Source: Synechococcus sp. HJ21-Hayes
Lineage (GTDB): Bacteria > Cyanobacteriota > Cyanobacteriia > PCC-6307 > Cyanobiaceae
Assembly: GCF_024345835.1 (NCBI RefSeq)
Contig: NZ_JAGQBW010000008.1
Location: 62,001-126,000, forward strand
Length of the DNA: 64,000 nucleotides
Direction of reading: 5' to 3'
Shown here piece after piece: positions 1-64,000 of the stretch. Made by a program: the position numbers and the translations under genes. Numbering within the stretch: position 1 is the stretch's first letter; each line of letters starts with the position of its first letter. The notes under the pieces were generated by a model. It ran no database searches, was not told the origin of the DNA, and saw only the letters and a list, made by a program, of their open reading frames with translations.

Positions 1-88
1 CGGCCAGCTGGCGCTGCTGCTGCCGCGGCTGCAGAACTGGCGCCAGTGCAACCCGGACCCCTTCCGCGGATCACTGGTTCGGAGTTGA
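1..88 (+). CDS. C-terminal end of an upstream gene (partial)
   Basis: An open frame enters from the left edge and stops at TGA 86-88. The visible 28 residues end with LQNWRQCNPDPFRGSLVRS. It is followed after 3 bases by the LysM gene, so the two are probably one transcription unit. The fragment is too short to assign a family. A phage tail or baseplate gene would fit the neighbour, but this is only inference. Confidence 0.5.
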   Translation, partial: GQLALLLPRLQNWRQCNPDPFRGSLVRS

Positions 89-91
89 GCG

Positions 92-1264
92 GTGGAGCAG
101 CCCCTCTCACCGCTCAACCAGGGCCTCAATCCCCTGCGCGCTGCGCCGCTTTGGGGTCAGCTGGTGTCTTTTCCTGCTGCAGCCCCTGCGATCGACAGCC
201 GGGTGGCTCAGCCCGCGGTGGCCGCGCCTCTCTGGCTGGCGCTGCAGCCCTACGCCAATGCCCGCCTCTGCCTGTTCGAGGTGGACCGGCCCGAGAGCCG
301 CAACCCCATTCTGATCCGCCGCCATGTGATCGACTGCTTCCTGGAGCAGAGCGGCATTGTCAGCGGCTACAACGACACCGCCCTCACCGACCCCGGCGAT
401 GTGCTGCTGCGCGGCTACCTGTGCCGGGCAGCGATCCTGCCGGTGAGCCCCAGCAACACCTTCGACTGGCTGGCCGCCGAGCTCGATTGGGCCACCCCCG
501 GCTTCCGCGATGAAGCGCCGCTGCCCTGGGACCCAACGCTGCTGGGCACAGTGCAGGCGCCCTGCCAGGGGGCGATGTGGCTGGGGGATCTGGCCCTGCT
601 GTCGCCTCAGGGCGGTCTGCCATCAGGTGGGCGGGCCCAGTTCGCCGGTTGCCAGGTGCAGCATTTCGGGGCGGACTATGGCCCAGGCGGCATCGGGCTG
701 CTGCTGCAGCCGCTGCTGGGGGAAGCGATCCAGCTGGTGCTCAGACCCCACAGCGTGCTGGTGCTCAGAGCTGGTGACACCTTGAACCTGATCGCCGAGC
801 GCTACGGCACCACCGTGGCCACCTTGAGGCGGATCAACCCCCAGCTGGAGAGCACCCAGACCATCACCTCCATTGATGGGGATTCGCTGGCGGTGCTGGC
901 TGGCCGCCATGGCACTACCGAAACCAAGCTGCGCAGCCTCAACCCGCTGCTGCAGCAGAGCGAGGCTTATGTCACCGGTGAGGGCGAGACCTTGAGCAGC
1001 GTGGCGGCTGGGCAGAACCTCAGCCTCTCCCTACTGCGCCAGTTCAACCCGGAGCTGAGCAGTTGGCCCAGCGAGGAACCGCTGCCGGCTGGCACCACCC
1101 TGCTGCTGCCCGCGTACCGGTCCACCACCCCGATTCCTGCAGGGTTGGAGCTGCTGGTTCCGGGTTATCTGCCATCGACGCCGCTGCCGGCAGGGGAGTG
1201 GATCTATCTGCCGTCCCGGCGCTCGGCGCCGTCGTTGGAAGAGGTGGTGGAGACCCTGGACTGA
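92..1264 (+). CDS. Protein with three LysM-like repeats, probable phage tail/baseplate component
   Basis: 390 residues from a GTG start 3 bases after the preceding stop. The N-terminal 215 residues match no family I recognise. Residues about 222-255, 259-290 and 292-325 are tandem LysM-like units, each a G(D/E)(T/S)L core followed by an (I/L)NP(Q/L) or FNPEL turn. LysM domains bind peptidoglycan, and single ones are common in phage tail and baseplate proteins. The C terminus has a repeated proline-rich pattern (TPLPAG, TPIPAG). There is no signal peptide, which argues against a cell-wall enzyme and for a virion-type protein. The neighbouring scaffold and capsid genes support a phage origin. 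Confidence 0.55.
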   Translation: MEQPLSPLNQGLNPLRAAPLWGQLVSFPAAAPAIDSRVAQPAVAAPLWLALQPYANARLCLFEVDRPESRNPILIRRHVIDCFLEQSGIVSGYNDTALTDPGDVLLRGYLCRAAILPVSPSNTFDWLAAELDWATPGFRDEAPLPWDPTLLGTVQAPCQGAMWLGDLALLSPQGGLPSGGRAQFAGCQVQHFGADYGPGGIGLLLQPLLGEAIQLVLRPHSVLVLRAGDTLNLIAERYGTTVATLRRINPQLESTQTITSIDGDSLAVLAGRHGTTETKLRSLNPLLQQSEAYVTGEGETLSSVAAGQNLSLSLLRQFNPELSSWPSEEPLPAGTTLLLPAYRSTTPIPAGLELLVPGYLPSTPLPAGEWIYLPSRRSAPSLEEVVETLD

Positions 1265-1367
1265 CGGCTGGTGCAGGGCCCCCGCCACTCAGGCACCCAT
1301 GCGGGAACCCGCCATGGCCCAGTCGCTTCACATGCCGTTACAGTTCTCGTAACGGACTGAAACATTC

Positions 1368-1511
1368 ATGGCTGATCCCACTCCCCGCTTCGGGTTTGTT
1401 GAATTCGCCGAGACCTGGAACGGCCGTCTGGCCATGCTCGGCTTCGTGATCGGCCTCGCCACCGAGCTGCTCACCGGCCAGGGCATCCTTCAGCAGATCG
1501 GGCTCGGTTGA
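1368..1511 (+). CDS. hli: High-light-inducible protein (Hlip, one-helix CAB-like)
   Basis: 47 residues, MADPTPRFGFVEFAETWNGR followed by LAMLGFVIGLATELLTGQGI. This is the single chlorophyll-binding helix of the Hlip/Scp family, with the conserved E..NGRLAMLGF core. Hlips sit in the thylakoid membrane, bind chlorophyll and carotenoid, and protect photosystem II and chlorophyll synthesis under excess light. It begins a cluster of four small genes ended by a terminator at 2022-2045. Hlip genes occur both in picocyanobacterial chromosomes and in cyanophages, so their place beside phage-type genes does not decide their origin. Confidence 0.9.
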   Translation: MADPTPRFGFVEFAETWNGRLAMLGFVIGLATELLTGQGILQQIGLG

Positions 1512-1515
1512 TCCC

Positions 1516-1635
1516 ATGAGCACCGACTACACCCCTGCCATCACAGCCGTCGTCGCCCTCGTGGTGCTGCTCACCGGCATGACCGTCTTCGTGCTGAGCC
1601 GCCCCAGCGACCTCGCCCCCACCACCAACCGATGA
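1516..1635 (+). CDS. Small single-helix membrane protein
   Basis: 39 residues starting 4 bases after the first Hlip gene, with a central hydrophobic run (AITAVVALVVLLTGMTVFVL) long enough for one membrane helix and a short polar tail. Its stop overlaps the next ATG (ATGA at 1632-1635), which suggests translational coupling. Size and topology resemble small photosystem subunits, but I cannot match it to PsbN, PsbX or another named subunit. Too short for standard gene callers and probably often missed. Confidence 0.6.
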   Translation: MSTDYTPAITAVVALVVLLTGMTVFVLSRPSDLAPTTNR

Positions 1636-1709
1636 CCGGCCTTCTCGCCCTGATGCTGATCGGCGCCTGGATCACCGGCGCCCTGCTGCAGCCCCGACCG
1701 GCCGCCTGA
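1632..1709 (+). CDS. Very small hydrophobic peptide coupled to the Hlip cluster
   Basis: 25 residues (MTGLLALMLIGAWITGALLQ plus a short tail) starting inside the stop codon of the upstream small membrane protein. Most of it is one hydrophobic segment. The ATGA overlap and the position between two Hlip genes are the only support that it is translated. Function unknown. Confidence 0.45.
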   Translation: MTGLLALMLIGAWITGALLQPRPAA

Positions 1710-1757
1710 ACCGTTCGCCCACGACCACGGCCCCATTCCCACCGCTCCGGAGCTTCC

Positions 1758-1994
1758 ATGACCAACACCCCCGCCAACGGCCAGTGGGTCCAGCACCGGG
1801 CTGAGCAGCTCATCCACATGGAGCAGCTCAAGCGCGTTGAACTGTTCAACGGCCGTGCCGCCATGCTCGGGATCGTGATCGGCATCGTTGTGGAAGGCCT
1901 CACTGGCGCCGGCATTGCTCACCAGATCGGTCTCGGCGCCCTGGTGGATGGCTATGCCGCCTGCCGCACCCAGTTCCTGCCTTTCTGCTTCTGA
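1758..1994 (+). CDS. hli: High-light-inducible protein (Hlip), longer form
   Basis: 78 residues. The Hlip helix is at about residues 30-58 with the signature ELFNGRAAMLGIVIGIVVEG; an N-terminal extension precedes it and a Cys-containing tail (CRTQFLPFCF) follows. Expected role: pigment-binding photoprotection in thylakoids, as for the first Hlip gene 250 bases upstream. The gene directly precedes a strong terminator. The two Hlip genes and two tiny membrane peptides probably form one transcript. Confidence 0.9.
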   Translation: MTNTPANGQWVQHRAEQLIHMEQLKRVELFNGRAAMLGIVIGIVVEGLTGAGIAHQIGLGALVDGYAACRTQFLPFCF

Positions 1995-2021
1995 GCCCCC
2001 GCTCAGCTAAAGCACCCATCA

Positions 2022-2045
2022 CCCCCGGCAACCCCGGGGGTTTTT
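2022..2045 (+). terminator. Rho-independent terminator of the Hlip cluster
   Basis: A 7-bp perfect stem (CCCCCGG at 2022-2028, CCGGGGG at 2034-2040) with a 5-base loop, followed by TTTTT. It lies 27 bases after the second Hlip stop codon. Confidence 0.9.
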
Positions 2046-2113
2046 GATGGCCACCGCTGCATCTCCGCTCCCATTAGGGCAACCTCCAGGCCATCGGCTT
2101 CCTGTTCAGCTGG

Positions 2114-2296
2114 GTGCTGTGCTGGGGGATCGGCGGCTCGCTCATCGATGCCGGCCTGATCAACGCCGGGGTCTATTCGCTGGAGGGCGGCCAGCTCGGC
2201 ACCGCCGCCACCTTCAGCCTCTGGAGCCTGCTGTGGGGCGGCGGCGGGGTCTGGCTCTACCGGCGCTGGACCCGGCCCGTCACTCCGGAGCGTTGA
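2114..2296 (+). CDS. Small membrane protein, possibly 5'-eroded
   Basis: 60 residues from a GTG start, beginning MLCWGIGGSL, with two hydrophobic stretches separated by a short polar loop and a basic end (WLYRRWTRPVTPER). The same frame continues upstream with plausible coding sequence (GFLFSW) until an in-frame TAG about 40 bases earlier, and no better start exists there. Either the gene starts at GTG 2114 or its original 5' end has been lost. The 3' end overlaps the reverse-strand gene that ends at 2280. No family recognised. Confidence 0.45.
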   Translation: MLCWGIGGSLIDAGLINAGVYSLEGGQLGTAATFSLWSLLWGGGGVWLYRRWTRPVTPER

Positions 2297-2543
2297 TGCG
2301 CTGCGGCCGCCGGGCTGTGTCGATCAGCAGGTTATGGAGCAGCTCCTTGCTGCAGATCAGCAGGTGGGCCATCCAGGTGCCCGTCAGCTTCGGCTCGGCG
2401 ACGAGATCGCCCCGGCACCGTCCCATGGCCTGCTCGATGTCCACCAGCTCCCGGCCGATGTTGCGCACCATCGCCTCGGTGGTCTCACGGGGCGTGGGGC
2501 GAGGCGGTGTCTGCATCAGCTCCACTCTGGCGGCAACGCTCAA
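2280..2543 (-). CDS. Hypothetical protein, 87 aa
   Basis: Reverse-strand gene whose TTG start overlaps the stop of the cupin gene (TTGA), implying coupling. A downstream ATG at 2516 is an alternative start. The protein is helical and charged in the middle (IGRELVDIEQAMGRCRGDL), then has a Trp/His-containing segment with LLICSKELLHNLLID. No catalytic motif or family recognised. The operon-like overlap is the main support. Confidence 0.5.
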   Translation of the reverse strand: MSVAARVELMQTPPRPTPRETTEAMVRNIGRELVDIEQAMGRCRGDLVAEPKLTGTWMAHLLICSKELLHNLLIDTARRPQRINAPE

Positions 2544-2818
2544 CCAAAGCGGTAGTGCTTGCGTACCGGGGCGTGCACGTCCCAGGTGCAGCTCAGCCCG
2601 GCGTCCAACACCACCAGATCCCCGGCCCCAAAGCGCACCGGCTCCCCACCATTCGGGGTGACAGTGACATCACCCTCCAGCAGCAGGCAGGTTTCCTGCT
2701 CGTCGTAGGTCCAGGGGAAGGTGCTCACCTCACAGCCCCAGGTGGGCCAGCCCGTCACGCCCAGGCTCTCCAGCTGCGCTCGATCCGGGTTGGAGGTGAC
2801 CTTGATGCCGGAGGCCAT
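2540..2818 (-). CDS. Small cupin protein (DUF861/cupin_3 type)
   Basis: 92 residues starting MASGIKVTSNPD. The body has the cupin_3 pattern: W..YDEQETCLLLEGDVTV, a GGEPVRFGAGDLV turn and the ending SCTWDVHAPVRKHYRF, all typical of the single-domain DUF861 family of EutQ-like beta-barrels. Members usually bind a metal or small ligand; the substrate here is unknown. A longer open frame upstream of MASG exists but looks non-coding. It is the first gene of a two-gene reverse-strand unit and diverges from the scaffold gene 107 bases away. Confidence 0.8.
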   Translation of the reverse strand: MASGIKVTSNPDRAQLESLGVTGWPTWGCEVSTFPWTYDEQETCLLLEGDVTVTPNGGEPVRFGAGDLVVLDAGLSCTWDVHAPVRKHYRFG

Positions 2819-2925
2819 GGCTGTCTGCGTGAAACCCAGGCGCCATTGTCTGCTCCCAGCCTGGCAACAGGGAGAGCGAGCGCAGCCCGGACGGGGCGCC
2901 CGCAGCACCACAGCCGTGATGGGTG

Positions 2926-3807
2926 ATGCCCTCTTCCTCTCTCCACCGATTCGGCGCCGACACCGGCGCCTTCCAGCCCCAGCTCCAGCAGCAGCCCAAC
3001 CAAGGCCCCGCCGCTGCACCGCCCCAGGAGCCCGAAATGGCTCCCCTGGAGGACGACGAGCTCGACGAGGCTCCACTGGCCACCGATGACCCCGAGCCCC
3101 CCGGCAGCAGCGACAGCGACGATCCCCCGGCTGGCACGGCTCCGATCCCCGGGGCGGATCCGCTGCGGGCCGAGCGACGCCGCAGCAACCAGCTCGAGAA
3201 AGAGCTGCGCAAAGCCCGCGCCCAGCTGGCCCGCTTCTCGGAGATCAACCCCGATGAGTACGCCCGTCTGCAGGAGGGCGAACGCAAGCGGGAGGAGCAG
3301 GAACGCCAGTGGAACCTGCGCGAGCAGGAGCTGAACAACGCCAACCGCCGCCGCGTCCAGGCGGTGGAGAAGGAGCGCGATGACGCCCGCGAGCAGTCGC
3401 TCAGCCTGCGCAAGGAGCGGTTGCTTGAACGCCTGTTCGTGGATGCAGAAGGCCGGGTGGGCGGCGATGAGCGCAGCACATTCTTTGACACCTTCTGCAA
3501 GCTCTGCGGCAGTCAGTTCCGCCTCAGCCAACAGGAGGGCAAGGAACGGCTGGAGCCGATCGATGCCGCCGGACAGCCCTATGCCCTCGATGGTGTGGCG
3601 CTCTCTGCGACTGACTACGTGGAGGAGTTGCGCCGCCACCCGGTGTACAGCTTCCTGTTCCAGCAGCGCAGCGGGCTCTATCAGTCGACCGCCGAGGGCG
3701 GCTACGACAGCGCCGGGGTGCCGGTGAACCTGCAATCGATGAGCACCCGGGAGCTGTACATGGAGGCGATGCGCTCCACCACCCCACGGGTACCGGCGCG
3801 CAACTGA
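2926..3807 (+). CDS. Phage scaffold-like coiled-coil protein
   Basis: 293 residues from ATG 2926 (GTG 2923 is equally possible). Layout: Pro/Asp/Glu-rich disordered N terminus (about 20-85), a long highly charged coiled coil (about 85-170, with LEKELRKARAQLARF and REEQERQWNLREQ), then a folded C-terminal part containing a YVEELRRHPVYSFLF segment. This order is typical of capsid-assembly scaffolding proteins of HK97-type tailed phages, which line the inside of the procapsid and are lost on maturation. In phage genomes the scaffold lies directly before the capsid gene; here 5.7 kb separates them, most of it on the reverse strand. Confidence 0.65.
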   Translation: MPSSSLHRFGADTGAFQPQLQQQPNQGPAAAPPQEPEMAPLEDDELDEAPLATDDPEPPGSSDSDDPPAGTAPIPGADPLRAERRRSNQLEKELRKARAQLARFSEINPDEYARLQEGERKREEQERQWNLREQELNNANRRRVQAVEKERDDAREQSLSLRKERLLERLFVDAEGRVGGDERSTFFDTFCKLCGSQFRLSQQEGKERLEPIDAAGQPYALDGVALSATDYVEELRRHPVYSFLFQQRSGLYQSTAEGGYDSAGVPVNLQSMSTRELYMEAMRSTTPRVPARN

Positions 3808-3818
3808 GGCCGAGTGCG

Positions 3819-4094
3819 ATGGCCTGGTACCTGGTGTTCTGGCGGAATCGATCCACTGCAACGGTGGTGCCTGCCGCCAGCGCCAGCCAGGCCAGACATC
3901 GGGCCCTGGCCAAACAGAAGCGCGGCTACGGCTCCGTCACGGCTGCCCGCCGCGCCAATGCCGCCGACTCCCAACTGATCCGCAGGGGCGTGTGGGTGCG
4001 TCGGCGCCGGGACGGCAGCAGCCCTCAGTTCGGGTCCGCACAATCCAAAAAGCAGGCCAGGCGGCAGCGGAGCCGCTATCGGCACTGGCTCTGA
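3819..4094 (+). CDS. Small, very basic protein
   Basis: 91 residues starting 12 bases after the scaffold-like gene, with MAWYLVFWRNRST at the N terminus and many Arg/Lys/Gln clusters after it (RRGVWVRRRRDGSS, KKQARRQRSRYRH). The composition would suit nucleic-acid binding. It is probably co-transcribed with the scaffold-like gene. No family recognised. Confidence 0.5.
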   Translation: MAWYLVFWRNRSTATVVPAASASQARHRALAKQKRGYGSVTAARRANAADSQLIRRGVWVRRRRDGSSPQFGSAQSKKQARRQRSRYRHWL

Positions 4095-4146
4095 AAGCGG
4101 CAGGACGGCCCGGCCCCAGGCAGGGCCGGGCCTGAGCCCGCGGGGC

Positions 4147-4365
4147 TCAGCAGACCGAAACGGTGCAGCCGGGGGTGCCCTGCAGCTTGCGGGCAAAGGC
4201 GAACGCCTTCTCGGCTGGGATCAGCCGCATCTTCTTGACGGGCTTGCCGCGCCGGCCGAGGTGCTCGACCGCTACGGGAAGACTGCCGCTCTTGATGGTG
4301 CCTGGCTCATAGCGGTGAATCATGAGCAGACGGAGTTCGCAGATGGGGCCTTGGGGTGCTGCCAT
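4147..4365 (-). CDS. Hypothetical protein, 72 aa
   Basis: Reverse-strand gene reading MAAPQGPICELRLLMIHRYE, then a KSGSLPVAVEHLGRRGKPVKK segment and a C terminus with two Cys (TPGCTVSVC). An internal ATG at residue 15 is an alternative start. It lies convergent to the basic-protein gene. Codon use looks normal for the region, but no family was recognised. Confidence 0.5.
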   Translation of the reverse strand: MAAPQGPICELRLLMIHRYEPGTIKSGSLPVAVEHLGRRGKPVKKMRLIPAEKAFAFARKLQGTPGCTVSVC

Positions 4366-4835
4366 GGCTGGCTTGGTGCGGAGAACACCGGCCCAGCTCC
4401 CCGCGCGCGCAGGGCTGGCCCGAGCACGTGGGGAATGCTGAGGACCGTGTTCCGCGCCGGGCCTGCCAGCAGTGCTCCACCAGGCAACGGTGCACGATCC
4501 GCTTGGTGCTCACCGCGCCAGGCCAACCCGAGAAGTGCTCTCCCCAGGCCGTCAGCATCTGCGGCTCATCCGTCGAGGGAATGCGGTCTGCCGCGTTGCG
4601 GCTCTCTAGCCGGCAGCACTGCTACACCCCTGAGACCCCATGGCTGCCATGCCTGGCGCCGGGCCTGGCTAACCCGGCTGGTGCCGCGGAACCCCGAGCG
4701 GGAGTGAGCGGGTGGAGTCGCGGCTGGATGCACAAGACCAGCTCCTGGCTCCAGGTGGACCCTGGGCCCGAGAGCCTCTTCCACCAGATCGCAATCTGCT
4801 GAATGAGGGGGCCGGGAGGCCGGCCCCACTGGCGC
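4366..4835. other. Interval without a convincing gene
   Basis: Several frames stay open on both strands because of the high GC content, but none has a consistent composition, a ribosome binding site or a recognisable domain. A hairpin (GGGGCCGG, loop GAGG, CCGGCCCC) at 4808-4827 lies just past the end of the sigma factor gene and may stabilise or end that transcript, though no T run follows it. Confidence 0.5.
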
Positions 4836-5396
4836 TCAGGCCATCTGCGCTCGCAGGGTGGCCAGCGCCCTTTCCTGCAGACGTGACACCGAGCTGTGGC
4901 TGATGCCCAGAGCCGCGGCCGCCTGCCGGAAGGACTGGCCACCCAGGATGCAGAGGCGGATGGCGGCGGATTGCTGGGCGGGCAGCCGATCGAGGAGGGA
5001 TTCGACCAGCTGCGGATCCAGCTCGGGCTGGTGCTCCACCTCAGCGGCGGTGATGCACTCCAGCAGGGGAACGCCGGTGGCAGTGGGGGCATCCAGGCTG
5101 GCGATGTGCCAGGGAGCACCAGCTTCATGGGCCCGGCGGGAGACACGGATCGTGCGGCCGTGATCGCGGAAGTGATGGAGGATCGCGCCCCGGATGGTGG
5201 CCCTGAGATAGGCGGGGGCAGTGACCGGATCGGTGATCTTGTGGCAGGAGAGCCACAGCTGCATGCGGGCCACCTGCCGGGCATCCTCGAACTCGATCAC
5301 CTGGGAGCCGGAGCGGAAGAAGCTGCGGGCGATGGCATCGGCAAGGGGAAGGAACTGCTGAAAGAGGGCATCGGCCTGGGAACGGGTGCGGGCCAT
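4836..5396 (-). CDS. Sigma-70 family RNA polymerase sigma factor (group 3/phage type)
   Basis: 186 residues from ATG 5396. Region 2-like segment about residues 8-75 (LFQQFLPLADAIARSF, then FEDARQVARMQLWL and YLRATIRGAILHHFRDHGR); region 4 with helix-turn-helix at the C terminus (LDRLPAQQSAAIRLCILGG, then FRQAAAALGISHSSVSRLQ). It lacks the region 1 and full region 3 of primary sigma factors. It lies in the reverse-strand block with the lysis-type genes, so it may direct late or island-specific transcription. The frame is open 38 codons further upstream, but that part reads as non-coding. Confidence 0.8.
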   Translation of the reverse strand: MARTRSQADALFQQFLPLADAIARSFFRSGSQVIEFEDARQVARMQLWLSCHKITDPVTAPAYLRATIRGAILHHFRDHGRTIRVSRRAHEAGAPWHIASLDAPTATGVPLLECITAAEVEHQPELDPQLVESLLDRLPAQQSAAIRLCILGGQSFRQAAAALGISHSSVSRLQERALATLRAQMA

Positions 5397-5605
5397 GGCC
5401 TGCTGGCGTAGAACGCGCGACCCACGGCCCCGACGCAGGAGGAGGCCAAGCTGAGCAAGGACAAGCAGGCGGCCAGGCCGTATCCGATCCACCTGCCTCG
5501 ACAGACCCACCTGCCTTGAAAAACGTGGCCCCGCTGATCCACGCCAGCCTTCTCGCCTGACGCGGACCGATCGAGCGGATGCCAGGCGGGTCCCGCTGCT
5601 GCTGG

Positions 5606-5935
5606 CTACTTCGTGGCCTCACCGACCGCTCTGCCCCCCAGCAGGGCGAGCAGGGTGTTGAGCGCCACCGCGAAGGCCGCCTCGAGGCTGCTGTCGACCC
5701 GGTGGCAGAGGCTCGTCTCCGGCAGCGGCCGCCGCTGTGCCAGAGCGATGCAGGCGGCAGACGCGAGGGTGAACAGCAGCACCTCGGCGATCAGGATCAC
5801 GGCCACCAGCCGCAGCAGGAAGCGCTCGCGCTGGAAGCCATCTCTGCTACTGGTGGAGCCCCCGCCATCGGCTTGCGCCTGCGGGTGATCACCAGACCGC
5901 TCGGCTTGGCGCCCCGGTTCCGGTGGCCCAGCCAC
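5606..5935 (-). CDS. Holin-like small membrane protein
   Basis: 109 residues from a GTG start placed 3 bases after the stop of the L,D-transpeptidase-like gene. A polar N terminus (about 1-38) is followed by a strong membrane helix (LLRLVAVILIAEVLLFTLAS), a short basic loop (ALAQRRPLP) and a second hydrophobic helix (AAFAVALNTLLALLGG). Two helices, small size and tight coupling to a wall-active enzyme are the classic holin arrangement, though holins share no sequence signature. A simple membrane anchor is an alternative. Confidence 0.5.
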   Translation of the reverse strand: MAGPPEPGRQAERSGDHPQAQADGGGSTSSRDGFQRERFLLRLVAVILIAEVLLFTLASAACIALAQRRPLPETSLCHRVDSSLEAAFAVALNTLLALLGGRAVGEATK

Positions 5936-5938
5936 GGC

Positions 5939-6670
5939 TCAATGCTCCTGGAACACCCCGACGTAGACGGTGCCCTTCCGGTAAAGGGGCAGCACCTTGT
6001 CGCGCAGGTCGATGTTGTGGAGCCGCACGCAACCGAGTGTCGGCAGCAGCTGCTGATTCGCCGCCCAGGCGCCGGGCCAGCCGCAAGCTGATCCACCGCC
6101 GTGGAGCATGATCCCGGCCCGACCGACCGTCACCTCCTGGTTTTCCAGCTCGACCATGTCGAAGCTGAACCAGCCATAGGACATGGCGGTATCGCTGCAG
6201 GGCGGATTCGGGTTCTGCTCGTAGTCGGGATAGAGCTGGCCGAGCTTGTAGAGCCCTGGCGGGGTGTCGGTGCTGGTGCGGGTCCAGTCCGTGTCGGCAC
6301 CCTGCCCCCGCGCCAGGCAAGGCACCTTCCACAGGAACGTGCCGGTGTGATCAAACGCCTCCATGTCCTCGTCGCGGTCGTTGACCAGCAGGTACGAGTC
6401 GCCGGGTTTGACCGGTGCGGCCTTCTGCGGCCCGGCCATGCCGGCCTCCTCTGAACCTCGCGGATCCAACCCGCCCGAGCTGGCGGGGGGTGACGGCGGC
6501 TCCGAGCTGAAGGTCACCGCCCAGGTGGCCTGCTCATCGAGGATCTCGGCGGCGCTGTTGGTGCTGCTGATCGCCTCATGCAGCTCCTGTACGCCCTGGT
6601 GCTGCTGGGGCTGGCCCTTGTAGAAGCGGAAGCGGTCCTCGAACCGCTCGGCGCTCATCGGGGTGGTCAT
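5939..6670 (-). CDS. L,D-transpeptidase (YkuD)-fold protein, candidate lysin
   Basis: 243 residues from ATG 6670. The N-terminal third is Gln/Ser/Pro-rich. The C-terminal domain carries the YkuD active-site pattern: MLHGGGSACG, then LPTLGCVRLHNIDLRDK, giving the H..G...(T/S)xGCxRL...D layout with Cys as nucleophile. Family members cross-link or cut peptidoglycan stem peptides. There is no signal peptide, so export would depend on a partner such as the holin-like protein encoded immediately downstream. The context suggests a lysis cassette; a housekeeping wall enzyme is less likely without a signal peptide. Confidence 0.7.
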   Translation of the reverse strand: MTTPMSAERFEDRFRFYKGQPQQHQGVQELHEAISSTNSAAEILDEQATWAVTFSSEPPSPPASSGGLDPRGSEEAGMAGPQKAAPVKPGDSYLLVNDRDEDMEAFDHTGTFLWKVPCLARGQGADTDWTRTSTDTPPGLYKLGQLYPDYEQNPNPPCSDTAMSYGWFSFDMVELENQEVTVGRAGIMLHGGGSACGWPGAWAANQQLLPTLGCVRLHNIDLRDKVLPLYRKGTVYVGVFQEH

Positions 6671-6781
6671 GGCTGGGGTTCTGCTGAGCCCTGTTGCCAG
6701 CGGCGGCGACCGGCAGCCGGGCTGCGGGCAAAAAGAGAGCCCCGGCCGCAGCCGGGGCGAAGGGCCCAAAGGATTTGCCCC

Positions 6782-6979
6782 TCAGAAGGGCAGCTCGCTC
6801 TCGGGGAACGAGCTCACCAGCGGCGGATTGAGCCGCTGCCGATCGAACAGGAGATCGGCGCAGAGGCGCTCCAGCCGCTCCAGGGGCGTGGGGAGATGGG
6901 CGGAGGCCTCCTCGCAGAGCAGCTCCAGGGTGCGGGAGCTGAGGAGCTGGAAGGCGCGGATCCGGGCTGCGGTAGCCAT
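6782..6979 (-). CDS. Hypothetical protein, 65 aa
   Basis: Starts MATAARIRAFQLLSSRTLEL and continues as an amphipathic helical protein (LERLERLCADLLFDRQRL), ending SSFPESELPF. It is the first gene of the reverse-strand unit that continues with the lysin candidate 111 bases on. No family recognised. Size and position would suit an antiholin or a small regulator, but nothing in the sequence proves either. Confidence 0.5.
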   Translation of the reverse strand: MATAARIRAFQLLSSRTLELLCEEASAHLPTPLERLERLCADLLFDRQRLNPPLVSSFPESELPF

Positions 6980-7011
6980 GGCAGGCGTAGCGGAGACCCC
7001 GAAGCAGGCCG

Positions 7012-7102
7012 GGCGGGGTCAAGGGGCAGCCCCCTCCGACATGCGGAGCGCAGCGGAGCCAACGCCACAGTCCGGCTGACTCGCGCAGCCCTTGAGGCCG
7101 CC
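7012..7102. repeat. Dispersed hairpin element, copy 1
   Basis: Imperfect inverted arms GGCGGGGTCAAGGG (7012-7025) and CCCTTGAGGCCGCC (7089-7102) match at 12 of 14 positions. They enclose GCGGAGCGCAGCG (7043-7055) and GACTCGCGCAGCCC (7078-7091). The same core words in the same order occur in the second copy at 33121-33173. Confidence 0.6.
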
Positions 7103-7604
7103 CGGACCATGAGGAGGGCTGCGCGTAGCCGATCCACTGAGCGCCGGTGGGGCAGGGGCTGGATCAGCCCTCTCTGGCCTGCAGCATCTGCGGCGAGAAG
7201 CCCCGCATGACGATGCGTTGCCGCTGGTAACGAGGGATGTTGATTCCGCCGCCGCTCTTGCTGTCTCAAGCCGCCGGATCCATCGTGGCTGCAACGGGAT
7301 TCGGAGGCTCCATCGATGGAAGACACCCCCCCTGAGCACCAGTCAGGAGTGCGCTGACGATCCGGCCCCTGCTCCAACACTCTCGACGGATCTCTGACGT
7401 TCCTGGCGTGTCAAGCCAGTCGCCGTCCATTGCACCGCCACAGGTGCCCCGGACCCAACGGAACGTCCCGATTGACACCTGGCCCCAGGTGCCAGCGCCG
7501 GCAGCTCCGACCACAACTGAAGACACCCTGATCTGCAAACGATCAACCGACCGCGCAGCTGCGCCCGACCCCCTTGGGAAGGCACCACGGCTGAGCAGGC
7601 AAAC

Positions 7605-7634
7605 GCCCGGGGCCAACGCTCCGGGCTTTGTTGT
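7605..7634 (+). terminator. Possible weak terminator
   Basis: GCCCGG (7605-7610), a 10-base loop, CCGGGC (7621-7626), then TTTGTTGT on the forward strand. The stem is short and the T run interrupted. No forward-strand gene ends here, so it may end an unseen RNA or be incidental. Confidence 0.3.
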
Positions 7635-7806
7635 GGGGGTGTGCTCTCCCAAAGGGAAGGGCCCCCTGTGCTGAGGGCCCTACCGCTGCGCGGAAGACTT
7701 CGTCTAGCGACCGGTTGCGGGAGCAGTTGGTGAACTCCTGGTCGGGTGTTTACCCATGTAGTCACCCTTCCTTCCCGTGGTCTCAGTACGTCAAGCCGCT
7801 GCCGGC

Positions 7807-8058
7807 TCACCACTGCGGCTCACAGGGTCGCCACCCCTCCTGCCGCTTCTGGCGCCAGAGCGTGATCGCCTGCTCACGGGTGAGCTCCTTGCGGTGTTTG
7901 AGCAGCGGCACCGGCTGATCCGGCAGCAGCTCTCCGGTAATCAGCACCAGCCGCTGCGCCCAGCGATCCCAGTGGACTGGCTTGAACTGCAGCACCTGCC
8001 GGCCATCGCTCAGCCAGCCTTCCTTGGGGGAGAGGGGCGGACGCTTGCTGGTCGCCAT
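7807..8058 (-). CDS. DUF1651 protein
   Basis: 83 residues beginning MATSKRPPLSPKEGWLSDGR. The spaced pattern GWLSDGRQVLQF, LPDQPVPLLKHRKELT, EQAITLWRQKRQEGWR and the terminal CEPQW match my knowledge of DUF1651, a short family of unknown function that is abundant and multi-copy in Prochlorococcus and Synechococcus. It is complete. It follows the Cys-rich gene by 7 bases, so the two are probably co-transcribed. Confidence 0.75.
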   Translation of the reverse strand: MATSKRPPLSPKEGWLSDGRQVLQFKPVHWDRWAQRLVLITGELLPDQPVPLLKHRKELTREQAITLWRQKRQEGWRPCEPQW

Positions 8059-8065
8059 GCCCGGC

Positions 8066-8353
8066 TCAGGCCACCTCGGGTGCCCAGCCCTGCTGGCGCA
8101 CCATGTCGTCGGTCCAGCCCTGGCAGCGGCTGGTGAGGTGCTCGCCCTGGGCGATCAGCCCCTGGTGCAGCTGACAGGTGAGCAGGGGGATGCAGTTCAC
8201 CCCGGCGTGGTGGCGAAACCAATGGCAGGTCATGCAGACCTTGCGGCTGCGCGCCGGCACGAGCACCTCACCGTCCAGATAGGGCCATTCCTCGATCGGG
8301 GCATCGAGCCGCTGCCCCAGCGATGAGGACCCCCGACTCCCAGCCATTCCCAT
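8066..8353 (-). CDS. Cys/His-rich small protein with a LexA-like box at its start
   Basis: 95 residues from ATG 8353 (ATG 8347 also possible). The core KVCMTCHWFRHHAGVNCIPL, then LTCQLHQGL and TSRCQGWTDDM, has five Cys and four His, which would suit a zinc site or small cluster. An almost perfect LexA-type palindrome lies 16 bases upstream of the start, so damage-inducible expression is plausible. Function unknown. The longer open frame upstream of 8353 would run through the palindrome and is unlikely. Confidence 0.65.
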   Translation of the reverse strand: MGMAGSRGSSSLGQRLDAPIEEWPYLDGEVLVPARSRKVCMTCHWFRHHAGVNCIPLLTCQLHQGLIAQGEHLTSRCQGWTDDMVRQQGWAPEVA

Positions 8354-8368
8354 GCGGCCCCTCGATGC

Positions 8369-8381
8369 GTACGCCTGTACT
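8369..8381 (-). promoter_or_regulatory. LexA/SOS-box-like palindrome
   Basis: Forward strand GTACGCCTGTACT, reverse strand AGTACAGGCGTAC. It matches the cyanobacterial LexA consensus RGTACNNNDGTWCB except for the first base. It lies 15 bases upstream of the Cys-rich gene start. Similar sites occur at 39711 and 46984. Confidence 0.45.
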
Positions 8382-8427
8382 AGCACGGAAGGTCTGGGAC
8401 GGCGGCGGCTCTGGTCGGCCGCGGGCT

Positions 8428-8886
8428 TCAAGCGCGGAGCGCCTCGATGCAGGCCGGCAGCTCCTCGTAGCTGATGCCTGGCCCAAAGGCCCGGATCAGC
8501 GGTTGCAGGCCGATCGATTTGCGTCCTTCATGCAGCTTTCTCATGGGGACCACCCAAAACCGCCACTGGCTGAGGTCCTGAGGATCCACCAGTTCGGGGT
8601 TCTGCTCCGCCAGCAGGCAGAAGACGTAGGCGGTGGCAACCCGCTGCTCGATCGGGAAGCTGATCACACTGGGCCCTGCCTGCGGCCACGACTGCACATA
8701 GGCCGCCGACTTCACCTCCAGGGTGATTTCCCCATCGGTGACATCCACATCCGCCCACTCGATGCGGTGCTCCCCGGGATCGAGGACCAACGCCCGGTGG
8801 ACCAGCCACTCGGCATAGGCGCCTCGGGTGCGGTTCTCCAGCAGATGGCCGGAGTTCCAACGGAGGAAGGCGTCGAGGTCATTCAT
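8428..8886 (-). CDS. PD-(D/E)XK-like nuclease-fold protein
   Basis: 152 residues; the ATG overlaps the stop of the upstream secreted-protein gene (ATGA). Motifs in order: GAYAEWLVHRAL (Glu), then EWADVDVTDGEITLEVKSAAYVQSW, which supplies D...E-x-K. That arrangement is the core of the PD-(D/E)XK fold used by restriction-like nucleases and resolvases. The EVKSAAYxQSW block recurs in a widespread uncharacterised family I know only as hypothetical. DNA cleavage is inferred, not shown. Confidence 0.6.
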   Translation of the reverse strand: MNDLDAFLRWNSGHLLENRTRGAYAEWLVHRALVLDPGEHRIEWADVDVTDGEITLEVKSAAYVQSWPQAGPSVISFPIEQRVATAYVFCLLAEQNPELVDPQDLSQWRFWVVPMRKLHEGRKSIGLQPLIRAFGPGISYEELPACIEALRA

Positions 8887-9269
8887 GGCCGGTTGGTTTC
8901 TGGTCGCAACGGCACAAAGATCAGGTTGCTGTTGGCCTTGTTGGTGAACACGGCATTGCCCTGCACGTAGATCTCCCGCTCCCACAGCCCGCCCAGGCTG
9001 TCCCGCAGGGTGGAGAGGGGGAAGCCTTCCTGGATCAGGCGGTAGGTCATCGCCTTGCCGTCCTTCCAGACGATCCGCACGCTGCCGTCGCTGCTGTGGC
9101 TGTCGCGGCAGGGGATCGGTCGGTCGTTGTAGGCGCAGTCCTTCCAGGGTTCGGCGCGGCTGGGGGCGGCGCCGATCAGCAGGGTCGCCATCGCGGCGAT
9201 CCCCCAGGCCGACCAGGCACCGTGGCACCTCCCAAGCGCGGAAGGGTGGCACCGCAGCCGTTCACGCAT
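8883..9269 (-). CDS. Secreted protein of unknown function
   Basis: 128 residues from ATG 9269 (ATG 9281 possible). The basic N terminus and hydrophobic segment WGIAAMATLLIGAAPSRAEP form a signal peptide with a likely cleavage site after SRA. The mature part has two Cys (DCAYNDRPIPCRD), a VRIVWKDGKAMTYRL strand pair and GGLWEREIYVQGNAVF. It resembles small exported proteins I associate with Synechococcus genomes. It is coupled to the nuclease-fold gene by a 4-base overlap. Confidence 0.7.
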   Translation of the reverse strand: MRERLRCHPSALGRCHGAWSAWGIAAMATLLIGAAPSRAEPWKDCAYNDRPIPCRDSHSSDGSVRIVWKDGKAMTYRLIQEGFPLSTLRDSLGGLWEREIYVQGNAVFTNKANSNLIFVPLRPETNRP

Positions 9270-9369
9270 CAGCGCCACCATCCCTCGCTTGCACTTTCCC
9301 CAGGATGGATGCGGTTGGGCTGGGACGGGAACTGTTCTCGATGCGGTGCTCGCCGTGGGGAACGGCCCG

Positions 9370-9444
9370 ATGTTGCGTGAGCTGGTGCTGGCCATCGGCA
9401 TCCCCTTGGCTCAGCTGCTCCTGGTGGTGCGGCGCAGAACCTGA
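9370..9444 (+). CDS. Possible tiny membrane peptide
   Basis: 24 residues, MLRELVLAIGIPLAQLLLVV plus RRRT: one hydrophobic helix with a basic end. The same frame is open upstream to about 9294 with weak alternative starts. It lies just before the capsid gene. The support is composition only. Confidence 0.3.
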   Translation: MLRELVLAIGIPLAQLLLVVRRRT

Positions 9445-9504
9445 TCGCCTCCAGGACCTGGCAACAGGAGGTGATGTGTCTGGGGCCAGGCCCCGGGAGT
9501 GACC

Positions 9505-10413
9505 ATGGGCCTCACCCTGCTGGAGGCAGCCAAGTACGAGAAGCGGGTTGAGCGCCTGGCCGTGCTCAAGACCTTCTCGGAAGGGGAGCTGCTGCGCCGT
9601 CTGCCGTTCCGCAACCTGATCGGCGGCTCCCTCTCCTTCCCCGCCGAGGTGAAACTGCCGCGGGTGGGTTTTCGGGCGGTCAATGAGGGCTACCGCCAGA
9701 GCTACGGCGTCATCCACAACGACAGCGAGTTCGTGCACCTCTTCGGGGGTGATCTCGATGTGGACCGCTCGATCGTGGATCTGCAGGGCCCCGAGGCCCG
9801 TGCCGCCCAAACCGAGATGAAGGTGCGCTCGATGCGGCTGACTCTTGAGGCGGCGATCATCAATGGCGACGACACCTTCGATCCGCGGGCCTTTAACGGG
9901 CTGAGCAAGCGCCTGGTGCCGGGTGAGGCCCAGACGATCGACAACGGCGGCGGCACCCTCAACCTGCTGGCGGTGGAAGCGCTGATCGACAGCGTGGTGA
10001 GCTACGGCGGCGACAAGGTGCTGATCGGCAGCAAGGCCGCCCGCCGCCAGCTCAGCACCGCCTCCCGCCAGGCCGGCGGTGACCTCTACGAGGTGATCGA
10101 CGGGCGGCATTTCTTCGAGGGGGTGGAGTTCCTGCTGGTGGAGGACGACGCCGAGGGCCATCCGGTGCTCGGCTACGACGAACCCGGTGACAGCACCTCC
10201 CTCTACTGCTGCGTGCTGGGCGATGCGGCGGTCTGCGGCCTGCAGGGGCCCTTCGAGGGGCGGTATGGCATCGCGGTGCGGGACTTTGGGGAGGTGCATG
10301 ACGCCCCGGTGTTCCGCACCCGCATCGACTGGTACGTGGGCTTTGCGGTGTGTGACCGCAAGGCCGCGGCCCGGCTGTACAACGTCGCCCCCATGCCGCT
10401 GGCCACCCCCTGA
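9505..10413 (+). CDS. Phage major capsid protein (HK97-fold type)
   Basis: 302 residues from ATG 9505 (GTG 9499 possible). The blocks VGFRAVNEGYRQSYGV, FGGDLDVDRSIVDLQG, AIINGDDTFDPRAFNGLSKR and VLIGSKAARRQL match, in order, the major-capsid family with the LPxVxFRxVNEGY signature found in tailed phages and prophages. The product would assemble into the icosahedral head. The gene is intact with no frameshift, although no terminase or portal is in the window. It heads a forward-strand run of structural genes reaching 13705. Confidence 0.8.
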   Translation: MGLTLLEAAKYEKRVERLAVLKTFSEGELLRRLPFRNLIGGSLSFPAEVKLPRVGFRAVNEGYRQSYGVIHNDSEFVHLFGGDLDVDRSIVDLQGPEARAAQTEMKVRSMRLTLEAAIINGDDTFDPRAFNGLSKRLVPGEAQTIDNGGGTLNLLAVEALIDSVVSYGGDKVLIGSKAARRQLSTASRQAGGDLYEVIDGRHFFEGVEFLLVEDDAEGHPVLGYDEPGDSTSLYCCVLGDAAVCGLQGPFEGRYGIAVRDFGEVHDAPVFRTRIDWYVGFAVCDRKAAARLYNVAPMPLATP

Positions 10414-10471
10414 GCCGCACCCGAGCGCAGCACCAAGCACTGATCGACCACCCCACTGCAGGAGAGACCCC

Positions 10472-10906
10472 ATGACCACCCAGGCCACCCGGCTGCTGGA
10501 TGCCCAGACCGTGCTCGTCGGCTGGATCAACCACTCCGCCACCGACTGCTACGAGCACATCCGCACCAGCGGCGAGATCATCAACCTCGGCACCGACCTC
10601 GAGACCAGTACCTCCTTCGTGCTGGTGGCCTCCCACCCGGGCCACAGCGAGGCGGTGACCGTGACGTTGGAGCTGGCGCCGCTGCTCCCTGACGGCAACG
10701 CCGGCACCTGGATCACGGCTGCCGCCGTGGCGATCCCGGCCGCCGGCGGCAAGGTGGAGGCGACGATCGCCGGCCAGGGGCTGCTGCCCAACCCGGCCGA
10801 TGCCGGCACCGCCGAGCCACCCTGCATCCGCCTGGCCCGCGCCCTGGTATCCCCCAGCTCCCCGGAGGGAATGCTGGTGGCGCTCACCGCTACTCAGGGG
10901 CTGTGA
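10472..10906 (+). CDS. Putative head decoration/accessory structural protein
   Basis: 144 residues (MTTQATRLLDAQTVLVGWIN) preceded by a GGAGAG ribosome binding site. The protein is mostly short beta-type segments with a Gly/Ala-rich middle. It has no recognisable catalytic motif. Position directly after the capsid gene is where decoration or head-completion proteins are usually encoded. That role is inferred from context only. Confidence 0.55.
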   Translation: MTTQATRLLDAQTVLVGWINHSATDCYEHIRTSGEIINLGTDLETSTSFVLVASHPGHSEAVTVTLELAPLLPDGNAGTWITAAAVAIPAAGGKVEATIAGQGLLPNPADAGTAEPPCIRLARALVSPSSPEGMLVALTATQGL

Positions 10907-10915
10907 GGTGCCGCG

Positions 10916-11530
10916 ATGAGCCAAGCCCCTCTCACCGGTGGTGCTCCCCTGCCCATGGCGGAGCCGCTGCCCCTGGACCTGCTGCCGCCGCTGGAGCCCA
11001 GCCAGCAGCTCGCCACGCCCAACCCGCCGGGCGGGGAGCAGCGCTCGGTGCTGCTGCTGGATGACACATCAGGCAAGGAGCTCGATCCCCTGCCCTCCCG
11101 GCTGCTGATCGGCAAGGACGGCGCAACCCGCTCGATCTGGCCGGTGCATCTGGCCGGCTGGCAGTCCCTGGGCTGGCAGCTGCTCACCCCCGCCCCACCG
11201 TCCACGCCGGAGCCGATAGATCCAGACCCGGTGCCGACGGAACCGGACCCTCCTGCCGCAGAGCCCGTACCCGTGGAGCTGAAGGAACTACTGGTGGAGC
11301 TTCCCCCTGCTCCTGATCCGGCGGCCGGTGAGGCGCTGCTGGCCGAGCAGGCCCCGGACTTCCAGGCCATGACCAAGGCCGAGATCGTGGCGTTCTGCTC
11401 CGCCACCTATGGCGTCAGCCTCGATGGCGGCATGACCAAGGCGGAGCTGGTGGAGCAGGCCACCGACCTCCATGCCAACGCCGGGGCCGAGGGCACTTCG
11501 TTGCTGGAGTTGCCCGATGACCTCCTCTGA
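10916..11530 (+). CDS. Structural-region protein with C-terminal SAP/HeH-like motif
   Basis: 204 residues. N-terminal part about 30-95 includes a folded segment (RSVLLLDDTSG, WPVHLAGWQSLGWQLLTP); the middle (about 95-145) is a Pro/Asp/Glu linker; the C terminus holds a SAP/HeH-like helix-extension-helix (MTKAEIVAFCSATYGVSL, then MTKAELVEQATDL). SAP/HeH motifs bind DNA and are common in phage head and termination proteins. The last codons overlap the next gene. Probable role in the head or its DNA contacts. Confidence 0.55.
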   Translation: MSQAPLTGGAPLPMAEPLPLDLLPPLEPSQQLATPNPPGGEQRSVLLLDDTSGKELDPLPSRLLIGKDGATRSIWPVHLAGWQSLGWQLLTPAPPSTPEPIDPDPVPTEPDPPAAEPVPVELKELLVELPPAPDPAAGEALLAEQAPDFQAMTKAEIVAFCSATYGVSLDGGMTKAELVEQATDLHANAGAEGTSLLELPDDLL

Positions 11531-11711
11531 TCGGCTCGAAGGGGTGGTCTTTCTGGGGGAGGCGCAGTGGCAGGGCACTGCGCCGCCGCCCCCTGCTCCC
11601 GAGGACGCCATCAGCGCCGTGGAGGCCCAGCCACCACTGGTGAGCAGCGAGCGGGAGGGCGTGGTGAGCCTCCACCTCGATCTGCAACTGCTCGACCCCC
11701 TGCCGCCCTGA
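11517..11711 (+). CDS. Small protein overlapping the SAP-motif gene
   Basis: 64 residues starting at ATG 11517, 14 bases inside the previous gene, in another frame. Sequence MTSSDRLEGVVFLGEAQWQG, a Pro/Ala-rich middle and a VVSLHLDLQLLDPLPP end. The overlapping start and the lack of space suggest a coupled small structural gene. No family recognised. Confidence 0.5.
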   Translation: MTSSDRLEGVVFLGEAQWQGTAPPPPAPEDAISAVEAQPPLVSSEREGVVSLHLDLQLLDPLPP

Positions 11712-11768
11712 CCACCACCGCGGCCCCAGTCGGGGCCGACCCATTCCCCACTTCTCTCCAGCTCTTCC

Positions 11769-12449
11769 ATGGCCAGCACCGTCACGACCACCGCGGCCAC
11801 CCCAGCCGCCACGACCCAGCCCACCGACCTGCTGCTGGTGCAGCGGGGAACCACCGCCCACAAGGCCACGGCCGAGCAGGTGAAGGCCTACATGCTCACC
11901 CCCGCCACCCCAGCGGCGGTCGGTGGCATCAAGCCCGGCACCAACCTCAGCGTTGACGCCGACGGCACCCTCCATGCCGACCTCCCCGGCGCGCTGCTCT
12001 ACAAGGGCGCGATCGACCCCACCACGACAGACGCCCCGGCCGATGCGGCGGTGGGCGATGTCTACCTGGCCAGTGCGTCTGGGGTGGCCCTGGCCAGCTG
12101 GAGTGGCATCGGCGGGGACGCGATCAGCCAAGGGGATCTGCTGCTCTTTGATGGCAGCAACTGGAGTGCCAATGCGGCCCTGGGCCCTGATGGCGTTGGG
12201 GTGGTGCGGGTCCATGGGGCGGCACCGGTGACGGTGGACGAGAGCGATCCGGCCCAGCCCCTGATCGGCGTGAGCGCCGCCACGACGGAAGCGGCCGGGG
12301 TGGTGCGGCTGGCTGGTGCCGCGGATATCAGCGGAGGCACGGCCGGAGCCGTGGTGGATGCCGACCAGCTGGCGGAGGCACTGACCGCAACCCAGCCGGC
12401 CGGCAACTACATGCCCCTGGACATCAGCAGCCTGCCGGCCCTGCCCTGA
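11769..12449 (+). CDS. Putative phage tail-fibre/appendage protein
   Basis: 226 residues, rich in Ala, Thr, Gly and Asp with short beta repeats (TPATPAAVGGIKPGTNLSV, AATTEAAGVVRLAGAADI). The pattern GVVRLA....I..GTAG.VVDADQLA is typical of tail-fibre and collar proteins of tailed phages, where it forms trimeric beta structures. It lies between the capsid-side genes and the propeller gene, and probably forms part of the receptor-binding apparatus. Confidence 0.6.
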   Translation: MASTVTTTAATPAATTQPTDLLLVQRGTTAHKATAEQVKAYMLTPATPAAVGGIKPGTNLSVDADGTLHADLPGALLYKGAIDPTTTDAPADAAVGDVYLASASGVALASWSGIGGDAISQGDLLLFDGSNWSANAALGPDGVGVVRVHGAAPVTVDESDPAQPLIGVSAATTEAAGVVRLAGAADISGGTAGAVVDADQLAEALTATQPAGNYMPLDISSLPALP

Positions 12450-12460
12450 GCAGCCCCCTG

Positions 12461-13510
12461 ATGACGCTCCATCCCGATGACCGGCTGGCGATCACCCGAC
12501 CCAGCGGCCCGCAGACCGGCACCTACCAGCTGCCGGCATCAGCGCTGGCGGAGCAGCTGAGCCCGGCGCCGGTGCTGGGGATCAGCGGAATCCTCTGGGC
12601 GAGTAGCCGTTCCGCGGCGGACAACAATTGGCAGGCGGTGTGCTGGTCGCCGGAGCTGCGCCTTTTTTCCTGCGTGGCGAACAGCGGCACGGGCAACCGG
12701 GTGATGACCTCCGCCGATGGATTCCGCTGGAGTTTTCGAGCGGCTGCTGCCGAAACCAGCTGGGTGGCGCTCTGCTGGGCCGCTCAGCTGGGGTTGTTCG
12801 TGGCCCTGGCCGACAGCGGCAGCGGCAACCGGGTGATGAGCTCTCCGGATGGCCTCAGCTGGACGGCGCGGCCGACCCCGGCGGACAACAGCTGGACCTC
12901 GATCTGCTGGTCTCCCGAGCGCGGTCTGCTTGTGGCGGTGGCCAGCAGCGGCACGGGCAACCGCGTGATGACGAGCCCCGATGGCCTGACCTGGACCGCG
13001 CGCCCTGCCGCCGCCGATCAGGACTGGCGAGCGGTGTGCTGGGCACCGCCGCTGGGTCTGTTCGTGGCCGTGGCCAGCACCGGGAACGGGCAGCGGGTGA
13101 TGACCTCCCCCGATGGCAGCCTCTGGACCTTGCGCAGCTCCGCGGCCGACAACACGTGGATGGCGCTCTGCTGGGCAGCGGAGCTGGGGCTGCTGGTGGC
13201 GGTGAGCAGCAGCGGCAAGGGCAGCCGGGTGATGACTTCTGCCGATGGCATCAGCTGGACCAGCCGGGCCTCGGCCGCCGACAACGCCTGGACCTCCCTC
13301 TGCTGGGCGCCAGAGCGGGGACTGCTGGTGGCGGTAGCCAGCAGCGGAACCGGCAACCGGGTGATGACCAGCCCCGATGGCCTCAATTGGAGTGTGCGCA
13401 GCTCTGCGGCTGATGTGGGCTGGCGCTCGATCTGCTGGTCGCCGCAGCGAGGGCAGTTCGTGGCGGTGAGCAACAGCGGCGCTGGCAACCGGGTGATGGT
13501 GAGCCCCTGA
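12461..13510 (+). CDS. Seven-bladed beta-propeller fibre/receptor-binding protein
   Basis: 349 residues. After a short N-terminal stretch (1-43) the rest is seven tandem units of about 43 residues with the pattern A(D/E)..W..(L/I/V)CW....GLFVAV..SG.GNRVM.S.DG..W..R. The first unit starts with a lone W..R strand and the last ends after RVMVSP, so the missing outer strand of blade seven can be supplied by the N terminus (velcro closure). Such propellers bind glycans or proteins. In this phage-type cluster a host-recognition role is most likely. No signal peptide or membrane segment. Confidence 0.65.
   Translation: MTLHPDDRLAITRPSGPQTGTYQLPASALAEQLSPAPVLGISGILWASSRSAADNNWQAVCWSPELRLFSCVANSGTGNRVMTSADGFRWSFRAAAAETSWVALCWAAQLGLFVALADSGSGNRVMSSPDGLSWTARPTPADNSWTSICWSPERGLLVAVASSGTGNRVMTSPDGLTWTARPAAADQDWRAVCWAPPLGLFVAVASTGNGQRVMTSPDGSLWTLRSSAADNTWMALCWAAELGLLVAVSSSGKGSRVMTSADGISWTSRASAADNAWTSLCWAPERGLLVAVASSGTGNRVMTSPDGLNWSVRSSAADVGWRSICWSPQRGQFVAVSNSGAGNRVMVSP
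12590..13507 (+). repeat. Seven in-frame tandem repeats of about 129 bp
   Basis: Each unit encodes one propeller blade with the SG.GNRVM(T/S)S.DG core. Seven RVM occurrences were counted. DNA identity between units is high around GGCAACCGGGTGATGA, suggesting recent duplication or gene conversion. Confidence 0.75.
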
Positions 13511-13513
13511 GCC

Positions 13514-13705
13514 ATGACCACCAGCCCCACACCCCTGCCTGCGATCGGCGTGCGCTGCTGGCGGGACGTCATCAGCCCCAGCACCGGCGCCACGGTGCTC
13601 AGCCTCGATGCCAGCGGCCCCGAGGATCCGATGGTGGAACTCGGCTACGACGAGGGCGGCGGCGGCTGGTGGCCGCTCAGCACCCTGGTGTTCGCTGCCG
13701 ACTGA
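13514..13705 (+). CDS. Small protein at the end of the structural cluster
   Basis: 63 residues starting 3 bases after the propeller stop: MTTSPTPLPAIGVRCWRDVI, then ATVLSLDASGPEDPMVELGY, a GGGGWWP segment and LSTLVFAAD. Short beta strands without motif. Tight spacing implies co-transcription with the propeller. It may be a fibre-assembly factor, but this is a guess. Confidence 0.5.
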   Translation: MTTSPTPLPAIGVRCWRDVISPSTGATVLSLDASGPEDPMVELGYDEGGGGWWPLSTLVFAAD

Positions 13706-13759
13706 GCCCTGAGGGCAGCCAGGGGGCCGGAGCCCCCCAGCTGGGATCAGGAGCAGGGC

Positions 13760-14089
13760 TCAGGCCTGCACCAAATCCAGCTGAGCCATGCGTTCGGCCT
13801 CGATGCGGGCGATCTCGGCCTCCTGCTGGGCCTGCAGGCGCTGATCCAGCTCCTCGACACGCGCCAGGCACTGCTGGATCGCCGGGATCACCTCCTCCTC
13901 CAGCAGGGTGATCTCCTCCTCGCCATAGGGCTGCTCGATCCAGGTGCGCCGCAGCGGCAGCCCTCGGCTCCGGCGCAGGATCTCTTCCATCGAGCGCAGC
14001 GTGGATTCGAGCAGCAGGAACGGATCTTCCTCGGGCCGGCAGAACGGGGAGCGGGAAACAGACGAGGCGCTGGCAGTGAGCATGGCCAT
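13760..14089 (-). CDS. Helical/coiled-coil hypothetical protein
   Basis: 109 residues on the reverse strand. About residues 25-45 are helical (LLLESTLRSMEEILRRSRGL) and residues 58-109 form an acidic coiled coil (EEEITLLEEEVIPAIQQCLA, then QAQQEAEIARIEAERMAQLD). It lies convergent to the structural cluster. A phage tail-assembly or chaperone role would be plausible but is not shown. Confidence 0.5.
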   Translation of the reverse strand: MAMLTASASSVSRSPFCRPEEDPFLLLESTLRSMEEILRRSRGLPLRRTWIEQPYGEEEITLLEEEVIPAIQQCLARVEELDQRLQAQQEAEIARIEAERMAQLDLVQA

Positions 14090-14190
14090 GACGATCGGCG
14101 CCGAGAGCGGCGCAGCGACGGGACCGATCCCAGTGGAGGCCCGACGCCAGGAGGGCCTCAGACTGGAGAGGCCCGGAGCAAGCCCACTGG

Positions 14191-14334
14191 ATGGGGCGCC
14201 ATGGGCCTGAGCTCAACAGGCCGACTGCGGTCGCAGGGCAACTGGGCCTGCGGTTGGAGGCCTTCACCGTCAGCTGGGACTGGCACAGCGCTGCCGGGAC
14301 CCTTGGCTGGTGCGGCAGCGGTCAGTTCTTCTAG
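14191..14334 (+). CDS. Possible small protein, 47 aa
   Basis: ATG 14191 to TAG 14334: MGRHGPELNRPTAVAGQLGL, then RLEAFTVSWDWHSAAGTLGW and CGSGQFF. It is the only frame in the 14090-14414 gap with protein-like composition (Trp, Phe, Cys). No ribosome binding site was evident. The rest of this gap shows nothing recognisable. Confidence 0.3.
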   Translation: MGRHGPELNRPTAVAGQLGLRLEAFTVSWDWHSAAGTLGWCGSGQFF

Positions 14335-14414
14335 GACGGGCCTGGCTGTGGCCTGCGGACCCTGGCGACGGCTGTGTGGGTCAGCGATGCTCGATGTGCC
14401 GGTGGGTTGCGCCA

Positions 14415-14615
14415 ATGAGCTGGCCTGAGCTGGAACGACTGGTGGCCGACGCCGAGGCGGATCCAGCCCTGCGGCGTGCCCTGCGCCAGTGCCGCACCCG
14501 CGGGGAGCTGATCCTGACGGCCAGGCGGCTGGGCTACCGAATCTCCCGGCTGGATCTGCAGCGGGCCCAGGCGGAAGACCTGCTGGAGGAGCGGGCGATG
14601 GCTTCTGCCGGCTGA
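14415..14615 (+). CDS. Nif11-domain small protein
   Basis: 66 residues, MSWPELERLVADAEADPALR followed by RALRQCRTRGELILTARRLGY and RISRLDLQRAQ. The L..(L/V)....D..L...L......E.I..A..LGY.I...DL pattern is the Nif11 fold, known from nif-linked genes and from leader peptides of lanthipeptides in marine picocyanobacteria. There is no Gly-Gly cleavage site followed by a Cys/Ser/Thr-rich core, and no LanM-type gene in the window. It is therefore more likely a free-standing Nif11 protein than a peptide precursor. Confidence 0.7.
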   Translation: MSWPELERLVADAEADPALRRALRQCRTRGELILTARRLGYRISRLDLQRAQAEDLLEERAMASAG

Positions 14616-14634
14616 GGAACGCTGCGATGACAAC

Positions 14635-14916
14635 TCAGGGCGACGAGGACTTCTCCTGGGGCTGTGCGCCACCAACGTCGAGGCCAAGGAGCCACCGCAA
14701 GAGTTCCGGGTCGCTGGTTTCCAGCTCCCAGAGACCATCGAGCCAGGGCCTGAGCGCACCCCGACGGACCAGCCCATCGAAAGCTGCCTGGGCCTGCTCG
14801 GGTGTGACCGCCGTGCCGATTCGTTCGGTGATCCACTCGAGCATGTGAGGTGGACGCAGGAAGACAGCCACGAGGTTGAGCGGGTTGCGGACCCAATGCT
14901 GATGCCTCCAGCACAT
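14635..14916 (-). CDS. Hypothetical protein or remnant, 93 aa
   Basis: Reverse-strand frame from ATG 14916: MCWRHQHWVRNPLNLVAVFL, then LEWITERIGTAVTPEQAQAA and LVRRGALRPWLDGLWELE. The helix-turn pattern (VTPEQAQAAFDGLVRRGAL) resembles a winged-helix end. The frame remains open upstream into the forward-strand nuclease gene, so a 5' truncation is possible. No promoter is visible. Confidence 0.35.
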   Translation of the reverse strand: MCWRHQHWVRNPLNLVAVFLRPPHMLEWITERIGTAVTPEQAQAAFDGLVRRGALRPWLDGLWELETSDPELLRWLLGLDVGGAQPQEKSSSP

Positions 14917-15039
14917 GCATGCCTTAGCCGCAGAGTCACGGCCTGGCGTCAGTTCGCGGGAGTACAGGAGGTGAGTGCCCGTCAGGCCCTGGCGCTCCGT
15001 GGGCCACTCGTGGATCCTGTTGGCAGCAGTTGAAGGGCA

Positions 15040-15561
15040 ATGGCGACGGGACGCAATGATTGGCTCCGGTTGCCGGTGGTGACTGCCGGCTCGGAGTACC
15101 TGGTGATGGGGCACCTGATGCGCCGAAACATCCTCACCTACAAAGCACCACCAGGAAATGAGGGCTATGACCTGATCAGCATTCACCCCGATCCACGGCA
15201 TCAGCCAGGACCCGAGGAGAAGGCGCAGATCCGGGTGCAGGTCAAGAGTCGCTATGCAACGGACTGCGATCGGGGTTTCCCCGTGAAGGAGAGAAGCCTA
15301 GACGCCTTCGACTACTTGATCGTTGCCTTCCTAAACATCGGAAACTTCTACGGCAAGAACGATGGCAGCACTGGTGCCGAGCAGCCCGAGTTCTACACGC
15401 TGTCCCAAGAGTTCATCAGAGAGCATCACGACTCAAGCTCAACCTGGGAAAAGGTCAAACTTAAACGGTTACAAGAAGAGATTGAGCCTTTCAAGAATGA
15501 GAAGGGATTTGAGCTGATCGCAATCGACCTTGGCATCCCTCTGCCAAAGAAGAACCGCTGA
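15040..15561 (+). CDS. PD-(D/E)XK-like nuclease-family protein
   Basis: 173 residues. N-terminal [20 protein letters not shown] and NEGYDLISI lead to [20 protein letters not shown], giving an E...D...Q-x-K core like DUF4365/Mrr-type fold proteins, in which Gln-x-Lys replaces Glu-x-Lys. The C terminus is a Lys-rich helix. It is followed after 20 bases by the HNH gene and they probably form a pair. Position next to the end of the BREX operon suggests an accessory defence role, but this is inference. Confidence 0.6.
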
Positions 15562-15581
15562 TCAGGACCTGGAAGACAGCA

Positions 15582-16238
15582 ATGAAGTTCAGGCTCATCC
15601 AATCAAACAACCGAGGACTTGTTACCCGAGTGGGTGACCGGACCTACGCACGCAGCCGCCCAGCAAAGGGAGAGGAGCACTGCGAGCTGCCGACATTGTT
15701 CATCTGGGCAAATAAGCCCAGACGTCTTGTGGCTCGCTGCTGGACCCGCTGGACAGGAGAGAAGCTCGAGCGTGACTTCATCTATGAGGTGACGCGCTTT
15801 CGAGACGTCATCGATCTTCGAGGCGATACCCGCTATCACCAATGGTGCTCTCAACAGCTTCGGGAGCAGATGTGGAACATGAAGGAACCGGTTGCGGATG
15901 TCAGCGAGGAGCGCTGTCCTGAGCCCGAGACTGTTCATGAGCCTGACCGGCACAAGACCACGCGTTATCTCGAGCGAAGAAAAACACGACTGAGAACCCA
16001 GACGCCTTTGCTGACAGAGGAAGAAAAAGGGATCATTTCTGATCTCTATCAGCTCAGGGACTCACTCAATCAGGCTGCAGGCTATATCGCATACCACGTG
16101 GACCACATTAAGCCGCTAGCCCGGGGAGGCCTGCATCACCCAAGCAACTTGAGAGTAACAACATGCCGCGAAAACATGACCAAAGGGACGAAAGAATGGG
16201 AGGTGCCTCCTCCTGATCATCAAGTGATCGCTGGCTAG
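15582..16238 (+). CDS. HNH endonuclease-domain protein
   Basis: 218 residues. N-terminal half unrecognised. The C-terminal HNH motif is clear: AYHVDHIKPLARGGLHHPSN followed by LRVTTCRENMTKG, supplying the His-Asn-His metal site of the beta-beta-alpha fold. It lacks the paired CxxC zinc knuckles of many HNH proteins. It overlaps the end of brxA by 4 bases, tail to tail. Could be restriction-type or homing-type; the neighbouring nuclease-fold gene favours a two-gene nuclease module. Confidence 0.7.
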   Translation: MKFRLIQSNNRGLVTRVGDRTYARSRPAKGEEHCELPTLFIWANKPRRLVARCWTRWTGEKLERDFIYEVTRFRDVIDLRGDTRYHQWCSQQLREQMWNMKEPVADVSEERCPEPETVHEPDRHKTTRYLERRKTRLRTQTPLLTEEEKGIISDLYQLRDSLNQAAGYIAYHVDHIKPLARGGLHHPSNLRVTTCRENMTKGTKEWEVPPPDHQVIAG

Positions 16239-16981
16239 CTGGCTTGCGGTGCCTTGAGTTCAACCATGTCACCATCGACTCCTTGGCGATGAAGGTCGAA
16301 GACGGGCTCTTCTCTGAGGTCTGCCATGGTTAGCGAGTGGGTGAAAGGGAATAAGGCTGCATGATCCAGAAGCTGATTGGCAGGCAGGGAATGATGCTCA
16401 TTGTCGAGCAGGAGCGCCTCGCACAGCAGTAGCGCAATCTCTTTGGAGACGGGCAGAGACTTTGGAGCTCGTCCATAAACGCCCCTGGTCTCGGTGTCTG
16501 CAAGAGCTCCCCAGTCCACAAGCGAACGGATGATCCGCTGCGTGGACTTCACCAGCACTGGACGCTCAGACCATTGCGCCACCATCCTCTTGGTGAGCTG
16601 GGCGAGGGAGAAGGTGTCCTGCAGTGTGAGCAGACGCCCTGCAGTTGCGACGACATCAGAGAAGACGGGATAGCTGGCGATCGCCATCGCCCAGTGCAAG
16701 GCGAGATGGTCACGCACTTTCGATACCTGGAAGGCGGCTACCGCCCGTGTCTTCAGGGGTTCAACAGCAGGAGGAACCTTGCCCCAGATCCTGGTGAGGA
16801 CCGTCATGGTCTTGCCACGATCGCTATTGCATTTTTCTCCGCTCACCTTCCCTTCGAGGTAGTCCCACATTCCGGCCCTGAGTTCTTCCAGGGAGTCTCC
16901 GGCTGCTACCCGGCTGGCTGTCACCTCCAGCCAGTCGAGCGCCAGACGCCGATCAAAACCAATGATTTTGCGCCTGCTCAT
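16235..16981 (-). CDS. brxA: BREX protein BrxA (DUF1819)
   Basis: 248 residues. MSRRKIIGFDRRLALDWLEV, then the conserved RIWGKVPPAVEPLKTRAV and LALHWAMAIASYPVFSDVV segments, and a winged-helix part (TKRMVAQWSERPVLVKSTQR) match DUF1819/BrxA, a small DNA-binding protein needed in several BREX types. The start overlaps the stop of pglZ (ATGA). It is the last gene of the operon, the position it has in type 3 BREX. Intact. Confidence 0.85.
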   Translation of the reverse strand: MSRRKIIGFDRRLALDWLEVTASRVAAGDSLEELRAGMWDYLEGKVSGEKCNSDRGKTMTVLTRIWGKVPPAVEPLKTRAVAAFQVSKVRDHLALHWAMAIASYPVFSDVVATAGRLLTLQDTFSLAQLTKRMVAQWSERPVLVKSTQRIIRSLVDWGALADTETRGVYGRAPKSLPVSKEIALLLCEALLLDNEHHSLPANQLLDHAALFPFTHSLTMADLREEPVFDLHRQGVDGDMVELKAPQAS

Positions 16982-19008
16982 GCCGGCTCCTGGATGCGCA
17001 CGAAGGGAACCAGGACCTCTTCCAGCGCGATCCCTCCATGGCCGAGCGTTTCCTTGCCCTGGGCGAGAAAGGCATCCACCCCGCGGGGAAGCAAAACGGA
17101 ATAGTCAGTGGGCAGGCCGGGTCCTGGCCACAGGAGAGCGCTTGGTAGAGCCTGCTGCACCTGCGCCCGCAGCACGTCGTCGCGGAACACCCAGGCCCGC
17201 TCTCCCTTTTCCTCCGGAACAGTGCCCACGTTGGGACGACCGATCCCCTTGGCAGCAACGTTGCCGTGATCTGCGGTGACGTACACGGTGAAGTCCTGCA
17301 CCAGCAGGGAGTCGATCAAAGCTCGGAAGGCCCCCTGCTGGCTCCACTGGCGCACCTGCGCATGCAACCCTCCGAGGCCGGTGACAACGCCGTGCAGCAT
17401 TTCATCAACCTTGCCGACGACGATGCCAAGCGCCCGGCAGGTTGGGCGAGAGGCGAATTCCTTGACCTTCTCCAGCAGCTCGCTGTCGGCCTCCTGCGAC
17501 CCCTGCCTGACGTAGGCCACAGCCGGACCCAGCAGGCCCTGCTCACCCCAAAAGCGCTCCCAGTGCTTGGGCTCCTTGCTGGTGGTGCCAATGCTCTGGG
17601 GGAAGAACATCGGGGCCTCTGCCGCGAAGATCGTTTGCCGGGAGACGGAGGTGATCGTGGGCACCCAGGCCCAGCAGACGCTCTCCTTGAGATCGAGCCC
17701 GCCAAGGGAGTCGCGCAGCAGCAGCCACTGGTCGAGGGCGAGACCATCGACGACCACCAGCGCGAGCCGCTTGGAGCCGCCGGCCTGCTGGTGAGCCAGG
17801 AAGTGAGCGACCTTGTCGAGGGTGATGGGCCTGGGGAGGGCCGGCAGCGATGACAACGCGCTGTAGCGCTGGAGCATCCAGCTCCCAAAGCCCTCCTCCA
17901 GGGCCAGCTGCAGGCGATCGAGCTGGGCGCTGGTCTCCGGGCTGAGGGAGCCACTGAGCTCGGTTCGCAGCACCTGCGCCTCGGCCCAGCGCAGAGCGAA
18001 CAGCTCCCAGTCGCCGTGGGTGGCAGCAGCGCCTGGCAGTTCCTCCTCCAACAGCGGCAGCAGACGTTCCAGCCGGAGAGCTGTGTTCTCTTCCTGCTTG
18101 CCCACCACGCCGAGACGCATCCAGCCCGCTGGCACCGCGTCGGCAGCAATCGCCGTGGTGGGCTCCAGCAGGCCCTCGGCAAAGAGGTTGTCGATGAAGA
18201 CGCGTATGTCGTCGTGATCAAACGGCAGCAGCTCGGGCCCGGGGAGCTGCGGAGCCGGCGGCTCACGCCCAGGAACCACCGCACACCCCTTGGCCTGCAG
18301 AAACACCGGCCAGCGCTCCTGGAGGAAGGAGAAGAAGGCTCCACGGTTGGGTAGCAGGCGCTCGAGGGGCCACTGCCGCCACTGCTTCTGGAGGCAGAGC
18401 TGCTCCAACAGGCGCTGATCGAGTAGGGGCGGGAGTTGTTGCTGGCGCAAATGGCGCCGCAGCAATAGGCGGAGCAGATCGACAGGTTGCCGGATCTGGC
18501 CAGGCACCACCTCGTAGAGGTGGTTGAGAAGGAAGTCCTGGGTGGCGTTGGCCCCCAGCTGCCCTGGGTTGACCCGCTGCAGGGCTTCACTCAAGGCATC
18601 GAACTGGCTGGGCTCGAGCTGGGAGAGAGCGTTGGGGTCGAGGCTGGGAAACAGGCTGGGCAGGCTGAAGCTGAACTCACGCTGGCTGGCGCGGGCCTCA
18701 GACAGGAGGTCGTAGGGGAGAACGGTGTAGACGGAGGCCTCGCCGCCGTTCACGACAACAACATGCAGCAGCTCTCCTGCCTCCCAGCGGGGCCGGCAGC
18801 GATGCTCAAACAGGTAGCGAAAGGCTACGGGGTCTTCGTAGGCCAGCAGCTCATAGCCCCGCTCGGCCACAACAGAGCGGAGGACAGGTTCGGCGAACAG
18901 CTGGTCGGGATCGTTGACGACCGTGAGCCGGCTAGCCGTGGCGCTCTCGACGGTGAAGCACTCCAGTAATGGCTGGCGCCAGCTCGAGGTCGGGTCGAGG
19001 TGTCCCAT
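16978..19008 (-). CDS. pglZ: BREX alkaline-phosphatase-like protein PglZ
   Basis: 676 residues from ATG 19008, which shares a base with the brxHII stop (TGATG). Metal-site motifs of the PglZ domain are visible: LALVVVDGLALDQWLLL (first Asp) and VTADHGNVAAKGIGRP (Asp-His-Gly). The N-terminal half is the long helical region typical of type 3 PglZ. PglZ is essential to BREX; its enzymatic substrate is unsettled. Intact. A longer frame to 19095 exists but lies inside brxHII. Confidence 0.9.
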   Translation of the reverse strand: MGHLDPTSSWRQPLLECFTVESATASRLTVVNDPDQLFAEPVLRSVVAERGYELLAYEDPVAFRYLFEHRCRPRWEAGELLHVVVVNGGEASVYTVLPYDLLSEARASQREFSFSLPSLFPSLDPNALSQLEPSQFDALSEALQRVNPGQLGANATQDFLLNHLYEVVPGQIRQPVDLLRLLLRRHLRQQQLPPLLDQRLLEQLCLQKQWRQWPLERLLPNRGAFFSFLQERWPVFLQAKGCAVVPGREPPAPQLPGPELLPFDHDDIRVFIDNLFAEGLLEPTTAIAADAVPAGWMRLGVVGKQEENTALRLERLLPLLEEELPGAAATHGDWELFALRWAEAQVLRTELSGSLSPETSAQLDRLQLALEEGFGSWMLQRYSALSSLPALPRPITLDKVAHFLAHQQAGGSKRLALVVVDGLALDQWLLLRDSLGGLDLKESVCWAWVPTITSVSRQTIFAAEAPMFFPQSIGTTSKEPKHWERFWGEQGLLGPAVAYVRQGSQEADSELLEKVKEFASRPTCRALGIVVGKVDEMLHGVVTGLGGLHAQVRQWSQQGAFRALIDSLLVQDFTVYVTADHGNVAAKGIGRPNVGTVPEEKGERAWVFRDDVLRAQVQQALPSALLWPGPGLPTDYSVLLPRGVDAFLAQGKETLGHGGIALEEVLVPFVRIQEPA

Positions 19009-21833
19009 CAGGCCATAGCGGGAGCCAGGGAGACAAGCTGAAGCAGCGTCAGCGAGGGCAGGGTTTCCTGGCGCCGCTGGAACTCCTGCCGCCACTGCTG
19101 CTCCTCCTGCTCCAGCTGGGCGCGGCGGAAATCGCGAACCTGGGGAAGACCGAGCTGCTCGATCGCGCGCTGGCGGGCGGCAAAGGCCAGCTCCTGTTTG
19201 CGCCGCTCACGCTCCAGCCTTTGCTGGTGTTTGGCCTGCAGCTCATCGAAGAGGGGTCTGCCGTGCTGTTGAGCCAGCTGGTGGGCGTTGTCGTAGGCCT
19301 GCGCAGCCTCCAGCGGGGAGAGCTGGCCCTCTGGGAGGAGCTGCAGCTCCACCTCAAGGCTGATCAGCCGCTCCCAGATCAGACGAGCCGTGGGCTCCAG
19401 CACCCTTCCTTCCGTGGAGAGAAAGAGCGGGAGCATGCGCTGGCTGCGGCCCTCACTGGTCTGCACGGCCACCCGCCAGAGCGACCAGAGACCAGACACC
19501 TTGCCGGCGAGTTCTGGAAGGTGCAGAACCGGCACGGTCATCCCCGGTGCCCTGGGCGGCAGCGCTGCCGTGAGGGCACGCAGCCTCGGCTCCTCGAGGC
19601 TGAGGTGCAGCAGCCCCGCCTCTTTGGCGCTCTGCCGGCTGAAGGTGGCTCTGAGGTCACGGTGCCCATCGGGCCAGCGCAGATCCAGGCCACCAGCGGG
19701 GTTTGGCCGCACCTGTGCACCTTCCTCGGCCTGGGTTTGCAGCCAGGAGAGGGTCATGCGCTCGGTCCAGAAGGGCATCAGGTGGCCGGCAACGCGCTGG
19801 GCCGCCTGGGGATCGAGTTCCTCCGAGCTGGAGAGCAAGGAGGCGCCGTCATGGGCGGACTGGGCTCGGGCGCGGATCGCCTCGGCGAGAGCTGCCGCGC
19901 GGGCCTCCGCCTCTTCTGGGGTCAGAACGGCGTTGACGTAGAGCTGCTGGAAGTCGAGCCCGTTCTCTTCGGAATCGAGCACATCGGAGAGCTTGTCGAC
20001 GCCAAACTCCTGCAGGATCCGCTCGAGCTTTTCTTCCAGCACCTCCCGCACCCTTAGCTCGACGGTGTCCTCCAGGGCGAAGTTGAGGGCCCGCACCACA
20101 TGAGCCTGGCCGATGCGATCGACCCGGCCGATGCGCTGCTCCAGCTTCATCGGATTCCAGGGCAGGTCGTAATTGATGATCACGTGGCAGAACTGCAGGT
20201 TCAGGCCCTCGCCGCCGGCATCAGTGGAGATCAGGATCTGGGCCTCATTCGCGAAGGCCCGCTGGGCGCCCTTGCGCTCCTCCAGGTTCATGGAGCCGTT
20301 GAGCACCACGACGGGATAACCGCGCTGCTCCAAGATCTCCGACAGCATCTTCTGGGTGGGTACGAACTCGGTGAACAGCAGCACCTTGAGGGCTGGGTCG
20401 TTCTCGTCCCGCTGCAGCTGCTGGATCGTGTCGAGCAGGGCCTGGGCTTTGACGTCGATTCCCCGGGCCTCGCAGCGGCGGGCAGCGGAGAGCAGCAGCT
20501 CCACCTCGGCGCGTTCATTCTTGAGCTCCTTGAGGCGGCTGTTGAGCAGGGTTTCGAGCTGTTCCTGGCCCTCCAACTCAGCCCAATCCTCACCCACATC
20601 TTCCCCAAACAACGTGAGCTGGCCGGTGGGCAGCTCCAACACCTGCAGGCGCCGCTCCAGGGCGGTGCGAATCGCAGCGGTGCTGGAGGTGACCAACCGC
20701 TGCATCAGGATCATCAGGAAGCCAACGCCGGGCTGCTTGTCGCGCAGGGCCTGGTTGTAGCCCTCACGCACGTACTCGGTGACGGCGTCGTAGAGCACCC
20801 GCTGCTCCAGCCGGGCGCTATCCCAGGCGACGGAGACGAGCTGGGTATGGCGCGGCTGAAAGAGTGGCTCTCCCTTGTCGTTGATGGCCCGGCGCTTTTC
20901 GGTGCGGATCACGTAGGGGGCGACGTTCTCCCGGGTGACCGAGCTGTCGTCGGGAAGGGCGTCGGGATCGAGGAAACCGAGCAGGCGGCGGAAGGCATCG
21001 GTCTTGCCCTGGTGCGGAGTGGCAGAGAGCAGCAGCAGATAGGGAGAGGCTTGGGAGAGCCCCTGCCCGAGGCGGTAGCGGGCCACGGTTTCGGTGGAGC
21101 CGCCGAGGCGGTGGGCCTCATCGATCACCACCAGATCCCAGCCCGCGTTGATCAGGTCGTCGAAGCGTTCGCGGTTGTAGCGAGCCACCTGATCAGGGCT
21201 CCAGCCGCGGCGGGAGTCCATCGGTTTGACGGAATCGAGGGTGCAGACCACCTGGTTGTGCTGCTTCCAGAGGTTCTCCTCGGGGCCGACGCCCAGCAGC
21301 TGCCGCCAGGCAGCGAAGTTTCCGGGCTGCACCAGGTGGAAGGTTTCGTTGAAGTGGGTGTCGAGTTCACTCACCCACTGGCTCACCAAACCAGCCGGTG
21401 CAATCACCAGAGAACGCTTGACCAGCCCGCGGACTTTGAGCTCTCGAATCACCAGGCCAGCCTCGATGGTTTTACCGAGGCCCACTTCATCGGCCAGCAG
21501 GTAGCGGACGCGATCACCGGCCATGGCGCGTTGCAGCGCCTGGAGCTGGTGGGGCAAGGGGATGACAGAACCTTCCAGTGGGGCAACCAGGGCGTCGTGC
21601 TCAAAGGCATCGAGGATGCGCGACGCAGCTGCAACGAAGCTGAGCTGGTGAAGGCTGGTGGGGCTGGCCTGCTCCAGGGTTTGCAGTCGCGCGACCGGCA
21701 GACGAACCACGGCATCGCGACGGGTCAGCCAGACCTGGGCCGTGGGGATGCCCCATAGGTCTTCCACAGCGATTAGCCGGCAGGGCTCGCCGTGATCCAG
21801 CGAGTGACACCAGTCGCCGGCTGCGAAACTCAT
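19008..21833 (-). CDS. brxHII: BREX type 3 SNF2-like helicase BrxHII
   Basis: 941 residues. Helicase motifs in order: LADEVGLGKTIEAGLVI (Walker A), LVVIDEAHRLGG (DEAH box), LLLSATPHQGKTDAFRRLL (motif III), then a C-terminal RecA lobe with ISTDAGGEGLNLQFCHVI and EQRIGRVDRIGQ. The long C-terminal extension is typical of BrxHII. The start overlaps the pglX stop (ATGA). Expected role: DNA translocation within the type 3 BREX complex. Confidence 0.9.
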   Translation of the reverse strand: MSFAAGDWCHSLDHGEPCRLIAVEDLWGIPTAQVWLTRRDAVVRLPVARLQTLEQASPTSLHQLSFVAAASRILDAFEHDALVAPLEGSVIPLPHQLQALQRAMAGDRVRYLLADEVGLGKTIEAGLVIRELKVRGLVKRSLVIAPAGLVSQWVSELDTHFNETFHLVQPGNFAAWRQLLGVGPEENLWKQHNQVVCTLDSVKPMDSRRGWSPDQVARYNRERFDDLINAGWDLVVIDEAHRLGGSTETVARYRLGQGLSQASPYLLLLSATPHQGKTDAFRRLLGFLDPDALPDDSSVTRENVAPYVIRTEKRRAINDKGEPLFQPRHTQLVSVAWDSARLEQRVLYDAVTEYVREGYNQALRDKQPGVGFLMILMQRLVTSSTAAIRTALERRLQVLELPTGQLTLFGEDVGEDWAELEGQEQLETLLNSRLKELKNERAEVELLLSAARRCEARGIDVKAQALLDTIQQLQRDENDPALKVLLFTEFVPTQKMLSEILEQRGYPVVVLNGSMNLEERKGAQRAFANEAQILISTDAGGEGLNLQFCHVIINYDLPWNPMKLEQRIGRVDRIGQAHVVRALNFALEDTVELRVREVLEEKLERILQEFGVDKLSDVLDSEENGLDFQQLYVNAVLTPEEAEARAAALAEAIRARAQSAHDGASLLSSSEELDPQAAQRVAGHLMPFWTERMTLSWLQTQAEEGAQVRPNPAGGLDLRWPDGHRDLRATFSRQSAKEAGLLHLSLEEPRLRALTAALPPRAPGMTVPVLHLPELAGKVSGLWSLWRVAVQTSEGRSQRMLPLFLSTEGRVLEPTARLIWERLISLEVELQLLPEGQLSPLEAAQAYDNAHQLAQQHGRPLFDELQAKHQQRLERERRKQELAFAARQRAIEQLGLPQVRDFRRAQLEQEEQQWRQEFQRRQETLPSLTLLQLVSLAPAMA

Positions 21834-24781
21834 GCGTCGTCGCCAAGCCGGGTCTGGGCGTTATCGATGTACATGAGGAGCTTTTCGTCCTCCTGCAGCA
21901 CCGCCTCTGGGAGCTTGGTCGCCACCCTGACGATGGTGGCGTAATCCCGCTCCTGCCAGCAGGCCTTGAAGCCAGCCCGTACTGCTTCCGTACGGAACTG
22001 CTTGATGCGGCGTTGGTTGCTCTCTTTGATGTCTTCGAACTCCTTGAGCAGGGCACGCTCACGGATCTGATCGAGGTCGGCCTGCTTATTCGGATCTGGC
22101 ACGTACCAGCGATCACGCGCCTTCTCTACCAACTTGGAATCCCCCTTGTCCAGATTCCGCAGATCTTTGAAGTTGGTCGAGAGATAGCTGTGGATCTGGC
22201 TCGGCACCGGGCCGCGCCCGTCGTAATGCAGGAAATTCTGCTCAAGGATCACCTTGAGCTCAACGGTCTGCTCATGCTTGGCCCAGGCTTGAAGCTCGCG
22301 CATGAACTGTGGCTGCAGATCCTGAAAGCTCTGCGGCTTGTCTTGCAGCTGCTGCCGAATCCACTGAATCGCACTGTGCTCATCATTGACAAAGAAGCTG
22401 AGCTGGCGCAGCTGAGTAGCGGTGGTGCGTTTGCGGTCGTATTCCGTGACCTGATCCGGAAGGAAATACATCCCATCACGCTCAGGGAAGCGTTGCTGTA
22501 GTCCCTGGAGAAACTCCGGTCCTGAAAGAGGCACGCTGATGCCACGCTGAACATGGAATGCGATCATGCGGTCCAGCAACATCTGAGCCGTACGCTCCAC
22601 CACAAGCTCAACCTCGCTGTAGCGACCCACAAAAACAGGCACGTTGTGAAGATGCTCTCGAACAAATGCCCAGGCTCCGTCAGTGGATGACTGTCCAATT
22701 TCAAATCGCTTACGAAGCTCCTCAGTAGGCTTGTAGGCGGAGATAACGAGGTCTTGTTTTACCGCAGAACTTGTGACCTGACGGTATGAACCCTGCTGTT
22801 TGTCAAGTGTTCTCACATCCGCGACAACAAAGCCAGCTGCTCCCATCGCCTCTTGAATAGCCCGCCAGATCCCATTGCTCGAGTTACTAAAGACAACTGT
22901 CATCCAATGACCAGGCTTGAGAAGCCTGTTGTATCGCTCAAAGCATTGGCGCATAAGCAACTGGTAGTCACTGGATCTCTTGTGTTTGGCTTGATCGACA
23001 ATTGCCTCGCCCTCGGAGGCAGTTGTAACCCCATGCCAGGATTCGACCAAGAAGTTGAGATCTGCGTAATAGATATTTTCCCCAAAAGGAGGATCGGTAA
23101 ATATATAGTCTACCGAGGATTCAGGCGCTGCTATTCTAGCGCAATCACCGGCTTGCAAAATACTTCCGCCAAGACATGAAGGCATATGCTCGAATGCGCT
23201 ATTCAAGCGGCCCAGCTTTGTGGTTTTTCGCTGTTGATCATGAAGAAGGTACCAGGGCGACACTTCGGCGTGCTGAGAGGCGACATAGTAAACTCCGTTT
23301 AGCGCGCGATTTACCTGAGAGAAATGGGAAGGGCTATATCTATTTAGCAATGACATTCCCCAGATTGACTGCTCAACAAACCACAGAAGCATTCGCCTAG
23401 TAGAGGGGTCGCTCGACGCTGATGCTTTGCGCCACAGAGCAGCTAGTGAGTGAATTGCTCTGGGAAGAAACAAATGATGCGTTCGAGAAAACCCCTTTGG
23501 CTCAAGTCGCGAGCCATGAGACATCTTTGCAATTGGGAAAGGAAGGCTCGCAGCATCAGCAGGATAGGGCAGGTCTTCAATCTTTTTGATGACCTCGATA
23601 TCTGCATCAGCTACTGGGCGCTCGCAGGTATTCGCTCCTATATTGTAATTTATAAACGCAGGCCGCAAGCCTATCCTTTTCCAAGGCTCTTGCGTGATCG
23701 GATCAACACGGTTTTCAAAAGTGCGCTCAACCCTGTCCTTGTTAAGCTGCGATCCACAATGGGGACACGGGAATATTTCCCTGGTTTTCTTCGTGGCCAG
23801 ATCTAGCGCCTCCTTTACGAAGTTGATCTCTCCAGCACATTCAGGGCATGTAAAGATCTCACTCCACACTGTGAAGTTGATTCTCCCCTTGCTTTTGCCA
23901 TCTGTGTGAAGGACTTCATACATCCAGCCAAGCTCGGACAGGAGCTCATCGAGTATTCGCCGGGCTTCTTGATCAAATCTCGCTAGATCAAAAGGCAGGT
24001 TGTACCCCGAAGCAATAAAAGATGCTGCTGGCCCAAGGTCATTTAGGAGCGCACGCCGTACACCCCATTCGGGAGGTTCGTGGCCCTGCGCCTGCCAAAG
24101 GGCCTCAAGTTCATGGCGGTAAGTAAGAGGAGCAGTCCCACACCACTGAGCCGCAAGTCCTGTCATCCCAGAGCCGCAAAAACCGTCGAGAACAATGTCT
24201 CCTGGCTTGGTGTAGTGCAGGATCGACGGAACGATCGCTAGGTGCGGCACTTTGGTGTGATAACCGTGTGCCTTGTAGAGCTGGTCTGTTTTGCCGACGC
24301 TCACGTCAACGGCGAAGGGCTCCCGCTCATAGACCTCATCAGGGTCATACGGCTTGCCGTAGCAGCGGAAAAAGTCTTCTAGGAATGGATTCGGGCAGGC
24401 GGTGTAATACGGCGGATCCGACATCCGTAGAATTGCTTCATCGCTGCCTTGAGGAAAGCCGGGTATTTTTCGGAACTCATGATCCTGGAGCTTCTCCTTC
24501 AGCAGCGCCAAGAAGTGTTCCCGCCGCGCCTGCTCGTTCTCAAAGGTGAGCCCAAGGCATTCCACCGGACCGGTCTCCTTCCTCCCTTGTCGGAGCTCCA
24601 GGGTGCCTTGCTGTTCCTGTGCCGTGGTGCTGGTCATGGCTGCTGGGTTGAAAGCGGTGGGTTGAGGGCGTGACTTGCTGGCCCTAGAGGTGTGTTCAGT
24701 ACTGACCTTGCTCTGGTGGAGTGGATCGGCCCCGGTAGCCCACAGGCGCTCCTCGACTTGCTCGGTGACTTGCGCGGTCAC
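21830..24781 (-). CDS. pglX: BREX type 3 adenine DNA methyltransferase PglX
   Basis: 983 residues from ATG 24781; ATG 24637 (935 residues) is an equally good start. Methyltransferase motifs: GDIVLDGFCGSGMTGLAAQW (SAM-binding motif I) and VDYIFTDPPFGENIYYADL (catalytic DPPF, N6-adenine type). A zinc ribbon lies between (CPECAGEINF, then CPHCGSQLNK). It marks host DNA so that BREX attacks unmodified phage DNA. The central part, about 22.7-24.2 kb, is clearly richer in A and T than the rest of the gene and the operon, which suggests replacement of this part by recombination. Confidence 0.9.
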   Translation of the reverse strand: MTAQVTEQVEERLWATGADPLHQSKVSTEHTSRASKSRPQPTAFNPAAMTSTTAQEQQGTLELRQGRKETGPVECLGLTFENEQARREHFLALLKEKLQDHEFRKIPGFPQGSDEAILRMSDPPYYTACPNPFLEDFFRCYGKPYDPDEVYEREPFAVDVSVGKTDQLYKAHGYHTKVPHLAIVPSILHYTKPGDIVLDGFCGSGMTGLAAQWCGTAPLTYRHELEALWQAQGHEPPEWGVRRALLNDLGPAASFIASGYNLPFDLARFDQEARRILDELLSELGWMYEVLHTDGKSKGRINFTVWSEIFTCPECAGEINFVKEALDLATKKTREIFPCPHCGSQLNKDRVERTFENRVDPITQEPWKRIGLRPAFINYNIGANTCERPVADADIEVIKKIEDLPYPADAASLPFPIAKMSHGSRLEPKGFSRTHHLFLPRAIHSLAALWRKASASSDPSTRRMLLWFVEQSIWGMSLLNRYSPSHFSQVNRALNGVYYVASQHAEVSPWYLLHDQQRKTTKLGRLNSAFEHMPSCLGGSILQAGDCARIAAPESSVDYIFTDPPFGENIYYADLNFLVESWHGVTTASEGEAIVDQAKHKRSSDYQLLMRQCFERYNRLLKPGHWMTVVFSNSSNGIWRAIQEAMGAAGFVVADVRTLDKQQGSYRQVTSSAVKQDLVISAYKPTEELRKRFEIGQSSTDGAWAFVREHLHNVPVFVGRYSEVELVVERTAQMLLDRMIAFHVQRGISVPLSGPEFLQGLQQRFPERDGMYFLPDQVTEYDRKRTTATQLRQLSFFVNDEHSAIQWIRQQLQDKPQSFQDLQPQFMRELQAWAKHEQTVELKVILEQNFLHYDGRGPVPSQIHSYLSTNFKDLRNLDKGDSKLVEKARDRWYVPDPNKQADLDQIRERALLKEFEDIKESNQRRIKQFRTEAVRAGFKACWQERDYATIVRVATKLPEAVLQEDEKLLMYIDNAQTRLGDDA

Positions 24782-24824
24782 ATGGCCGGTGACTTGCTTG
24801 TTCTCTGATCAGCACGGACATCAC

Positions 24825-27800
24825 CTACTCCAGGACCAGGCGCACCTTGGCCTTGTCCTTGCCCTTGGTGCGTTCGTTCAGGTAGTCGGCAAAGCGATCC
24901 TTCAGTTCCTCAAGGGTGCAGGGCAGCCCACCTGAGGTGAGCGCTGCCCGCAGCTGCTCCTCGGTGAGCACCACCTTCTCCAGGCCCTGAAGCACCTCCT
25001 GCAGGGCCTTGAGCAGAGCTGGTTCAATCGGCTCCGGCAGTTCCCGGCTTGCCAGAAGTTGCTCCAGCGCAGCTTTGCCGCTGCTGTCGGTGACGAGCTG
25101 CAGGTTGCCTTCCACCGTGGGGTCTTCCAGGTTGCTCAGCAGCCGCTGGCACCAGTCGGCCACCAGGCTGTCGAGCCGTTCATCCAGCCCACTGATCAGC
25201 TGCGTTGGCTTGGTGGACACTGCTGGCTCTTCCGCTGGACGGAACTTGCAGTGGGGGCAGACCGGACTCTGCTCCAGATCAGGGCGCCCGAGGCTGAAGC
25301 AGGTCTTGAGACCGAAGAGGGTGTTCTCGAAATCGCGGAGCTGCTGGGCGGGCATCATCTCGACCTTGGCCAGCTGCTGCAGCTGCTTCAGGCGCGGGTC
25401 CTGGGTGAGGCGCACCTTGCGCTGGTCATCGGCTTGGTTCAGGCGCGCCTTGGCGTGACGGTCGAGGTAGTTGTCCTGATAAGTGGCCTTGAGCTGGGCC
25501 AGGCTCTGGCCGAGCTGGCGTTGGAAGCCGGCATCGGCGCGGTGCTTCGGGCTGGTGATCTTGGCCAGCAGCTCACGTTTTTGCTCGGCAACCCCCTGCA
25601 CCCAGGCATCGTCTGAGGGCAGCACCGCCTCGGCTGTGCCCAGGTACGCGGTGAGCGGCCCCACATGCTGAACCAGGCTGAGCAGCTCACCGACCTCGCG
25701 GACCAAGGCCAACGGCGGCTTCTGGCCGGTGATGACCTCAGCGGTATGCGGGAAGTTCTTCAGCTTGCCGGAGGAATTGAAGGGCTGCAGCGACTCCAAA
25801 AAACGCTGGAGGTTCTGCAGCGCCGTGCGCCACTCCCCCTGTTCTTGTTCTGAGAGCAGGGGCCGCCCCCAAAGCGCCAGGTCACCCAGCTGCCCCTGAG
25901 CGGTCACGACCTTCTCCACCAACGAGGCCACCGTGGTCTGCAGCTGGGCAACCGCCTCATCCCGCTTCGCTGCGTTGGCGATCAGACCCGGGGGCAGGCC
26001 GATCAGCTCGAACAGCTCCTTGAGCGGACCCAACGGCAGGTCCCGGGGTCGCTCCACATGCTTGAACTGGAGCAGCTCTTTGACGCTGGTCTTACTGAAC
26101 TGGTCGATCTCGCTGGCATCGATCTTTTTGCCGGTGATACTCAGGACCAGATCACCGCTGTGCACCAGCGAGGCGAGCACCACGACCAGGAACTCCGGCT
26201 CCAGCCGGAAGCGAGTCCAATACTCAATCCCCGCTTCCTCGCCGACCAGCTCTGAACGGTTCAGCACCTGGCCGTCTCCCTTGTCGCTGAGCTGCTTCAG
26301 CGCCTGCTTGGCGTAGCGCGAATCCCTGGGGCGGAGCTGGTCACCATCCAGCAGCTCCAGGGCATCGAGCACCGAGGCCCCGAGCTTCCCCTTCACGCTG
26401 CCCGCGATCCAGCGCAAAGCGTCCTGGGCCGCTTGCTCCCGATTGTCCCGGGTGATCGTCGTTGTGAATACCGGGTAATCCGGGCACTGGTTCTCGAAGC
26501 AGGCAGAGAGGCAAGAGGCTGCAGCTGCATCCACCGCATCCTTCACGCCGCCTCGATCGCCAGAGCGGGCCAGGCCACCCTTGAGGCGTTCGCCCAGCAG
26601 CTGCGCTGTGCCCTGGTGGGTGACCTCACAGCAGCTGGACAGGTTCAACTGCAACCACTGTGTAAGGGAACGCAGCTGCTGCATCGCCTTGTCTTCGTAG
26701 ATCTTCTTGTTGCTGCCCGAGGCAGTAAGCGCCATTTCGCGTGCACCGGCGTAGAGCTTCACTGCGCTGTGGAAGTTGGCGTCATCGCCTGGCTTGAGGC
26801 GGAAGAACACCTCATCGGCTTTCCTCTCATCCTTGAAATACGGGGGCTCGTAGGGCTGCAGGAAGTAGAGGTAGAAGTCGCGTGGCGGCTGGGCTGTGGA
26901 GCGCTCATTCGGAGCGCCAAAGAACAGGTAGCCGCTGCGACCAGCGCGGTGCTCACGCCACTCCAGTTCGTGCTCCCAGATGCGGTAGCCCGTCACATAG
27001 GCAGGCGCATCGGGCTCTTCAAGAATGACTCGCCGCAAGGCATCAAAGTAGTATTCATCAAGCTTGCTGTCATCAAGTGTCTCGGCTCGCTTGTCAATCA
27101 GCGAGTCGAAGTCGATGTCTTTTTTGAGGTCAAGATAGTATTGGCCGTTCTCTGCGTTGAATGACAGGAACTGACCGCTGACCGTTTTCAGGATCTCGCG
27201 GAGAACGGTCTCAACGGTTGATTTGAGGAAGTCCGCGTCCTGCTCAGGAAGTGGCAGCAGCAGGCAGAGATCATCACGGAGTTCCTCTGCCGTGGCCCCC
27301 ATCGGCGTGAAGATGTCGCCAGTCGTGAGTCGATGCACGGAGAGAGCGTGGATGATCCTCAGGGCCGCCGGCCTGTACTGCGGCCTTGTAAACGCCTGCT
27401 GGATGCGAGCCTCCAGCACATCACTCTTCTCGATGACATCGCGGATGTCAGGCACAGAGCGGAAGGAGGGGTTGTCCTTCAGCGTCATCCAGTACGAGTC
27501 GTAGGCAATCAGCCCTGGATCATCACCAGGCACCTCCTTATCTAGTAGCGAGCGGATGGCCGAGCTGAGGGTCTTGAGGACCTCCCGCTTCTCGGCCGCA
27601 TAGACCCGCTCAAAGGTGTCGAGATAGGCAGGATGAACCGGGTAGAGCCGGACGAATTCTTCCAGCCGCTCATTCATCGTCGCGTACAGCTGGGTGAAGC
27701 CCTGCAGGTGCTCACGTACTAAGGCCTGCTGCTTGCTGTCTTTCTTCAGAATCCGCTGTGCCACCACGTAGGCCACGTCTTCACGGGCGATCCGCATCTG

Positions 27801-28523
27801 CTCGAAGCGATCCTTGACGCGCCGCAAGCTGTCCGCCGCGAACTGGAAGTGAGGATTGTCGAAAAGGCTTTCCTGGACGCCACCAATGAAGCGGAAGCGT
27901 GAACCCTTGCAGAACTCCCCGATGGCACGCAGGAAGTTGAGGTTCCGCATCAGCTCCTGCTCCCGGTTGGAGCGCAGGTAGTCGAGCAGCTCGTCGAGAA
28001 CAAACAACAGGCCCTTGTCGGGGAAGACCTTGGTGAACTCCGCCATCAAGGAAGCGAAGACCTCCTTGTGATTCTTGACCTGGTCCTCTGGTGGGATCTC
28101 AAAATGGACACCACGCTCCGCCAGGGCCTCCTGAAGGCTCTCCAGCACAAACTGGCGGAGCGACATCGAGGAGTTGATCTCTGCGCGGACAACGACAAAC
28201 TGTCCCGCAATCTTCTCGGCTGCTTTGGCAACACCAGGGTTTGTCAGCTTCTCAGCCAGTTCTGCCTTCTCTGCCACAGAGGAGATCACCGCCAACTGGT
28301 GCGACTTACCTGTACCGTAGTTGCCGACAACCAGAAGCCCCTTGTTATCCGCAGGCTCCTGGAATTGAAGTTGCTGGAAAATCACACTCTCCAGCTGCTC
28401 GCCCATGCGATCAGAAATCACAAAGGTCTGCACCAGCCTGAGGGCTTGGTCGTCGCGTTCAGCTTCGTTGAGCTGAACGACCGTTTCAATCGGATCAAAC
28501 TGAATCAGGTCTGAATATTTCAT
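24825..28523 (-). CDS. brxC: BREX ATPase BrxC (DUF6079 type)
   Basis: 1232 residues from ATG 28523 (MKYSDLIQFDPIETVVQLNE), a start typical of the type 3 BrxC/DUF6079 family. P-loop VVGNYGTGKSHQLAVI at about residue 65 and Walker B GLLFVLDELLDYLRS at about 170 define an AAA-type ATPase. The C terminus has a CPHC pair (SPVCPHCKFRPAEEP). It follows brxF by 4 bases. A large ATPase of this kind is thought to be a structural core of BREX. Confidence 0.9.
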   Translation of the reverse strand: MKYSDLIQFDPIETVVQLNEAERDDQALRLVQTFVISDRMGEQLESVIFQQLQFQEPADNKGLLVVGNYGTGKSHQLAVISSVAEKAELAEKLTNPGVAKAAEKIAGQFVVVRAEINSSMSLRQFVLESLQEALAERGVHFEIPPEDQVKNHKEVFASLMAEFTKVFPDKGLLFVLDELLDYLRSNREQELMRNLNFLRAIGEFCKGSRFRFIGGVQESLFDNPHFQFAADSLRRVKDRFEQMRIAREDVAYVVAQRILKKDSKQQALVREHLQGFTQLYATMNERLEEFVRLYPVHPAYLDTFERVYAAEKREVLKTLSSAIRSLLDKEVPGDDPGLIAYDSYWMTLKDNPSFRSVPDIRDVIEKSDVLEARIQQAFTRPQYRPAALRIIHALSVHRLTTGDIFTPMGATAEELRDDLCLLLPLPEQDADFLKSTVETVLREILKTVSGQFLSFNAENGQYYLDLKKDIDFDSLIDKRAETLDDSKLDEYYFDALRRVILEEPDAPAYVTGYRIWEHELEWREHRAGRSGYLFFGAPNERSTAQPPRDFYLYFLQPYEPPYFKDERKADEVFFRLKPGDDANFHSAVKLYAGAREMALTASGSNKKIYEDKAMQQLRSLTQWLQLNLSSCCEVTHQGTAQLLGERLKGGLARSGDRGGVKDAVDAAAASCLSACFENQCPDYPVFTTTITRDNREQAAQDALRWIAGSVKGKLGASVLDALELLDGDQLRPRDSRYAKQALKQLSDKGDGQVLNRSELVGEEAGIEYWTRFRLEPEFLVVVLASLVHSGDLVLSITGKKIDASEIDQFSKTSVKELLQFKHVERPRDLPLGPLKELFELIGLPPGLIANAAKRDEAVAQLQTTVASLVEKVVTAQGQLGDLALWGRPLLSEQEQGEWRTALQNLQRFLESLQPFNSSGKLKNFPHTAEVITGQKPPLALVREVGELLSLVQHVGPLTAYLGTAEAVLPSDDAWVQGVAEQKRELLAKITSPKHRADAGFQRQLGQSLAQLKATYQDNYLDRHAKARLNQADDQRKVRLTQDPRLKQLQQLAKVEMMPAQQLRDFENTLFGLKTCFSLGRPDLEQSPVCPHCKFRPAEEPAVSTKPTQLISGLDERLDSLVADWCQRLLSNLEDPTVEGNLQLVTDSSGKAALEQLLASRELPEPIEPALLKALQEVLQGLEKVVLTEEQLRAALTSGGLPCTLEELKDRFADYLNERTKGKDKAKVRLVLE

Positions 28524-28527
28524 GTCT

Positions 28528-29016
28528 TCACGCTCCTGCCAGGCCGTGAGCATCGGCGGTCAGAATCTGAACGTCCTTGACGTCGAGGCGTCGATACTCT
28601 GGGTGGTCAGGAGTGCCGTAAATGAGCTTGCTAGCGCTGTACTCTCCTTGCCAGGCCGCGATCACGGTGTGATTTCGAGATGCTCGTTGGAGCGCCATCA
28701 TCGGCTCTTGCTGCAAGGCGGGGTGAAAGAGCAAGCCAATGTTGTCCAACATGCTCACCGTCTGCTTGCCTTGCTCTTCGATTAAGTCCCTGACGATGTC
28801 CGCTGTTCGCAGTCGTCTTTGTTTGCTCGTGAGATCCAGGAGCCGCTCGGAAAGGTCTTTGTTGAGATTCAGAAGGCTCCAGCCCTTGGCTGATTGGAGC
28901 TCATTGAAAGCCTTGGTCTTCCCGCTCCCAGGGGGACCAGCCACCACGACCAGACGGTAGAAGCTCCTCGCTGCGATCTCGGCTTGCTCAGCGATGGCGC
29001 GGGCCAGGTCTCTCAT
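28528..29016 (-). CDS. brxF: BREX type 3 P-loop protein BrxF
   Basis: 162 residues from ATG 29016. LVVVAGPPGSGKTKAFNEL is a Walker A motif; TVSMLDNIGLLFHPALQQ is in the Walker B position. Length and first place in the operon fit BrxF, the small ATPase that defines type 3 BREX. The operon promoter should lie in the 160 bases upstream. Intact. Confidence 0.85.
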   Translation of the reverse strand: MRDLARAIAEQAEIAARSFYRLVVVAGPPGSGKTKAFNELQSAKGWSLLNLNKDLSERLLDLTSKQRRLRTADIVRDLIEEQGKQTVSMLDNIGLLFHPALQQEPMMALQRASRNHTVIAAWQGEYSASKLIYGTPDHPEYRRLDVKDVQILTADAHGLAGA

Positions 29017-29176
29017 GGGCAAGGGTGGTGCAGCCTATTCAGCTGGGACTCATGATGAGCGGCCTTTGTGTAGTCCGCTGCGCCCAGTTTGCCGCCAGCA
29101 CAGCGCAGGTGCAGCGTGGCTTCTCCCGCTCCCACCCGGTCACGCCCAAGTGATGCAGCCCGTGCATTGTTTGCGT

Positions 29177-30274
29177 CTACCGGACATGCAGCCTCGCCGC
29201 CTCCTCGTACTCCGCCTCGATCCCCAGCCCTGAGTCCTCATCCGGCGTCAGCCGCTTCATGCCCACATGGATCAGGCAGGCCAACGCCAGGTCGCTCCAG
29301 CTGCCGGGCAGGGTCTTGAGCGTGCGGGAGCTACCGGGTTCGTTGATCTGCAGCCCGCCCTGCCCCACGGCTGCCACCTCGCTGAGCACCGCCATGAAGC
29401 GCTGCTGATCCATCCCCTCGAAGAGCTGCAAGGCCTGGAGGCAGTAGCTCACGGCGTCCTGCCGGAGACCCTCGGGCTGATCGGCCCGCAGATCGCGTGC
29501 GGCGATGGTTCCCCGGAGCTCCTTGGCCTTTTCGCCCAGCTCGCTGTAGGGCTGGGCCTCGATCACCCGCAGCAGCAGTCGGTCTGCCTCGACGCGGTGC
29601 TCGTCTGGATCCAGCGCCAACAAGGCCTGGGCCAGGTTGTAAGTGGTGATCAGGTCGTCTGGTGCCACCGCCAGCGCCTGGCGAAACCGCCCAGCCCCAG
29701 CGGTCAGGGCCCCGGCGATCACCAGCAGGCTGCCGAGGCTGCGCAGGGCAAAGACGTTCTGGGGCTCCAGCTCGATTGCGGCCTCCAGGGCCTGGCGGGC
29801 TTCTGCCTTGTCGCCCTGGCGTAGGGCGGCCAATCCCAGCGCCACCTGCGCATTGGCCTGCGCGTGGGCATCGCCCGCGTTGGCCACTACGGCCCGGCGC
29901 AGCAGCTGCCGGGCCTCCTCCAGCTGGCCCTCCTCACTGGCGAGCACGCCGAGGTTATAGAGGACCTCTGGGTGTTCGGGCTGCAGCTGCAGCAGGGTTT
30001 CCAGCAGGGGCCGGGCCTCAGCGAACCGGCGTTGCTGCAGGAGCGGAACGATAGAGGCCATCGCCGGTGCCTCCGGCGGCGCCGGCTCCCAGGCCACCTC
30101 GATGCGGCCCGCGGCGAACACCACCGATAGCTGCCCTCCCATGGAGGCGTAGGACGTCTGGAAGTAGTCGGTCACGGCCCGGTGGAAGGCCTCGGTGCCA
30201 GGGGTGCGGGATCCCTCCGGCAGCAGGGAGGCATCAAAGCTGGCCTCTTCGATCGAGAACGCCGTGCCTTCCAT
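29177..30274 (-). CDS. Tetratricopeptide-repeat protein
   Basis: 365 residues. Residues about 75-225 hold four or five TPR units (RRFAEARPLLETLLQLQPEH, EGQLEEARQLLRRAVVANAG, GDKAEARQALEAAIELEPQN, then APDDLITTYNLAQALLALDP). The N terminus (1-70) and C-terminal 140 residues are not recognised. The start shares a base with the stop of the preceding gene (TGATG), so the two proteins probably act together. It lies on the same strand as BREX and just before it. TPRs mediate protein contacts; the partner may be the 254-aa protein. Confidence 0.75.
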   Translation of the reverse strand: MEGTAFSIEEASFDASLLPEGSRTPGTEAFHRAVTDYFQTSYASMGGQLSVVFAAGRIEVAWEPAPPEAPAMASIVPLLQQRRFAEARPLLETLLQLQPEHPEVLYNLGVLASEEGQLEEARQLLRRAVVANAGDAHAQANAQVALGLAALRQGDKAEARQALEAAIELEPQNVFALRSLGSLLVIAGALTAGAGRFRQALAVAPDDLITTYNLAQALLALDPDEHRVEADRLLLRVIEAQPYSELGEKAKELRGTIAARDLRADQPEGLRQDAVSYCLQALQLFEGMDQQRFMAVLSEVAAVGQGGLQINEPGSSRTLKTLPGSWSDLALACLIHVGMKRLTPDEDSGLGIEAEYEEAARLHVR

Positions 30275-31038
30275 CAGGGCGTCTTCCAGACGTACCAGCG
30301 CGAGAGCCCCAGCTTCTCGGCCCAGCCATCGACGATCTCCCGATCCGGGTCCGCCGTGACGGGCTCGGCGCGGCTTATGGCGATCAGCTCCCTGGCCAGA
30401 GCTTCAAACCCTGCCGCCTGATATGGGATCGCCAGAGGCGGGATGCCGACCAGCTCAGCGGCCTGGAAGGCATAGGCGGCATTCATTGCCCGGCTGGCCT
30501 TCACCACGTCGGCGGGGCTCATCTTGTCGACTTCGGCGTTGAGGCAGGGCACGTTCTGCTGCACCTGGCTCTGCAGCACCGCCGTCTGCAGGCCGCGCAG
30601 CTCCGGCACCTGCTCGAACAGCCAGCGATCGGCCCACAGTCCCGGCCCCGTTGAGCGCAGCTGCACCATCAGCCCGTCGTAGAAGCGCAGCCCCGCCTGC
30701 CGTGCCTGGGCCAGGCCGAGGCGGCCCTTGAACAGCTTCTCCACCTGCGTCACCACCTTTTCTTTGGCCTCCCGCTTCTCGGTGAGGTTCACCCGTTGCT
30801 CGCCCGGCACCTGCACGATCCGCAGTAGCAGGGCGGCCTCAAAGGCCACGTGGTAACTGCTGGCCTCATCGGCATCGCGGTAGGTGATCAGATGCGCCTG
30901 GTAGTGGGCCGTGGCCGGCCGCAGGGTGGCCAGGGTGGCCAGGTCGCTCTGCTGGGCCACCGCCACCCGCAGGCCGCTGGTCTCCTCCACCTGCTGCAGC
31001 AGACGGTTCACAGCTGGCAGGAGTGCATGGGCAGGCAT
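30274..31038 (-). CDS. Unknown protein paired with the TPR protein
   Basis: 254 residues, predicted cytosolic and helical. Conserved-looking blocks: HLITYRDADEASSYHVAFEA, ARQAGLRFYDGLMVQLRSTG, WLFEQVPELRGLQTAVLQ and ASRAMNAAYAFQAAELVG. The segment after HLITYR is reminiscent of IrrE/ImmA-type peptidase folds, but the HExxH zinc motif is absent (YHVAFEAAL instead), so it would be inactive or unrelated. I know similar proteins only as hypothetical partners of TPR genes. Operon partner: the TPR gene. Confidence 0.6.
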   Translation of the reverse strand: MPAHALLPAVNRLLQQVEETSGLRVAVAQQSDLATLATLRPATAHYQAHLITYRDADEASSYHVAFEAALLLRIVQVPGEQRVNLTEKREAKEKVVTQVEKLFKGRLGLAQARQAGLRFYDGLMVQLRSTGPGLWADRWLFEQVPELRGLQTAVLQSQVQQNVPCLNAEVDKMSPADVVKASRAMNAAYAFQAAELVGIPPLAIPYQAAGFEALARELIAISRAEPVTADPDREIVDGWAEKLGLSRWYVWKTP

Positions 31039-31109
31039 CGCCAGGCCGTGAGGAGATCGGGGGAGACCCCACGCTATCGGCGGCCGTGGGCCCTCCCCCA
31101 GAGCTGTCC

Positions 31110-31520
31110 TCAGCCGAAACCCTTGGCCGGTCCCCGGCTGCCCGGCGGCAGCAGCGGGATCTCGATCACCGCACCCTGCTCCACCGGGTAGCCATCCACC
31201 TGCAGGTGCAGGTCGCTGCAGACCAGCGTGAGTGGTGGCTCCAGCTCCAGGGCCTCCATGAACACCAGCACCACGTCCTCACCAGGGCGGATCGCATCGG
31301 GGTGGCGCTTGACGTCCTGCTGGAAGCGCAGCGCTGTGTACTTCTTGAGGTCGGGCCGGGCCGAGAGCACGTTGGTGCGCAGGAAGCGGCCATTGCCGTA
31401 CTCGGTCTGGTTCACGAACGTGTCGTAGGGCTGATCGCCATCGGGCCCGGGTAGCTCGTCCTGGGTGGTGATCCGGATGTCCTTCACGGCAGGGCTGGGC
31501 GTGGGCAGTGCACCCAGCAT
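31110..31520 (-). CDS. Hypothetical protein, 136 aa
   Basis: Starts MLGALPTPSPAVKDIRITTQ. The rest has many short strands (YDTFVNQTEYGNGRFLRTNV, VLVFMEALELEPPLTLVC, LHLQVDGYPVEQGAVIEIPL), suggesting a beta-sandwich. It lies 71 bases before the TPR-partner gene on the same strand and may belong to the same transcript. No motif or family recognised. Confidence 0.55.
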   Translation of the reverse strand: MLGALPTPSPAVKDIRITTQDELPGPDGDQPYDTFVNQTEYGNGRFLRTNVLSARPDLKKYTALRFQQDVKRHPDAIRPGEDVVLVFMEALELEPPLTLVCSDLHLQVDGYPVEQGAVIEIPLLPPGSRGPAKGFG

Positions 31521-31562
31521 CCGTGATCCGGCCAGGATGGGGCAGGCCTGTCAGCAAGCACC

Positions 31563-31820
31563 GTGAGCGCACCCCTGCAGATCGGCGACACCGTTCGCTT
31601 CTCCCGCGCCTTCCTGCAGTCGATGGCCATGGTGAGCGGCCCTGACGCCCCCACCAGCAGCGGGCCCTTTGCCAGAGGCACCGTGACCGCCATCGCACCG
31701 ATCACCCCCAACAGTCCGATGGTGCTGGCGACCGTGAGCTGGGCCGATGGGGCCACCACTCAGGTGAACGTGACCAACCTCGAGCTGCAGCCCGGCAACC
31801 CGCCGCTCACGCCTCGATGA
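31563..31820 (+). CDS. Small SH3-like beta-barrel protein
   Basis: 85 residues from GTG 31563. MSAPLQIGDTVRFSRAFLQS begins a GD.VRFSRAFL...... pattern with GTVTAIAPI and VLATVSWADGATTQVNVTNL. This resembles a small KOW/SH3-type fold protein frequent in cyanobacterial mobile regions. It overlaps the next gene by 4 bases (ATGA). Function unknown. Confidence 0.6.
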   Translation: MSAPLQIGDTVRFSRAFLQSMAMVSGPDAPTSSGPFARGTVTAIAPITPNSPMVLATVSWADGATTQVNVTNLELQPGNPPLTPR

Positions 31821-32789
31821 GCCGGCTGACACCGGAAGCGATCCGGGCCAGCCAGACGGAGCTGCCGCCGATCGCCGCGGTGATCACCGAACTGCGCCGT
31901 CAGGACCCATACATCCAGCAGGAGCAGCACCGCTACCGCTCTCCGCGGGGCTTCCAGAGCTGGCCCAACCACCTGGCCTATGCCGCCCTGATCGAGGCGG
32001 GCCTGCAGGTGATGGACAAGCTGGATGACCCGATCGGTTTCTGGGCCGCCACCACCTGCCGCTGGGCCCGGAGCGTGGAGGCCCCGTCTCGCTTCCTCGC
32101 GCCGGAGCTGGCCGAGGCATTCCGCCGCACGCCCTCTCCCCGTCTGGATGAGGACTTCCCGCAGGTGCTGCCTTGCTTCCGGCTGATGCTCCCGGATGGC
32201 GCCCTGTTCACCGAGGACAGGGTGCCAATCCCGGTGGTGATCGTGGCCGACCTGCGGGTGATGGCCGACTGGCTCCCGCCCCAGGCGCAGCGGATCGGTG
32301 GCATCAGCTGCGTTGGTTTGGCCCTCGACGGCACCAGCTACCTCACCCGCCATTCCTTCCAGCAGATCGGCGAACGTCATCCCACCGCGGGAGACCTGAG
32401 CCATCCGGCCTGGCAGTGGGATGAGCAGGCGGTGCAGAGCACCAACCAGAGGAAGGAGGGCCTGGCGATCAACGCCCTGCTGGTGCAGCTCTACCAGCCG
32501 GAACTGCTGTCCACTGGCCCCGCGGCCAAGGTGCGCAGCGGCAAGGGCTTGTCGGTTGGCGGTGCCGAAGAGAGCGGCGCTGTGAGGCCCCAGGGTCCGG
32601 TATGGATCGGCAAGGACTTCCGGCTAGATCGCACACCAAGGGCTCCATCAGCCGGGACCGCAGCTGGCACCAGCAGCAGCACGCCGGCCCCACTGGCGAC
32701 GGGGCCATTGGCACACCGTGCTGCATGGCGAGAAGCGTCAGAGCCGGCGGATGCAGTGGTTCCAGCCGGTGTACGTGGGGCTGAGCTGA
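31817..32789 (+). pseudogene. Frameshifted gene of unknown function
   Basis: The main frame runs from ATG 31817 and reads well to GPVWIGKDFRLDR (about residue 270). After that it becomes low-complexity and would run on to 32884. The +1 frame just downstream encodes HWRRGHWHTVLHGEKRQSRR and MQWFQPVYVGLS to TGA 32789, a typical folded C terminus (HWRRGHWxxxLHG...R....W..PV.VG). A stop in that frame at 32625 places the shift between 32628 and about 32690, near an AGC-rich run. Either a one-base indel has inactivated the gene, or it is a sequencing error or a +1 frameshift. Confidence 0.6.
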
Positions 32790-32822
32790 GCACATCGACC
32801 CGGACGCGACCCACACCCCAAA

Positions 32823-32851
32823 GGAGAAAACCCGGCGGGGATGCCGCCGGG
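32823..32851 (-). terminator. Rho-independent terminator (reverse strand)
   Basis: Stem CCCGGCGG (32831-32838) and CCGCCGGG (32844-32851), loop GGATG. On the reverse strand it is followed by TTTTCTCCTT. It lies 9 bases past the end of the 70-aa reverse-strand gene. Confidence 0.8.
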
Positions 32852-32859
32852 CAACAACC

Positions 32860-33072
32860 TCAGAGCACCTGCACCCTGGCCTGAGGCCCGAGCAGCTGCT
32901 GCTGATTGGAGGCAAGGATCAGGGCCTCCTCACGGGGCACGTAGTGCGGCTTAGCCGAGATGTGCCCCTCGCGATCGAGGAAGAGAACCCTGAGAAGCCG
33001 GCCAGCGGCATCAAGCAGATGCACCGAGACGATGCGGATCGGGCAGGCGCGGCTGAAAGGAGTGGCGGCCAT
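32860..33072 (-). CDS. Hypothetical protein, 70 aa
   Basis: From ATG 33072: MAATPFSRACPIRIVSVHLL, DAAGRLLRVLFLDREGHISA and KPHYVPREEALILASNQQQL. Short beta strands with two basic clusters. A strong terminator follows directly. The dispersed hairpin element lies just upstream of the start, so transcription must cross or begin beside it. No family recognised. Confidence 0.6.
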   Translation of the reverse strand: MAATPFSRACPIRIVSVHLLDAAGRLLRVLFLDREGHISAKPHYVPREEALILASNQQQLLGPQARVQVL

Positions 33073-33120
33073 GGCTGTGCTGGCGAACGACACCGCCGTC
33101 AAGCCCCGGCGCCGCCTGCG

Positions 33121-33173
33121 CCGCGCAAGGGGCGCGGAGCGCAGCGCAGCGACTCGCGTCAGCCCTTGCGCGG
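33121..33173. repeat. Dispersed hairpin element, copy 2
   Basis: Perfect 11-bp arms CCGCGCAAGGG (33121-33131) and CCCTTGCGCGG (33163-33173) enclose GCGGAGCGCAGCGCAGC and GACTCGCGTC. Core words and order match copy 1 at 7012-7102. In both cases the element lies just upstream of the start of a small reverse-strand gene. Confidence 0.65.
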
Positions 33174-33283
33174 TGCGCAAGCCGGGGCAGGCAGGGTGGC
33201 GTGATCGCCAGGGCAGCTGTCCCGACTAGTACCAAACCGCCAAGGCAACGAGTGCGCTACGAGGCAATCGACGGGAGCCGGCC

Positions 33284-33547
33284 TTAGCCCGGAGCACCCC
33301 CTTGGACAATCTGGATACCTGTCTTTCTTCGAGGCTTTGTCTTCTCCTGAGTGGGCAGCAGGATGAAGTTGGCGCGTTTATTCAGACGCTTAGTGAGCTG
33401 ACGCAGCGTTTCCAGCTCACCCTGGCCATTCTCGAAAGCATGGAGGGCCGCCGAGACCTTCCTAATCGCCTGAGGCTCAATGCCCCTTGATCTGGCCTTC
33501 GCGATTACAGCTCTACAGTGAGCCGTGAAATTAGAGTGACTTGACAT
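33284..33547 (-). CDS. Small XRE/HigA-like helix-turn-helix protein
   Basis: 87 residues from ATG 33547 (TTG 33580 possible). AIRKVSAALHAFENGQGELE then TLRQLTKRLNKRANFILLP resembles a degenerate XRE-type HTH of HigA antitoxins (S..E.G.....TL..L...L.....). The tail is basic (QEKTKPRRKTG). It lies 48 bases after the second kinase gene, so it is probably the last gene of the phosphatase/kinase operon and may regulate it. No partner toxin is seen. Confidence 0.55.
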   Translation of the reverse strand: MSSHSNFTAHCRAVIAKARSRGIEPQAIRKVSAALHAFENGQGELETLRQLTKRLNKRANFILLPTQEKTKPRRKTGIQIVQGGAPG

Positions 33548-33595
33548 ATCCACCCGGCGGCCGCCTGGAGATTGAAGCAAAGACCAAAGCCTTAA

Positions 33596-34690
33596 TCAAG
33601 ATCGATCCTCCTGGTTGAGAAGAAGAACAGGATGTGCACGAGGATTGGGGTGACCAGGAAAGCAGGAGAAACAGACTTTTGTGCCAACAGTCAACTTGGG
33701 ACCGTAAACGCTCTTGTTGTTAAAAAAGACCTTGTTGCCATCTTCATCCCGAATCTCTCCATAAGCCCCAGATGGGTGAACGAAGATGCACTCCCCGAAT
33801 CTTCTCTCCGAGACCGTGTAGCACAAATCAGCGCATCTAGCAGACAGCTCCTGTGCGCTTGGTCGGTCTCCCGGACTCGGGCTCAAGCACTGAACAATAA
33901 TGTCAGCGAGATCATTAACAAGCGGATTAAACTGCGTCCTCCCAGGAAAACGAATTGGACGCTCAGGAATCTCCGCTTGCTGGATTTTTCCAACAGCGCC
34001 AAGGCCACGGCCGTACGGAGGGTCGCCCGTCAGCAGTTCATAGATCATTGCACCTACAGCCCAAATATCAGAGGCCATTCCTGCGCTCCCATGAGGCTTA
34101 AGAACCTCAGGGGCCATATACGGAAGAGCGCCAACTACAGTTTTGGATGCGGACATTGTCTCATCACCACCCACAACAGCATCATCAATTTCTTCACTGG
34201 CCATCTTTGCGATGCCGAAGTCAGTGATCTTAAGCTCGTGCACTTCGGGGCCACCAACAAACATTACGTTGCTGGGCTTAAGATCGCGGTGAATTACATC
34301 AGCACGGTGCGACGCCGCCAAGCCTTTTGCCAGGTGGTGCAGAATCTTTGCGACAAGTGAAGGATCAAGCGCAAAGAAGGGCTCAAGCAACCCCTTCTTA
34401 ATGTCTAGACCATCGATAAACTCCTCGACAAGATACTGAGCATCTCCGTCATTTAAGTAGTCTAATGTCTTTGCTACGTTCGGGTGATTAACTCTGGCGC
34501 TGACAACCGCACTTCGCCCGAATCGCTTATCGGCTGAAGTATTCTTTGGGGTCTTAATGGCAACATCACGATGCAGATGGAGATCCCTCGCAAGATAGAC
34601 TTCCTGCATGCCGCCCTCCCCCACATAGCGAGCAATCCTATAGCGTTCACCAATCAGGTCGCCTGATGAATGCAATAACCTACTTTTCAT
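33596..34690 (-). CDS. Ser/Thr protein kinase with C-terminal cold-shock-like domain
   Basis: 364 residues, no membrane segment. Kinase domain about 15-285 with all key motifs: YVGEGGMQEVYLARD, VAIKTP (Lys), VIHRDLKPSNVMF, ITDFGIAK, YMAPEVLK. Residues about 298-360 look like a cold-shock/OB domain (FGECIFVHPSGAYGEIRDED, then KVFFNNKSV, TVGTKVCFSC), which would bind RNA or single-stranded DNA. The start overlaps the stop of the FHA-kinase gene (ATGA). A kinase joined to a nucleic-acid-binding domain in an island suggests sensing of foreign nucleic acid or of translation stress. The function is inferred. Confidence 0.8.
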   Translation of the reverse strand: MKSRLLHSSGDLIGERYRIARYVGEGGMQEVYLARDLHLHRDVAIKTPKNTSADKRFGRSAVVSARVNHPNVAKTLDYLNDGDAQYLVEEFIDGLDIKKGLLEPFFALDPSLVAKILHHLAKGLAASHRADVIHRDLKPSNVMFVGGPEVHELKITDFGIAKMASEEIDDAVVGGDETMSASKTVVGALPYMAPEVLKPHGSAGMASDIWAVGAMIYELLTGDPPYGRGLGAVGKIQQAEIPERPIRFPGRTQFNPLVNDLADIIVQCLSPSPGDRPSAQELSARCADLCYTVSERRFGECIFVHPSGAYGEIRDEDGNKVFFNNKSVYGPKLTVGTKVCFSCFPGHPNPRAHPVLLLNQEDRS

Positions 34691-35754
34691 AGCACCACCT
34701 CTGGATTTGAAACGTCAAAAGTAGCGAATGCCCTTTTGTCCCCATTACCTCCTAGGGTGATCACACAACTCTTCGGAAGTGTCTCCCCTGCGGAAACAAG
34801 TCGATTGTTGACAAGCACATCAGCTGTCACCTCTTTGACGACAAAGGCAAAACCGTTGTAGTGAATGCCAATTACCCACTCATTACCGCCAGGCTTATCG
34901 CTGAGAACAAGCCGAACTGAAGCGTGGCTGGCATCTATGGTCCTAACGCTATTAGAGGTGACTAGTAAGCCCTTGTGACTACCTTTAAGCAAATAGGCTT
35001 CCAAGGCCCCTCGAAGTAGAGAGATTGATGGCCTGGCGGTCGGCTCAATCGCAAGCGCTCCATCCAATAGATCGCAAATATTGGGAGGTATCTTAAGGGC
35101 CAAAGAAGAAAAACTTGGCGGATTTCCCTGTCGCACAGGTGCGAGGCTAGATGGCGGATCCTCACCGGACAGATACCATGCAAGTATCCCGAAGGCATAG
35201 ACATCAACAGCAGTAGTAAATCTCGCATCACCTGGATAAAGCTCAGGCGCTGCATAACCAAACGTGCCCGCAAAGCCTTGCGTCTCACTGTTAACCTCTG
35301 AAAAGCGTGCAAGACCAAAATCAAAAATCTTCACGATGCCCGACCCGTCTTCCCTGATGTTGTCCCGCTTGATGTCGCGGTGGATCACTCCTTGATTATG
35401 GAGGTCCGACAAACCAGACGCTACCTGGTACAGAATAGAGACGTATCTGGCAAGAGAGTCTTCACCTGCACCAGCGATACTGAGCTCAGGACCCTCTAAA
35501 TATTCTAAAACGATTCCATAGCATGGAGCACTCTCATCTCTGAACACATCGTAAATCTGTACGACATGTTTTGATCTGACATTCTGGAGAGCAGATATCT
35601 CGTCAAGAAGACGGCGTTCATCCTCCGGATCATCAACAAACTTGATTGCTACCTTTCTCCTCAGAAGAGTGTCCTTACAGATATATACACGACTCATCCC
35701 GCCACGCATGGGCCTCTGTAGCGGTTCATATCTGGTGGGTATATGTCTCTCCAT
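34687..35754 (-). CDS. Ser/Thr protein kinase with C-terminal FHA-like domain
   Basis: 355 residues, soluble. Kinase motifs intact: RPMRGGMSRVYICKD, VAIKFVDD (Lys), VIHRDIKRDNIRED, IFDFGLAR, YAAPELYPG. The C-terminal part, about 265-345, reads as FHA-like: ASVRLVLSD, NEWVIGIHYN, then VNNRLVSAGETLPKSCVITL, the vNg..l...L..gd.I.lG pattern. FHA domains bind phosphothreonine, so this kinase could recognise targets phosphorylated by its neighbour or by itself. It follows the PP2C gene by 9 bases and overlaps the second kinase gene. Confidence 0.8.
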   Translation of the reverse strand: MERHIPTRYEPLQRPMRGGMSRVYICKDTLLRRKVAIKFVDDPEDERRLLDEISALQNVRSKHVVQIYDVFRDESAPCYGIVLEYLEGPELSIAGAGEDSLARYVSILYQVASGLSDLHNQGVIHRDIKRDNIREDGSGIVKIFDFGLARFSEVNSETQGFAGTFGYAAPELYPGDARFTTAVDVYAFGILAWYLSGEDPPSSLAPVRQGNPPSFSSLALKIPPNICDLLDGALAIEPTARPSISLLRGALEAYLLKGSHKGLLVTSNSVRTIDASHASVRLVLSDKPGGNEWVIGIHYNGFAFVVKEVTADVLVNNRLVSAGETLPKSCVITLGGNGDKRAFATFDVSNPEVVL

Positions 35755-35763
35755 GGCTAGCCC

Positions 35764-36927
35764 CTAGTCCTCCACGACCTCGATGAGAAGCTGGGGCTGA
35801 CCCTTATTGCTGCCTTCATGAAGCAATGATGGGTCGGTGCCAGCATTGTCTGATCGAAGCTCAACAGACTGCTGCCCCTCAATGGACGAGGCTGGGGTTT
35901 CTGATGAGCTCCTGGAAGAAACCCTTTCAGGCTTCGATGGGGTTCGACGCCTGCTTCTCCGTACAGGCTCTGAGTCCTTACCTCGAAAAAAGGCAGCACT
36001 TTCTTGCCTAGTCGTGAGTTCGTACTTGCCCTGCACACCCCAGATCTCTAGAGATCCATGCCCTTCATGAACTCCATTATGAAGGGAATCAGTCGTTCCA
36101 TCCCAAATGGCAACTGTTGCATTGTCTTTGCCCCCAGTCCAGTCTGCAAGAACCGTCAAACGCTTGGCAAGCTCAACAACGTTTACCGAGTTCTTGACAA
36201 TGTCAGAGAACACCTTGGCGTCTATTCCATGAGCTCCATCGCTTGTCAAGAAAATACATTTGAAGGAGCTTAAAGTAGAGGATAAGTCAATGGGATGGGG
36301 AACAATTCCTTTGCCCATTCCGACAAACTGCAATAGCTCTCCCATTCGACCGTGCAAGCTGGCTGCAGAGTCCTCAGGAAGGAGGTTGGCCAGGGTGTCA
36401 TCCTTTGAATACTGTTGCAAGCCGCCATCTTTCCACACCCCATAAATGCGGCTATCCCCAACATTCACGCCAGCCAGCTCACCGCTTCCAGAAGCGGCGA
36501 CCGCCGAGAGAGTGGATCCGCCACGGCCTCCAAAACGACGATAAACGTCGTCATTGGCTACCTGGACAGCCATGCAGAGCTGGTCAACAAGCTTTCCAGA
36601 CTTTTTGGCCGAAAAAGCCGCTACGAATGAACTCAGAGCAAGCTCTGCGGCGGTCGCACCATCGACCATGCCACCCATCCCATCGCAAAGCACGAGGGCT
36701 TGCACCGCGGGCCACTCAGGGGCTTGCGGGCGCAGCCTTAGGAACAAAGACCTGTCTTGGTTCTCTTCACGCTTGCCGATAGAGCTTGAGATAAAGGCAA
36801 GTCTTTTTTCTACTAGAAATGAACCCGTATTTTCATTCTCCCTCAACCATCGGAGCACAGCCGACTTGACTTCTTCTCGGAAGGAGCCGGCTACGGCCAC
36901 ACTTGCTGGAGCATAGGACCATTCCAT
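35764..36927 (-). CDS. PP2C-type protein phosphatase
   Basis: 387 residues from ATG 36927. PP2C motifs in order: KREENQDRSLFL, LVLCDGMGGMVDG, NVGDSRIYGVW, FLTSDGAHGIDA and GGKDNATVAIWDG, so the metal-binding Asp residues are present. The C-terminal 100 residues are Arg/Ser-rich and acidic (PVRRSRRRTPSKPERVSSRS) and may be a kinase target. First gene of the operon; it would reverse phosphorylation by the two kinases downstream. Its DNA is visibly less GC-rich than the flanking regions. Confidence 0.85.
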   Translation of the reverse strand: MEWSYAPASVAVAGSFREEVKSAVLRWLRENENTGSFLVEKRLAFISSSIGKREENQDRSLFLRLRPQAPEWPAVQALVLCDGMGGMVDGATAAELALSSFVAAFSAKKSGKLVDQLCMAVQVANDDVYRRFGGRGGSTLSAVAASGSGELAGVNVGDSRIYGVWKDGGLQQYSKDDTLANLLPEDSAASLHGRMGELLQFVGMGKGIVPHPIDLSSTLSSFKCIFLTSDGAHGIDAKVFSDIVKNSVNVVELAKRLTVLADWTGGKDNATVAIWDGTTDSLHNGVHEGHGSLEIWGVQGKYELTTRQESAAFFRGKDSEPVRRSRRRTPSKPERVSSRSSSETPASSIEGQQSVELRSDNAGTDPSLLHEGSNKGQPQLLIEVVED

Positions 36928-37178
36928 TTTAACCGTCCTGAGGTGAAGTGGGAAGTGCGCAACGGTTCCCCTGCCGCCAGGCTTGTATCGCCAAGCGTTT
37001 ATCTAGTCAGGCAGCAAAGATCGCCGGGCGCAATCTGCACACAGCTGAAACACTGCTATCTCGCACGAACTTCCGGTTTCTGAACACAGAGGCTTGCGCA
37101 CACGTACTGAGAAAGTCTTTACAAGCCATCATGACCAAATCCATCCTGGAGAGCAGCAAAGGATGGGCCAGCTTTCCA

Positions 37179-38051
37179 CTAGCCTTGGTGATGCTGCACC
37201 AAAAATGCCTCGATCCAGTCGTGATGTCGCTGCTGGCAGATTCGATCAGCTATCGAGGGAGCATCAGCCGGTACTTGGAAGCGCTTGCGGAACGCCTTGC
37301 TGAATCCGTCCAGCATCGGGGCAGGCAGGGTTCGGATGGTGGCATGCAGCTGGCGAATTCTGGCCGGATCGAGGGGTGCCAGGCCTGGGTCGAGGCCTGG
37401 TGGCGGGGCTGTCCCGGCAGGGTCCGTTAAGGGTGGCTCAGTTTTCGCTGTCGCCTGGGACTGTGATCCCAGGCCGTGGGTTCTGACCGTTGGCGGGATG
37501 GCAGCTGGCGGCACTACACGCAGCGGCGTGGTCCTCGGCCGGCTGGCCTGGCTACTGCTGGAGCGATCCCCAGAGCTGCCGGCCCCGCTGGTGACCTCGC
37601 GTTGCTGCTTGTCGTAGAGGGCAAGGCCGAAGGGGTTGCCGAAGGTCATCAGCGCCCGCTTCATGGCATCGGTTTCGGCCTCCTTGAGGGCGGATTCATG
37701 GGCCTGGCCCAGGTCGGCGTCGATGCCGTGGCCGGCCCCGCAACCCTCCCTGATCACCGCTGCTGCACTGGTGGGGCCGCCGACGGTGACGCGGACCCGG
37801 GCGGTGTAGGTGACGCCCCAGCCGGGCCTCTGGTCCCGCCCAATGGTGCGCTCAGCCTGGCTGACGCAACGGACCTCGATGGTTTCCCGCTGCCAGCCAT
37901 CGAACCCGAAGATCCGATTGGCTTCCGCGATCACCTGCCACCCCTCCAGGTAGCTGACCTTGGAGCGGCCCTGCTCGCGCTGCTTCACCTTGGCGCGATC
38001 GAGGGGGGCGGAGAGGCAGGCGATCTGCTCGGTGGAGAAGGTGCACGTCAT
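37179..38051 (-). CDS. Rad52/Rad22-family single-strand annealing protein
   Basis: 290 residues. N-terminal Rad52-like core, about 15-155: SYLEGWQVIAEANRIFGFDG, GWGVTYTARVRVTVGG, then REGCGAGHGIDADLGQAHES and ALKEAETDAMKRALMTFGNP with FGLALYDK. This is the phage-type Rad52/22 family that anneals complementary single strands during recombination. The C-terminal half is Pro/Ser/Thr-rich and ends in a short helical domain. It is the last of a four-gene reverse-strand unit with Gp157-like and SLOG genes, a typical phage early recombination cassette. Confidence 0.85.
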   Translation of the reverse strand: MTCTFSTEQIACLSAPLDRAKVKQREQGRSKVSYLEGWQVIAEANRIFGFDGWQRETIEVRCVSQAERTIGRDQRPGWGVTYTARVRVTVGGPTSAAAVIREGCGAGHGIDADLGQAHESALKEAETDAMKRALMTFGNPFGLALYDKQQREVTSGAGSSGDRSSSSQASRPRTTPLRVVPPAAIPPTVRTHGLGSQSQATAKTEPPLTDPAGTAPPPGLDPGLAPLDPARIRQLHATIRTLPAPMLDGFSKAFRKRFQVPADAPSIADRICQQRHHDWIEAFLVQHHQG

Positions 38052-38086
38052 GGCTTCGAGGGGGTGAGTGGGAACAGGAACCGGGA

Positions 38087-38299
38087 TCAGTGGGTGGAGG
38101 TTTGAGGCGGCAACGGCTCGATCAGCACCCAGCAGGGCGGCTCGCTGCAGTGGATGTGATCGGGCGAGGGGCGGCGGCCGGGCTTGCGGGTGATCGGTAC
38201 CACCCAGCTGCTCAGCCGTGTGGACCAGATGTGGCCCCTGGGCCGCGGGCTGGTGGGTGTGGTGGTGGAGCTGGCGCTGCCGTAGGTGGAGAGATCCAT
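38087..38299 (-). CDS. Hypothetical protein, 70 aa
   Basis: MDLSTYGSASSTTTPTSPRP, then HIWSTRLSSWVVPITRKPGR and CSEPPCWVLIEPLPPQTSTH. It lies between the Gp157-like and Rad52-like genes with short gaps on either side. No family recognised; inclusion rests on operon position. Confidence 0.45.
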   Translation of the reverse strand: MDLSTYGSASSTTTPTSPRPRGHIWSTRLSSWVVPITRKPGRRPSPDHIHCSEPPCWVLIEPLPPQTSTH

Positions 38300-38384
38300 G
38301 GCTTTTGAGGTGGTGAGGATTTCGACTGGAGGCGTGTCTGGGCCTGCCCCTGCAGCAGGCCGATGAGGAGGGGGCGCTGCCCCG

Positions 38385-39008
38385 TCAGTGGATGCGCCAA
38401 GAGCGACGGGAGACGAGCTGGGCGCCAGGGATGAGGTGACCGGCTTTGAGGGCCTCCTTGATGGCGGCCTTGTCCGGCTTGCTGGTGGTGGTGACAGTGA
38501 GCCACTCGGGATCGAGGGCTTCTTCGTCGTCGATCACCACCGCTTGGGCCTTCCTGCTGCTGAGCTCGTGATTCGGGAAGGAGAAGCGGGTGGCCGATGG
38601 CTGCAGGCGGGAGAGGACCAGGACGAGGGAGTCCTCCAGGGCATCGGCCCGGGAGGCATCGGAGCGAGACAGATCGGTGAGCCGCTTGGCCTGTTGCTGG
38701 CGGTAGGCGGCCTGGCCGCGCAGGTGCTCGATCACCCAGCAGGTGGCGTCGGCCTTGGCCGCAAGGGCCTGCTTGTTGCCCTCTTCGGCCAGCAGGGCGG
38801 CCTCCAACTCAGCGAGGGCCCTGGCGCGGGTGTCGCCGTCATCGGATTCCAGCTGCTCGGCGAGTTGGCCGATGGCGGTGGTGAGCTCCTGGGCCTCGAT
38901 GCCCAGCTGCCAGAGGGAGCCGGAGCGCTGGAGGGAACAATCAGGACCAGAGGCTTCCGGGGCCGAGGCAGGGGCGGCAGCGGTGGGGAAGGGGGTGAGA
39001 ACGGCCAT
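38385..39008 (-). CDS. Gp157-like phage protein
   Basis: 207 residues from ATG 39008. A helical, charged region (AQELTTAIGQLAEQLESDDG, then LAELEAALLAEEGNKQALAA) is followed by a C-terminal block LTVTTTSKPDKAAIKEALKA and GHLIPGAQLVSRRSW. PDK.AIK.ALK.G....GA.L is the signature of the Siphovirus Gp157 family, found beside recombination genes of temperate phages. Function is unclear; some members are linked to phage resistance or replication. Confidence 0.75.
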   Translation of the reverse strand: MAVLTPFPTAAAPASAPEASGPDCSLQRSGSLWQLGIEAQELTTAIGQLAEQLESDDGDTRARALAELEAALLAEEGNKQALAAKADATCWVIEHLRGQAAYRQQQAKRLTDLSRSDASRADALEDSLVLVLSRLQPSATRFSFPNHELSSRKAQAVVIDDEEALDPEWLTVTTTSKPDKAAIKEALKAGHLIPGAQLVSRRSWRIH

Positions 39009-39077
39009 GACGGTGAGAGGAGGGATAGGGAATGGAGCGGGAGGCGCCACAGAACGCCAAAGACTTGTGGTGGGTGA

Positions 39078-39575
39078 TCAGGAGCGGACATCGCCAGCCG
39101 GCACGGCCCAGAGCCCGGCCGATGGGCTGACCTCGGCCACCGCGATCGGTACCGGGGAACGGGAGGCCATGCAGCGGGCCTGCTGCACGAGCGAGGCGGT
39201 GCCAGGGCCACCGGGGAACGCCACAACCAGCACCGAGGCGTTCGAAATCGGGGAGGTGTGGGCCACGGCCCGGGCAATGGCCTGCTCGAGCAGCTCCCGA
39301 TTGCGGATCGGCCCAGCCGCCCGGCCATGCCGATCCCACTGGGCTGGCATCACCACGGAGGGCCAGCCCAGCTGATGGGCCGCGCGGCCAATGGCGGCAT
39401 CGGCGCCGCGGGCCCCGCCATGGAGAACCAGATGTACCAGCCGGCCGCCAGTGCGGGCCAGCAGCTCAGCGGCAACCCGCTGATGGGGCCAAGCCAGATC
39501 CCGGCCGCCCCCTGCCGCGATCACCAGGGATCGAGCCGGTGCAATCTCCGGACGTGATGGAATACATAAAGCCAT
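39078..39575 (-). CDS. SLOG-family nucleotide-binding protein (DUF2493/YspA type)
   Basis: 165 residues from ATG 39575. Rossmann-like SLOG motifs: LVIAAGGGRDLAWPHQRVAA, LVLHGGARGADAAIGRAAHQ, GRAAGPIRNRELL and VVAFPGGPGTASLVQQAR. The GGxRD..., HGGARGAD and FPGGxGT pattern matches DUF2493, common in phages and mobile elements. SLOG proteins bind nucleotides or NAD-like signals. It is the first gene of the recombination cassette, 136 bases downstream of a LexA-like box. Confidence 0.85.
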   Translation of the reverse strand: MALCIPSRPEIAPARSLVIAAGGGRDLAWPHQRVAAELLARTGGRLVHLVLHGGARGADAAIGRAAHQLGWPSVVMPAQWDRHGRAAGPIRNRELLEQAIARAVAHTSPISNASVLVVAFPGGPGTASLVQQARCMASRSPVPIAVAEVSPSAGLWAVPAGDVRS

Positions 39576-39984
39576 AGATTCGGCTGCCAAAAGTGACAAC
39601 TGATCGGGGCATCACAACCGCTCAGGCATACGCAGCGGTGATGGCGAGACCAGGGATTAGGTTGCCGCCGGCGATGGGCTTGGGGCCTTTGGCGCAGCCC
39701 TTATTCTACCAGTACAGGTGCACTATGGAAGCAGCAGAGCAGCTGCAGTGCAATGGATCTGAATGAAGCCGAGCCCAGGGCGGACAGAGATAGAAAGTAC
39801 CGATGAAGCCCGCCAGATTCGGCGCCCAAGATCTCAGCTCGCGCAGTCGCGCGTGGCAATTTGACGCCTCACTTCAGCCCCGCCTTACAGGCAGAGGACA
39901 GCCGCGCCACCGCAGCCGCGGGAAAACGGCCTTGCCCGCCACCTCCCATCACCGGCCCTGGAGCGGAGGGCGGCGGCCCCCGGG
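39576..39984. other. Promoter region of the recombination cassette
   Basis: About 410 bases between the SLOG gene and the IS element. It holds a LexA-like box at 39711-39723 and a fragment at 39582-39601 resembling the sequence just inside the right end of the IS (GCCAAA..GTGACAACT). No convincing gene. Open frames here look like GC-rich background. Confidence 0.5.
39711..39723 (-). promoter_or_regulatory. LexA/SOS-box-like palindrome
   Basis: AGTACAGGTGCAC, one mismatch to RGTACNNNDGTWC. It lies 136 bases upstream of the SLOG start, a plausible operator for the recombination cassette. Confidence 0.4.
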
Positions 39985-40001
39985 TTCAGGAAAGATGTCA
40001 C
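39985..40001 (+). repeat. IS left inverted repeat
   Basis: TTCAGGAAAGATGTCAC, 16 of 17 bases complementary to the right end at 41669-41685. Confidence 0.75.
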
Positions 40002-40041
40002 CCCTTTCATCCGTACACCCGGGGGCTTGAGGACATGACCA

Positions 40042-40548
40042 ATGCGTCGTTACAGCGAGGCCATCAAGGCTGATGTGAGGAGGCGAATGAGCCCGCCGTA
40101 CAGGCAGAGCGTGGCCCGGATTTCAGAAGAGCTGGGCATCCACGTGATCACCCTCTACAAATGGAGGAAGTCCTGGCGGTTGCAGGGAGAGGTGGTGCCG
40201 GCATCCGAAAAGGACCCTGACGGCTGGAGCGCCGCCGACAAGTTCACGGTGGTGCTGGAGACCGCCGGTCTGAATGCGACTGAGCTCAGTGCCTACTGCC
40301 GCGAGCGTGGTCTCTTTCCTGAGCAGGTGAGCCGCTGGCGTCAGACCGCTCAGGATGCCAACGCCAAGCCGGTGCTGACGATGGCCGAGCAGAAGGAGCT
40401 CGAAAGGTTCCGTGCCCAGGACCAGCGGGAGATCAAAGCACTCAAGAAGGAGCTGCAGCGCAAGGAGAAGGCCCTGGCGGAGGCGGCGGCCTTGCTGGTG
40501 CTGCGAAAAAAGTGGGATGCCTTCTGCTCGGAGGACGCGGAAGGTTGA
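40042..40548 (+). CDS. IS3-family transposase OrfA
   Basis: 168 residues. An N-terminal helix-turn-helix (SVARISEELGIHVITLYKWR) recognises the IS ends. The C terminus is a leucine-zipper-like helix (ELERFRAQDQREIKALKKEL, then KEKALAEAAALLVLRKKW). The A6G slip site lies at codons RKK near the end, so a fraction of ribosomes would shift by -1 into orfB and make the fused transposase. Confidence 0.85.
   Translation: MRRYSEAIKADVRRRMSPPYRQSVARISEELGIHVITLYKWRKSWRLQGEVVPASEKDPDGWSAADKFTVVLETAGLNATELSAYCRERGLFPEQVSRWRQTAQDANAKPVLTMAEQKELERFRAQDQREIKALKKELQRKEKALAEAAALLVLRKKWDAFCSEDAEG
40506..40512 (+). promoter_or_regulatory. Programmed -1 frameshift site (A AAA AAG)
   Basis: AAAAAAG lies in the orfA frame as CGA-AAA-AAG, the exact X-XXY-YYZ heptamer used by IS3 elements. 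The -1 frame continues without a stop as orfB. Confidence 0.85.
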
Positions 40549-41654
40549 CCAGCGCCGCGAACCGGCGACAGGTGATCGAGCTGATCGGCGAGGCGAATGC
40601 CGCTGGCGCAGGCCTGGTGAGCGCCTGCGGTGAGATCGGCATCTGCCTGCGCACCCTCAAACGCTGGCGGAAGGCCTTTCTGGGTGATGGGGACGGCAAG
40701 GACCGCCGTAAATGCAGTCCCCGCCATGTCGCTCACCGACTGAGCGAGGAGGAACGCCAGCGGATCCTGCTGACGTGCAACCAGCCGGAGTACGCCTCGC
40801 TGCCACCAGGCCAGATCGTGCCGGCCCTGGCTGATCAGGGGCTGTTTATAGGTTCAGAGAGCAGCTTCTATCGGGTGTTGCACCAGGCGGGGCAGTGCCA
40901 CCGGCGTGGGCGTGCACGGCTTCCGCAGGAACCCCGCTCCGTGCCGCGCCTGATGGCGGATGGCCCAAACCGGGTTTGGAGCTGGGATATCAGCTTTTTG
41001 CCGACCACGGTGCGGGGTGTGTGGCTGTACCTCTATCTGGTGGTCGACGTCTGGAGCCGCAAGGTGGTGGCCTGGGATGTGGCCGAGGTGGAGTCGGCTG
41101 AAATCGCGGCGGATCTGGTGCAGCGGGCCTGTCTCAAGGAGCGCTACCGGCGGCCCAGCGGCTTTGGCAGCCACCAGTGCCACCAGCCACTAATCCTCCA
41201 CGCTGACAACGGCAATGCTATGCGTGGGGCCACGCTGGAAACGCGGCTGGAGGAGATGGGAGTGCTCAGATCCTTCTCCAGGCCAAGGGTCTCCAACGAC
41301 AACCCCTACTCGGAATCCCTGTTCCGAACGGTCAAGTACCGGCCCGACTACCCCAGACGGCCATTCACCAGCAAAGACGAGGCCTGCGAGTGGGTGGTGG
41401 CATTTGTGGACTGGTACAACCACCGGCACCGCCACAGCGGTATCAAATTCGTGACGCCCCATCAGCGTCACAGCCGAGCCGCCAAGGCCATTTGCCAGCA
41501 CCGAGCCGATGTCTACGAAAGGGCCCGGCAATCCAATCCAACACGCTGGAGCCGGAGCACCCGCTGCTGGCGCCAACCAGAAGACGTGTGGATCAACAAG
41601 CCACCAGAAGAGCCGGAACCGGCCCAGGCGTTATCCTTGATTCAGGCCGCCTGA
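40512..41654 (+). CDS. IS3-family transposase OrfB (DDE catalytic part)
   Basis: 380 codons in the -1 frame, expected as a fusion with OrfA. An HTH-like helper region (ICLRTLKRWRKAFLGDGDGK) precedes the DDE core: RVWSWDISFLPTTVRG (first Asp), LILHADNGNAMRG (second Asp) and NPYSESLFRTVKYRPDY (Glu). WYNHRHRHSGIKFVTPHQRH is the typical IS3 end. All catalytic residues are present. Confidence 0.9.
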   Translation: MGCLLLGGRGRLTSAANRRQVIELIGEANAAGAGLVSACGEIGICLRTLKRWRKAFLGDGDGKDRRKCSPRHVAHRLSEEERQRILLTCNQPEYASLPPGQIVPALADQGLFIGSESSFYRVLHQAGQCHRRGRARLPQEPRSVPRLMADGPNRVWSWDISFLPTTVRGVWLYLYLVVDVWSRKVVAWDVAEVESAEIAADLVQRACLKERYRRPSGFGSHQCHQPLILHADNGNAMRGATLETRLEEMGVLRSFSRPRVSNDNPYSESLFRTVKYRPDYPRRPFTSKDEACEWVVAFVDWYNHRHRHSGIKFVTPHQRHSRAAKAICQHRADVYERARQSNPTRWSRSTRCWRQPEDVWINKPPEEPEPAQALSLIQAA

Positions 41655-41668
41655 GTGGCAGCCAAAGA

Positions 41669-41685
41669 GTGACAACTTTCCTGAA
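41669..41685 (-). repeat. IS right inverted repeat
   Basis: GTGACAACTTTCCTGAA on the forward strand, the reverse complement of TTCAGGAAAGTTGTCAC. Confidence 0.75.
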
Positions 41686-42083
41686 AGTCACCGCGGCGGC
41701 TGGCCGATGCACGCCACGGCGCAGCCGTGGCACGCTGAAGGACGGCCGTCGCCGACCGAAGCCACTGCTGAAACCGCAGGGGATACGACGTTGGCTAACC
41801 CATGCAGCCAATCTCTCGCCACGCTGGAATCAACTTTCTGATCTTGCTTCTACCTCGCGGTCTCGGCAAAGATTTTCCATGGACAAAGGAATGCTGGGCT
41901 TGCGTAAAGAGAACGCCCTTCGCAGAGCAGCCCACGCCCCTTTGCCCCATGCCCACCGGCTCCAGCCTGCGCCTTCTCACAGCAGGAGAGAAAGCAAAAA
42001 CCTTCTCACAGACCTTCTCACATCCAAGCCTGAGGGTTTATGAGACTCACGGGGGCGCAAGCAGTTCGGCCAATCAATCGAGA
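41686..42083. other. Island end segment with short direct repeats
   Basis: No convincing gene. Contains a perfect hairpin (GCCACGGC, loop GCA, GCCGTGGC, 41713-41731) and three copies of CCTTCTCACA (41972-41981, 42001-42010, 42013-42022). These could be recombinase arm-binding sites beside the attachment site. From 42045 a short frame, after a stop, reads RKQFGQSIEKLPKLNVAGSS into the tRNA copy, like an integrase tail. Confidence 0.45.
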
Positions 42084-42129
42084 AGCTTCCCAAGCTGAAC
42101 GTCGCCGGTTCGAGCCCGGTCACCCGCTT
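42084..42129 (+). other. tRNA-Gly(CCC) 3' fragment, probable attachment site
   Basis: AGCTTCCCAAGCTGAACG gives the anticodon loop TTCCCAA (anticodon CCC). It is followed by a T arm (GCCGG, loop TTCGAGC, CCGGT), the 3' acceptor strand CACCCGC and a discriminator T. The upstream 40 bases do not form a D arm or the matching acceptor strand GCGGGTG, so only the 3' half is present. Tyrosine recombinases typically use this part of tRNA genes as att site; the duplicate marks the far end of an integrated element. Confidence 0.75.
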
Positions 42130-42188
42130 GGCCACACCAAATAACTCCAGTGATGCCCCACTTGGTCATGGCTTGGGGCTCTGAGAAC

Positions 42189-42458
42189 TCAGCCCCTTGG
42201 CTTGATCAGTTGCAGCACTTGGGGGCCAATACTGCCAGCCCTGCGCTCGCAATCGAGAGCCATCAAAATGCGGCGAGCCGATTCCGCCACATCTCCAGAG
42301 GCCGCAGCTGCTTCCGCCACAGCTTCGTGGCCGGCGGCTTGCCGGATGAGATCGGCCCGACGGTCACCGGCAACCGCAGTGTTGATCGATTGCATCAGCT
42401 GGAACGTAGCGTCCGAAAAGAGAGCAAGGGGCTGTGCAGCACTTGGCTGCCGAACCAT
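42189..42458 (-). CDS. Hypothetical protein, 89 aa
   Basis: MVRQPSAAQPLALFSDATFQ, then LMQSINTAVAGDRRADLIRQ and AAASGDVAESARRILMALDC. Mostly helical, Ala-rich. It is the first gene on the chromosomal side of the attachment site. No family recognised, and composition alone supports it. Confidence 0.4.
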   Translation of the reverse strand: MVRQPSAAQPLALFSDATFQLMQSINTAVAGDRRADLIRQAAGHEAVAEAAAASGDVAESARRILMALDCERRAGSIGPQVLQLIKPRG

Positions 42459-42583
42459 GGTTGGCGAGAACCCGACAGGGAGCCACAGCCAGAGCCGAGA
42501 AATCGCGGCTTCTTGAAACTAACTTAAGACCTGGTCTTCAAAATACGAAGGCCAGGCCAGCAAAGCTGTTGCGAAATCGACAC

Positions 42584-42799
42584 TCAGGTACCAGGTTCTT
42601 CCCGGTTGCCACCAAGGTCGGCGATCTGATCCCTCAACTGATCCACCCGCTGCTGATCACCGCGGGTGATGGCAACGGCGAGGGCGAATTCAAGCTTTTC
42701 GAGCTGGTGCCCACCATCGGCATAGCCCCGCTGCTGACAGGCCGGGGTCTGAGGGGTTGCGGAGCGAGTAGCAGGGCGATGGCTGTTGAGGTTGGCCAT
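42584..42799 (-). CDS. Hypothetical protein, 71 aa
   Basis: From ATG 42799: MANLNSHRPATRSATPQTPA, a linker, then a helical end HQLEKLEFALAVAITRGDQQ and VDQLRDQIADLG. The C-terminal helix could dimerise. It follows the coiled-coil gene on the same strand by 39 bases. No family recognised. Confidence 0.55.
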   Translation of the reverse strand: MANLNSHRPATRSATPQTPACQQRGYADGGHQLEKLEFALAVAITRGDQQRVDQLRDQIADLGGNREEPGT

Positions 42800-42838
42800 G
42801 GTTCGCTTTCTTCCCATTCTGTCACCGTTGGCCAGCTC

Positions 42839-43102
42839 TTAGGCGGCCATGGGCAACTCGGCATCAGCATCTCCCGACTCGGCCAGCAGCGAACGGCAGT
42901 CCGCCAGCAGAGATTCCACGGTCTCGAGACTGCGGAGCTCATCGGCATCGGGCTCGAGCGGCGTGGCCATCCCATCCAGCTGCAGCTCCAGGGCAGCCAA
43001 GCGCTGCTCCAGCTTCACCAGGCGGTGGGAGAGAGCTGTCACGGTCTGGGCGAGATCTTCAGTGGTGCGCGTAATCCGAAAGGACACCGATTGGCTGTTC
43101 AT
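42839..43102 (-). CDS. Short coiled-coil protein
   Basis: 87 residues from ATG 43102: MNSQSVSFRITRTTEDLAQT, then a heptad region VTALSHRLVKLEQRLAALEL and an acidic helical end (DELRSLETVESLLADCRSLL). Probably a soluble dimer. It diverges from the AbrB-like gene 95 bases away and is probably co-transcribed with the following 71-aa gene. Confidence 0.6.
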   Translation of the reverse strand: MNSQSVSFRITRTTEDLAQTVTALSHRLVKLEQRLAALELQLDGMATPLEPDADELRSLETVESLLADCRSLLAESGDADAELPMAA

Positions 43103-43197
43103 CCGCCCAGGGCAACTGCGCCGATGACACCACACAACGGGGCCTGACTCAAGCCATCCGCTCCCAGACTGAGCCACGTCTGCGGAACTGACCCCCC

Positions 43198-43719
43198 ATG
43201 TCACCCCTCCTCACCCTGCTGGTGTACGTGCTGGCCGGCCTGGGCGGAGGTCTGCTGGCCCTGCGCACGGGTATCCCAGCCGCACCCCTAGCCGGCGCCC
43301 TGCTGGGGGCCGCGCTCGTCAGCATGAGTGGCCGACTGGAGGTGGCCCAGTGGCCCAGTGGCAGCCGCACCATGCTGGAGATCGCCATCGGCACGGTCAT
43401 CGGCACAAGCCTCACCAGCACCGCCCTGGCCGAGCTGCGCGAGCTCTGGCGCCCGGCGGTGTTGATCACCGTGACTCTGGTCATGACCGGCCTCGTGGTG
43501 GGGCTGTGGTGCAGCCGACTGCTTGGTGTGGATCCCGTGGTGGCCCTGCTGGGAGCCGCACCCGGCGGCATCAGCGGCATGAGCCTGGTGGGAGCCGAGT
43601 TCGGGGTGGGGGCGGCCGTGGCCGCACTCCATGCCGTGCGCTTGATCACTGTGTTGCTGGTGCTGCCGCTGATGGTGCGCCTGGTGCTGGGGAATGGCGG
43701 CGGCTCACCCCCTGGATAG
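43198..43719 (+). CDS. AbrB-like membrane protein (half-length)
   Basis: 173 residues with five to six hydrophobic helices. The internal GALLGAALVSMSGR, GTVIGTSLT and LLGAAPGGISGMSLVGAEFG blocks match one repeat of the AbrB-duplication (AbrB/GtrA-like permease) family, in which full-length members of about 350 residues have two such repeats. A half-size protein would have to dimerise. Function in the family is poorly known; the name does not mean the AbrB transcription factor. Confidence 0.7.
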   Translation: MSPLLTLLVYVLAGLGGGLLALRTGIPAAPLAGALLGAALVSMSGRLEVAQWPSGSRTMLEIAIGTVIGTSLTSTALAELRELWRPAVLITVTLVMTGLVVGLWCSRLLGVDPVVALLGAAPGGISGMSLVGAEFGVGAAVAALHAVRLITVLLVLPLMVRLVLGNGGGSPPG

Positions 43720-43762
43720 GGGGCGCGGGCATCGATACGGTGGGCCCGCAGGATTTGTGCCC

Positions 43763-44230
43763 ATGGCCCGCATCGCAAGCTTCCGCTCCCTGGCCAAACG
43801 CCTGGCCCGCAGCCTTCCCCTCTGCATGGTGGGCGTGCTGGGGGTGCTTCCGGCAGCAGCACAGGCCGCCGATGGCACAAACAGCCCCGGCGGGAAAGGG
43901 GCCCAAGTGTACTGCTACATGCGCAGTGCGGGCAACAACCATGAGGTGAGCTGGAATGCCGCCTATGCCCTGATCAAGCGCCAAAGCGCGAGCATGTTCA
44001 AGACTTCACCCGAACACGCAGCCGTGATGATCACCGAGGCGGTGGTCCAGAACCCAGGCAGCTTCCCGGACTGCGGCAAGTACCTCGGCAGCCTGTTTGA
44101 GAAATCTGCAGCCCGTGAGGCGACTACCAACTCCGCTAGATCTGGTTCTGCTGCGGGTGAGGCCAACCCATCAGCTCCGGTGAGCGGCCAACCGAGCTCC
44201 ACCCCTCGCTCAGACCGCTACGCCTACTAA
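43763..44230 (+). CDS. Secreted protein of unknown function (cyanobacterial family)
   Basis: 155 residues from ATG 43763. Signal peptide MARIASFRSLAKRLARSLPL followed by a hydrophobic stretch ending in AAAQAAD. The mature domain has YCYMRSAGNNHEVSWNAAYA, LIKRQSASMFKTSPEHAAVM and NPGSFPDCGKYLGSLF with two conserved-looking Cys. I recognise this as a picocyanobacterial exported family of unknown role. The tail is Ser/Pro-rich. Confidence 0.75.
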   Translation: MARIASFRSLAKRLARSLPLCMVGVLGVLPAAAQAADGTNSPGGKGAQVYCYMRSAGNNHEVSWNAAYALIKRQSASMFKTSPEHAAVMITEAVVQNPGSFPDCGKYLGSLFEKSAAREATTNSARSGSAAGEANPSAPVSGQPSSTPRSDRYAY

Positions 44231-44235
44231 ATCCT

Positions 44236-44670
44236 GTGTCCCGATCCTCACCGCTGAGCCCCTGGGCCATCCTGGCCTTAGCGGCGCCGATGCTTCTGGG
44301 GGGTTGCTACGACCCGGCCCCCGACCCACGCAGCAGCGGACCTGGGGTGGATGACTGCCTGCGAAATGTGCAGATGGACCAGCTGACCGAGGCCATCGGC
44401 CGCTGTGATGCCGTAGTGAGCGCCCATCCCAATGCGCCCCAACCCCGCAATGAACGCGCGTTGTTGCACAGCCTCGCCGGGCAGACAGAGGCCTCCTGCA
44501 TTGACAGTCGAGCGGCCGCTGCCTTACTGCAACGCCAGCACAAGGGAGTCAGCCAGGACGCGGTGCTAGTGGAGGAGATCCACCTGCGCATGCGCAGCTG
44601 CCAACCCCTCACCAATCCACCAGCAGCTGGCGCACCATCTGGGCAAAGGTCTGGCGTCGCAAGGCCGTAG
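44236..44670 (+). CDS. Lipoprotein with TPR-like helices
   Basis: 144 residues from a GTG start 5 bases after the preceding stop. Signal peptide with lipobox (ILALAAPMLLGGCYD), so Cys would be lipidated. The following helices (DQLTEAIGRCDAVVSAHPNA, RNERALLHSLAGQTEASC) look like a TPR-type unit. The 3' end overlaps the convergent helicase gene by 62 bases. Confidence 0.7.
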   Translation: MSRSSPLSPWAILALAAPMLLGGCYDPAPDPRSSGPGVDDCLRNVQMDQLTEAIGRCDAVVSAHPNAPQPRNERALLHSLAGQTEASCIDSRAAAALLQRQHKGVSQDAVLVEEIHLRMRSCQPLTNPPAAGAPSGQRSGVARP

Positions 44671-46183
44671 TGCCCTGCTGCAGCAGCAGATCGATGCGCT
44701 GGGCCTTGCTGGCGATCAGGCCATCCACCAGTTGATCGGCCACCCCCAGCTGCAACCAGTGACACTGCAAGCTGCCCTGCATTCCGATGCGATGGCAGCG
44801 ATCCTCGGCCTGCTCGGCATCCCCGGGGGTCCAGGGCCGCTCCAACAGGACCACATGGCGAGCACGGTGCAGGGTGTAGCCCAGGCCACCCACCCCAAAG
44901 GTGCTCACCAGCAGGGTGTCCCTCCCGGCCTGAAAGCGGTCCACCTGCCGCTGGCGATCGGCGGGCTTCAGCCGGCCGGTGAGCAGACCACCCCCCAGGC
45001 GCGCCTGCAGCAGCTCGGCGGCGGCCACGTAGGCCGTGAACACCAGCACGGAATCGCCCCCGCCCAGCAATTCCTCCACCAGCTCTGCCACGGCCGGCAA
45101 CTTGTATTCCGCACCGATCTGGCGCAGGGCCGTGAACACCGCCAGGGCTTCGGCATCGCGGCGCACTAGACCAGCCGCTGATCGGCGGCGATAGTCGTCC
45201 ACCTTGAGCTGCAGGCGATGCTGAAAGCCCTGGCCCTCAGCCGGGTTGAGCTCCACCGGCACCAGGCGGCGCTGCTTGGGGGGCAGATCCAGACAATCCG
45301 CCTTGCCGCGATGCAACAGGAGCGGCCGGGTGAGCCGATGCAGCTCCTCAAGCTGGCTGGCCCCGAGGGCATGCCAGTGACGCACGCCGCCACTCTCACT
45401 CCAGTGGCCCTGGCAGTAGCGCTCCTCGAAGGCCCGCTGGTCGGCGGAGAGGGGATGGCCAATGGCCGCCAGCAACGGAAACAACTGCACCGGCCGGCCG
45501 TTCTTCATGGGGGTGCCGGTGAGCAGCCAGGCCGCCCGTAGACGGGGATGGCGGGCCAGCTTCAGAAAGGCCCGGGTACGCGCTGCCGAGAGGTTCTGGG
45601 CGTAGTGGGCCTCATCGGCGATCAGCACCGTGCCGGCGGGCGGCAGCTGGCGGGGCAGGCGCGCCCAGCTCAGCAGCTCGAGCTGCAGCTCGAGGGCCGC
45701 GGCCTCCTGGCGCCAATGGCTGTGCAGCCCGGCCGGCGCAATCACGGCAATGCGGCAATCGGCGCTGCGCACCAGGGCGCGGGCCGCCGCCAGGGCGGTG
45801 AGAGTTTTGCCGAGTCCCATGGCATCTGCCAGCAGGGCACCCCGACGGGCCAGCAACCAACGGGCCGCCACCCGTTGATGGGCAAACAGGCAACGCCCAT
45901 CCGGCAGCGGTTGCTCCAGAGCGGCAGCCCGCACCAGAAGGCGGTGGGGCGGTAGCGGCGGTAGGGGCTGCTCGAGCCACTCGAACCATTGCTGCAGCTC
46001 CGGCTCAATCGCGAAGCGGGCGGCGAACTGCTGCCGCAACGGGACTGCCGCCTCCAGGGGAAACTCCCAACAGCGCAACCGCGAGCGCCACACCCCCCGG
46101 GGCCGCACCGCCCGCAACTGGGCCTGGGTGACGGCGTCGAAGGGGATCACCACCTCGATGGTGCCGGCTGGCCCCAGACGCAT
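44609..46183 (-). CDS. SNF2-type DEAD/DEAH helicase (SMARCAL1-like)
   Basis: 524 residues from ATG 46183. An N-terminal HARP/RAD-like segment (IEVVIPFDAVTQAQLRAV, then SRLRCWEFPLEAAVPLRQQF) precedes the ATPase: LLADAMGLGKTLTALAAARA (Walker A), TVLIADEAHYAQN (DEAH) and AWLLTGTPMKNG. The second lobe has LLVSTFGVGGLGYTLHRARH and EQAEDRCHRIGM. Compact SNF2 enzymes of this type remodel stalled forks or DNA-protein complexes. It lies in the core region and is complete. Confidence 0.85.
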   Translation of the reverse strand: MRLGPAGTIEVVIPFDAVTQAQLRAVRPRGVWRSRLRCWEFPLEAAVPLRQQFAARFAIEPELQQWFEWLEQPLPPLPPHRLLVRAAALEQPLPDGRCLFAHQRVAARWLLARRGALLADAMGLGKTLTALAAARALVRSADCRIAVIAPAGLHSHWRQEAAALELQLELLSWARLPRQLPPAGTVLIADEAHYAQNLSAARTRAFLKLARHPRLRAAWLLTGTPMKNGRPVQLFPLLAAIGHPLSADQRAFEERYCQGHWSESGGVRHWHALGASQLEELHRLTRPLLLHRGKADCLDLPPKQRRLVPVELNPAEGQGFQHRLQLKVDDYRRRSAAGLVRRDAEALAVFTALRQIGAEYKLPAVAELVEELLGGGDSVLVFTAYVAAAELLQARLGGGLLTGRLKPADRQRQVDRFQAGRDTLLVSTFGVGGLGYTLHRARHVVLLERPWTPGDAEQAEDRCHRIGMQGSLQCHWLQLGVADQLVDGLIASKAQRIDLLLQQGTTALRRQTFAQMVRQLLVDW

Positions 46184-46377
46184 CTGACAGCCAGCCAAAG
46201 CAGCCCAGCTCGCCGATGGTACGCCAGCAATCTAACGGGCCAGCTCCATGCTCGCTTCCAAATCTAGGGCGACCACAACGACGCGCAAGAGCTCGCAACA
46301 AACTGCCCAAACTGCATCCCTCGACACATTGACAACCCAGACACTGCAGGCAGACTCTCTGCAACCGAGCGAATCGG

Positions 46378-46755
46378 ATGCACGCCAAGGACGCTGTTTT
46401 CCTTGAAGATCTGTGCCCCAAACTTCGTGTTCGACGCTGGAGACAATCTCTCCACAGTTTTACCAACAAGAGCTGCATTTACTGCGGCAAACCATCAGAA
46501 TCGATTGATCACGTTCTGCCCCAGAGCCGCGGCGGCCTGAGCGTGACCGAAAACTGCGTACCAGCCTGCCTGGCCTGCAATGGCCACAAGAGCGATACCG
46601 ACGCCTTCGAGTGGTATCGCCGCCAGCGCTTCTACGACCCCCGCCGGGCCATGGCGATTCGAGCCTGGATGGATGGCGACCTGCGGCTCGCCGTTCGCCT
46701 GCTGCAGTGGGCCACTCCGGGGGCCAGCCCGGCCACGATGCTGCAGGCCGCATGA
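46378..46755 (+). CDS. HNH endonuclease
   Basis: 125 residues. KSCIYCGKPSESIDHVLPQS and RGGLSVTENCVPACLACNGH give the canonical CxxC...DH....G......N....C..CN layout of the McrA/HNH type with zinc knuckles. This is a widespread housekeeping HNH family in cyanobacteria, often near photosynthesis genes, with unknown cellular substrate. Intact. Confidence 0.85.
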   Translation: MHAKDAVFLEDLCPKLRVRRWRQSLHSFTNKSCIYCGKPSESIDHVLPQSRGGLSVTENCVPACLACNGHKSDTDAFEWYRRQRFYDPRRAMAIRAWMDGDLRLAVRLLQWATPGASPATMLQAA

Positions 46756-46759
46756 GCAC

Positions 46760-46963
46760 TCACCACACCCGGCAGGCCGCAGCCCCGTTGTGGCGCTGAC
46801 AGATGTCCGCCTGGGCGATGGGCTGCTCCGGAGCCAACAGCGCAGCGACCAGCACCAGGCCAGGCACCAGGGCCAAGGCCAGCGGCACCCGGCGAACCCT
46901 GGGGGGCACGTGCGCAAAGCGCGCCGGGGAGGCAAAGGGAGTAGAGAGACAGGACGCGGTCAT
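46760..46963 (-). CDS. Small exported or membrane-anchored protein
   Basis: 67 residues from ATG 46963: MTASCLSTPFASPARFAHVP, a basic stretch and a hydrophobic helix (VPLALALVPGLVLVAALLAP), then EQPIAQADICQRHNGAAACRVW. Two Cys near the end may form a disulfide in the periplasm. It diverges from the SDR gene 35 bases away, with a LexA-like palindrome between them. Confidence 0.6.
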   Translation of the reverse strand: MTASCLSTPFASPARFAHVPPRVRRVPLALALVPGLVLVAALLAPEQPIAQADICQRHNGAAACRVW

Positions 46964-46983
46964 CAGCCGGGATCGCGGGAAGT

Positions 46984-46996
46984 AATACAGGTGTAC
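46984..46996 (+). promoter_or_regulatory. LexA/SOS-box-like palindrome
   Basis: AATACAGGTGTAC, one mismatch to RGTACNNNDGTWC, ending 2 bases before the SDR start codon at 46999. A bound repressor here would block both divergent genes. Confidence 0.4.
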
Positions 46997-46998
46997 TC

Positions 46999-47910
46999 AT
47001 GGCATCCGGGGCTGTCAACCCTCGTGCACGTGTTCTGGTGTTGGGCGGTGGCTACACAGGCCAGCGCTTCGCGGCAGCCATGGCGCAGCGGGGAGCTGCG
47101 GTATGGCTGACCCATCGCGACGACACACCACCAAGCGCGGGGCGCGACGACACACTCACCTGGCTGCGCTTCGACCCGGACCATGGCCACCAGCCGGCCC
47201 TGCCGGAGGGCCTCACCCATGTGTTGAGCACAATTCCGCCAGACAGGGCCGGGCGCGATGCAGCCCTTGAGTTGCTACTGCAGGAGCTGCGTTTGCAGCC
47301 CCTGGAGTGGCTGGGCTACCTGTCCACCACGGGGGTGTACGGCGACACCCAGGGGACCTGGGTAGATGAAACCAGCCCTACCAACCCCGGCCTGCAGCGC
47401 AGCCAGGCGCGCTTGCGCTGCGAACAGACCTGGCTGAGCAGCGGCCTACCGGTGCAGAGCTTCCGGCTACCGGCGATCTATGGCCCCGGACGCTGCCCGT
47501 TTCAACAGCTGGAGGCCGGCACCGCCCGGCTGATCCACAAACCCGGCCAGGTGTTCTGCCGCATCCACGTGGACGACATCGTGGGCGCCCTGATGCATTG
47601 CCTGAACCAGCCGGCAGCACAGCGGCCCGCCCTGGTGAACGTGAGCGACGACACCCCCTGCCCCTCGAGTGAAACCCTCAGCTATGCCGCCCATCTGCTG
47701 GGCTGCAAGCTGCCCCCCCTGCAACAGTTCGCAGAAACGGCCGCCAGCATGAGCGCCATGGCGCGCAGCTTCTGGGCGGACAACCGCCGCGTCAGCAACG
47801 CTCGGCTGTGCCAGGAGCTCGGCTACCGGCTGCGCTTTCCGAGTTACAGGGAAGGGTTCCGAGCCTCCCTGGAGGAGGAGCGCGGTTCCAGACTGGTGAC
47901 GCCGGGCTGA
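46999..47910 (+). CDS. NAD(P)-dependent epimerase/dehydratase-like SDR protein
   Basis: 303 residues. VLVLGGGYTGQRFAAAMAQR is the N-terminal dinucleotide-binding motif; the extended-SDR active-site region reads LEWLGYLSTTGVYGDTQGTW with Ser/Thr and the VYGD Tyr, but without the usual YxxxK spacing. CRIHVDDIVGALMHCL is the conserved C-terminal part. It resembles YeeZ-type proteins, whose substrate is unknown. A LexA-like site overlaps its promoter. Confidence 0.75.
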   Translation: MASGAVNPRARVLVLGGGYTGQRFAAAMAQRGAAVWLTHRDDTPPSAGRDDTLTWLRFDPDHGHQPALPEGLTHVLSTIPPDRAGRDAALELLLQELRLQPLEWLGYLSTTGVYGDTQGTWVDETSPTNPGLQRSQARLRCEQTWLSSGLPVQSFRLPAIYGPGRCPFQQLEAGTARLIHKPGQVFCRIHVDDIVGALMHCLNQPAAQRPALVNVSDDTPCPSSETLSYAAHLLGCKLPPLQQFAETAASMSAMARSFWADNRRVSNARLCQELGYRLRFPSYREGFRASLEEERGSRLVTPG

Positions 47911-48053
47911 GCGCCAGGCTGGGCATCCGGATCCGGCACAAACGGCACCCCGACATCGTGCAGGAACTGATCCCAGTGCAGCTCCACCCAGCCCTTCTCC
48001 ACACCGGTCACCAGCCCGAAGGCGAGTCCCGCAAGCAGCAACCAGCGCACCAT
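47844..48053 (-). CDS. Small single-helix membrane or secreted protein
   Basis: 69 residues from ATG 48053: [20 protein letters not shown], then GWVELHWDQFLHDVGVPFVP and a polar tail. The start CAT/ATG shares bases 48052-48053 with the pdxA start on the other strand. The 3' end overlaps the SDR gene by 67 bases. The GW(V/L)E(L/V)HW motif supports a real protein; role unknown. Confidence 0.5.
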   Translation of the reverse strand: MVRWLLLAGLAFGLVTGVEKGWVELHWDQFLHDVGVPFVPDPDAQPGAQPGVTSLEPRSSSREARNPSL

Positions 48054-49074
48054 GCCCGAACCGGCTCGAGATGCCAACGCTAGGCAGTGCCGCCTGGCCA
48101 TTCCCCTAGGCGACCCCGCCGGCATCGGCGCCGAGGTGACCCTCAAGGCCCTGGCGGACTGGCCAACGCACCAGCCCGCACCGCTGCTGGTGGGTTGCCG
48201 GCGCTGGCTGGAAGCCCAGTACCAGCAGCTGCGGGCCGTGGTCCCTGCCCCCCTGGCCGATCCCGCCGAGCTGGACCTGCTGGACCTGCCCCTATGCGAC
48301 GCCGTGGCCCCCGGCCAAGCCAGCGCTGCCAGCGGTGAGGCTAGCTTCCGCTGGCTGAGCGCGGCCGTGGACCTGGTACTGCAGGGCCGCTGCCAGGCCC
48401 TCACCACCGCCCCGATCGCCAAGCACGCCTGGCATGCCGCCGGCCACCCCTATCCGGGCCAGACCGAACGGCTGGCGGAACTGGCGGGGGCAGCAGAAGC
48501 CTCGATGCTGTTCACGGCTCGCTCGCCCCAGAGCGGCTGGAGGCTCAACACCCTGCTGGCCACCACCCACATCCCCCTGCGGGCGGTGCCCGCAGCCCTC
48601 ACGCCGGAGCGGATCAGCAGCAAGCTGGACACCCTGCTGGCCTTCTGCCAACGGTTCCGCCAACGGCCGCGGCTGGCGGTAGCCGGGCTCAATCCCCATG
48701 CCGGCGAGCAGGGCCAGCTGGGCCGAGAAGAGCAGGACTGGCTGATCCCGGCCCTGGCCCAGTGGCAGCGGCTGCATCCCGAGGCCGAGTTGTTGGGTCC
48801 GCTACCGCCGGACACCTGCTGGCTGGAGGCGGGTCGGGCCTGGCACGGCGCCCAGGAGCACCAGGCCGCCGACGGCACCCTGGCCCTCTATCACGACCAG
48901 GGCCTGATCCCCGTGAAGCTGCTGGCCTTCGACCAGGCCGTGAACACCAGCCTGGGGCTGCCGTTCCTGCGCACCTCACCAGACCACGGCACCGGCTTTG
49001 GCATCGCCGGCCAGGGCCAGGCCCGGGCCGACAGCATGCGGGCTGCCCTGGATACGGCGGCGGAGCTGGGTTAG
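48052..49074 (+). CDS. pdxA: 4-hydroxythreonine-4-phosphate dehydrogenase
   Basis: 340 residues. [20 protein letters not shown] at the N terminus, [35 protein letters not shown] and [20 protein letters not shown] are diagnostic PdxA blocks with the His residues that bind the divalent metal. The enzyme oxidises 4-phosphohydroxy-threonine in pyridoxal-5'-phosphate synthesis. Complete. It overlaps accB by 4 bases, tail to tail. Confidence 0.95.
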
Positions 49075-49553
49075 CCGGGCTTAACGCGCATCAGCACCTG
49101 GCCGAACTCCACCGGGGTGCCATTTTCCACCAGGATCTCCACCACCTCGCCGCTCACCTCGGCCTCCAGCTCGTTCATGAGCTTCATGGCCTCGAGGATG
49201 CAGACGGTTTGGCCGGCATTGATGCGGGCGCCCAGCTCCACGAACGAGGGTTCGCCTGGGGCGGGAGAGCGGTAGAAGGTGGCCACCATCGGGGCGGTGA
49301 TCTCCACCAGATCGCTGCGAACAGCCGGAGCCGCCGGGGGGGCTGCGGAGGGGGCCACGGGGACCGCTGGCGCGGGCAACACCGGGGCGGCCACGGCAGG
49401 AGCGGCGGCCTGCATCACCACCTGGGGCTGGGCTGCCGGCAGGTTGCGGCGCAGCTCCAGACGGAAATCATCGCCCTCGAGCTTCAGTTCCTGGATGTCG
49501 CTCTCACCCAACAGGGTGATGAGCTCGCGCAGTTGGGTGTGGTCGAGCTGCAT
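49071..49553 (-). CDS. accB: Biotin carboxyl carrier protein of acetyl-CoA carboxylase
   Basis: 160 residues. N-terminal helical domain, an Ala/Pro-rich flexible linker (about 45-80) and the C-terminal biotinyl domain with [20 protein letters not shown], in which the Lys of EAMKLM carries biotin. It shuttles carboxylate for malonyl-CoA synthesis. It lies 5 bases after efp, a pairing that is conserved in cyanobacteria. Confidence 0.97.
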
Positions 49554-49558
49554 GGCGA

Positions 49559-50119
49559 TCAGTTCTCGCGTCCGAGGTAGCTATCGGTGCGGGTGTCGAT
49601 CTTGATCTTCTCGCCGATGGAGAGGAACAGGGGGACCATCACCTGGGCACCGGTCTCGACGATGGCGGGCTTGGTGCCGCCGGTGGCGGTATCGCCCTTC
49701 ACACCAGGATCAGTCTGGGTGATTTCCAACACCACGGAGTTGGGCAGTTCCACCTCGAGGGGTTTGCCGTTCCAATAGACGACGCTCACCTCCATGCCTT
49801 CCTTGAGGTATTTGCGAGTGTCGCCGATCTGCTTAGCGGTGAGGCGGGTCTCCTCGTAGGAGGCCATGTCCATGAACACGTAGTCGTCGCCCTCCATGTA
49901 GGTGTGCTGGAGGGTGGCCTTCTCCAGCACCGCCTGGGGCATGGTCTCCCCAGCCCGGAAGGTCTTCTCCACAACGTTGCCGCTCTGCACCGCCTTCAGC
50001 TTGGTGCGCACGAAAGCCGAACCCTTGCCAGGCTTCACGTGCAGGAATTCCACGACGCGCCACACCTGGCCGTCCAACTCAATCGTGGTGCCGGTACGAA
50101 AATCGTTGCTCGAGATCAT
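49559..50119 (-). CDS. efp: Elongation factor P
   Basis: 186 residues from ATG 50119. [40 protein letters not shown] and the C-terminal [20 protein letters not shown] identify EF-P, three beta-barrel domains in all. The loop PGKGSAF carries the Lys at the tip that contacts the peptidyl-tRNA in stalled polyproline synthesis. It is transcribed together with accB and diverges from the cyclophilin gene. Confidence 0.97.
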
Positions 50120-50186
50120 TCCGGCAGAACGGTTCAGGCCGGATTGTACGGCTGTGGCAGAGTCCAGACAGAGACAAGGCTGCAGC

Positions 50187-51275
50187 ATGGATCTCAAGCG
50201 CTGGCCCCCCTTCCGCTGGCTGCTGGCCCTGCTGGTGGCTGTAGGACTCGGCTGGGGCCCTCTGGCGGCGCCGGCCCAGGCGGCCCTGCCCCCCGGCAAC
50301 GCCGTGACCGACCCGGCCGCGATCCTGCGCGATGCCCTGCCGATCCAGCAGGGCGATCTTCAGGACTTGCAACATCGCCTGGAGAGCACCAGCGACGACC
50401 TGCGGGCCAAGCGCTGGACCGCCCTCGCCGGCACGGTGCGCCGCAGCCAGGCCCTGCTCACCACGCGCCGGGCCTCGATCCTGGCCAGCCTGCCACCCGC
50501 CACCCAGGCCCAGGGGGCCGAACTGCTCGACCAGCTGGACAGCCAACTGCAGACCCTGGCCGCCTCCAGCGACAGCCAGAACCGCGACACCTTCCTGGAC
50601 GACCGGCGCGCAGTCCTGGCCAGCGTGGGCCAGCTGGAAGCCCTGCTGGTGGGGGAGTTCCCCTATGCGATCCCGGCGGAATTCGACAACCTGCCCCGCC
50701 TGCTGGGCCGGGCCACGGTGGCGATCGAAACCACTAAGGGCCCCCTCACCGCCGTGGTGGATGGCTACAACGCCCCGCTGACGGCCGGGGCCTTCGTGGA
50801 TCTGGTGCAGAAGGGCTTCTATGACGGCCTGCCCTTCACCCGCGCCGAGGATTTCTACGTGCTGCAGACCGGCGATCCAAAGGGAGCCGAAAGCGGCTAC
50901 GTCGACCCCAAAACCAAGGCCGAGCGCCCCGTGCCCCTGGAGATCATGGTGCCGGGGCAGCAGCAGCCCTTCTACAACCAGACCTTCGAGGATCTGGGCA
51001 TGTTCAAGGCCACGCCGGTGCTGCCCTTCGCCACCCTGGGCACCCTGGGCTGGGCCCACTCCGATGAAGCCCTCGACGACGGCTCCTCCCAGTTCTTCTT
51101 CTTCCTCTACGAAGCGGAACTCACCCCAGCCGGCCTCAACCTGGTGGATGGCCGCTATGGGGCCTTCGGCTATGTGGTGGATGGCTTCGACGTGCTCGAG
51201 GAGCTGGGCGTGGACGACGGCATCGTGAAGGCAACGGTGATCGACGGCAGCGAGAACCTCAAACCCCACGCCTGA
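50187..51275 (+). CDS. Lumenal cyclophilin-type peptidyl-prolyl isomerase (TLP40/CYP38-like)
   Basis: 362 residues. Signal peptide [20 protein letters not shown] to APAQAALP directs export to the thylakoid lumen or periplasm. Residues about 40-160 form the helical bundle of TLP40/CYP38, followed by a divergent cyclophilin domain ([60 protein letters not shown]). In plants this protein assists photosystem II assembly. Complete; divergent from efp. Confidence 0.88.
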
Positions 51276-51279
51276 ACCC

Positions 51280-52296
51280 ATGGACCCCCAGGCGGCCAGG
51301 GAAGCGGTGCTGCTGCGCGACCTGGGGGAATGGGAGCTGCTGCGCCGGCTGGCGGCCTTTGCCCCACCGGGCCAATTCGACGATGACGCCGCCCTGCTAC
51401 AAGAAGAGAGCGGGCGACAGCTGGTGGTGAACACCGATGTGCTGGTGGAGGGCCTGCACTTCAGCGACGCCACCATGGAGCCCGGGGACGTGGGCTGGCG
51501 GGCGGCGGCGGCCAACCTCTCCGACCTGGCGGCCATGGGCTGCCGCAGCGTGGTGGGCCTCACGGTGGGGCTGGTGGCACCGGCGCTGACGCCCTGGTCC
51601 TGGGTGGAAGGCGTATACCAGGGGCTGGATCAGGCCCTGCAGCGTTTTGGCGGCATCCTGCTGGGGGGCGACTGCAGCGGCGGCGGCCAACGGCTGCTGG
51701 CCATCACCGCCATGGGACACCTGGGCAGCGGGGCCATCCGCCGCTGCGATGGGCGGCCTGGCGACCTGCTGGTGAGCACAGGCCCCCATGGCCTCAGCCG
51801 GCTGGGGCTGGCCCTATCGCTGGGGGAGCTGGACGGGGCGGGGCTCAGTGCCGCCCTGCGGGAGCGGGCCATCCGCGCCCATCAACGGCCCCAACCGCGG
51901 CTCGATGCGGTGGCGGCCCTGGAGCAGAGCCGGCCAGCCGGCCGGCTCTGGCGCGTGGGCGGCACGGACAGCAGCGACGGGCTGGTGGCCGCCGCTGCCG
52001 GCATCGCCCGGGCAAGCCACTGCCAGGCCCTACTGGATCGCAGCGCCCTGCCCCTGGATGCCGAGCTGGCGGAGCTGGCCCAGGGGGAGGCCTGGTGCCT
52101 GGCGGGCGGCGAGGACTTTGAACTGGTGCTGGCCCTGGAGCCTGCCTGGGCTGAGGCCCTGCTGGCCTCCCTGCCCGGGACCAGCCGCATCGGCGTGCTG
52201 GCGGCCAACAGCGCCACCCAGTCGGCAGCCCCGGTGGCCTGGCTGCAGGGCGATGCACCCTTTCCCGCCAGCAGCGGCTTCACCCATTTCCGCTGA
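51280..52296 (+). CDS. thiL: Thiamine-monophosphate kinase
   Basis: 338 residues starting 5 bases after the cyclophilin. FDDDAALL and NTDVLVEGLHFSDATMEPGD, then NLSDLAAMGCRSVVGLTVGL, GGDCSGGGQRLLAI and GGTDSSDGLVAAAAGIARAS match ThiL, including the Asp residues that bind Mg-ATP. It phosphorylates thiamine monophosphate to the active diphosphate. Confidence 0.95.
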   Translation: MDPQAAREAVLLRDLGEWELLRRLAAFAPPGQFDDDAALLQEESGRQLVVNTDVLVEGLHFSDATMEPGDVGWRAAAANLSDLAAMGCRSVVGLTVGLVAPALTPWSWVEGVYQGLDQALQRFGGILLGGDCSGGGQRLLAITAMGHLGSGAIRRCDGRPGDLLVSTGPHGLSRLGLALSLGELDGAGLSAALRERAIRAHQRPQPRLDAVAALEQSRPAGRLWRVGGTDSSDGLVAAAAGIARASHCQALLDRSALPLDAELAELAQGEAWCLAGGEDFELVLALEPAWAEALLASLPGTSRIGVLAANSATQSAAPVAWLQGDAPFPASSGFTHFR

Positions 52297-52316
52297 GACC
52301 CTGCGGGCCGGCCATG

Positions 52317-52340
52317 AAAAAAGCCGCCCTGAAGGGCGGC
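52317..52340 (-). terminator. Rho-independent terminator of gap2
   Basis: On the reverse strand GCCGCCC TTCA GGGCGGC followed by TTTTTT (forward AAAAAA at 52317-52322). It lies 25 bases past the gap2 stop codon and may also end thiL transcription. Confidence 0.92.
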
Positions 52341-52364
52341 CAGGGATTAACGGGAGCGCTCAGC

Positions 52365-53387
52365 TCACTTCCAGTTGCGGGCCACCACTTCGGCCAGGTC
52401 CACAACGCGCTGGCTGTAACCCCACTCGTTGTCGTACCAGGAGATCACTTTCACCATGTTGTCGCCCATCACCAGGGTGAGCTCGGAGTCCACGATGGTG
52501 GACTCGTCGGTGCCGGCGTGGTCGCTGGAGACCAGGGGCAGGTCGGAGTACTTGATGATGCCCTTCATCGCGCCCTCGGAGGCCGCCTTGAGCACCGCAT
52601 TCACCTCATCGCGGTTGGTGCTGCGGCTCACTTCCAGCACCATATCCACCACGGACACGTTGGGGGTGGGCACGCGCATGGCAATGCCGTTCAGCTTGCC
52701 CTTCATCGGGGGGTACACCAGGGCCACGGCCTGGGCTGCACCGGTGGAGGTGGGCACGATGTTCACGGCAGCGGCACGGGCACGGCGCAAGTCGCGGTGG
52801 GAGGCGTCGAGGATGCGCTGGTCACCCGTGTAGCTGTGGGTGGTGGTCATCGTGCCTTTCACGATGCCGAAGGTCTGGTCGAGCACCTTCACGATCGGTG
52901 CCATGCAGTTTGTGGTGCAGCTGGCGTTGCTGAGGATGTCGAAATCCTCGTGGCGATACTGGTCGGCATTCACACCCACCACGAAGGTGCCCACACCGGC
53001 GCCCTTGCCGGGGGCGGTGAGGATCACCTTCTTGGCACCGGCCTGGAGGTGCTTGCTAGCACCCACGTCGTCGTTGAACACGCCGGTGGACTCGATCACC
53101 AGGTCGACGCCCCACTCCTTCCATGGGAGGTTGAGCGGGTTGCGATCGGAGAAGCACTTGATCGCTTTGCCGTTCACCACGATGGTGTCGTCGGTGTAGC
53201 TCACCTCCGCATTACGGATGCGGCCCAGCATCGAGTCGTACTGGAGCAGGTGGGAGTTGGTCTTCGGATCGGAGGTGTCGTTCAGACCCACCACCTCGAT
53301 GCCGGTGTTCGCCCCACGGCTCAGCCAACAGCGCATGAAGTTGCGACCGATCCGGCCGAATCCATTGATCGCAACGCGCAGGGTCAT
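52365..53387 (-). CDS. gap2: Glyceraldehyde-3-phosphate dehydrogenase, Gap2 type
   Basis: 340 residues from ATG 53387. [40 protein letters not shown] (the Gap2-type cofactor loop that accepts NADP), catalytic [12 protein letters not shown] and [20 protein letters not shown] are present. Gap2 works in the Calvin cycle and gluconeogenesis. Complete, with a strong terminator. The upstream 170 bases separate it divergently from murC. Confidence 0.97.
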
Positions 53388-53558
53388 GGCGGAGTGCGGG
53401 AAACCCGCTAGCAAGGGGGGATTTGGCAGCCGATCATACAGAGATCATCGAGCCGTCCCCATTTGGGGACCGGTGGGCCAAAGCCTGTCGCGGCACCGCC
53501 TGAACAGAAGACAAGGGGAGGATGCCGGCTTAACTTCTCAGCAGGCTTGGAGACGCCC

Positions 53559-55001
53559 TTGGCCCAACAGCTCGATCCCCATCAGCCTCTTCACTTCATC
53601 GGGGTTGGTGGCATCGGCATGTCGGCCATCGCCGGGATCCTGGCGGACAGGGGATTTCAGGTGAGCGGCTCGGATCCCCGCGACAACGCCGTGCTGCAGG
53701 ACCTGCGCAGCCGTGGGGTGCGGGTGTTCCGCGAGCAGAGTGCCACCACCATCTCCGCCATCCGCAGTGGAATCTCCAAACCACCACTGGTGGTGGTGAG
53801 TTCCGCCGTTCCCGCCAGCAACCCCGAACTGGTGGAGGCCCAGCGGATGGGGCTCACCATCACCCACCGCTCCGACGTGCTGGCCTCGCTGATCGCCGGC
53901 CAGAGCTCCATTGCCGTGGCCGGCAGCCACGGCAAAACAACCACCAGCACCCTGGTGGCCAGCCTGCTTCACGCCACCAACCGCGATCCCACCGCCGTGA
54001 TCGGCGGCATCGTGCCCGCCTTCGGCAGCAACGGCCGCAGCGGGCAGGGGGCCCTGCTGGTGGCGGAAGCCGACGAATCGGATGGCTCCCTGGTGAAATT
54101 CCAGGCCTCCCTAGGGCTGATCACCAACCTCGAACTCGATCACACCGATCACTACCCAGACCTGGCAGCCCTGATCGCCACCCTGCAGCGCTTCGGCCGG
54201 GGCTGCCAGACCCTGCTGGCCAACCGCGACTGTCCGATCCTCAAAGAGCACTTCGAGGCCAGTCACTGGTGGTCCACCCGCAGTGCCGAGCGGGCGGACT
54301 TCGCCGCGATCCCGGTGGAGCTGCATGGCGACAGCACCGTGGCCAACTTCTACGAGCAGGGTGTCTTGGTGGGCAGCTTCACCCTGCCCCTACCCGGCCT
54401 GCACAACCTCAGCAATGCCACCGCCGCCATGGCGGCCTGCCGCTTGCACGGGGTGTCCTTCGCCGAGCTGCGCCTGGCGGTGGCGGGGCTGCAGGCCCCT
54501 GGCCGCCGCTTCGACTACCGCGGCAGCTGGAACGACCGCCTCGTGGTGGACGACTACGCCCACCACCCCAGCGAAGTGGAGGCCACGCTCGCCATGGCCC
54601 GGCTGATGGTGACCAGCGGCCGCAGCCCCCTGCCCGCAGCCCCTCAACGGCTGCTAGCCGTGTTCCAGCCGCACCGCTACAGCCGCACAGCCGAGTTCCT
54701 CGAACCCTTTGCCCAGGCCCTCAGCCAGGCGGATGCGGTGCTGCTGGCACCCCTCTACGCCGCCGGTGAAGTGCCCCTACCGGGCATTTCCAGCGAGGCC
54801 CTGGCGGCCGCCATCCATCGCCTCCAGCCTGAGCTACAGGTGGCTGTGACCAGCAGCATCGACGACCTCGCCGATGCGGTGGTGGAGCACAGCCGCCCCG
54901 GCGATCTGGTGCTGGCCATGGGGGCCGGCGATGTGAATGGCCTGTGGAGCCGCCTGGACGAGCGCCAGGGACAGGACGCCGGCCTGCCCCTGGCGGCCTG
55001 A
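53559..55001 (+). CDS. murC: UDP-N-acetylmuramate-alanine ligase
   Basis: 480 residues if it starts at TTG 53559, which has GGAG 6 bases upstream; the frame is open to 53463 and TTG 53547 is also possible. No ATG is available. [20 protein letters not shown] (UDP-binding), [18 protein letters not shown] (ATP loop), [24 protein letters not shown] and [12 protein letters not shown] are MurC motifs. It adds L-Ala to UDP-MurNAc. It is followed after 2 bases by murB. Confidence 0.95.
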
Positions 55002-55003
55002 AC

Positions 55004-55924
55004 ATGGCCGGCACGCCCCCCCCGGCAGGACTGCGGCGGGCGGTGAGCCTGGCGGACTTCACCACCTGGAAGGTGGGAGGCCCAGCCGAGTGGTTCTGTG
55101 AGCCGGACACCCTTGAGCAGGTGCTGGCCCTGAGCCAATGGGCGCGGCTGCAGGGACTGGAGCTGCGGGTGATCGGCGCCGGCTCCAACCTGCTGGTGAG
55201 CGACGCGGGCCTCGAGGGCCTCACCCTCTGCAACCGGCGGCTGCAGGGGGCTGCCCTGGATGCCGGCAGTGGCGTGATCGAAGCCCAGGCCGGCGAACCC
55301 ATTCCCACCCTGGCGCGCCGCGCCGCCCGGGCCGGCCTCAGCGGCCTGGAGTGGGCGGTGGGAATCCCCGGCACCGTGGGCGGCGCCGTGGTGATGAATG
55401 CCGGAGCCCAGGGGGGCTGCACCGCCGAGTGGCTCACGGACGTGACCGTGCTCGATCCCCGGGGCAGCGGCGAGCCCTTCGTGCTGCAGGCCAGCGAGCT
55501 GAACTTCGCCTACCGCCACAGCCGCCTGCAACAGGAGCCGCTGCTAGTGCTCTCGGCCCGGTTCCGGCTGGAGGCCGGCCACGATCCAGCCGCCGTGAGC
55601 CGCCGCACCAGCGGCAACCTGCACAGCCGCACCAGCACCCAGCCCTACCAGCAACCCAGCTGCGGCAGCGTGTTTCGCAATCCGGAACCCCAGAAGGCCG
55701 GCCAACTGATCGAGGGCCTGGCCCTGAAGGGGCGGAGCATCGGTGGCGCCCAGGTGTCGCCGCTGCACGCCAACTTCATCGTGAACACCGGCGGAGCCAC
55801 CGCCCAGGACATTGACCAGCTGATCGCCCTGGTGCAGCAGAGCGTGGCTAGCGCCCACGGCATCGAGCTCCACACCGAGGTGAAACGCCTCGGCCGTTTC
55901 CACGGCCTGGCCCTGGCCACCTGA
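55004..55924 (+). CDS. murB: UDP-N-acetylenolpyruvoylglucosamine reductase
   Basis: 306 residues from ATG 55004. [58 protein letters not shown] and [20 protein letters not shown] identify MurB, the FAD enzyme that makes UDP-MurNAc, the substrate of MurC. The order murC-murB and a 2-base gap show one operon for consecutive steps. Confidence 0.96.
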
Positions 55925-55964
55925 GGGCGGCGTCCTAGCTTGCTGCCACTCCACTGCAGGCGGC

Positions 55965-56303
55965 ATGGCTGGCTTCGGACTCCCCAACTTCGGCCAGCTC
56001 ACCGAGGCCTTCAAAAAAGCGCAGCAGATCCAGCAGGACGCGGCCAAGCTCCAGGAAGAGCTCGATGCCATGGAACTGGAGGGCAGCAGCAGTTGCGGCC
56101 GCGCCAGCGTGTGGCTGTCGGGCAACCAGCAACCCCTCAAAGTGAGCCTGGCCCCCGAACTGCTGGCGGAGGGTTCCACTGCCGCCGAAACCGCCACCCT
56201 CGAGGCCCTCAAGGCCGCCTACGAGCGCTCCACCACCACCATGAAGGAACGCATGGAGGAGCTCACCGGCGGCCTCAACCTCAACCTGCCGGGCCTGGGC
56301 TGA
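55965..56303 (+). CDS. ebfC: YbaB/EbfC-family nucleoid-associated protein
   Basis: 112 residues. [20 protein letters not shown] followed by [20 protein letters not shown] and an acidic helix ([20 protein letters not shown]) match the YbaB fold, a tweezer-like dimer that binds DNA. Co-directional with murC-murB, 40 bases after murB. In other bacteria it is often next to recR; here it is not. Confidence 0.9.
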
Positions 56304-56318
56304 CCGGCCGGCCGCCGC

Positions 56319-57353
56319 TCACTCCTCCGCAGGGTCGCTCTGGCGGCGGAGCTTGCGCGAAGGCTGCCGTAGGCGCTGAGCCAGCTGCGGCTCAGGGCGA
56401 CCGCCTCGCTGCTTGAGCCCCGCCACCTCCGAGCTGCGCTGGCGCCCTCGCTCGCGCTCCACCTGGGCCAGCAGCGTGTCCAGGCAGCTGATGTAGAGAG
56501 GATAACGCTCCCAGACCTCGCCCACCGCGCAGCCTGGATCCCCCTGGTGCAGGCAGTTCTTGAACCGACAGGCCGCCCCCTCCAGGCGCGCACGGATCTC
56601 GGGAAACAACCGGGCCAGCTCAGCCGGCTCCTCCGGCAGATCGGGGCGATTGAACCCGGGTGTATCGGCCAGCAGGGCACCCTCTGCCAGCGGGAACAAC
56701 TCCACATGACGGGTGGTGTGGCGCCCCCGCTGAAGGCGGCCCGACACCGAGCCCACCCGCAGGACCAGCTGAGGCACCAGGGCATTGATCAGGCTGCTCT
56801 TGCCCACGCCGGAGGGGCCGCACAGCACGGCGATGCCCGGCTGGCTGAGCCGCTGGCGCAGGGCCTCCATCCCCTCCCCCCGCTGGGCGGACACCAGCAG
56901 CGGGGCATAGCCCCAGGCCGCGAACCGCTGTTGCCAGGCCAGGCGCTGGTCGGGCGTGAGCAGATCGGCCTTGGTGAGCACCAGATCCACCGCCACCCCG
57001 GTGCGCTCGGCGGTGAGCAGAAAGCGGGTGAGCTGCAGGGGATCAAGGGCGGGCTGGGCCAGGGCCACCACCACCACCACCCGGCTGCAGTTGGCCACCG
57101 CCGGCCGCTCCAGCAGGCTGTGGCGGGGGGCTACGGCGGCCACCGCAGCCCGGCGCTCCAGCCAATCCACGCCCTCCACCTGGACGCGATCCCCAACACA
57201 GATCTGCTGACCGGTTTTGCCCAGGCGGGTGCGGCGCACGCAGAGCAGCTGCGCCACGCCGGAAGGGCCCGGCTGCTCCAGCTGCACCCGGCAGAAATTC
57301 GCCTCCAGGGCAATCACCAGACCGGGCAACTGCTGGAGCGCCTCAGCCCCCAT
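56319..57353 (-). CDS. rsgA: Ribosome small-subunit-dependent GTPase A
   Basis: 344 residues. An N-terminal OB domain, then a circularly permuted GTPase: VDLVLTKADLL (G4), AVLCGPSGVGKSSLINALVP (G1), LLADTPGFN (G3). The C-terminal zinc site is CRFKNCLHQGDPGC. RsgA checks late 30S assembly. Its start overlaps the end of the TusA-like gene by 11 bases. Confidence 0.95.
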   Translation of the reverse strand: MGAEALQQLPGLVIALEANFCRVQLEQPGPSGVAQLLCVRRTRLGKTGQQICVGDRVQVEGVDWLERRAAVAAVAPRHSLLERPAVANCSRVVVVVALAQPALDPLQLTRFLLTAERTGVAVDLVLTKADLLTPDQRLAWQQRFAAWGYAPLLVSAQRGEGMEALRQRLSQPGIAVLCGPSGVGKSSLINALVPQLVLRVGSVSGRLQRGRHTTRHVELFPLAEGALLADTPGFNRPDLPEEPAELARLFPEIRARLEGAACRFKNCLHQGDPGCAVGEVWERYPLYISCLDTLLAQVERERGRQRSSEVAGLKQRGGRPEPQLAQRLRQPSRKLRRQSDPAEE

Positions 57354-57579
57354 GGCAACAGACCATCAAGCGCACGGCGCCATCGGCGAGGCGCTCCAGC
57401 TCCACCCGGTGGCCGGCACCCCGTAGCCCCTCGGCCACCATCAGCTCCGGCTCGCCCGCATCCAGATCGAGCTGGAGCCAAGCGCCGACCTCGAGGGTTT
57501 CGAGGGCCAGCTTGCTGCGGATGAAATTCAGCGGGCAGGGGGTGCCGCGCAGATCCAGGTGGGCCGCGGGCTCACTCAC
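57343..57579 (-). CDS. TusA-family sulfur-carrier protein
   Basis: 78 residues, [20 protein letters not shown]. The conserved Cys of the TusA/SirA family is present, but the usual CPxP reads CPLN here. Family members move persulfide sulfur in tRNA thiolation or sulfur metabolism. It overlaps dnaJ by 4 bases and rsgA by 11 bases, so it is translated with them. Confidence 0.88.
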
Positions 57580-58694
57580 CCGAACAGGCCGCCGAACAGA
57601 CCGCTCTTGTGGGGATGCTTGTGGCCCTTGGCGGTGTGATGGCCCGCCAGTTGCTCCAGCAACTCCCGCTCCTCACCGTTGAGCTTGGTGGGCAGCTGCA
57701 CCTTGAGGCTGATCAGATGGTTGCCGCGGGCCACGGGATTGCCCAGCCTCGGCACCCCCTTGCCGCTAAGGGTGAGCACCGCCCCCGGCTGGGTGCCTGC
57801 CGGGATCTCCAGCGGTGTGGGGCCATCCACGGTATCCACCTCGATGGTGTCGCCCAGGATGGCCTGGAGGTAATTCACGTTCACCTCCGAGTGGATGTTG
57901 ATGCCATCACGCCGCAGGGTGGGGTGCGACTGCACCGTGAGAAACACATAGAGATCGCCGGCGGGACCACCCCGCTGGCCGGCATTGCCCTCGTTGGCCA
58001 CCCGCAGGCGGGTACCGGAATCCACGCCAGCCGGAATGTTGATGCGCAGCTTCTTACGCACCTGCTGCAGGCCCTGGCCACCGCAGGCGTTACAGGGGTC
58101 GGCAATCACCTGGCCCGTGCCCTCGCAGGTGGGGCAGGGAGCCACCTGGGTGAAGCTGCCGAAGGGCGTGCGGGTGGCGCGGCGCACCTGGCCGGCACCG
58201 CCACAGGTGCCACAGGTGGTGGGGCCGCTGCCAGCCTTGGCTCCGGAACCGCTGCAGGTGTTGCAGGTTTCCAGGTGCCGCACCTGAACTTCCTTTTCCT
58301 GGCCGAAGATCGCCTCACTGAAGCTGATCGTGAGATCGAGCCGCAGGTCGTCGCCCTGGCGTGGACCCCGGCGACGCTGGCCCCCGGCCTGGGGCGCGCC
58401 ACCAAAACCGCTAAAGAAGGTCTCGAACAGGTCAGCGAAGCCGCCCATATCGCCCATATCGGGCATGCCACCGCCACCGCCGAGGCCCGCCTCGCCGAAC
58501 TGGTCGTAGCGGGAACGGGTCTGGGGATCGCTGAGCACCTCGTAGGCACGGCCGATCTCCTTGAACTTGTCCTCAGCGCCGGGATCCTTGTTGATGTCTG
58601 GGTGGTACTGGCGAGCCAGGCGGCGGTAAGACCGCTTGAGGGTATCGGCGTCAGCGTCGCGGCTGACCCCCAGCAGGTCGTAATAGTCCGCCAT
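57576..58694 (-). CDS. dnaJ: Chaperone DnaJ
   Basis: 372 residues: J domain ([20 protein letters not shown] with the HPD tripeptide in [12 protein letters not shown]), a Gly/Phe region, a zinc domain with four CxxCxG repeats (CNTCSG, CGTCGG, CPTCEG, CNACGG) and two C-terminal beta domains. It stimulates DnaK. It follows grpE by 3 bases. Full length for the family. Confidence 0.97.
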
Positions 58695-58697
58695 CGA

Positions 58698-59372
58698 TCA
58701 GGCCTCGTGCTCGGCAGGCGTATCGCCAGCCTGGGGAGCATCGGCCGCGGCGCCCGCGGGGCCAGGCCCCATGGACACCTTCACCAGGGCATGGCGCAGC
58801 ACCCGGCCATTGAGGTGATAGCCCCGCTGCAGCTCGGCGATCACCACATCCTCCACGTGGTCGTCGCTGGGTTCGCGCAGCACCGCCTCGTGCAAGTTGG
58901 GATCGAAGGGCTCACCCTCCACCCGCATCGGCGACACACCCAGCTGCTTGAACACATCAACCAGCTGCTTGTAGAGGCCCTGGTAGCTGCGGTGCAGGGC
59001 CTGGGCCTCCTCATGCTGGGGATCAAGCTGCTGGCGCGCCCGCTCGAAGTTGTCCACCACCGGCAGGATCTCGCTGAGGGTGGAGCAGGCGATCTGCACC
59101 CGAAGGTCGTCCTGGTCGCGGCTCTGGCGCTTGCGGAAATTGTCGAAGTCGGCGGCGATGCGCATGTACTGGCCCCGCACGGTTTCGTGCTCAGCCTGGA
59201 GGCTGCTCAGCTCGGCCTCCAGTTGTCGCACCCGCTCAGCGGGATCACTGGCCTCGGCCGGGGCCTCGCTGACGGCGGAGTTCTCCTCCGGGGCGGCCGT
59301 GGTGGCATCCACGCTGTCTGCACCGATGGCCGCGGCGGGATCCTGGGGGAACGGGGTGGCGTCGCCGCTCAT
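58698..59372 (-). CDS. grpE: Nucleotide exchange factor GrpE
   Basis: 224 residues from ATG 59372 (TTG 59381 also possible). An acidic Ala-rich N terminus is followed by a long coiled coil ([20 protein letters not shown]), [20 protein letters not shown] and the beta domain ending [17 protein letters not shown], which are GrpE signatures. It releases ADP from DnaK. First gene of the grpE-dnaJ-tusA-rsgA reverse-strand unit. No CIRCE operator was seen upstream. Confidence 0.96.
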
Positions 59373-59469
59373 GCTGACCAAAAGCTGAGATCTGATCTAG
59401 ACATGTTGATGTGAAAGGGCACCCCCCCACAAGCGGCGGAAGCCCGCACCTCCCGCTCGGGCCACTGGC

Positions 59470-61161
59470 ATGACGCTGACCCCCTCGCGGCCTGTGCCCA
59501 CGGCCACCTTGGCCAGCCAGCAGCGCCTGGAGGTGGAGCTGCTGCTGGGGGAGCCGGTGCTCAGCCCTGGGGAGCTGCAACAGGCGGGAGCCGAGCGCTG
59601 GAGCTGGAGCCCGGCGTTGTCGCGGGCGCGCTGCCAGGAGCTGGGCTGCCTGCCGGTGCGGCAAGAGCAGCAGGAGCTGGTAGTGGCGGTGCCCACCCAC
59701 TGGGCACCAGAGCAACGCCAACAACTCCTGGATCTGGTCGCGGCCCCAGGCGGCAGGCCCGTGGCCCTGCGGCTGGCCCTGCAGCCCGACATCCAAACCG
59801 CCCTGAATGCGTCCCCAGCGCCGCAGCCGGCTCCAGCAGCGGCCCTCACCCCCAAGCCGCGGGCGTCACTACTGCAGGAGATCGACCTCAGCGAAGCGCG
59901 GGAAACGGCCACGGAGGCCGCGCCCGCCGATCTCGATCTGGAGAACAGCGAAGGCGCCAACGCCTCGCCGATCGTGAGCCTGGTGGACAAGGTGCTGGTG
60001 CAGGCCCTCAGCACAGGTGCCAGCGACATCCACATCGAACCCCAGGAAGACGGGTTGGTGGTGCGGTTCCGCCAGGACGGGGTGCTGGAGCAACTGGAAA
60101 AGCTGCCTCGCTCGATTGCGCCGGCAGTGGCCTCCCGGCTCAAGGTGATGGCCGATCTGGACATCGCCGAGCGGCGCCTGCCCCAGGACGGCCGCATCCG
60201 CCGGCGCTACCGGGGCAAGACCTTCGACCTGCGGGTGAGCACCCTGCCCACCCGCTACGGCGAAAAGGTCTGCATGCGGCTGCTGGACAGCGGCGCCACC
60301 CAGCTGGGGCTCGACAAACTGATCACCGACCCCCTGGCCCTGGCCAGCATCCGCGACATGGGCTCCAAGCCCTTCGGGATGATCCTAGTGACCGGCCCCA
60401 CCGGCTCCGGCAAATCCACCACCCTCTACTCCCTGCTGGCGGAACGGAATGACCCGGGCATCAACATCTCCACCGTTGAAGACCCGATCGAATACAGCCT
60501 CAAGGGCATCGCCCAGACCCAGGTGAACCGGGAAAAGGGCTACGACTTCGCCATGGCCCTGCGGGCCTTCATGCGCCAGGACCCCGACGTGCTGCTGGTG
60601 GGAGAAACCCGCGACCTGGAAACCGCCAAGACCGCCATTGAAGCCGCCCTCACCGGCCACCTAGTGCTCACCACCCTGCACTGCAACGACGCCCCCACCG
60701 CCATTGCACGCCTGGCGGAGATGGGGGTGGAGGCCTTCATGGTGAGCGCCTCCCTGATCGGGATCGTGTCCCAGCGGCTGCTGCGGCGGGTGTGCCCCAG
60801 CTGCCGGGTGCCCTATCACCCCAGCGCCCAGGAGCTCGGGCGCTTCGGTCTGTTCGCCGCCAGCGAGCAAAGCATCACCTTCTACCGGGCCAAGCGGGAA
60901 CGCACGGCCCAGGAGGAGGCCTGCCCCCACTGCCAGGGCATCGGCTACAAGGGCCGCATCGGCGTCTACGAGGTGCTGCGCATCAACGAGACCCTTGCCA
61001 GCGCCATCGCTCAGCAGGCCAGCACCGATCAGATCCGCAAGCTGGCGATTGAATCGGGCATGAAAACCCTGCTGGGCTACAGCCTGGATCTAGTGCGCCA
61101 GGGCCACACCTCCCTGGAGGAGGTGGAGCGGATGATCCTCACCGACTCAAGCATGGAATAA
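59470..61161 (+). CDS. pilB: Type IV pilus assembly ATPase PilB
   Basis: 563 residues. N-terminal MshEN/GSPII-like domain, then VTGPTGSGKSTTLYSLLAER (Walker A), the Asp box, DVLLVGETRDLETAKTAIEA (Walker B), the His box (GHLVLTTLHCND) and a tetracysteine zinc site (RVCPSCRVPY, then EEACPHCQGIGYKG). PilB drives pilus extension in motility and DNA uptake. Followed downstream by pilT and pilC. A zinc-ribbon-like stretch continues in frame past its stop. Confidence 0.96.
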   Translation: MTLTPSRPVPTATLASQQRLEVELLLGEPVLSPGELQQAGAERWSWSPALSRARCQELGCLPVRQEQQELVVAVPTHWAPEQRQQLLDLVAAPGGRPVALRLALQPDIQTALNASPAPQPAPAAALTPKPRASLLQEIDLSEARETATEAAPADLDLENSEGANASPIVSLVDKVLVQALSTGASDIHIEPQEDGLVVRFRQDGVLEQLEKLPRSIAPAVASRLKVMADLDIAERRLPQDGRIRRRYRGKTFDLRVSTLPTRYGEKVCMRLLDSGATQLGLDKLITDPLALASIRDMGSKPFGMILVTGPTGSGKSTTLYSLLAERNDPGINISTVEDPIEYSLKGIAQTQVNREKGYDFAMALRAFMRQDPDVLLVGETRDLETAKTAIEAALTGHLVLTTLHCNDAPTAIARLAEMGVEAFMVSASLIGIVSQRLLRRVCPSCRVPYHPSAQELGRFGLFAASEQSITFYRAKRERTAQEEACPHCQGIGYKGRIGVYEVLRINETLASAIAQQASTDQIRKLAIESGMKTLLGYSLDLVRQGHTSLEEVERMILTDSSME

Positions 61162-61272
61162 GAACGGCGTAGCGAGGCCCGCCACACCCTCAGTTGCCAG
61201 GGGTGCGGGGCCGGCCCGCGCGATGAATGGCTGGAGTGTCCCTACTGCCTCACGCCGCGAGGCCAACTCTGA
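61162..61272 (+). other. In-frame zinc-ribbon-like stretch after the pilB stop
   Basis: Directly after the pilB TAA the same frame reads ERRSEARHTLSCQGCGAGPR and DEWLECPYCLTPRGQL before TGA 61270-61272. CxxC...CPYC is a compact zinc-ribbon pattern. No start codon exists inside the stretch, so it is either a former C-terminal extension of PilB cut off by a new stop, or is read by stop-codon readthrough. Confidence 0.4.
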
Positions 61273-61346
61273 GCCCGGCGGGGCCGTTGCCGCACCCCCC
61301 TGCGCTCCACAGACTGCATTCAGGGATCGCCCGCCAGCGCAGCGCC

Positions 61347-62429
61347 ATGGACCTCCAGATCGAAGAGCTGATGGAGGAGCTGGTGCAGGCCGGCGGCAGC
61401 GATCTGCACCTAGCCGCTGGTCAGCCCCCCTACGGCCGCTTCAGCGGCCAGCTCAAGCCCATGCGGGAACAGGCCCTGAGTGAGGACGTGTGCAACCGGT
61501 TGATCTTCTCGATGATCAACAACGCCCAGCGCAAGCAGCTGGAGCAAACCTGGGAGCTCGACTGCGCCTATGGGCTCAAGGGAGTCTCGCGTTTCCGGGT
61601 GAATGTGTACCGCCAGCGGGGCAGCTATGCGGCCTGTCTGCGGGCACTGGGCAACACCATCCCCAGCCTCAAGGCCCTGAATCTGCCGTCGGTGGTGGAG
61701 GAAACCAGCCGGCGGCCCAGGGGGCTGATCCTGGTGACGGGACCCACCGGCTCCGGCAAGACCACCACGCTGGCGGCCCTGCTCAACCACATCAACCAGA
61801 CCCGCGCCGAGCACATCCTCACCATCGAGGACCCAATCGAGTTCACCTACAAAAACGACCAGAGCCTGATCCACCAGCGCCAGCTGGGGGACGACACCCG
61901 CAGCTTCAGCGCAGCCCTGCGGGCTGCCCTGCGGGAGGACCCGGACGTGATCCTGGTGGGGGAGATGCGCGACCTGGAAACCATCCAGCTGGCCATCACC
62001 GCCGCTGAAACAGGCCACCTGGTGTTCGGCACCCTGCACACCAGCTCCGCCTCCCAGACGGTGGACCGCATGGTGGATGTGTTCCCAGGCGATCAACAGA
62101 CCCAGATCCGCGTGCAGCTCAGCAGCTCCCTGGCCGGGGTGTTTTCTCAGACACTGTGCAAGCGGCTCAACCCGGCGCCGGGCCAGTTCGGCCGGGTGAT
62201 GGCCCAGGAAATCCTGATCAACACGCCCGCGATCGCCAACCTGATCCGCGAGGGCAAAACGGCGCAGCTCTATTCCCAGATTCAAACGGGCGGCCAGATG
62301 GGCATGCAGACCCTGGAAAAGGCCCTGGCCGACCTGGTGCTGCAGGAAACCGTGAGCCACGAGGAAGCCATGGCCAAAGCCGGCAAGCCCGATGAACTGG
62401 GCCGCCTGCTCGCCGGCAAGCTGAGCTGA
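61347..62429 (+). CDS. pilT: Type IV pilus retraction ATPase PilT
   Basis: 360 residues from ATG 61347, the usual PilT length; the longer open frame upstream overlaps the pilB tail and is not needed. GGSDLHLAAGQPPYGRFSGQ, LVTGPTGSGKTTTLAALLNH, DVILVGEMRDLETIQLAITA, TGHLVFGTLHTSSASQTVDR and the AIANLIREGKTAQLYSQIQT motif are present. PilT disassembles the pilus for retraction and twitching. Confidence 0.96.
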   Translation: MDLQIEELMEELVQAGGSDLHLAAGQPPYGRFSGQLKPMREQALSEDVCNRLIFSMINNAQRKQLEQTWELDCAYGLKGVSRFRVNVYRQRGSYAACLRALGNTIPSLKALNLPSVVEETSRRPRGLILVTGPTGSGKTTTLAALLNHINQTRAEHILTIEDPIEFTYKNDQSLIHQRQLGDDTRSFSAALRAALREDPDVILVGEMRDLETIQLAITAAETGHLVFGTLHTSSASQTVDRMVDVFPGDQQTQIRVQLSSSLAGVFSQTLCKRLNPAPGQFGRVMAQEILINTPAIANLIREGKTAQLYSQIQTGGQMGMQTLEKALADLVLQETVSHEEAMAKAGKPDELGRLLAGKLS

Positions 62430-63683
62430 ATGCCCATCTTCACCGCCACTTACACCACCCGAGCCGGCCAGACCCGCCAGCTGCAGCTGCAGGCGGCGGA
62501 TGCGGCCAGCGCCAAGCGCGACCTACGCCGCCGGGGCATCGTGCCCACCGGCCTCCAGACCGGCGAGTTGAAAACCCAGCCCAGCCCTCAGGCCAAACCC
62601 AGCGGCAACCTGCTGAGCAGCGATCTCAGCGCGCTGCTGGAGGCCAAGCCCGGCATCCGCGAAAAGGCACTGTTCGCCAACAAGCTGGCCGCCCTGGTGG
62701 ATGCCGGGGTGCCGATCGTGCGCAGCCTGGATCTGGTGGCCGGCCAGCAGCGCATGCCGCTGTTCAAGCGGGCCCTCACCGCCGTGGGCCAGGAGGTGAG
62801 CCAGGGAGGCAACCTGGGCGGTGCCATGCGGCGCTGGCCCAAGGTGTTCGACCAGCTCACCATCGCCATGGTGGAAGCAGGGGAAACCGGCGGGGTGCTG
62901 GATGAAACCCTGCGACGCCTGGCGAAATTGCTGGAGGGCAACGCCAAGCTGCAGAACCAGATCAAGGGCGCCATGGGCTACCCGGTGGCGGTGCTGGTGA
63001 TCGCCGTGCTGGTGTTCTTGGGGATGACGATCTTCCTGATCCCCACCTTTGCCGGCATCTTCGAAGACCTGGGCGCCGAGCTGCCGCTGTTCACCCAGTT
63101 GATGGTGGACCTGAGCAAGGTGCTGCGCTCCTCGTTTTCCGTGCTGCTGGGCGGCGGGATCCTGGTGGGGGGCTGGCTGTTCAGCCGCTACTACGCCACC
63201 CCGGTAGGCCGGCGCAAGGTGGATGCTCTGCTGCTGAAGCTGCCCCTGTTCGGGGACCTGCTGCAGAAAACAGCCACCGCCCAGTTCTGCCGCACCTTCA
63301 GCTCGCTCACCCGGGCCGGTGTGCCGATCCTGCTTTCGCTGGAGATCGTGCAGGAAACCGCCGGGAACAGCGTGATCGGCGACGCCATCGTGGACTCCCG
63401 ACGGGATGTGCAGGAGGGCATTCCCCTGAGCGTGGCCCTCAGCCGCAAACAGGTGTTCCCCGATCTGGCCCTGAGCATGCTGGCCATTGGCGAGGAAACC
63501 GGCCAGATGGACGCCATGCTCTCCAAGGTGGCGGACTTCTACGAAGACGAGGTGGAGGCCGCCGTGAAGGCCCTCACCTCCATGCTGGAGCCGGCCATGA
63601 TCGTGATCGTGGGCGGCATCGTGGGCTCGATCCTGCTGGCGATGTACCTACCGATGTTCTCGATCTTCGATCAGATCAAATAG
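62430..63683 (+). CDS. pilC: Type IV pilus inner-membrane protein PilC
   Basis: 417 residues starting at the base after the pilT stop. Two GspF/PilC domains (KALFANKLAALVDAGVPIVR, then TAQFCRTFSSLTRAGVPILL) each followed by EAGETGGVLDETLRRLA or AIGEETGQMDAMLSKVADFY, with three membrane segments. It forms the platform on which PilB and PilT act. Convergent overlap of 8 bases with the next gene. Confidence 0.96.
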   Translation: MPIFTATYTTRAGQTRQLQLQAADAASAKRDLRRRGIVPTGLQTGELKTQPSPQAKPSGNLLSSDLSALLEAKPGIREKALFANKLAALVDAGVPIVRSLDLVAGQQRMPLFKRALTAVGQEVSQGGNLGGAMRRWPKVFDQLTIAMVEAGETGGVLDETLRRLAKLLEGNAKLQNQIKGAMGYPVAVLVIAVLVFLGMTIFLIPTFAGIFEDLGAELPLFTQLMVDLSKVLRSSFSVLLGGGILVGGWLFSRYYATPVGRRKVDALLLKLPLFGDLLQKTATAQFCRTFSSLTRAGVPILLSLEIVQETAGNSVIGDAIVDSRRDVQEGIPLSVALSRKQVFPDLALSMLAIGEETGQMDAMLSKVADFYEDEVEAAVKALTSMLEPAMIVIVGGIVGSILLAMYLPMFSIFDQIK

Positions 63684-64000
63684 CCGAGGCGGCGGCGGCG
63701 ATTGCCTCGCCGGCGAGCCAGCCGGAACTCCAGCAGTGTTGGAAGTTGAACCCTCCGGTGACGCCATCCACGTCCAGCAGTTCCCCCACCAGATACAGGC
63801 CGGGCACCTGGCGGCTCTCCATCGTGGCCAGGTTCATCTCCCCCAGGGGCACCCCCCCGGCGGTCACAAATTCCTCGCCGAAGGGGCCGCGGCCGGCCAC
63901 CGGATAGCGGCTGGCGCGCAGGGCCTGGATTAGCCCCTGTTGCTGCGGTTTGGTGAGGTCGGCCCAGCGCCGCTCGGCCTCCACCCCCTGCTGCTCCAGC
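63676..64000 (-). CDS. HI0933/YhiN-family flavoprotein, C-terminal part (partial)
   Basis: The frame is open from the right edge to the stop at 63676. Visible: GEEFVTAGGVPLGEMNLATM, ESRQVPGLYLVGELLDVDGV and TGGFNFQHCWSSGWLAGEA. These are the C-terminal FAD-binding blocks of the HI0933-like NAD(P)/FAD-dependent oxidoreductase family (VTxGGV, PGLYxxGElLDVdG.tGGyN.Q). The 5' part lies outside the window. Cellular substrate unknown. Confidence 0.9.
   Translation of the reverse strand, partial: LEQQGVEAERRWADLTKPQQQGLIQALRASRYPVAGRGPFGEEFVTAGGVPLGEMNLATMESRQVPGLYLVGELLDVDGVTGGFNFQHCWSSGWLAGEAIAAAASAI

What the first reader, a model, noticed from the sequence alone, without database searches (positions are those of the whole stretch)
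33284..36927. Operon of PP2C phosphatase, FHA-like kinase, cold-shock-domain kinase and small HTH: candidate undescribed signalling/defence system
Four genes are packed with 9 bases, a 4-base overlap and 48 bases between them. The kinases are soluble with intact HRD and DFG motifs, unlike most bacterial membrane STKs. One carries a C-terminal FHA-like phospho-Thr reader and the other a cold-shock/OB-like domain that could bind RNA or single-stranded DNA. The phosphatase motifs are intact. The operon lies in an island between BREX and a phage-type recombination cassette and is visibly AT-richer than its surroundings. I know TerY-P triads (TerY, PP2C, kinase) and PglW-type kinases in defence, but not this set. 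A circuit in which the CSD kinase senses foreign or damaged nucleic acid, the FHA kinase relays and PP2C resets would explain the composition.
Basis: partly seen in the sequence, partly recalled or inferred. Interest (0 to 1): 0.8.

Follow-up and report, generated by a model that had tools for sequence, protein, structure and literature searches.

The report
KKP phage-defence module, cyanobacterial copy
Three neighbouring genes for a phosphatase and two protein kinases form a cyanobacterial copy of the recently described KKP (kinase-kinase-phosphatase) toxin-antitoxin and anti-phage module, so the set is real but already known rather than an undescribed system.

Summary
In detail: PP2C (35764-36927), kinase 1 (34687-35754) and kinase 2 (33596-34690) are intact, tightly packed, in DNA of about 52% GC against 66-70% around it. 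The set is not undescribed. It matches the KKP module (PfpC-PfkB-PfkA; Guo et al. 2024, PMC11341870) in gene order, lengths, GGM/HRD/DFG motifs and cold-shock tail. KKP is a tripartite toxin-antitoxin: two kinases are jointly toxic and the phosphatase restrains them until a phage protein disables it. That paper already lists Cyanobacteria. I found the triad in proteobacterial and cyanobacterial chromosomes, conjugative plasmids, P2- and Mu-like phages and 14 of 5,426 E. coli genomes. The fourth gene is local to this genome, has no supported HTH domain, and is not a KKP part. The pThr-reading FHA claim has no sequence support. The nucleic-acid-sensor idea is weakened: the cold-shock GFI motif reads GEI here and FFH reads FFN. 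The genome holds two diverged copies, each between a different BREX system and a Rad52/gp157 pair. Verdict: new member of a known kind, with unusual motif changes and a repeated BREX neighbourhood. Function here is inferred, not tested.

The parts
35764..36927 (-). PfpC-like PP2C phosphatase (antitoxin), with a variable linker and a conserved C-terminal motif PQLLIEV
   Evidence: PP2C structure matches at 5e-12; metal-site motifs DGMGG, GDSR, SDG and GGKDN intact; homologous PP2C in the same place in other loci
34687..35754 (-). PfkB-like Ser/Thr kinase with a C-terminal beta domain (called FHA in the literature)
   Evidence: Pkinase 1.4e-38; GGM, HRD, DFG and alpha-C Glu52 present; beta-strand tail from residue 262; FHA identity not confirmed
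33596..34690 (-). PfkA-like Ser/Thr kinase with a C-terminal cold-shock (OB) domain
   Evidence: Pkinase 4.6e-44; family profile of the tail matches cold-shock proteins such as CspB at 2e-8; five-strand tail with pLDDT about 90; lacks alpha-C Glu as all homologs compared do
33284..33547 (-). small downstream ORF of unknown function, a local passenger and not a KKP component
   Evidence: found only beside the two KKP copies of this genome, in none of 118 relatives and in none of the other KKP loci fetched up to then; no family

Best explanation
The three genes are a KKP module: a phosphorylation-based tripartite toxin-antitoxin system used in phage defence. By analogy with the characterised modules, the PP2C phosphatase keeps two mutually dependent kinases dephosphorylated and quiet. 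A phage product (T4 Gp59 in E. coli, RepG4 in P. aeruginosa) inhibits or removes the phosphatase. The kinases then activate together and phosphorylate many host replication, translation and division proteins, arresting growth before the phage can multiply. Shown here: homology, order, motifs, co-inheritance, mobility and defence-island context. Inferred from published work on other members: toxicity, neutralisation and trigger. The small downstream ORF is not a component.
For: The published KKP definition (PP2C, then FHA kinase, then CSD kinase, each gene 900-1300 bp, GGM/HRD/DFG motifs) fits: gene lengths 1164, 1068 and 1095 bp, same order, motifs present. The same triad with the cold-shock tail occurs in cyanobacteria, Burkholderiales, Thiomargarita/Thioploca MAGs and Methylobacterium, on conjugative Rhizobium and Xanthobacter plasmids, in a P2-type phage-plasmid of E. 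coli (52% PfkA identity), in a Klebsiella Peduoviridae phage and in IMG/VR contigs, one with Mu-like head genes. In E. coli 14 of 5,426 genomes carry it, while DNA matching the cassette's phage-side flank is found in 2,136 genomes, so it is an exchangeable insert next to the phage portal gene. Pairwise distances of the three proteins correlate at r 0.90-0.93 over 23 loci. Homologs of the known trigger Gp59 are common in cyanophages (320 records named Synechococcus phage and 45 named cyanophage).
Against: The cold-shock GFI/A motif needed for toxicity and defence in two tested modules reads GEI here, and the next motif FFH reads FFN. The FHA assignment of the PfkB tail could not be confirmed. 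No Pf6 reference sequence was available for direct comparison. No function was tested in any cyanobacterium.
Confidence: 0.85

Rival explanations
1. The module works as an accessory or back-up arm of BREX: when BREX fails, the kinases arrest the cell, or the kinases control BREX proteins directly.
For: Both copies in this genome lie between a BREX locus and Rad52/gp157. The window BREX is PglZ, BrxHI, PglXI, BrxC, BrxF; the second is BrxB, BrxC, PglX.
Against: The two BREX systems are of different types. Most of the family lives without BREX beside it (plasmids, P2- and Mu-like phages, other chromosomal sites). A survey of BREX diversity does not mention PP2C. n = 2 and the two islands share flanking genes.
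Confidence: 0.1
2. The module regulates lysogeny or excision of a resident mobile element (such as one carrying Rad52/gp157) through phosphorylation of a host silencer, as Pf6 KKP does through MvaU, rather than defending the cell.
For: Pf6 KKP controls Pf phages. Rad52 and Gp157/Gam-like genes lie next to both copies. Integrases lie near some other copies.
Against: No integrase, repressor or structural phage gene was identified in the annotated neighbourhood of the window copy, although the rest of the window was not fully annotated. Four unrelated KKPs defend E. coli.
Confidence: 0.15
3. One reading: the cold-shock kinase senses foreign or damaged nucleic acid and the FHA kinase relays by reading phospho-Thr.
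For: The cold-shock domain is real at the family level, and its GFI motif is needed in tested modules.
Against: The known trigger acts on the phosphatase. In this copy GFI is GEI and FFH is FFN. FHA pThr-binding residues are not seen and no FHA match was found.
Confidence: 0.08
4. An ordinary housekeeping signalling operon of cyanobacteria.
For: Ser/Thr kinases and PP2C phosphatases are common in cyanobacteria (general knowledge).
Against: Only 2 of 386 cyanobacterial genomes sampled carry it at E<=1e-60; low GC; scattered presence on phages and plasmids.
Confidence: 0.02

Closest known systems
KKP module (PfkA-PfkB-PfpC), Pseudomonas Pf6 prophage and >1200 relatives, Guo et al. 2024 (PMC11341870)
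   Same: Gene order PP2C - kinase - kinase with cold-shock tail, gene sizes, GGM/HRD/DFG motifs, mobile and defence context; Cyanobacteria already in the published list.
   Different: Chromosomal island beside BREX, two copies in one genome, cold-shock motif GEI instead of GFI/A and FFN instead of FFH, extra small local ORF; FHA identity not confirmed here.
BREX type 2 kinase PglW
   Same: Contains a Ser/Thr kinase and is part of a defence locus.
   Different: PglW is one large protein with a NERD nuclease and extra domains; the window kinases are short and lack them; no PglW among the window BREX proteins scanned.
Single-kinase defences Stk2 and PD-T4-6, and the MADS kinase Mad6
   Same: The kinase domains match their PADLOC profiles.
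   Different: The matches cover the kinase domain only; Stk2 is a single-locus kinase system, whereas here two kinases and a PP2C are inherited together.

Membership tests
KKP module | Order PP2C, kinase, kinase on one strand, each gene 900-1300 bp | tested here: met
   1164, 1068 and 1095 bp, spacing 9 and -4; published rule
KKP module | GGM, HRD and DFG motifs in both kinases | tested here: met
   RGGM/HRD/DFG and EGGM/HRD/DFG
KKP module | Last kinase (PfkA) ends in a cold-shock domain | tested here: met
   18 of 23 aligned tails hit Pfam CSD at E<=0.1, though the window tail alone does not; family profile hits CspB at 2e-8; five-strand model
KKP module | GFI/A motif in the cold-shock domain (conserved, and needed for function in tested modules; not itself the filter used to define KKP) | tested here: not met
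   GEI in the window, GKI in the second copy and in L005, GLI in L006 and L017; GFI or GFA in most others
KKP module | Middle kinase (PfkB) ends in an FHA domain | tested here: inconclusive
   Homologous tail throughout the family and beta-rich model, but 0 of 22 tails hit Pfam FHA, no FHA among PDB sequence hits, hhalign to real FHA domains no better than a control; structure search filled by kinase domains
KKP module | PP2C phosphatase with catalytic motifs | tested here: met
   Motifs intact, PstP match 5e-12
KKP module | Joint kinase toxicity neutralised by the phosphatase; phage defence | not testable with these tools
   Needs expression and phage assays
BREX type 2 kinase PglW | NERD nuclease fused to kinase in a large protein | tested here: not met
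   Proteins of 355 and 364 aa with only kinase-type Pfam hits; PglW profile matches the kinase part only
Stk2 / PD-T4-6 single-kinase defence | Stand-alone kinase gene as the whole system | tested here: not met
   Three-gene co-inherited set

The most novel reading that the evidence does not exclude
In this picocyanobacterial branch the PfkA cold-shock domain has given up its nucleic-acid-binding motif (GFI to GEI/GKI, FFH to FFN) and serves as a protein interface only, and KKP is kept as a second line behind BREX, with duplicate diverged copies that could answer to different phages.
Probability: 0.12. Interest if true: 0.5.

Novelty: new member of a known kind. Interest (0 to 1): 0.32.

Why it matters
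It places a characterised phosphorylation-based abortive defence in picocyanobacteria, whose phages commonly carry homologs of the known trigger Gp59. It offers natural variants (a cold-shock domain without GFI, two diverged copies in one cell, a conserved phosphatase tail motif) that could test which parts sense, dock and kill.

Tried and rejected
A fourth component: the small ORF was searched in 119 genomes and in the KKP loci fetched up, and found only beside the two copies of this genome, so dropped. A conserved effector gene next to the triad: none shared across 13 loci. FHA confirmation by Pfam, PDB profile and hhalign: nothing above control. Structure searches (BFVD; VIA-align on PDB) were filled by kinase domains, so the tails were barely tested and nothing follows from the absence of FHA or OB rows there. 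tRNA genes near the islands as att sites: none. A viral-contig scan with the Pantoea PfkA gave nothing and I did not identify a Pf6 record, so there is no direct comparison with the founding module. A promoter and terminator scan found no more than shuffles.

Full report
Observation. Both kinases are intact Pkinase proteins and the phosphatase matches PP2C structures such as PstP. The small ORF has no recognisable HTH.

The set is conserved. A scan of GTDB genomes with the last kinase gave relatives whose cold-shock tail aligns to the end. Beside them stood a kinase like the middle one and a PP2C in the same order and with similar short overlaps, in other cyanobacteria, Burkholderiales, Thiomargarita and Thioploca MAGs and Methylobacterium. 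In a few loci a kinase gene is split or a flank is missing. No further gene is shared between these loci. The triad is also found on plasmids, in an E. coli P2-type phage-plasmid beside the portal gene, in a Klebsiella Peduoviridae phage and in viral contigs, one with Mu-like head genes. In E. coli 14 of 5,426 genomes hold it, while DNA matching the phage-side flank of the cassette is found in 2,136 genomes. Distances of the three proteins over 23 loci correlate at 0.90-0.93, with 0 of 500 permutations as high (the permutation does not correct for relatedness of the loci). The module therefore moves as a unit.

It is KKP. A literature search found the kinase-kinase-phosphatase module of Pseudomonas Pf6 and its relatives (PMC11341870). 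That paper defines it by PP2C, then an FHA kinase (PfkB), then a cold-shock kinase (PfkA), and names Cyanobacteria among carriers. It shows that the two kinases are jointly toxic, that PfpC neutralises them, that T4 Gp59 binds and inhibits PfpC, and that four unrelated modules protect E. coli. A later paper reports that the Pf4 protein RepG4 also activates KKP by causing degradation of the phosphatase (PMC13048266). The window triad meets the order, length and kinase-motif criteria.

Where this copy differs. In the cold-shock tail the GFI/A motif is GEI, and FFH is FFN; the second copy has GKI and FFN, L005 has GKI, L006 has GLI. An aromatic residue just before the G (Y, F, F, W) is present in these four, which may compensate (inference). 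The middle kinase's tail is a beta domain in the model, but no sequence method recognised FHA and the usual pThr-binding residues are not visible. I treat FHA here as inconclusive. I still file the set under KKP because all three proteins are full-length homologs of members that keep GFI (for example L033 and L034, about 60% identity in PfkA), and because GFI is a conserved functional motif rather than the filter that defined the family.

Two family-wide features that I did not see mentioned in the passages of the KKP paper that I read. First, PfkA lacks the alpha-C glutamate in all 23 homologs compared (RSA, RGA and the like), while PfkB keeps it; this fits the published finding that neither kinase gives appreciable phosphorylation alone (inference). 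Second, PfpC ends, after a variable linker, in a short motif close to [PS]QLxI[ED][IVF], present in most homologs from E. coli phage copies to this one. I suggest it is a docking peptide (untested).

Context. The genome holds two KKP copies. The window copy lies between BREX genes (PglZ, BrxHI, PglXI, BrxC, BrxF) and Rad52 plus Gp157/Gam-like genes. The second copy lies between BrxB/BrxC/PglX and the same Rad52/gp157 pair. Kinase 2 is 81% identical between copies, kinase 1 and PP2C about 60%. Four-fold-site differences are 0.57, 0.73 and 0.68 for these, against 0.33-0.45 for the small ORF, Rad52 and gp157, so the kinase-phosphatase core appears older or exchanged separately from its surroundings; base composition was not corrected for. 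In Aphanothece and two related viral contigs the module follows an SNF2-type defence helicase. KKP is rare in cyanobacteria: 2 of 386 sampled genomes at the cut-off used. The Gp59 family is common in cyanophages, so the known trigger type exists for this kind of host.

Verdict. The finding is real, the 'undescribed system' claim is not, and the proposed nucleic-acid sensor is not favoured. Most likely it is an anti-phage toxin-antitoxin of the KKP kind. The steps from trigger to growth arrest are inferred from other members.

Noticed in passing
35764-36927 and homologs: PfpC phosphatases end in a conserved short motif near [PS]QLxI[ED][IVF] after a variable linker; possible docking peptide.
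   Followed up: partly
33596-34690 and 22 homologs: PfkA kinases lack the alpha-C glutamate (Ser or Gly instead), a family-wide oddity, while PfkB keeps it.
   Followed up: partly
39978-41692: Insertion sequence with an rve-type transposase; the uninterrupted site is seen in L020 near 15994-15998.
   Followed up: partly
37179-39050 and L020:13549-15390: Rad52-like gene and Sipho_Gp157/Gam-like gene lie beside both KKP copies, as if the two islands share a chassis.
   Followed up: partly
L007:4101-5519: NERD-kinase protein next to a KKP in Phormidium, similar to PglW and MkoA profiles.
   Followed up: no
L027:6111-7559: Protein annotated with a Shedu SduA domain directly upstream of KKP on a Rhizobium plasmid.
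   Followed up: no
L025:3985-4200: Non-coding flank between the KKP cassette and the P2-type portal gene is matched in over two thousand E. coli genomes, nearly all without KKP, so the site looks like a swap site for cargo.
   Followed up: partly
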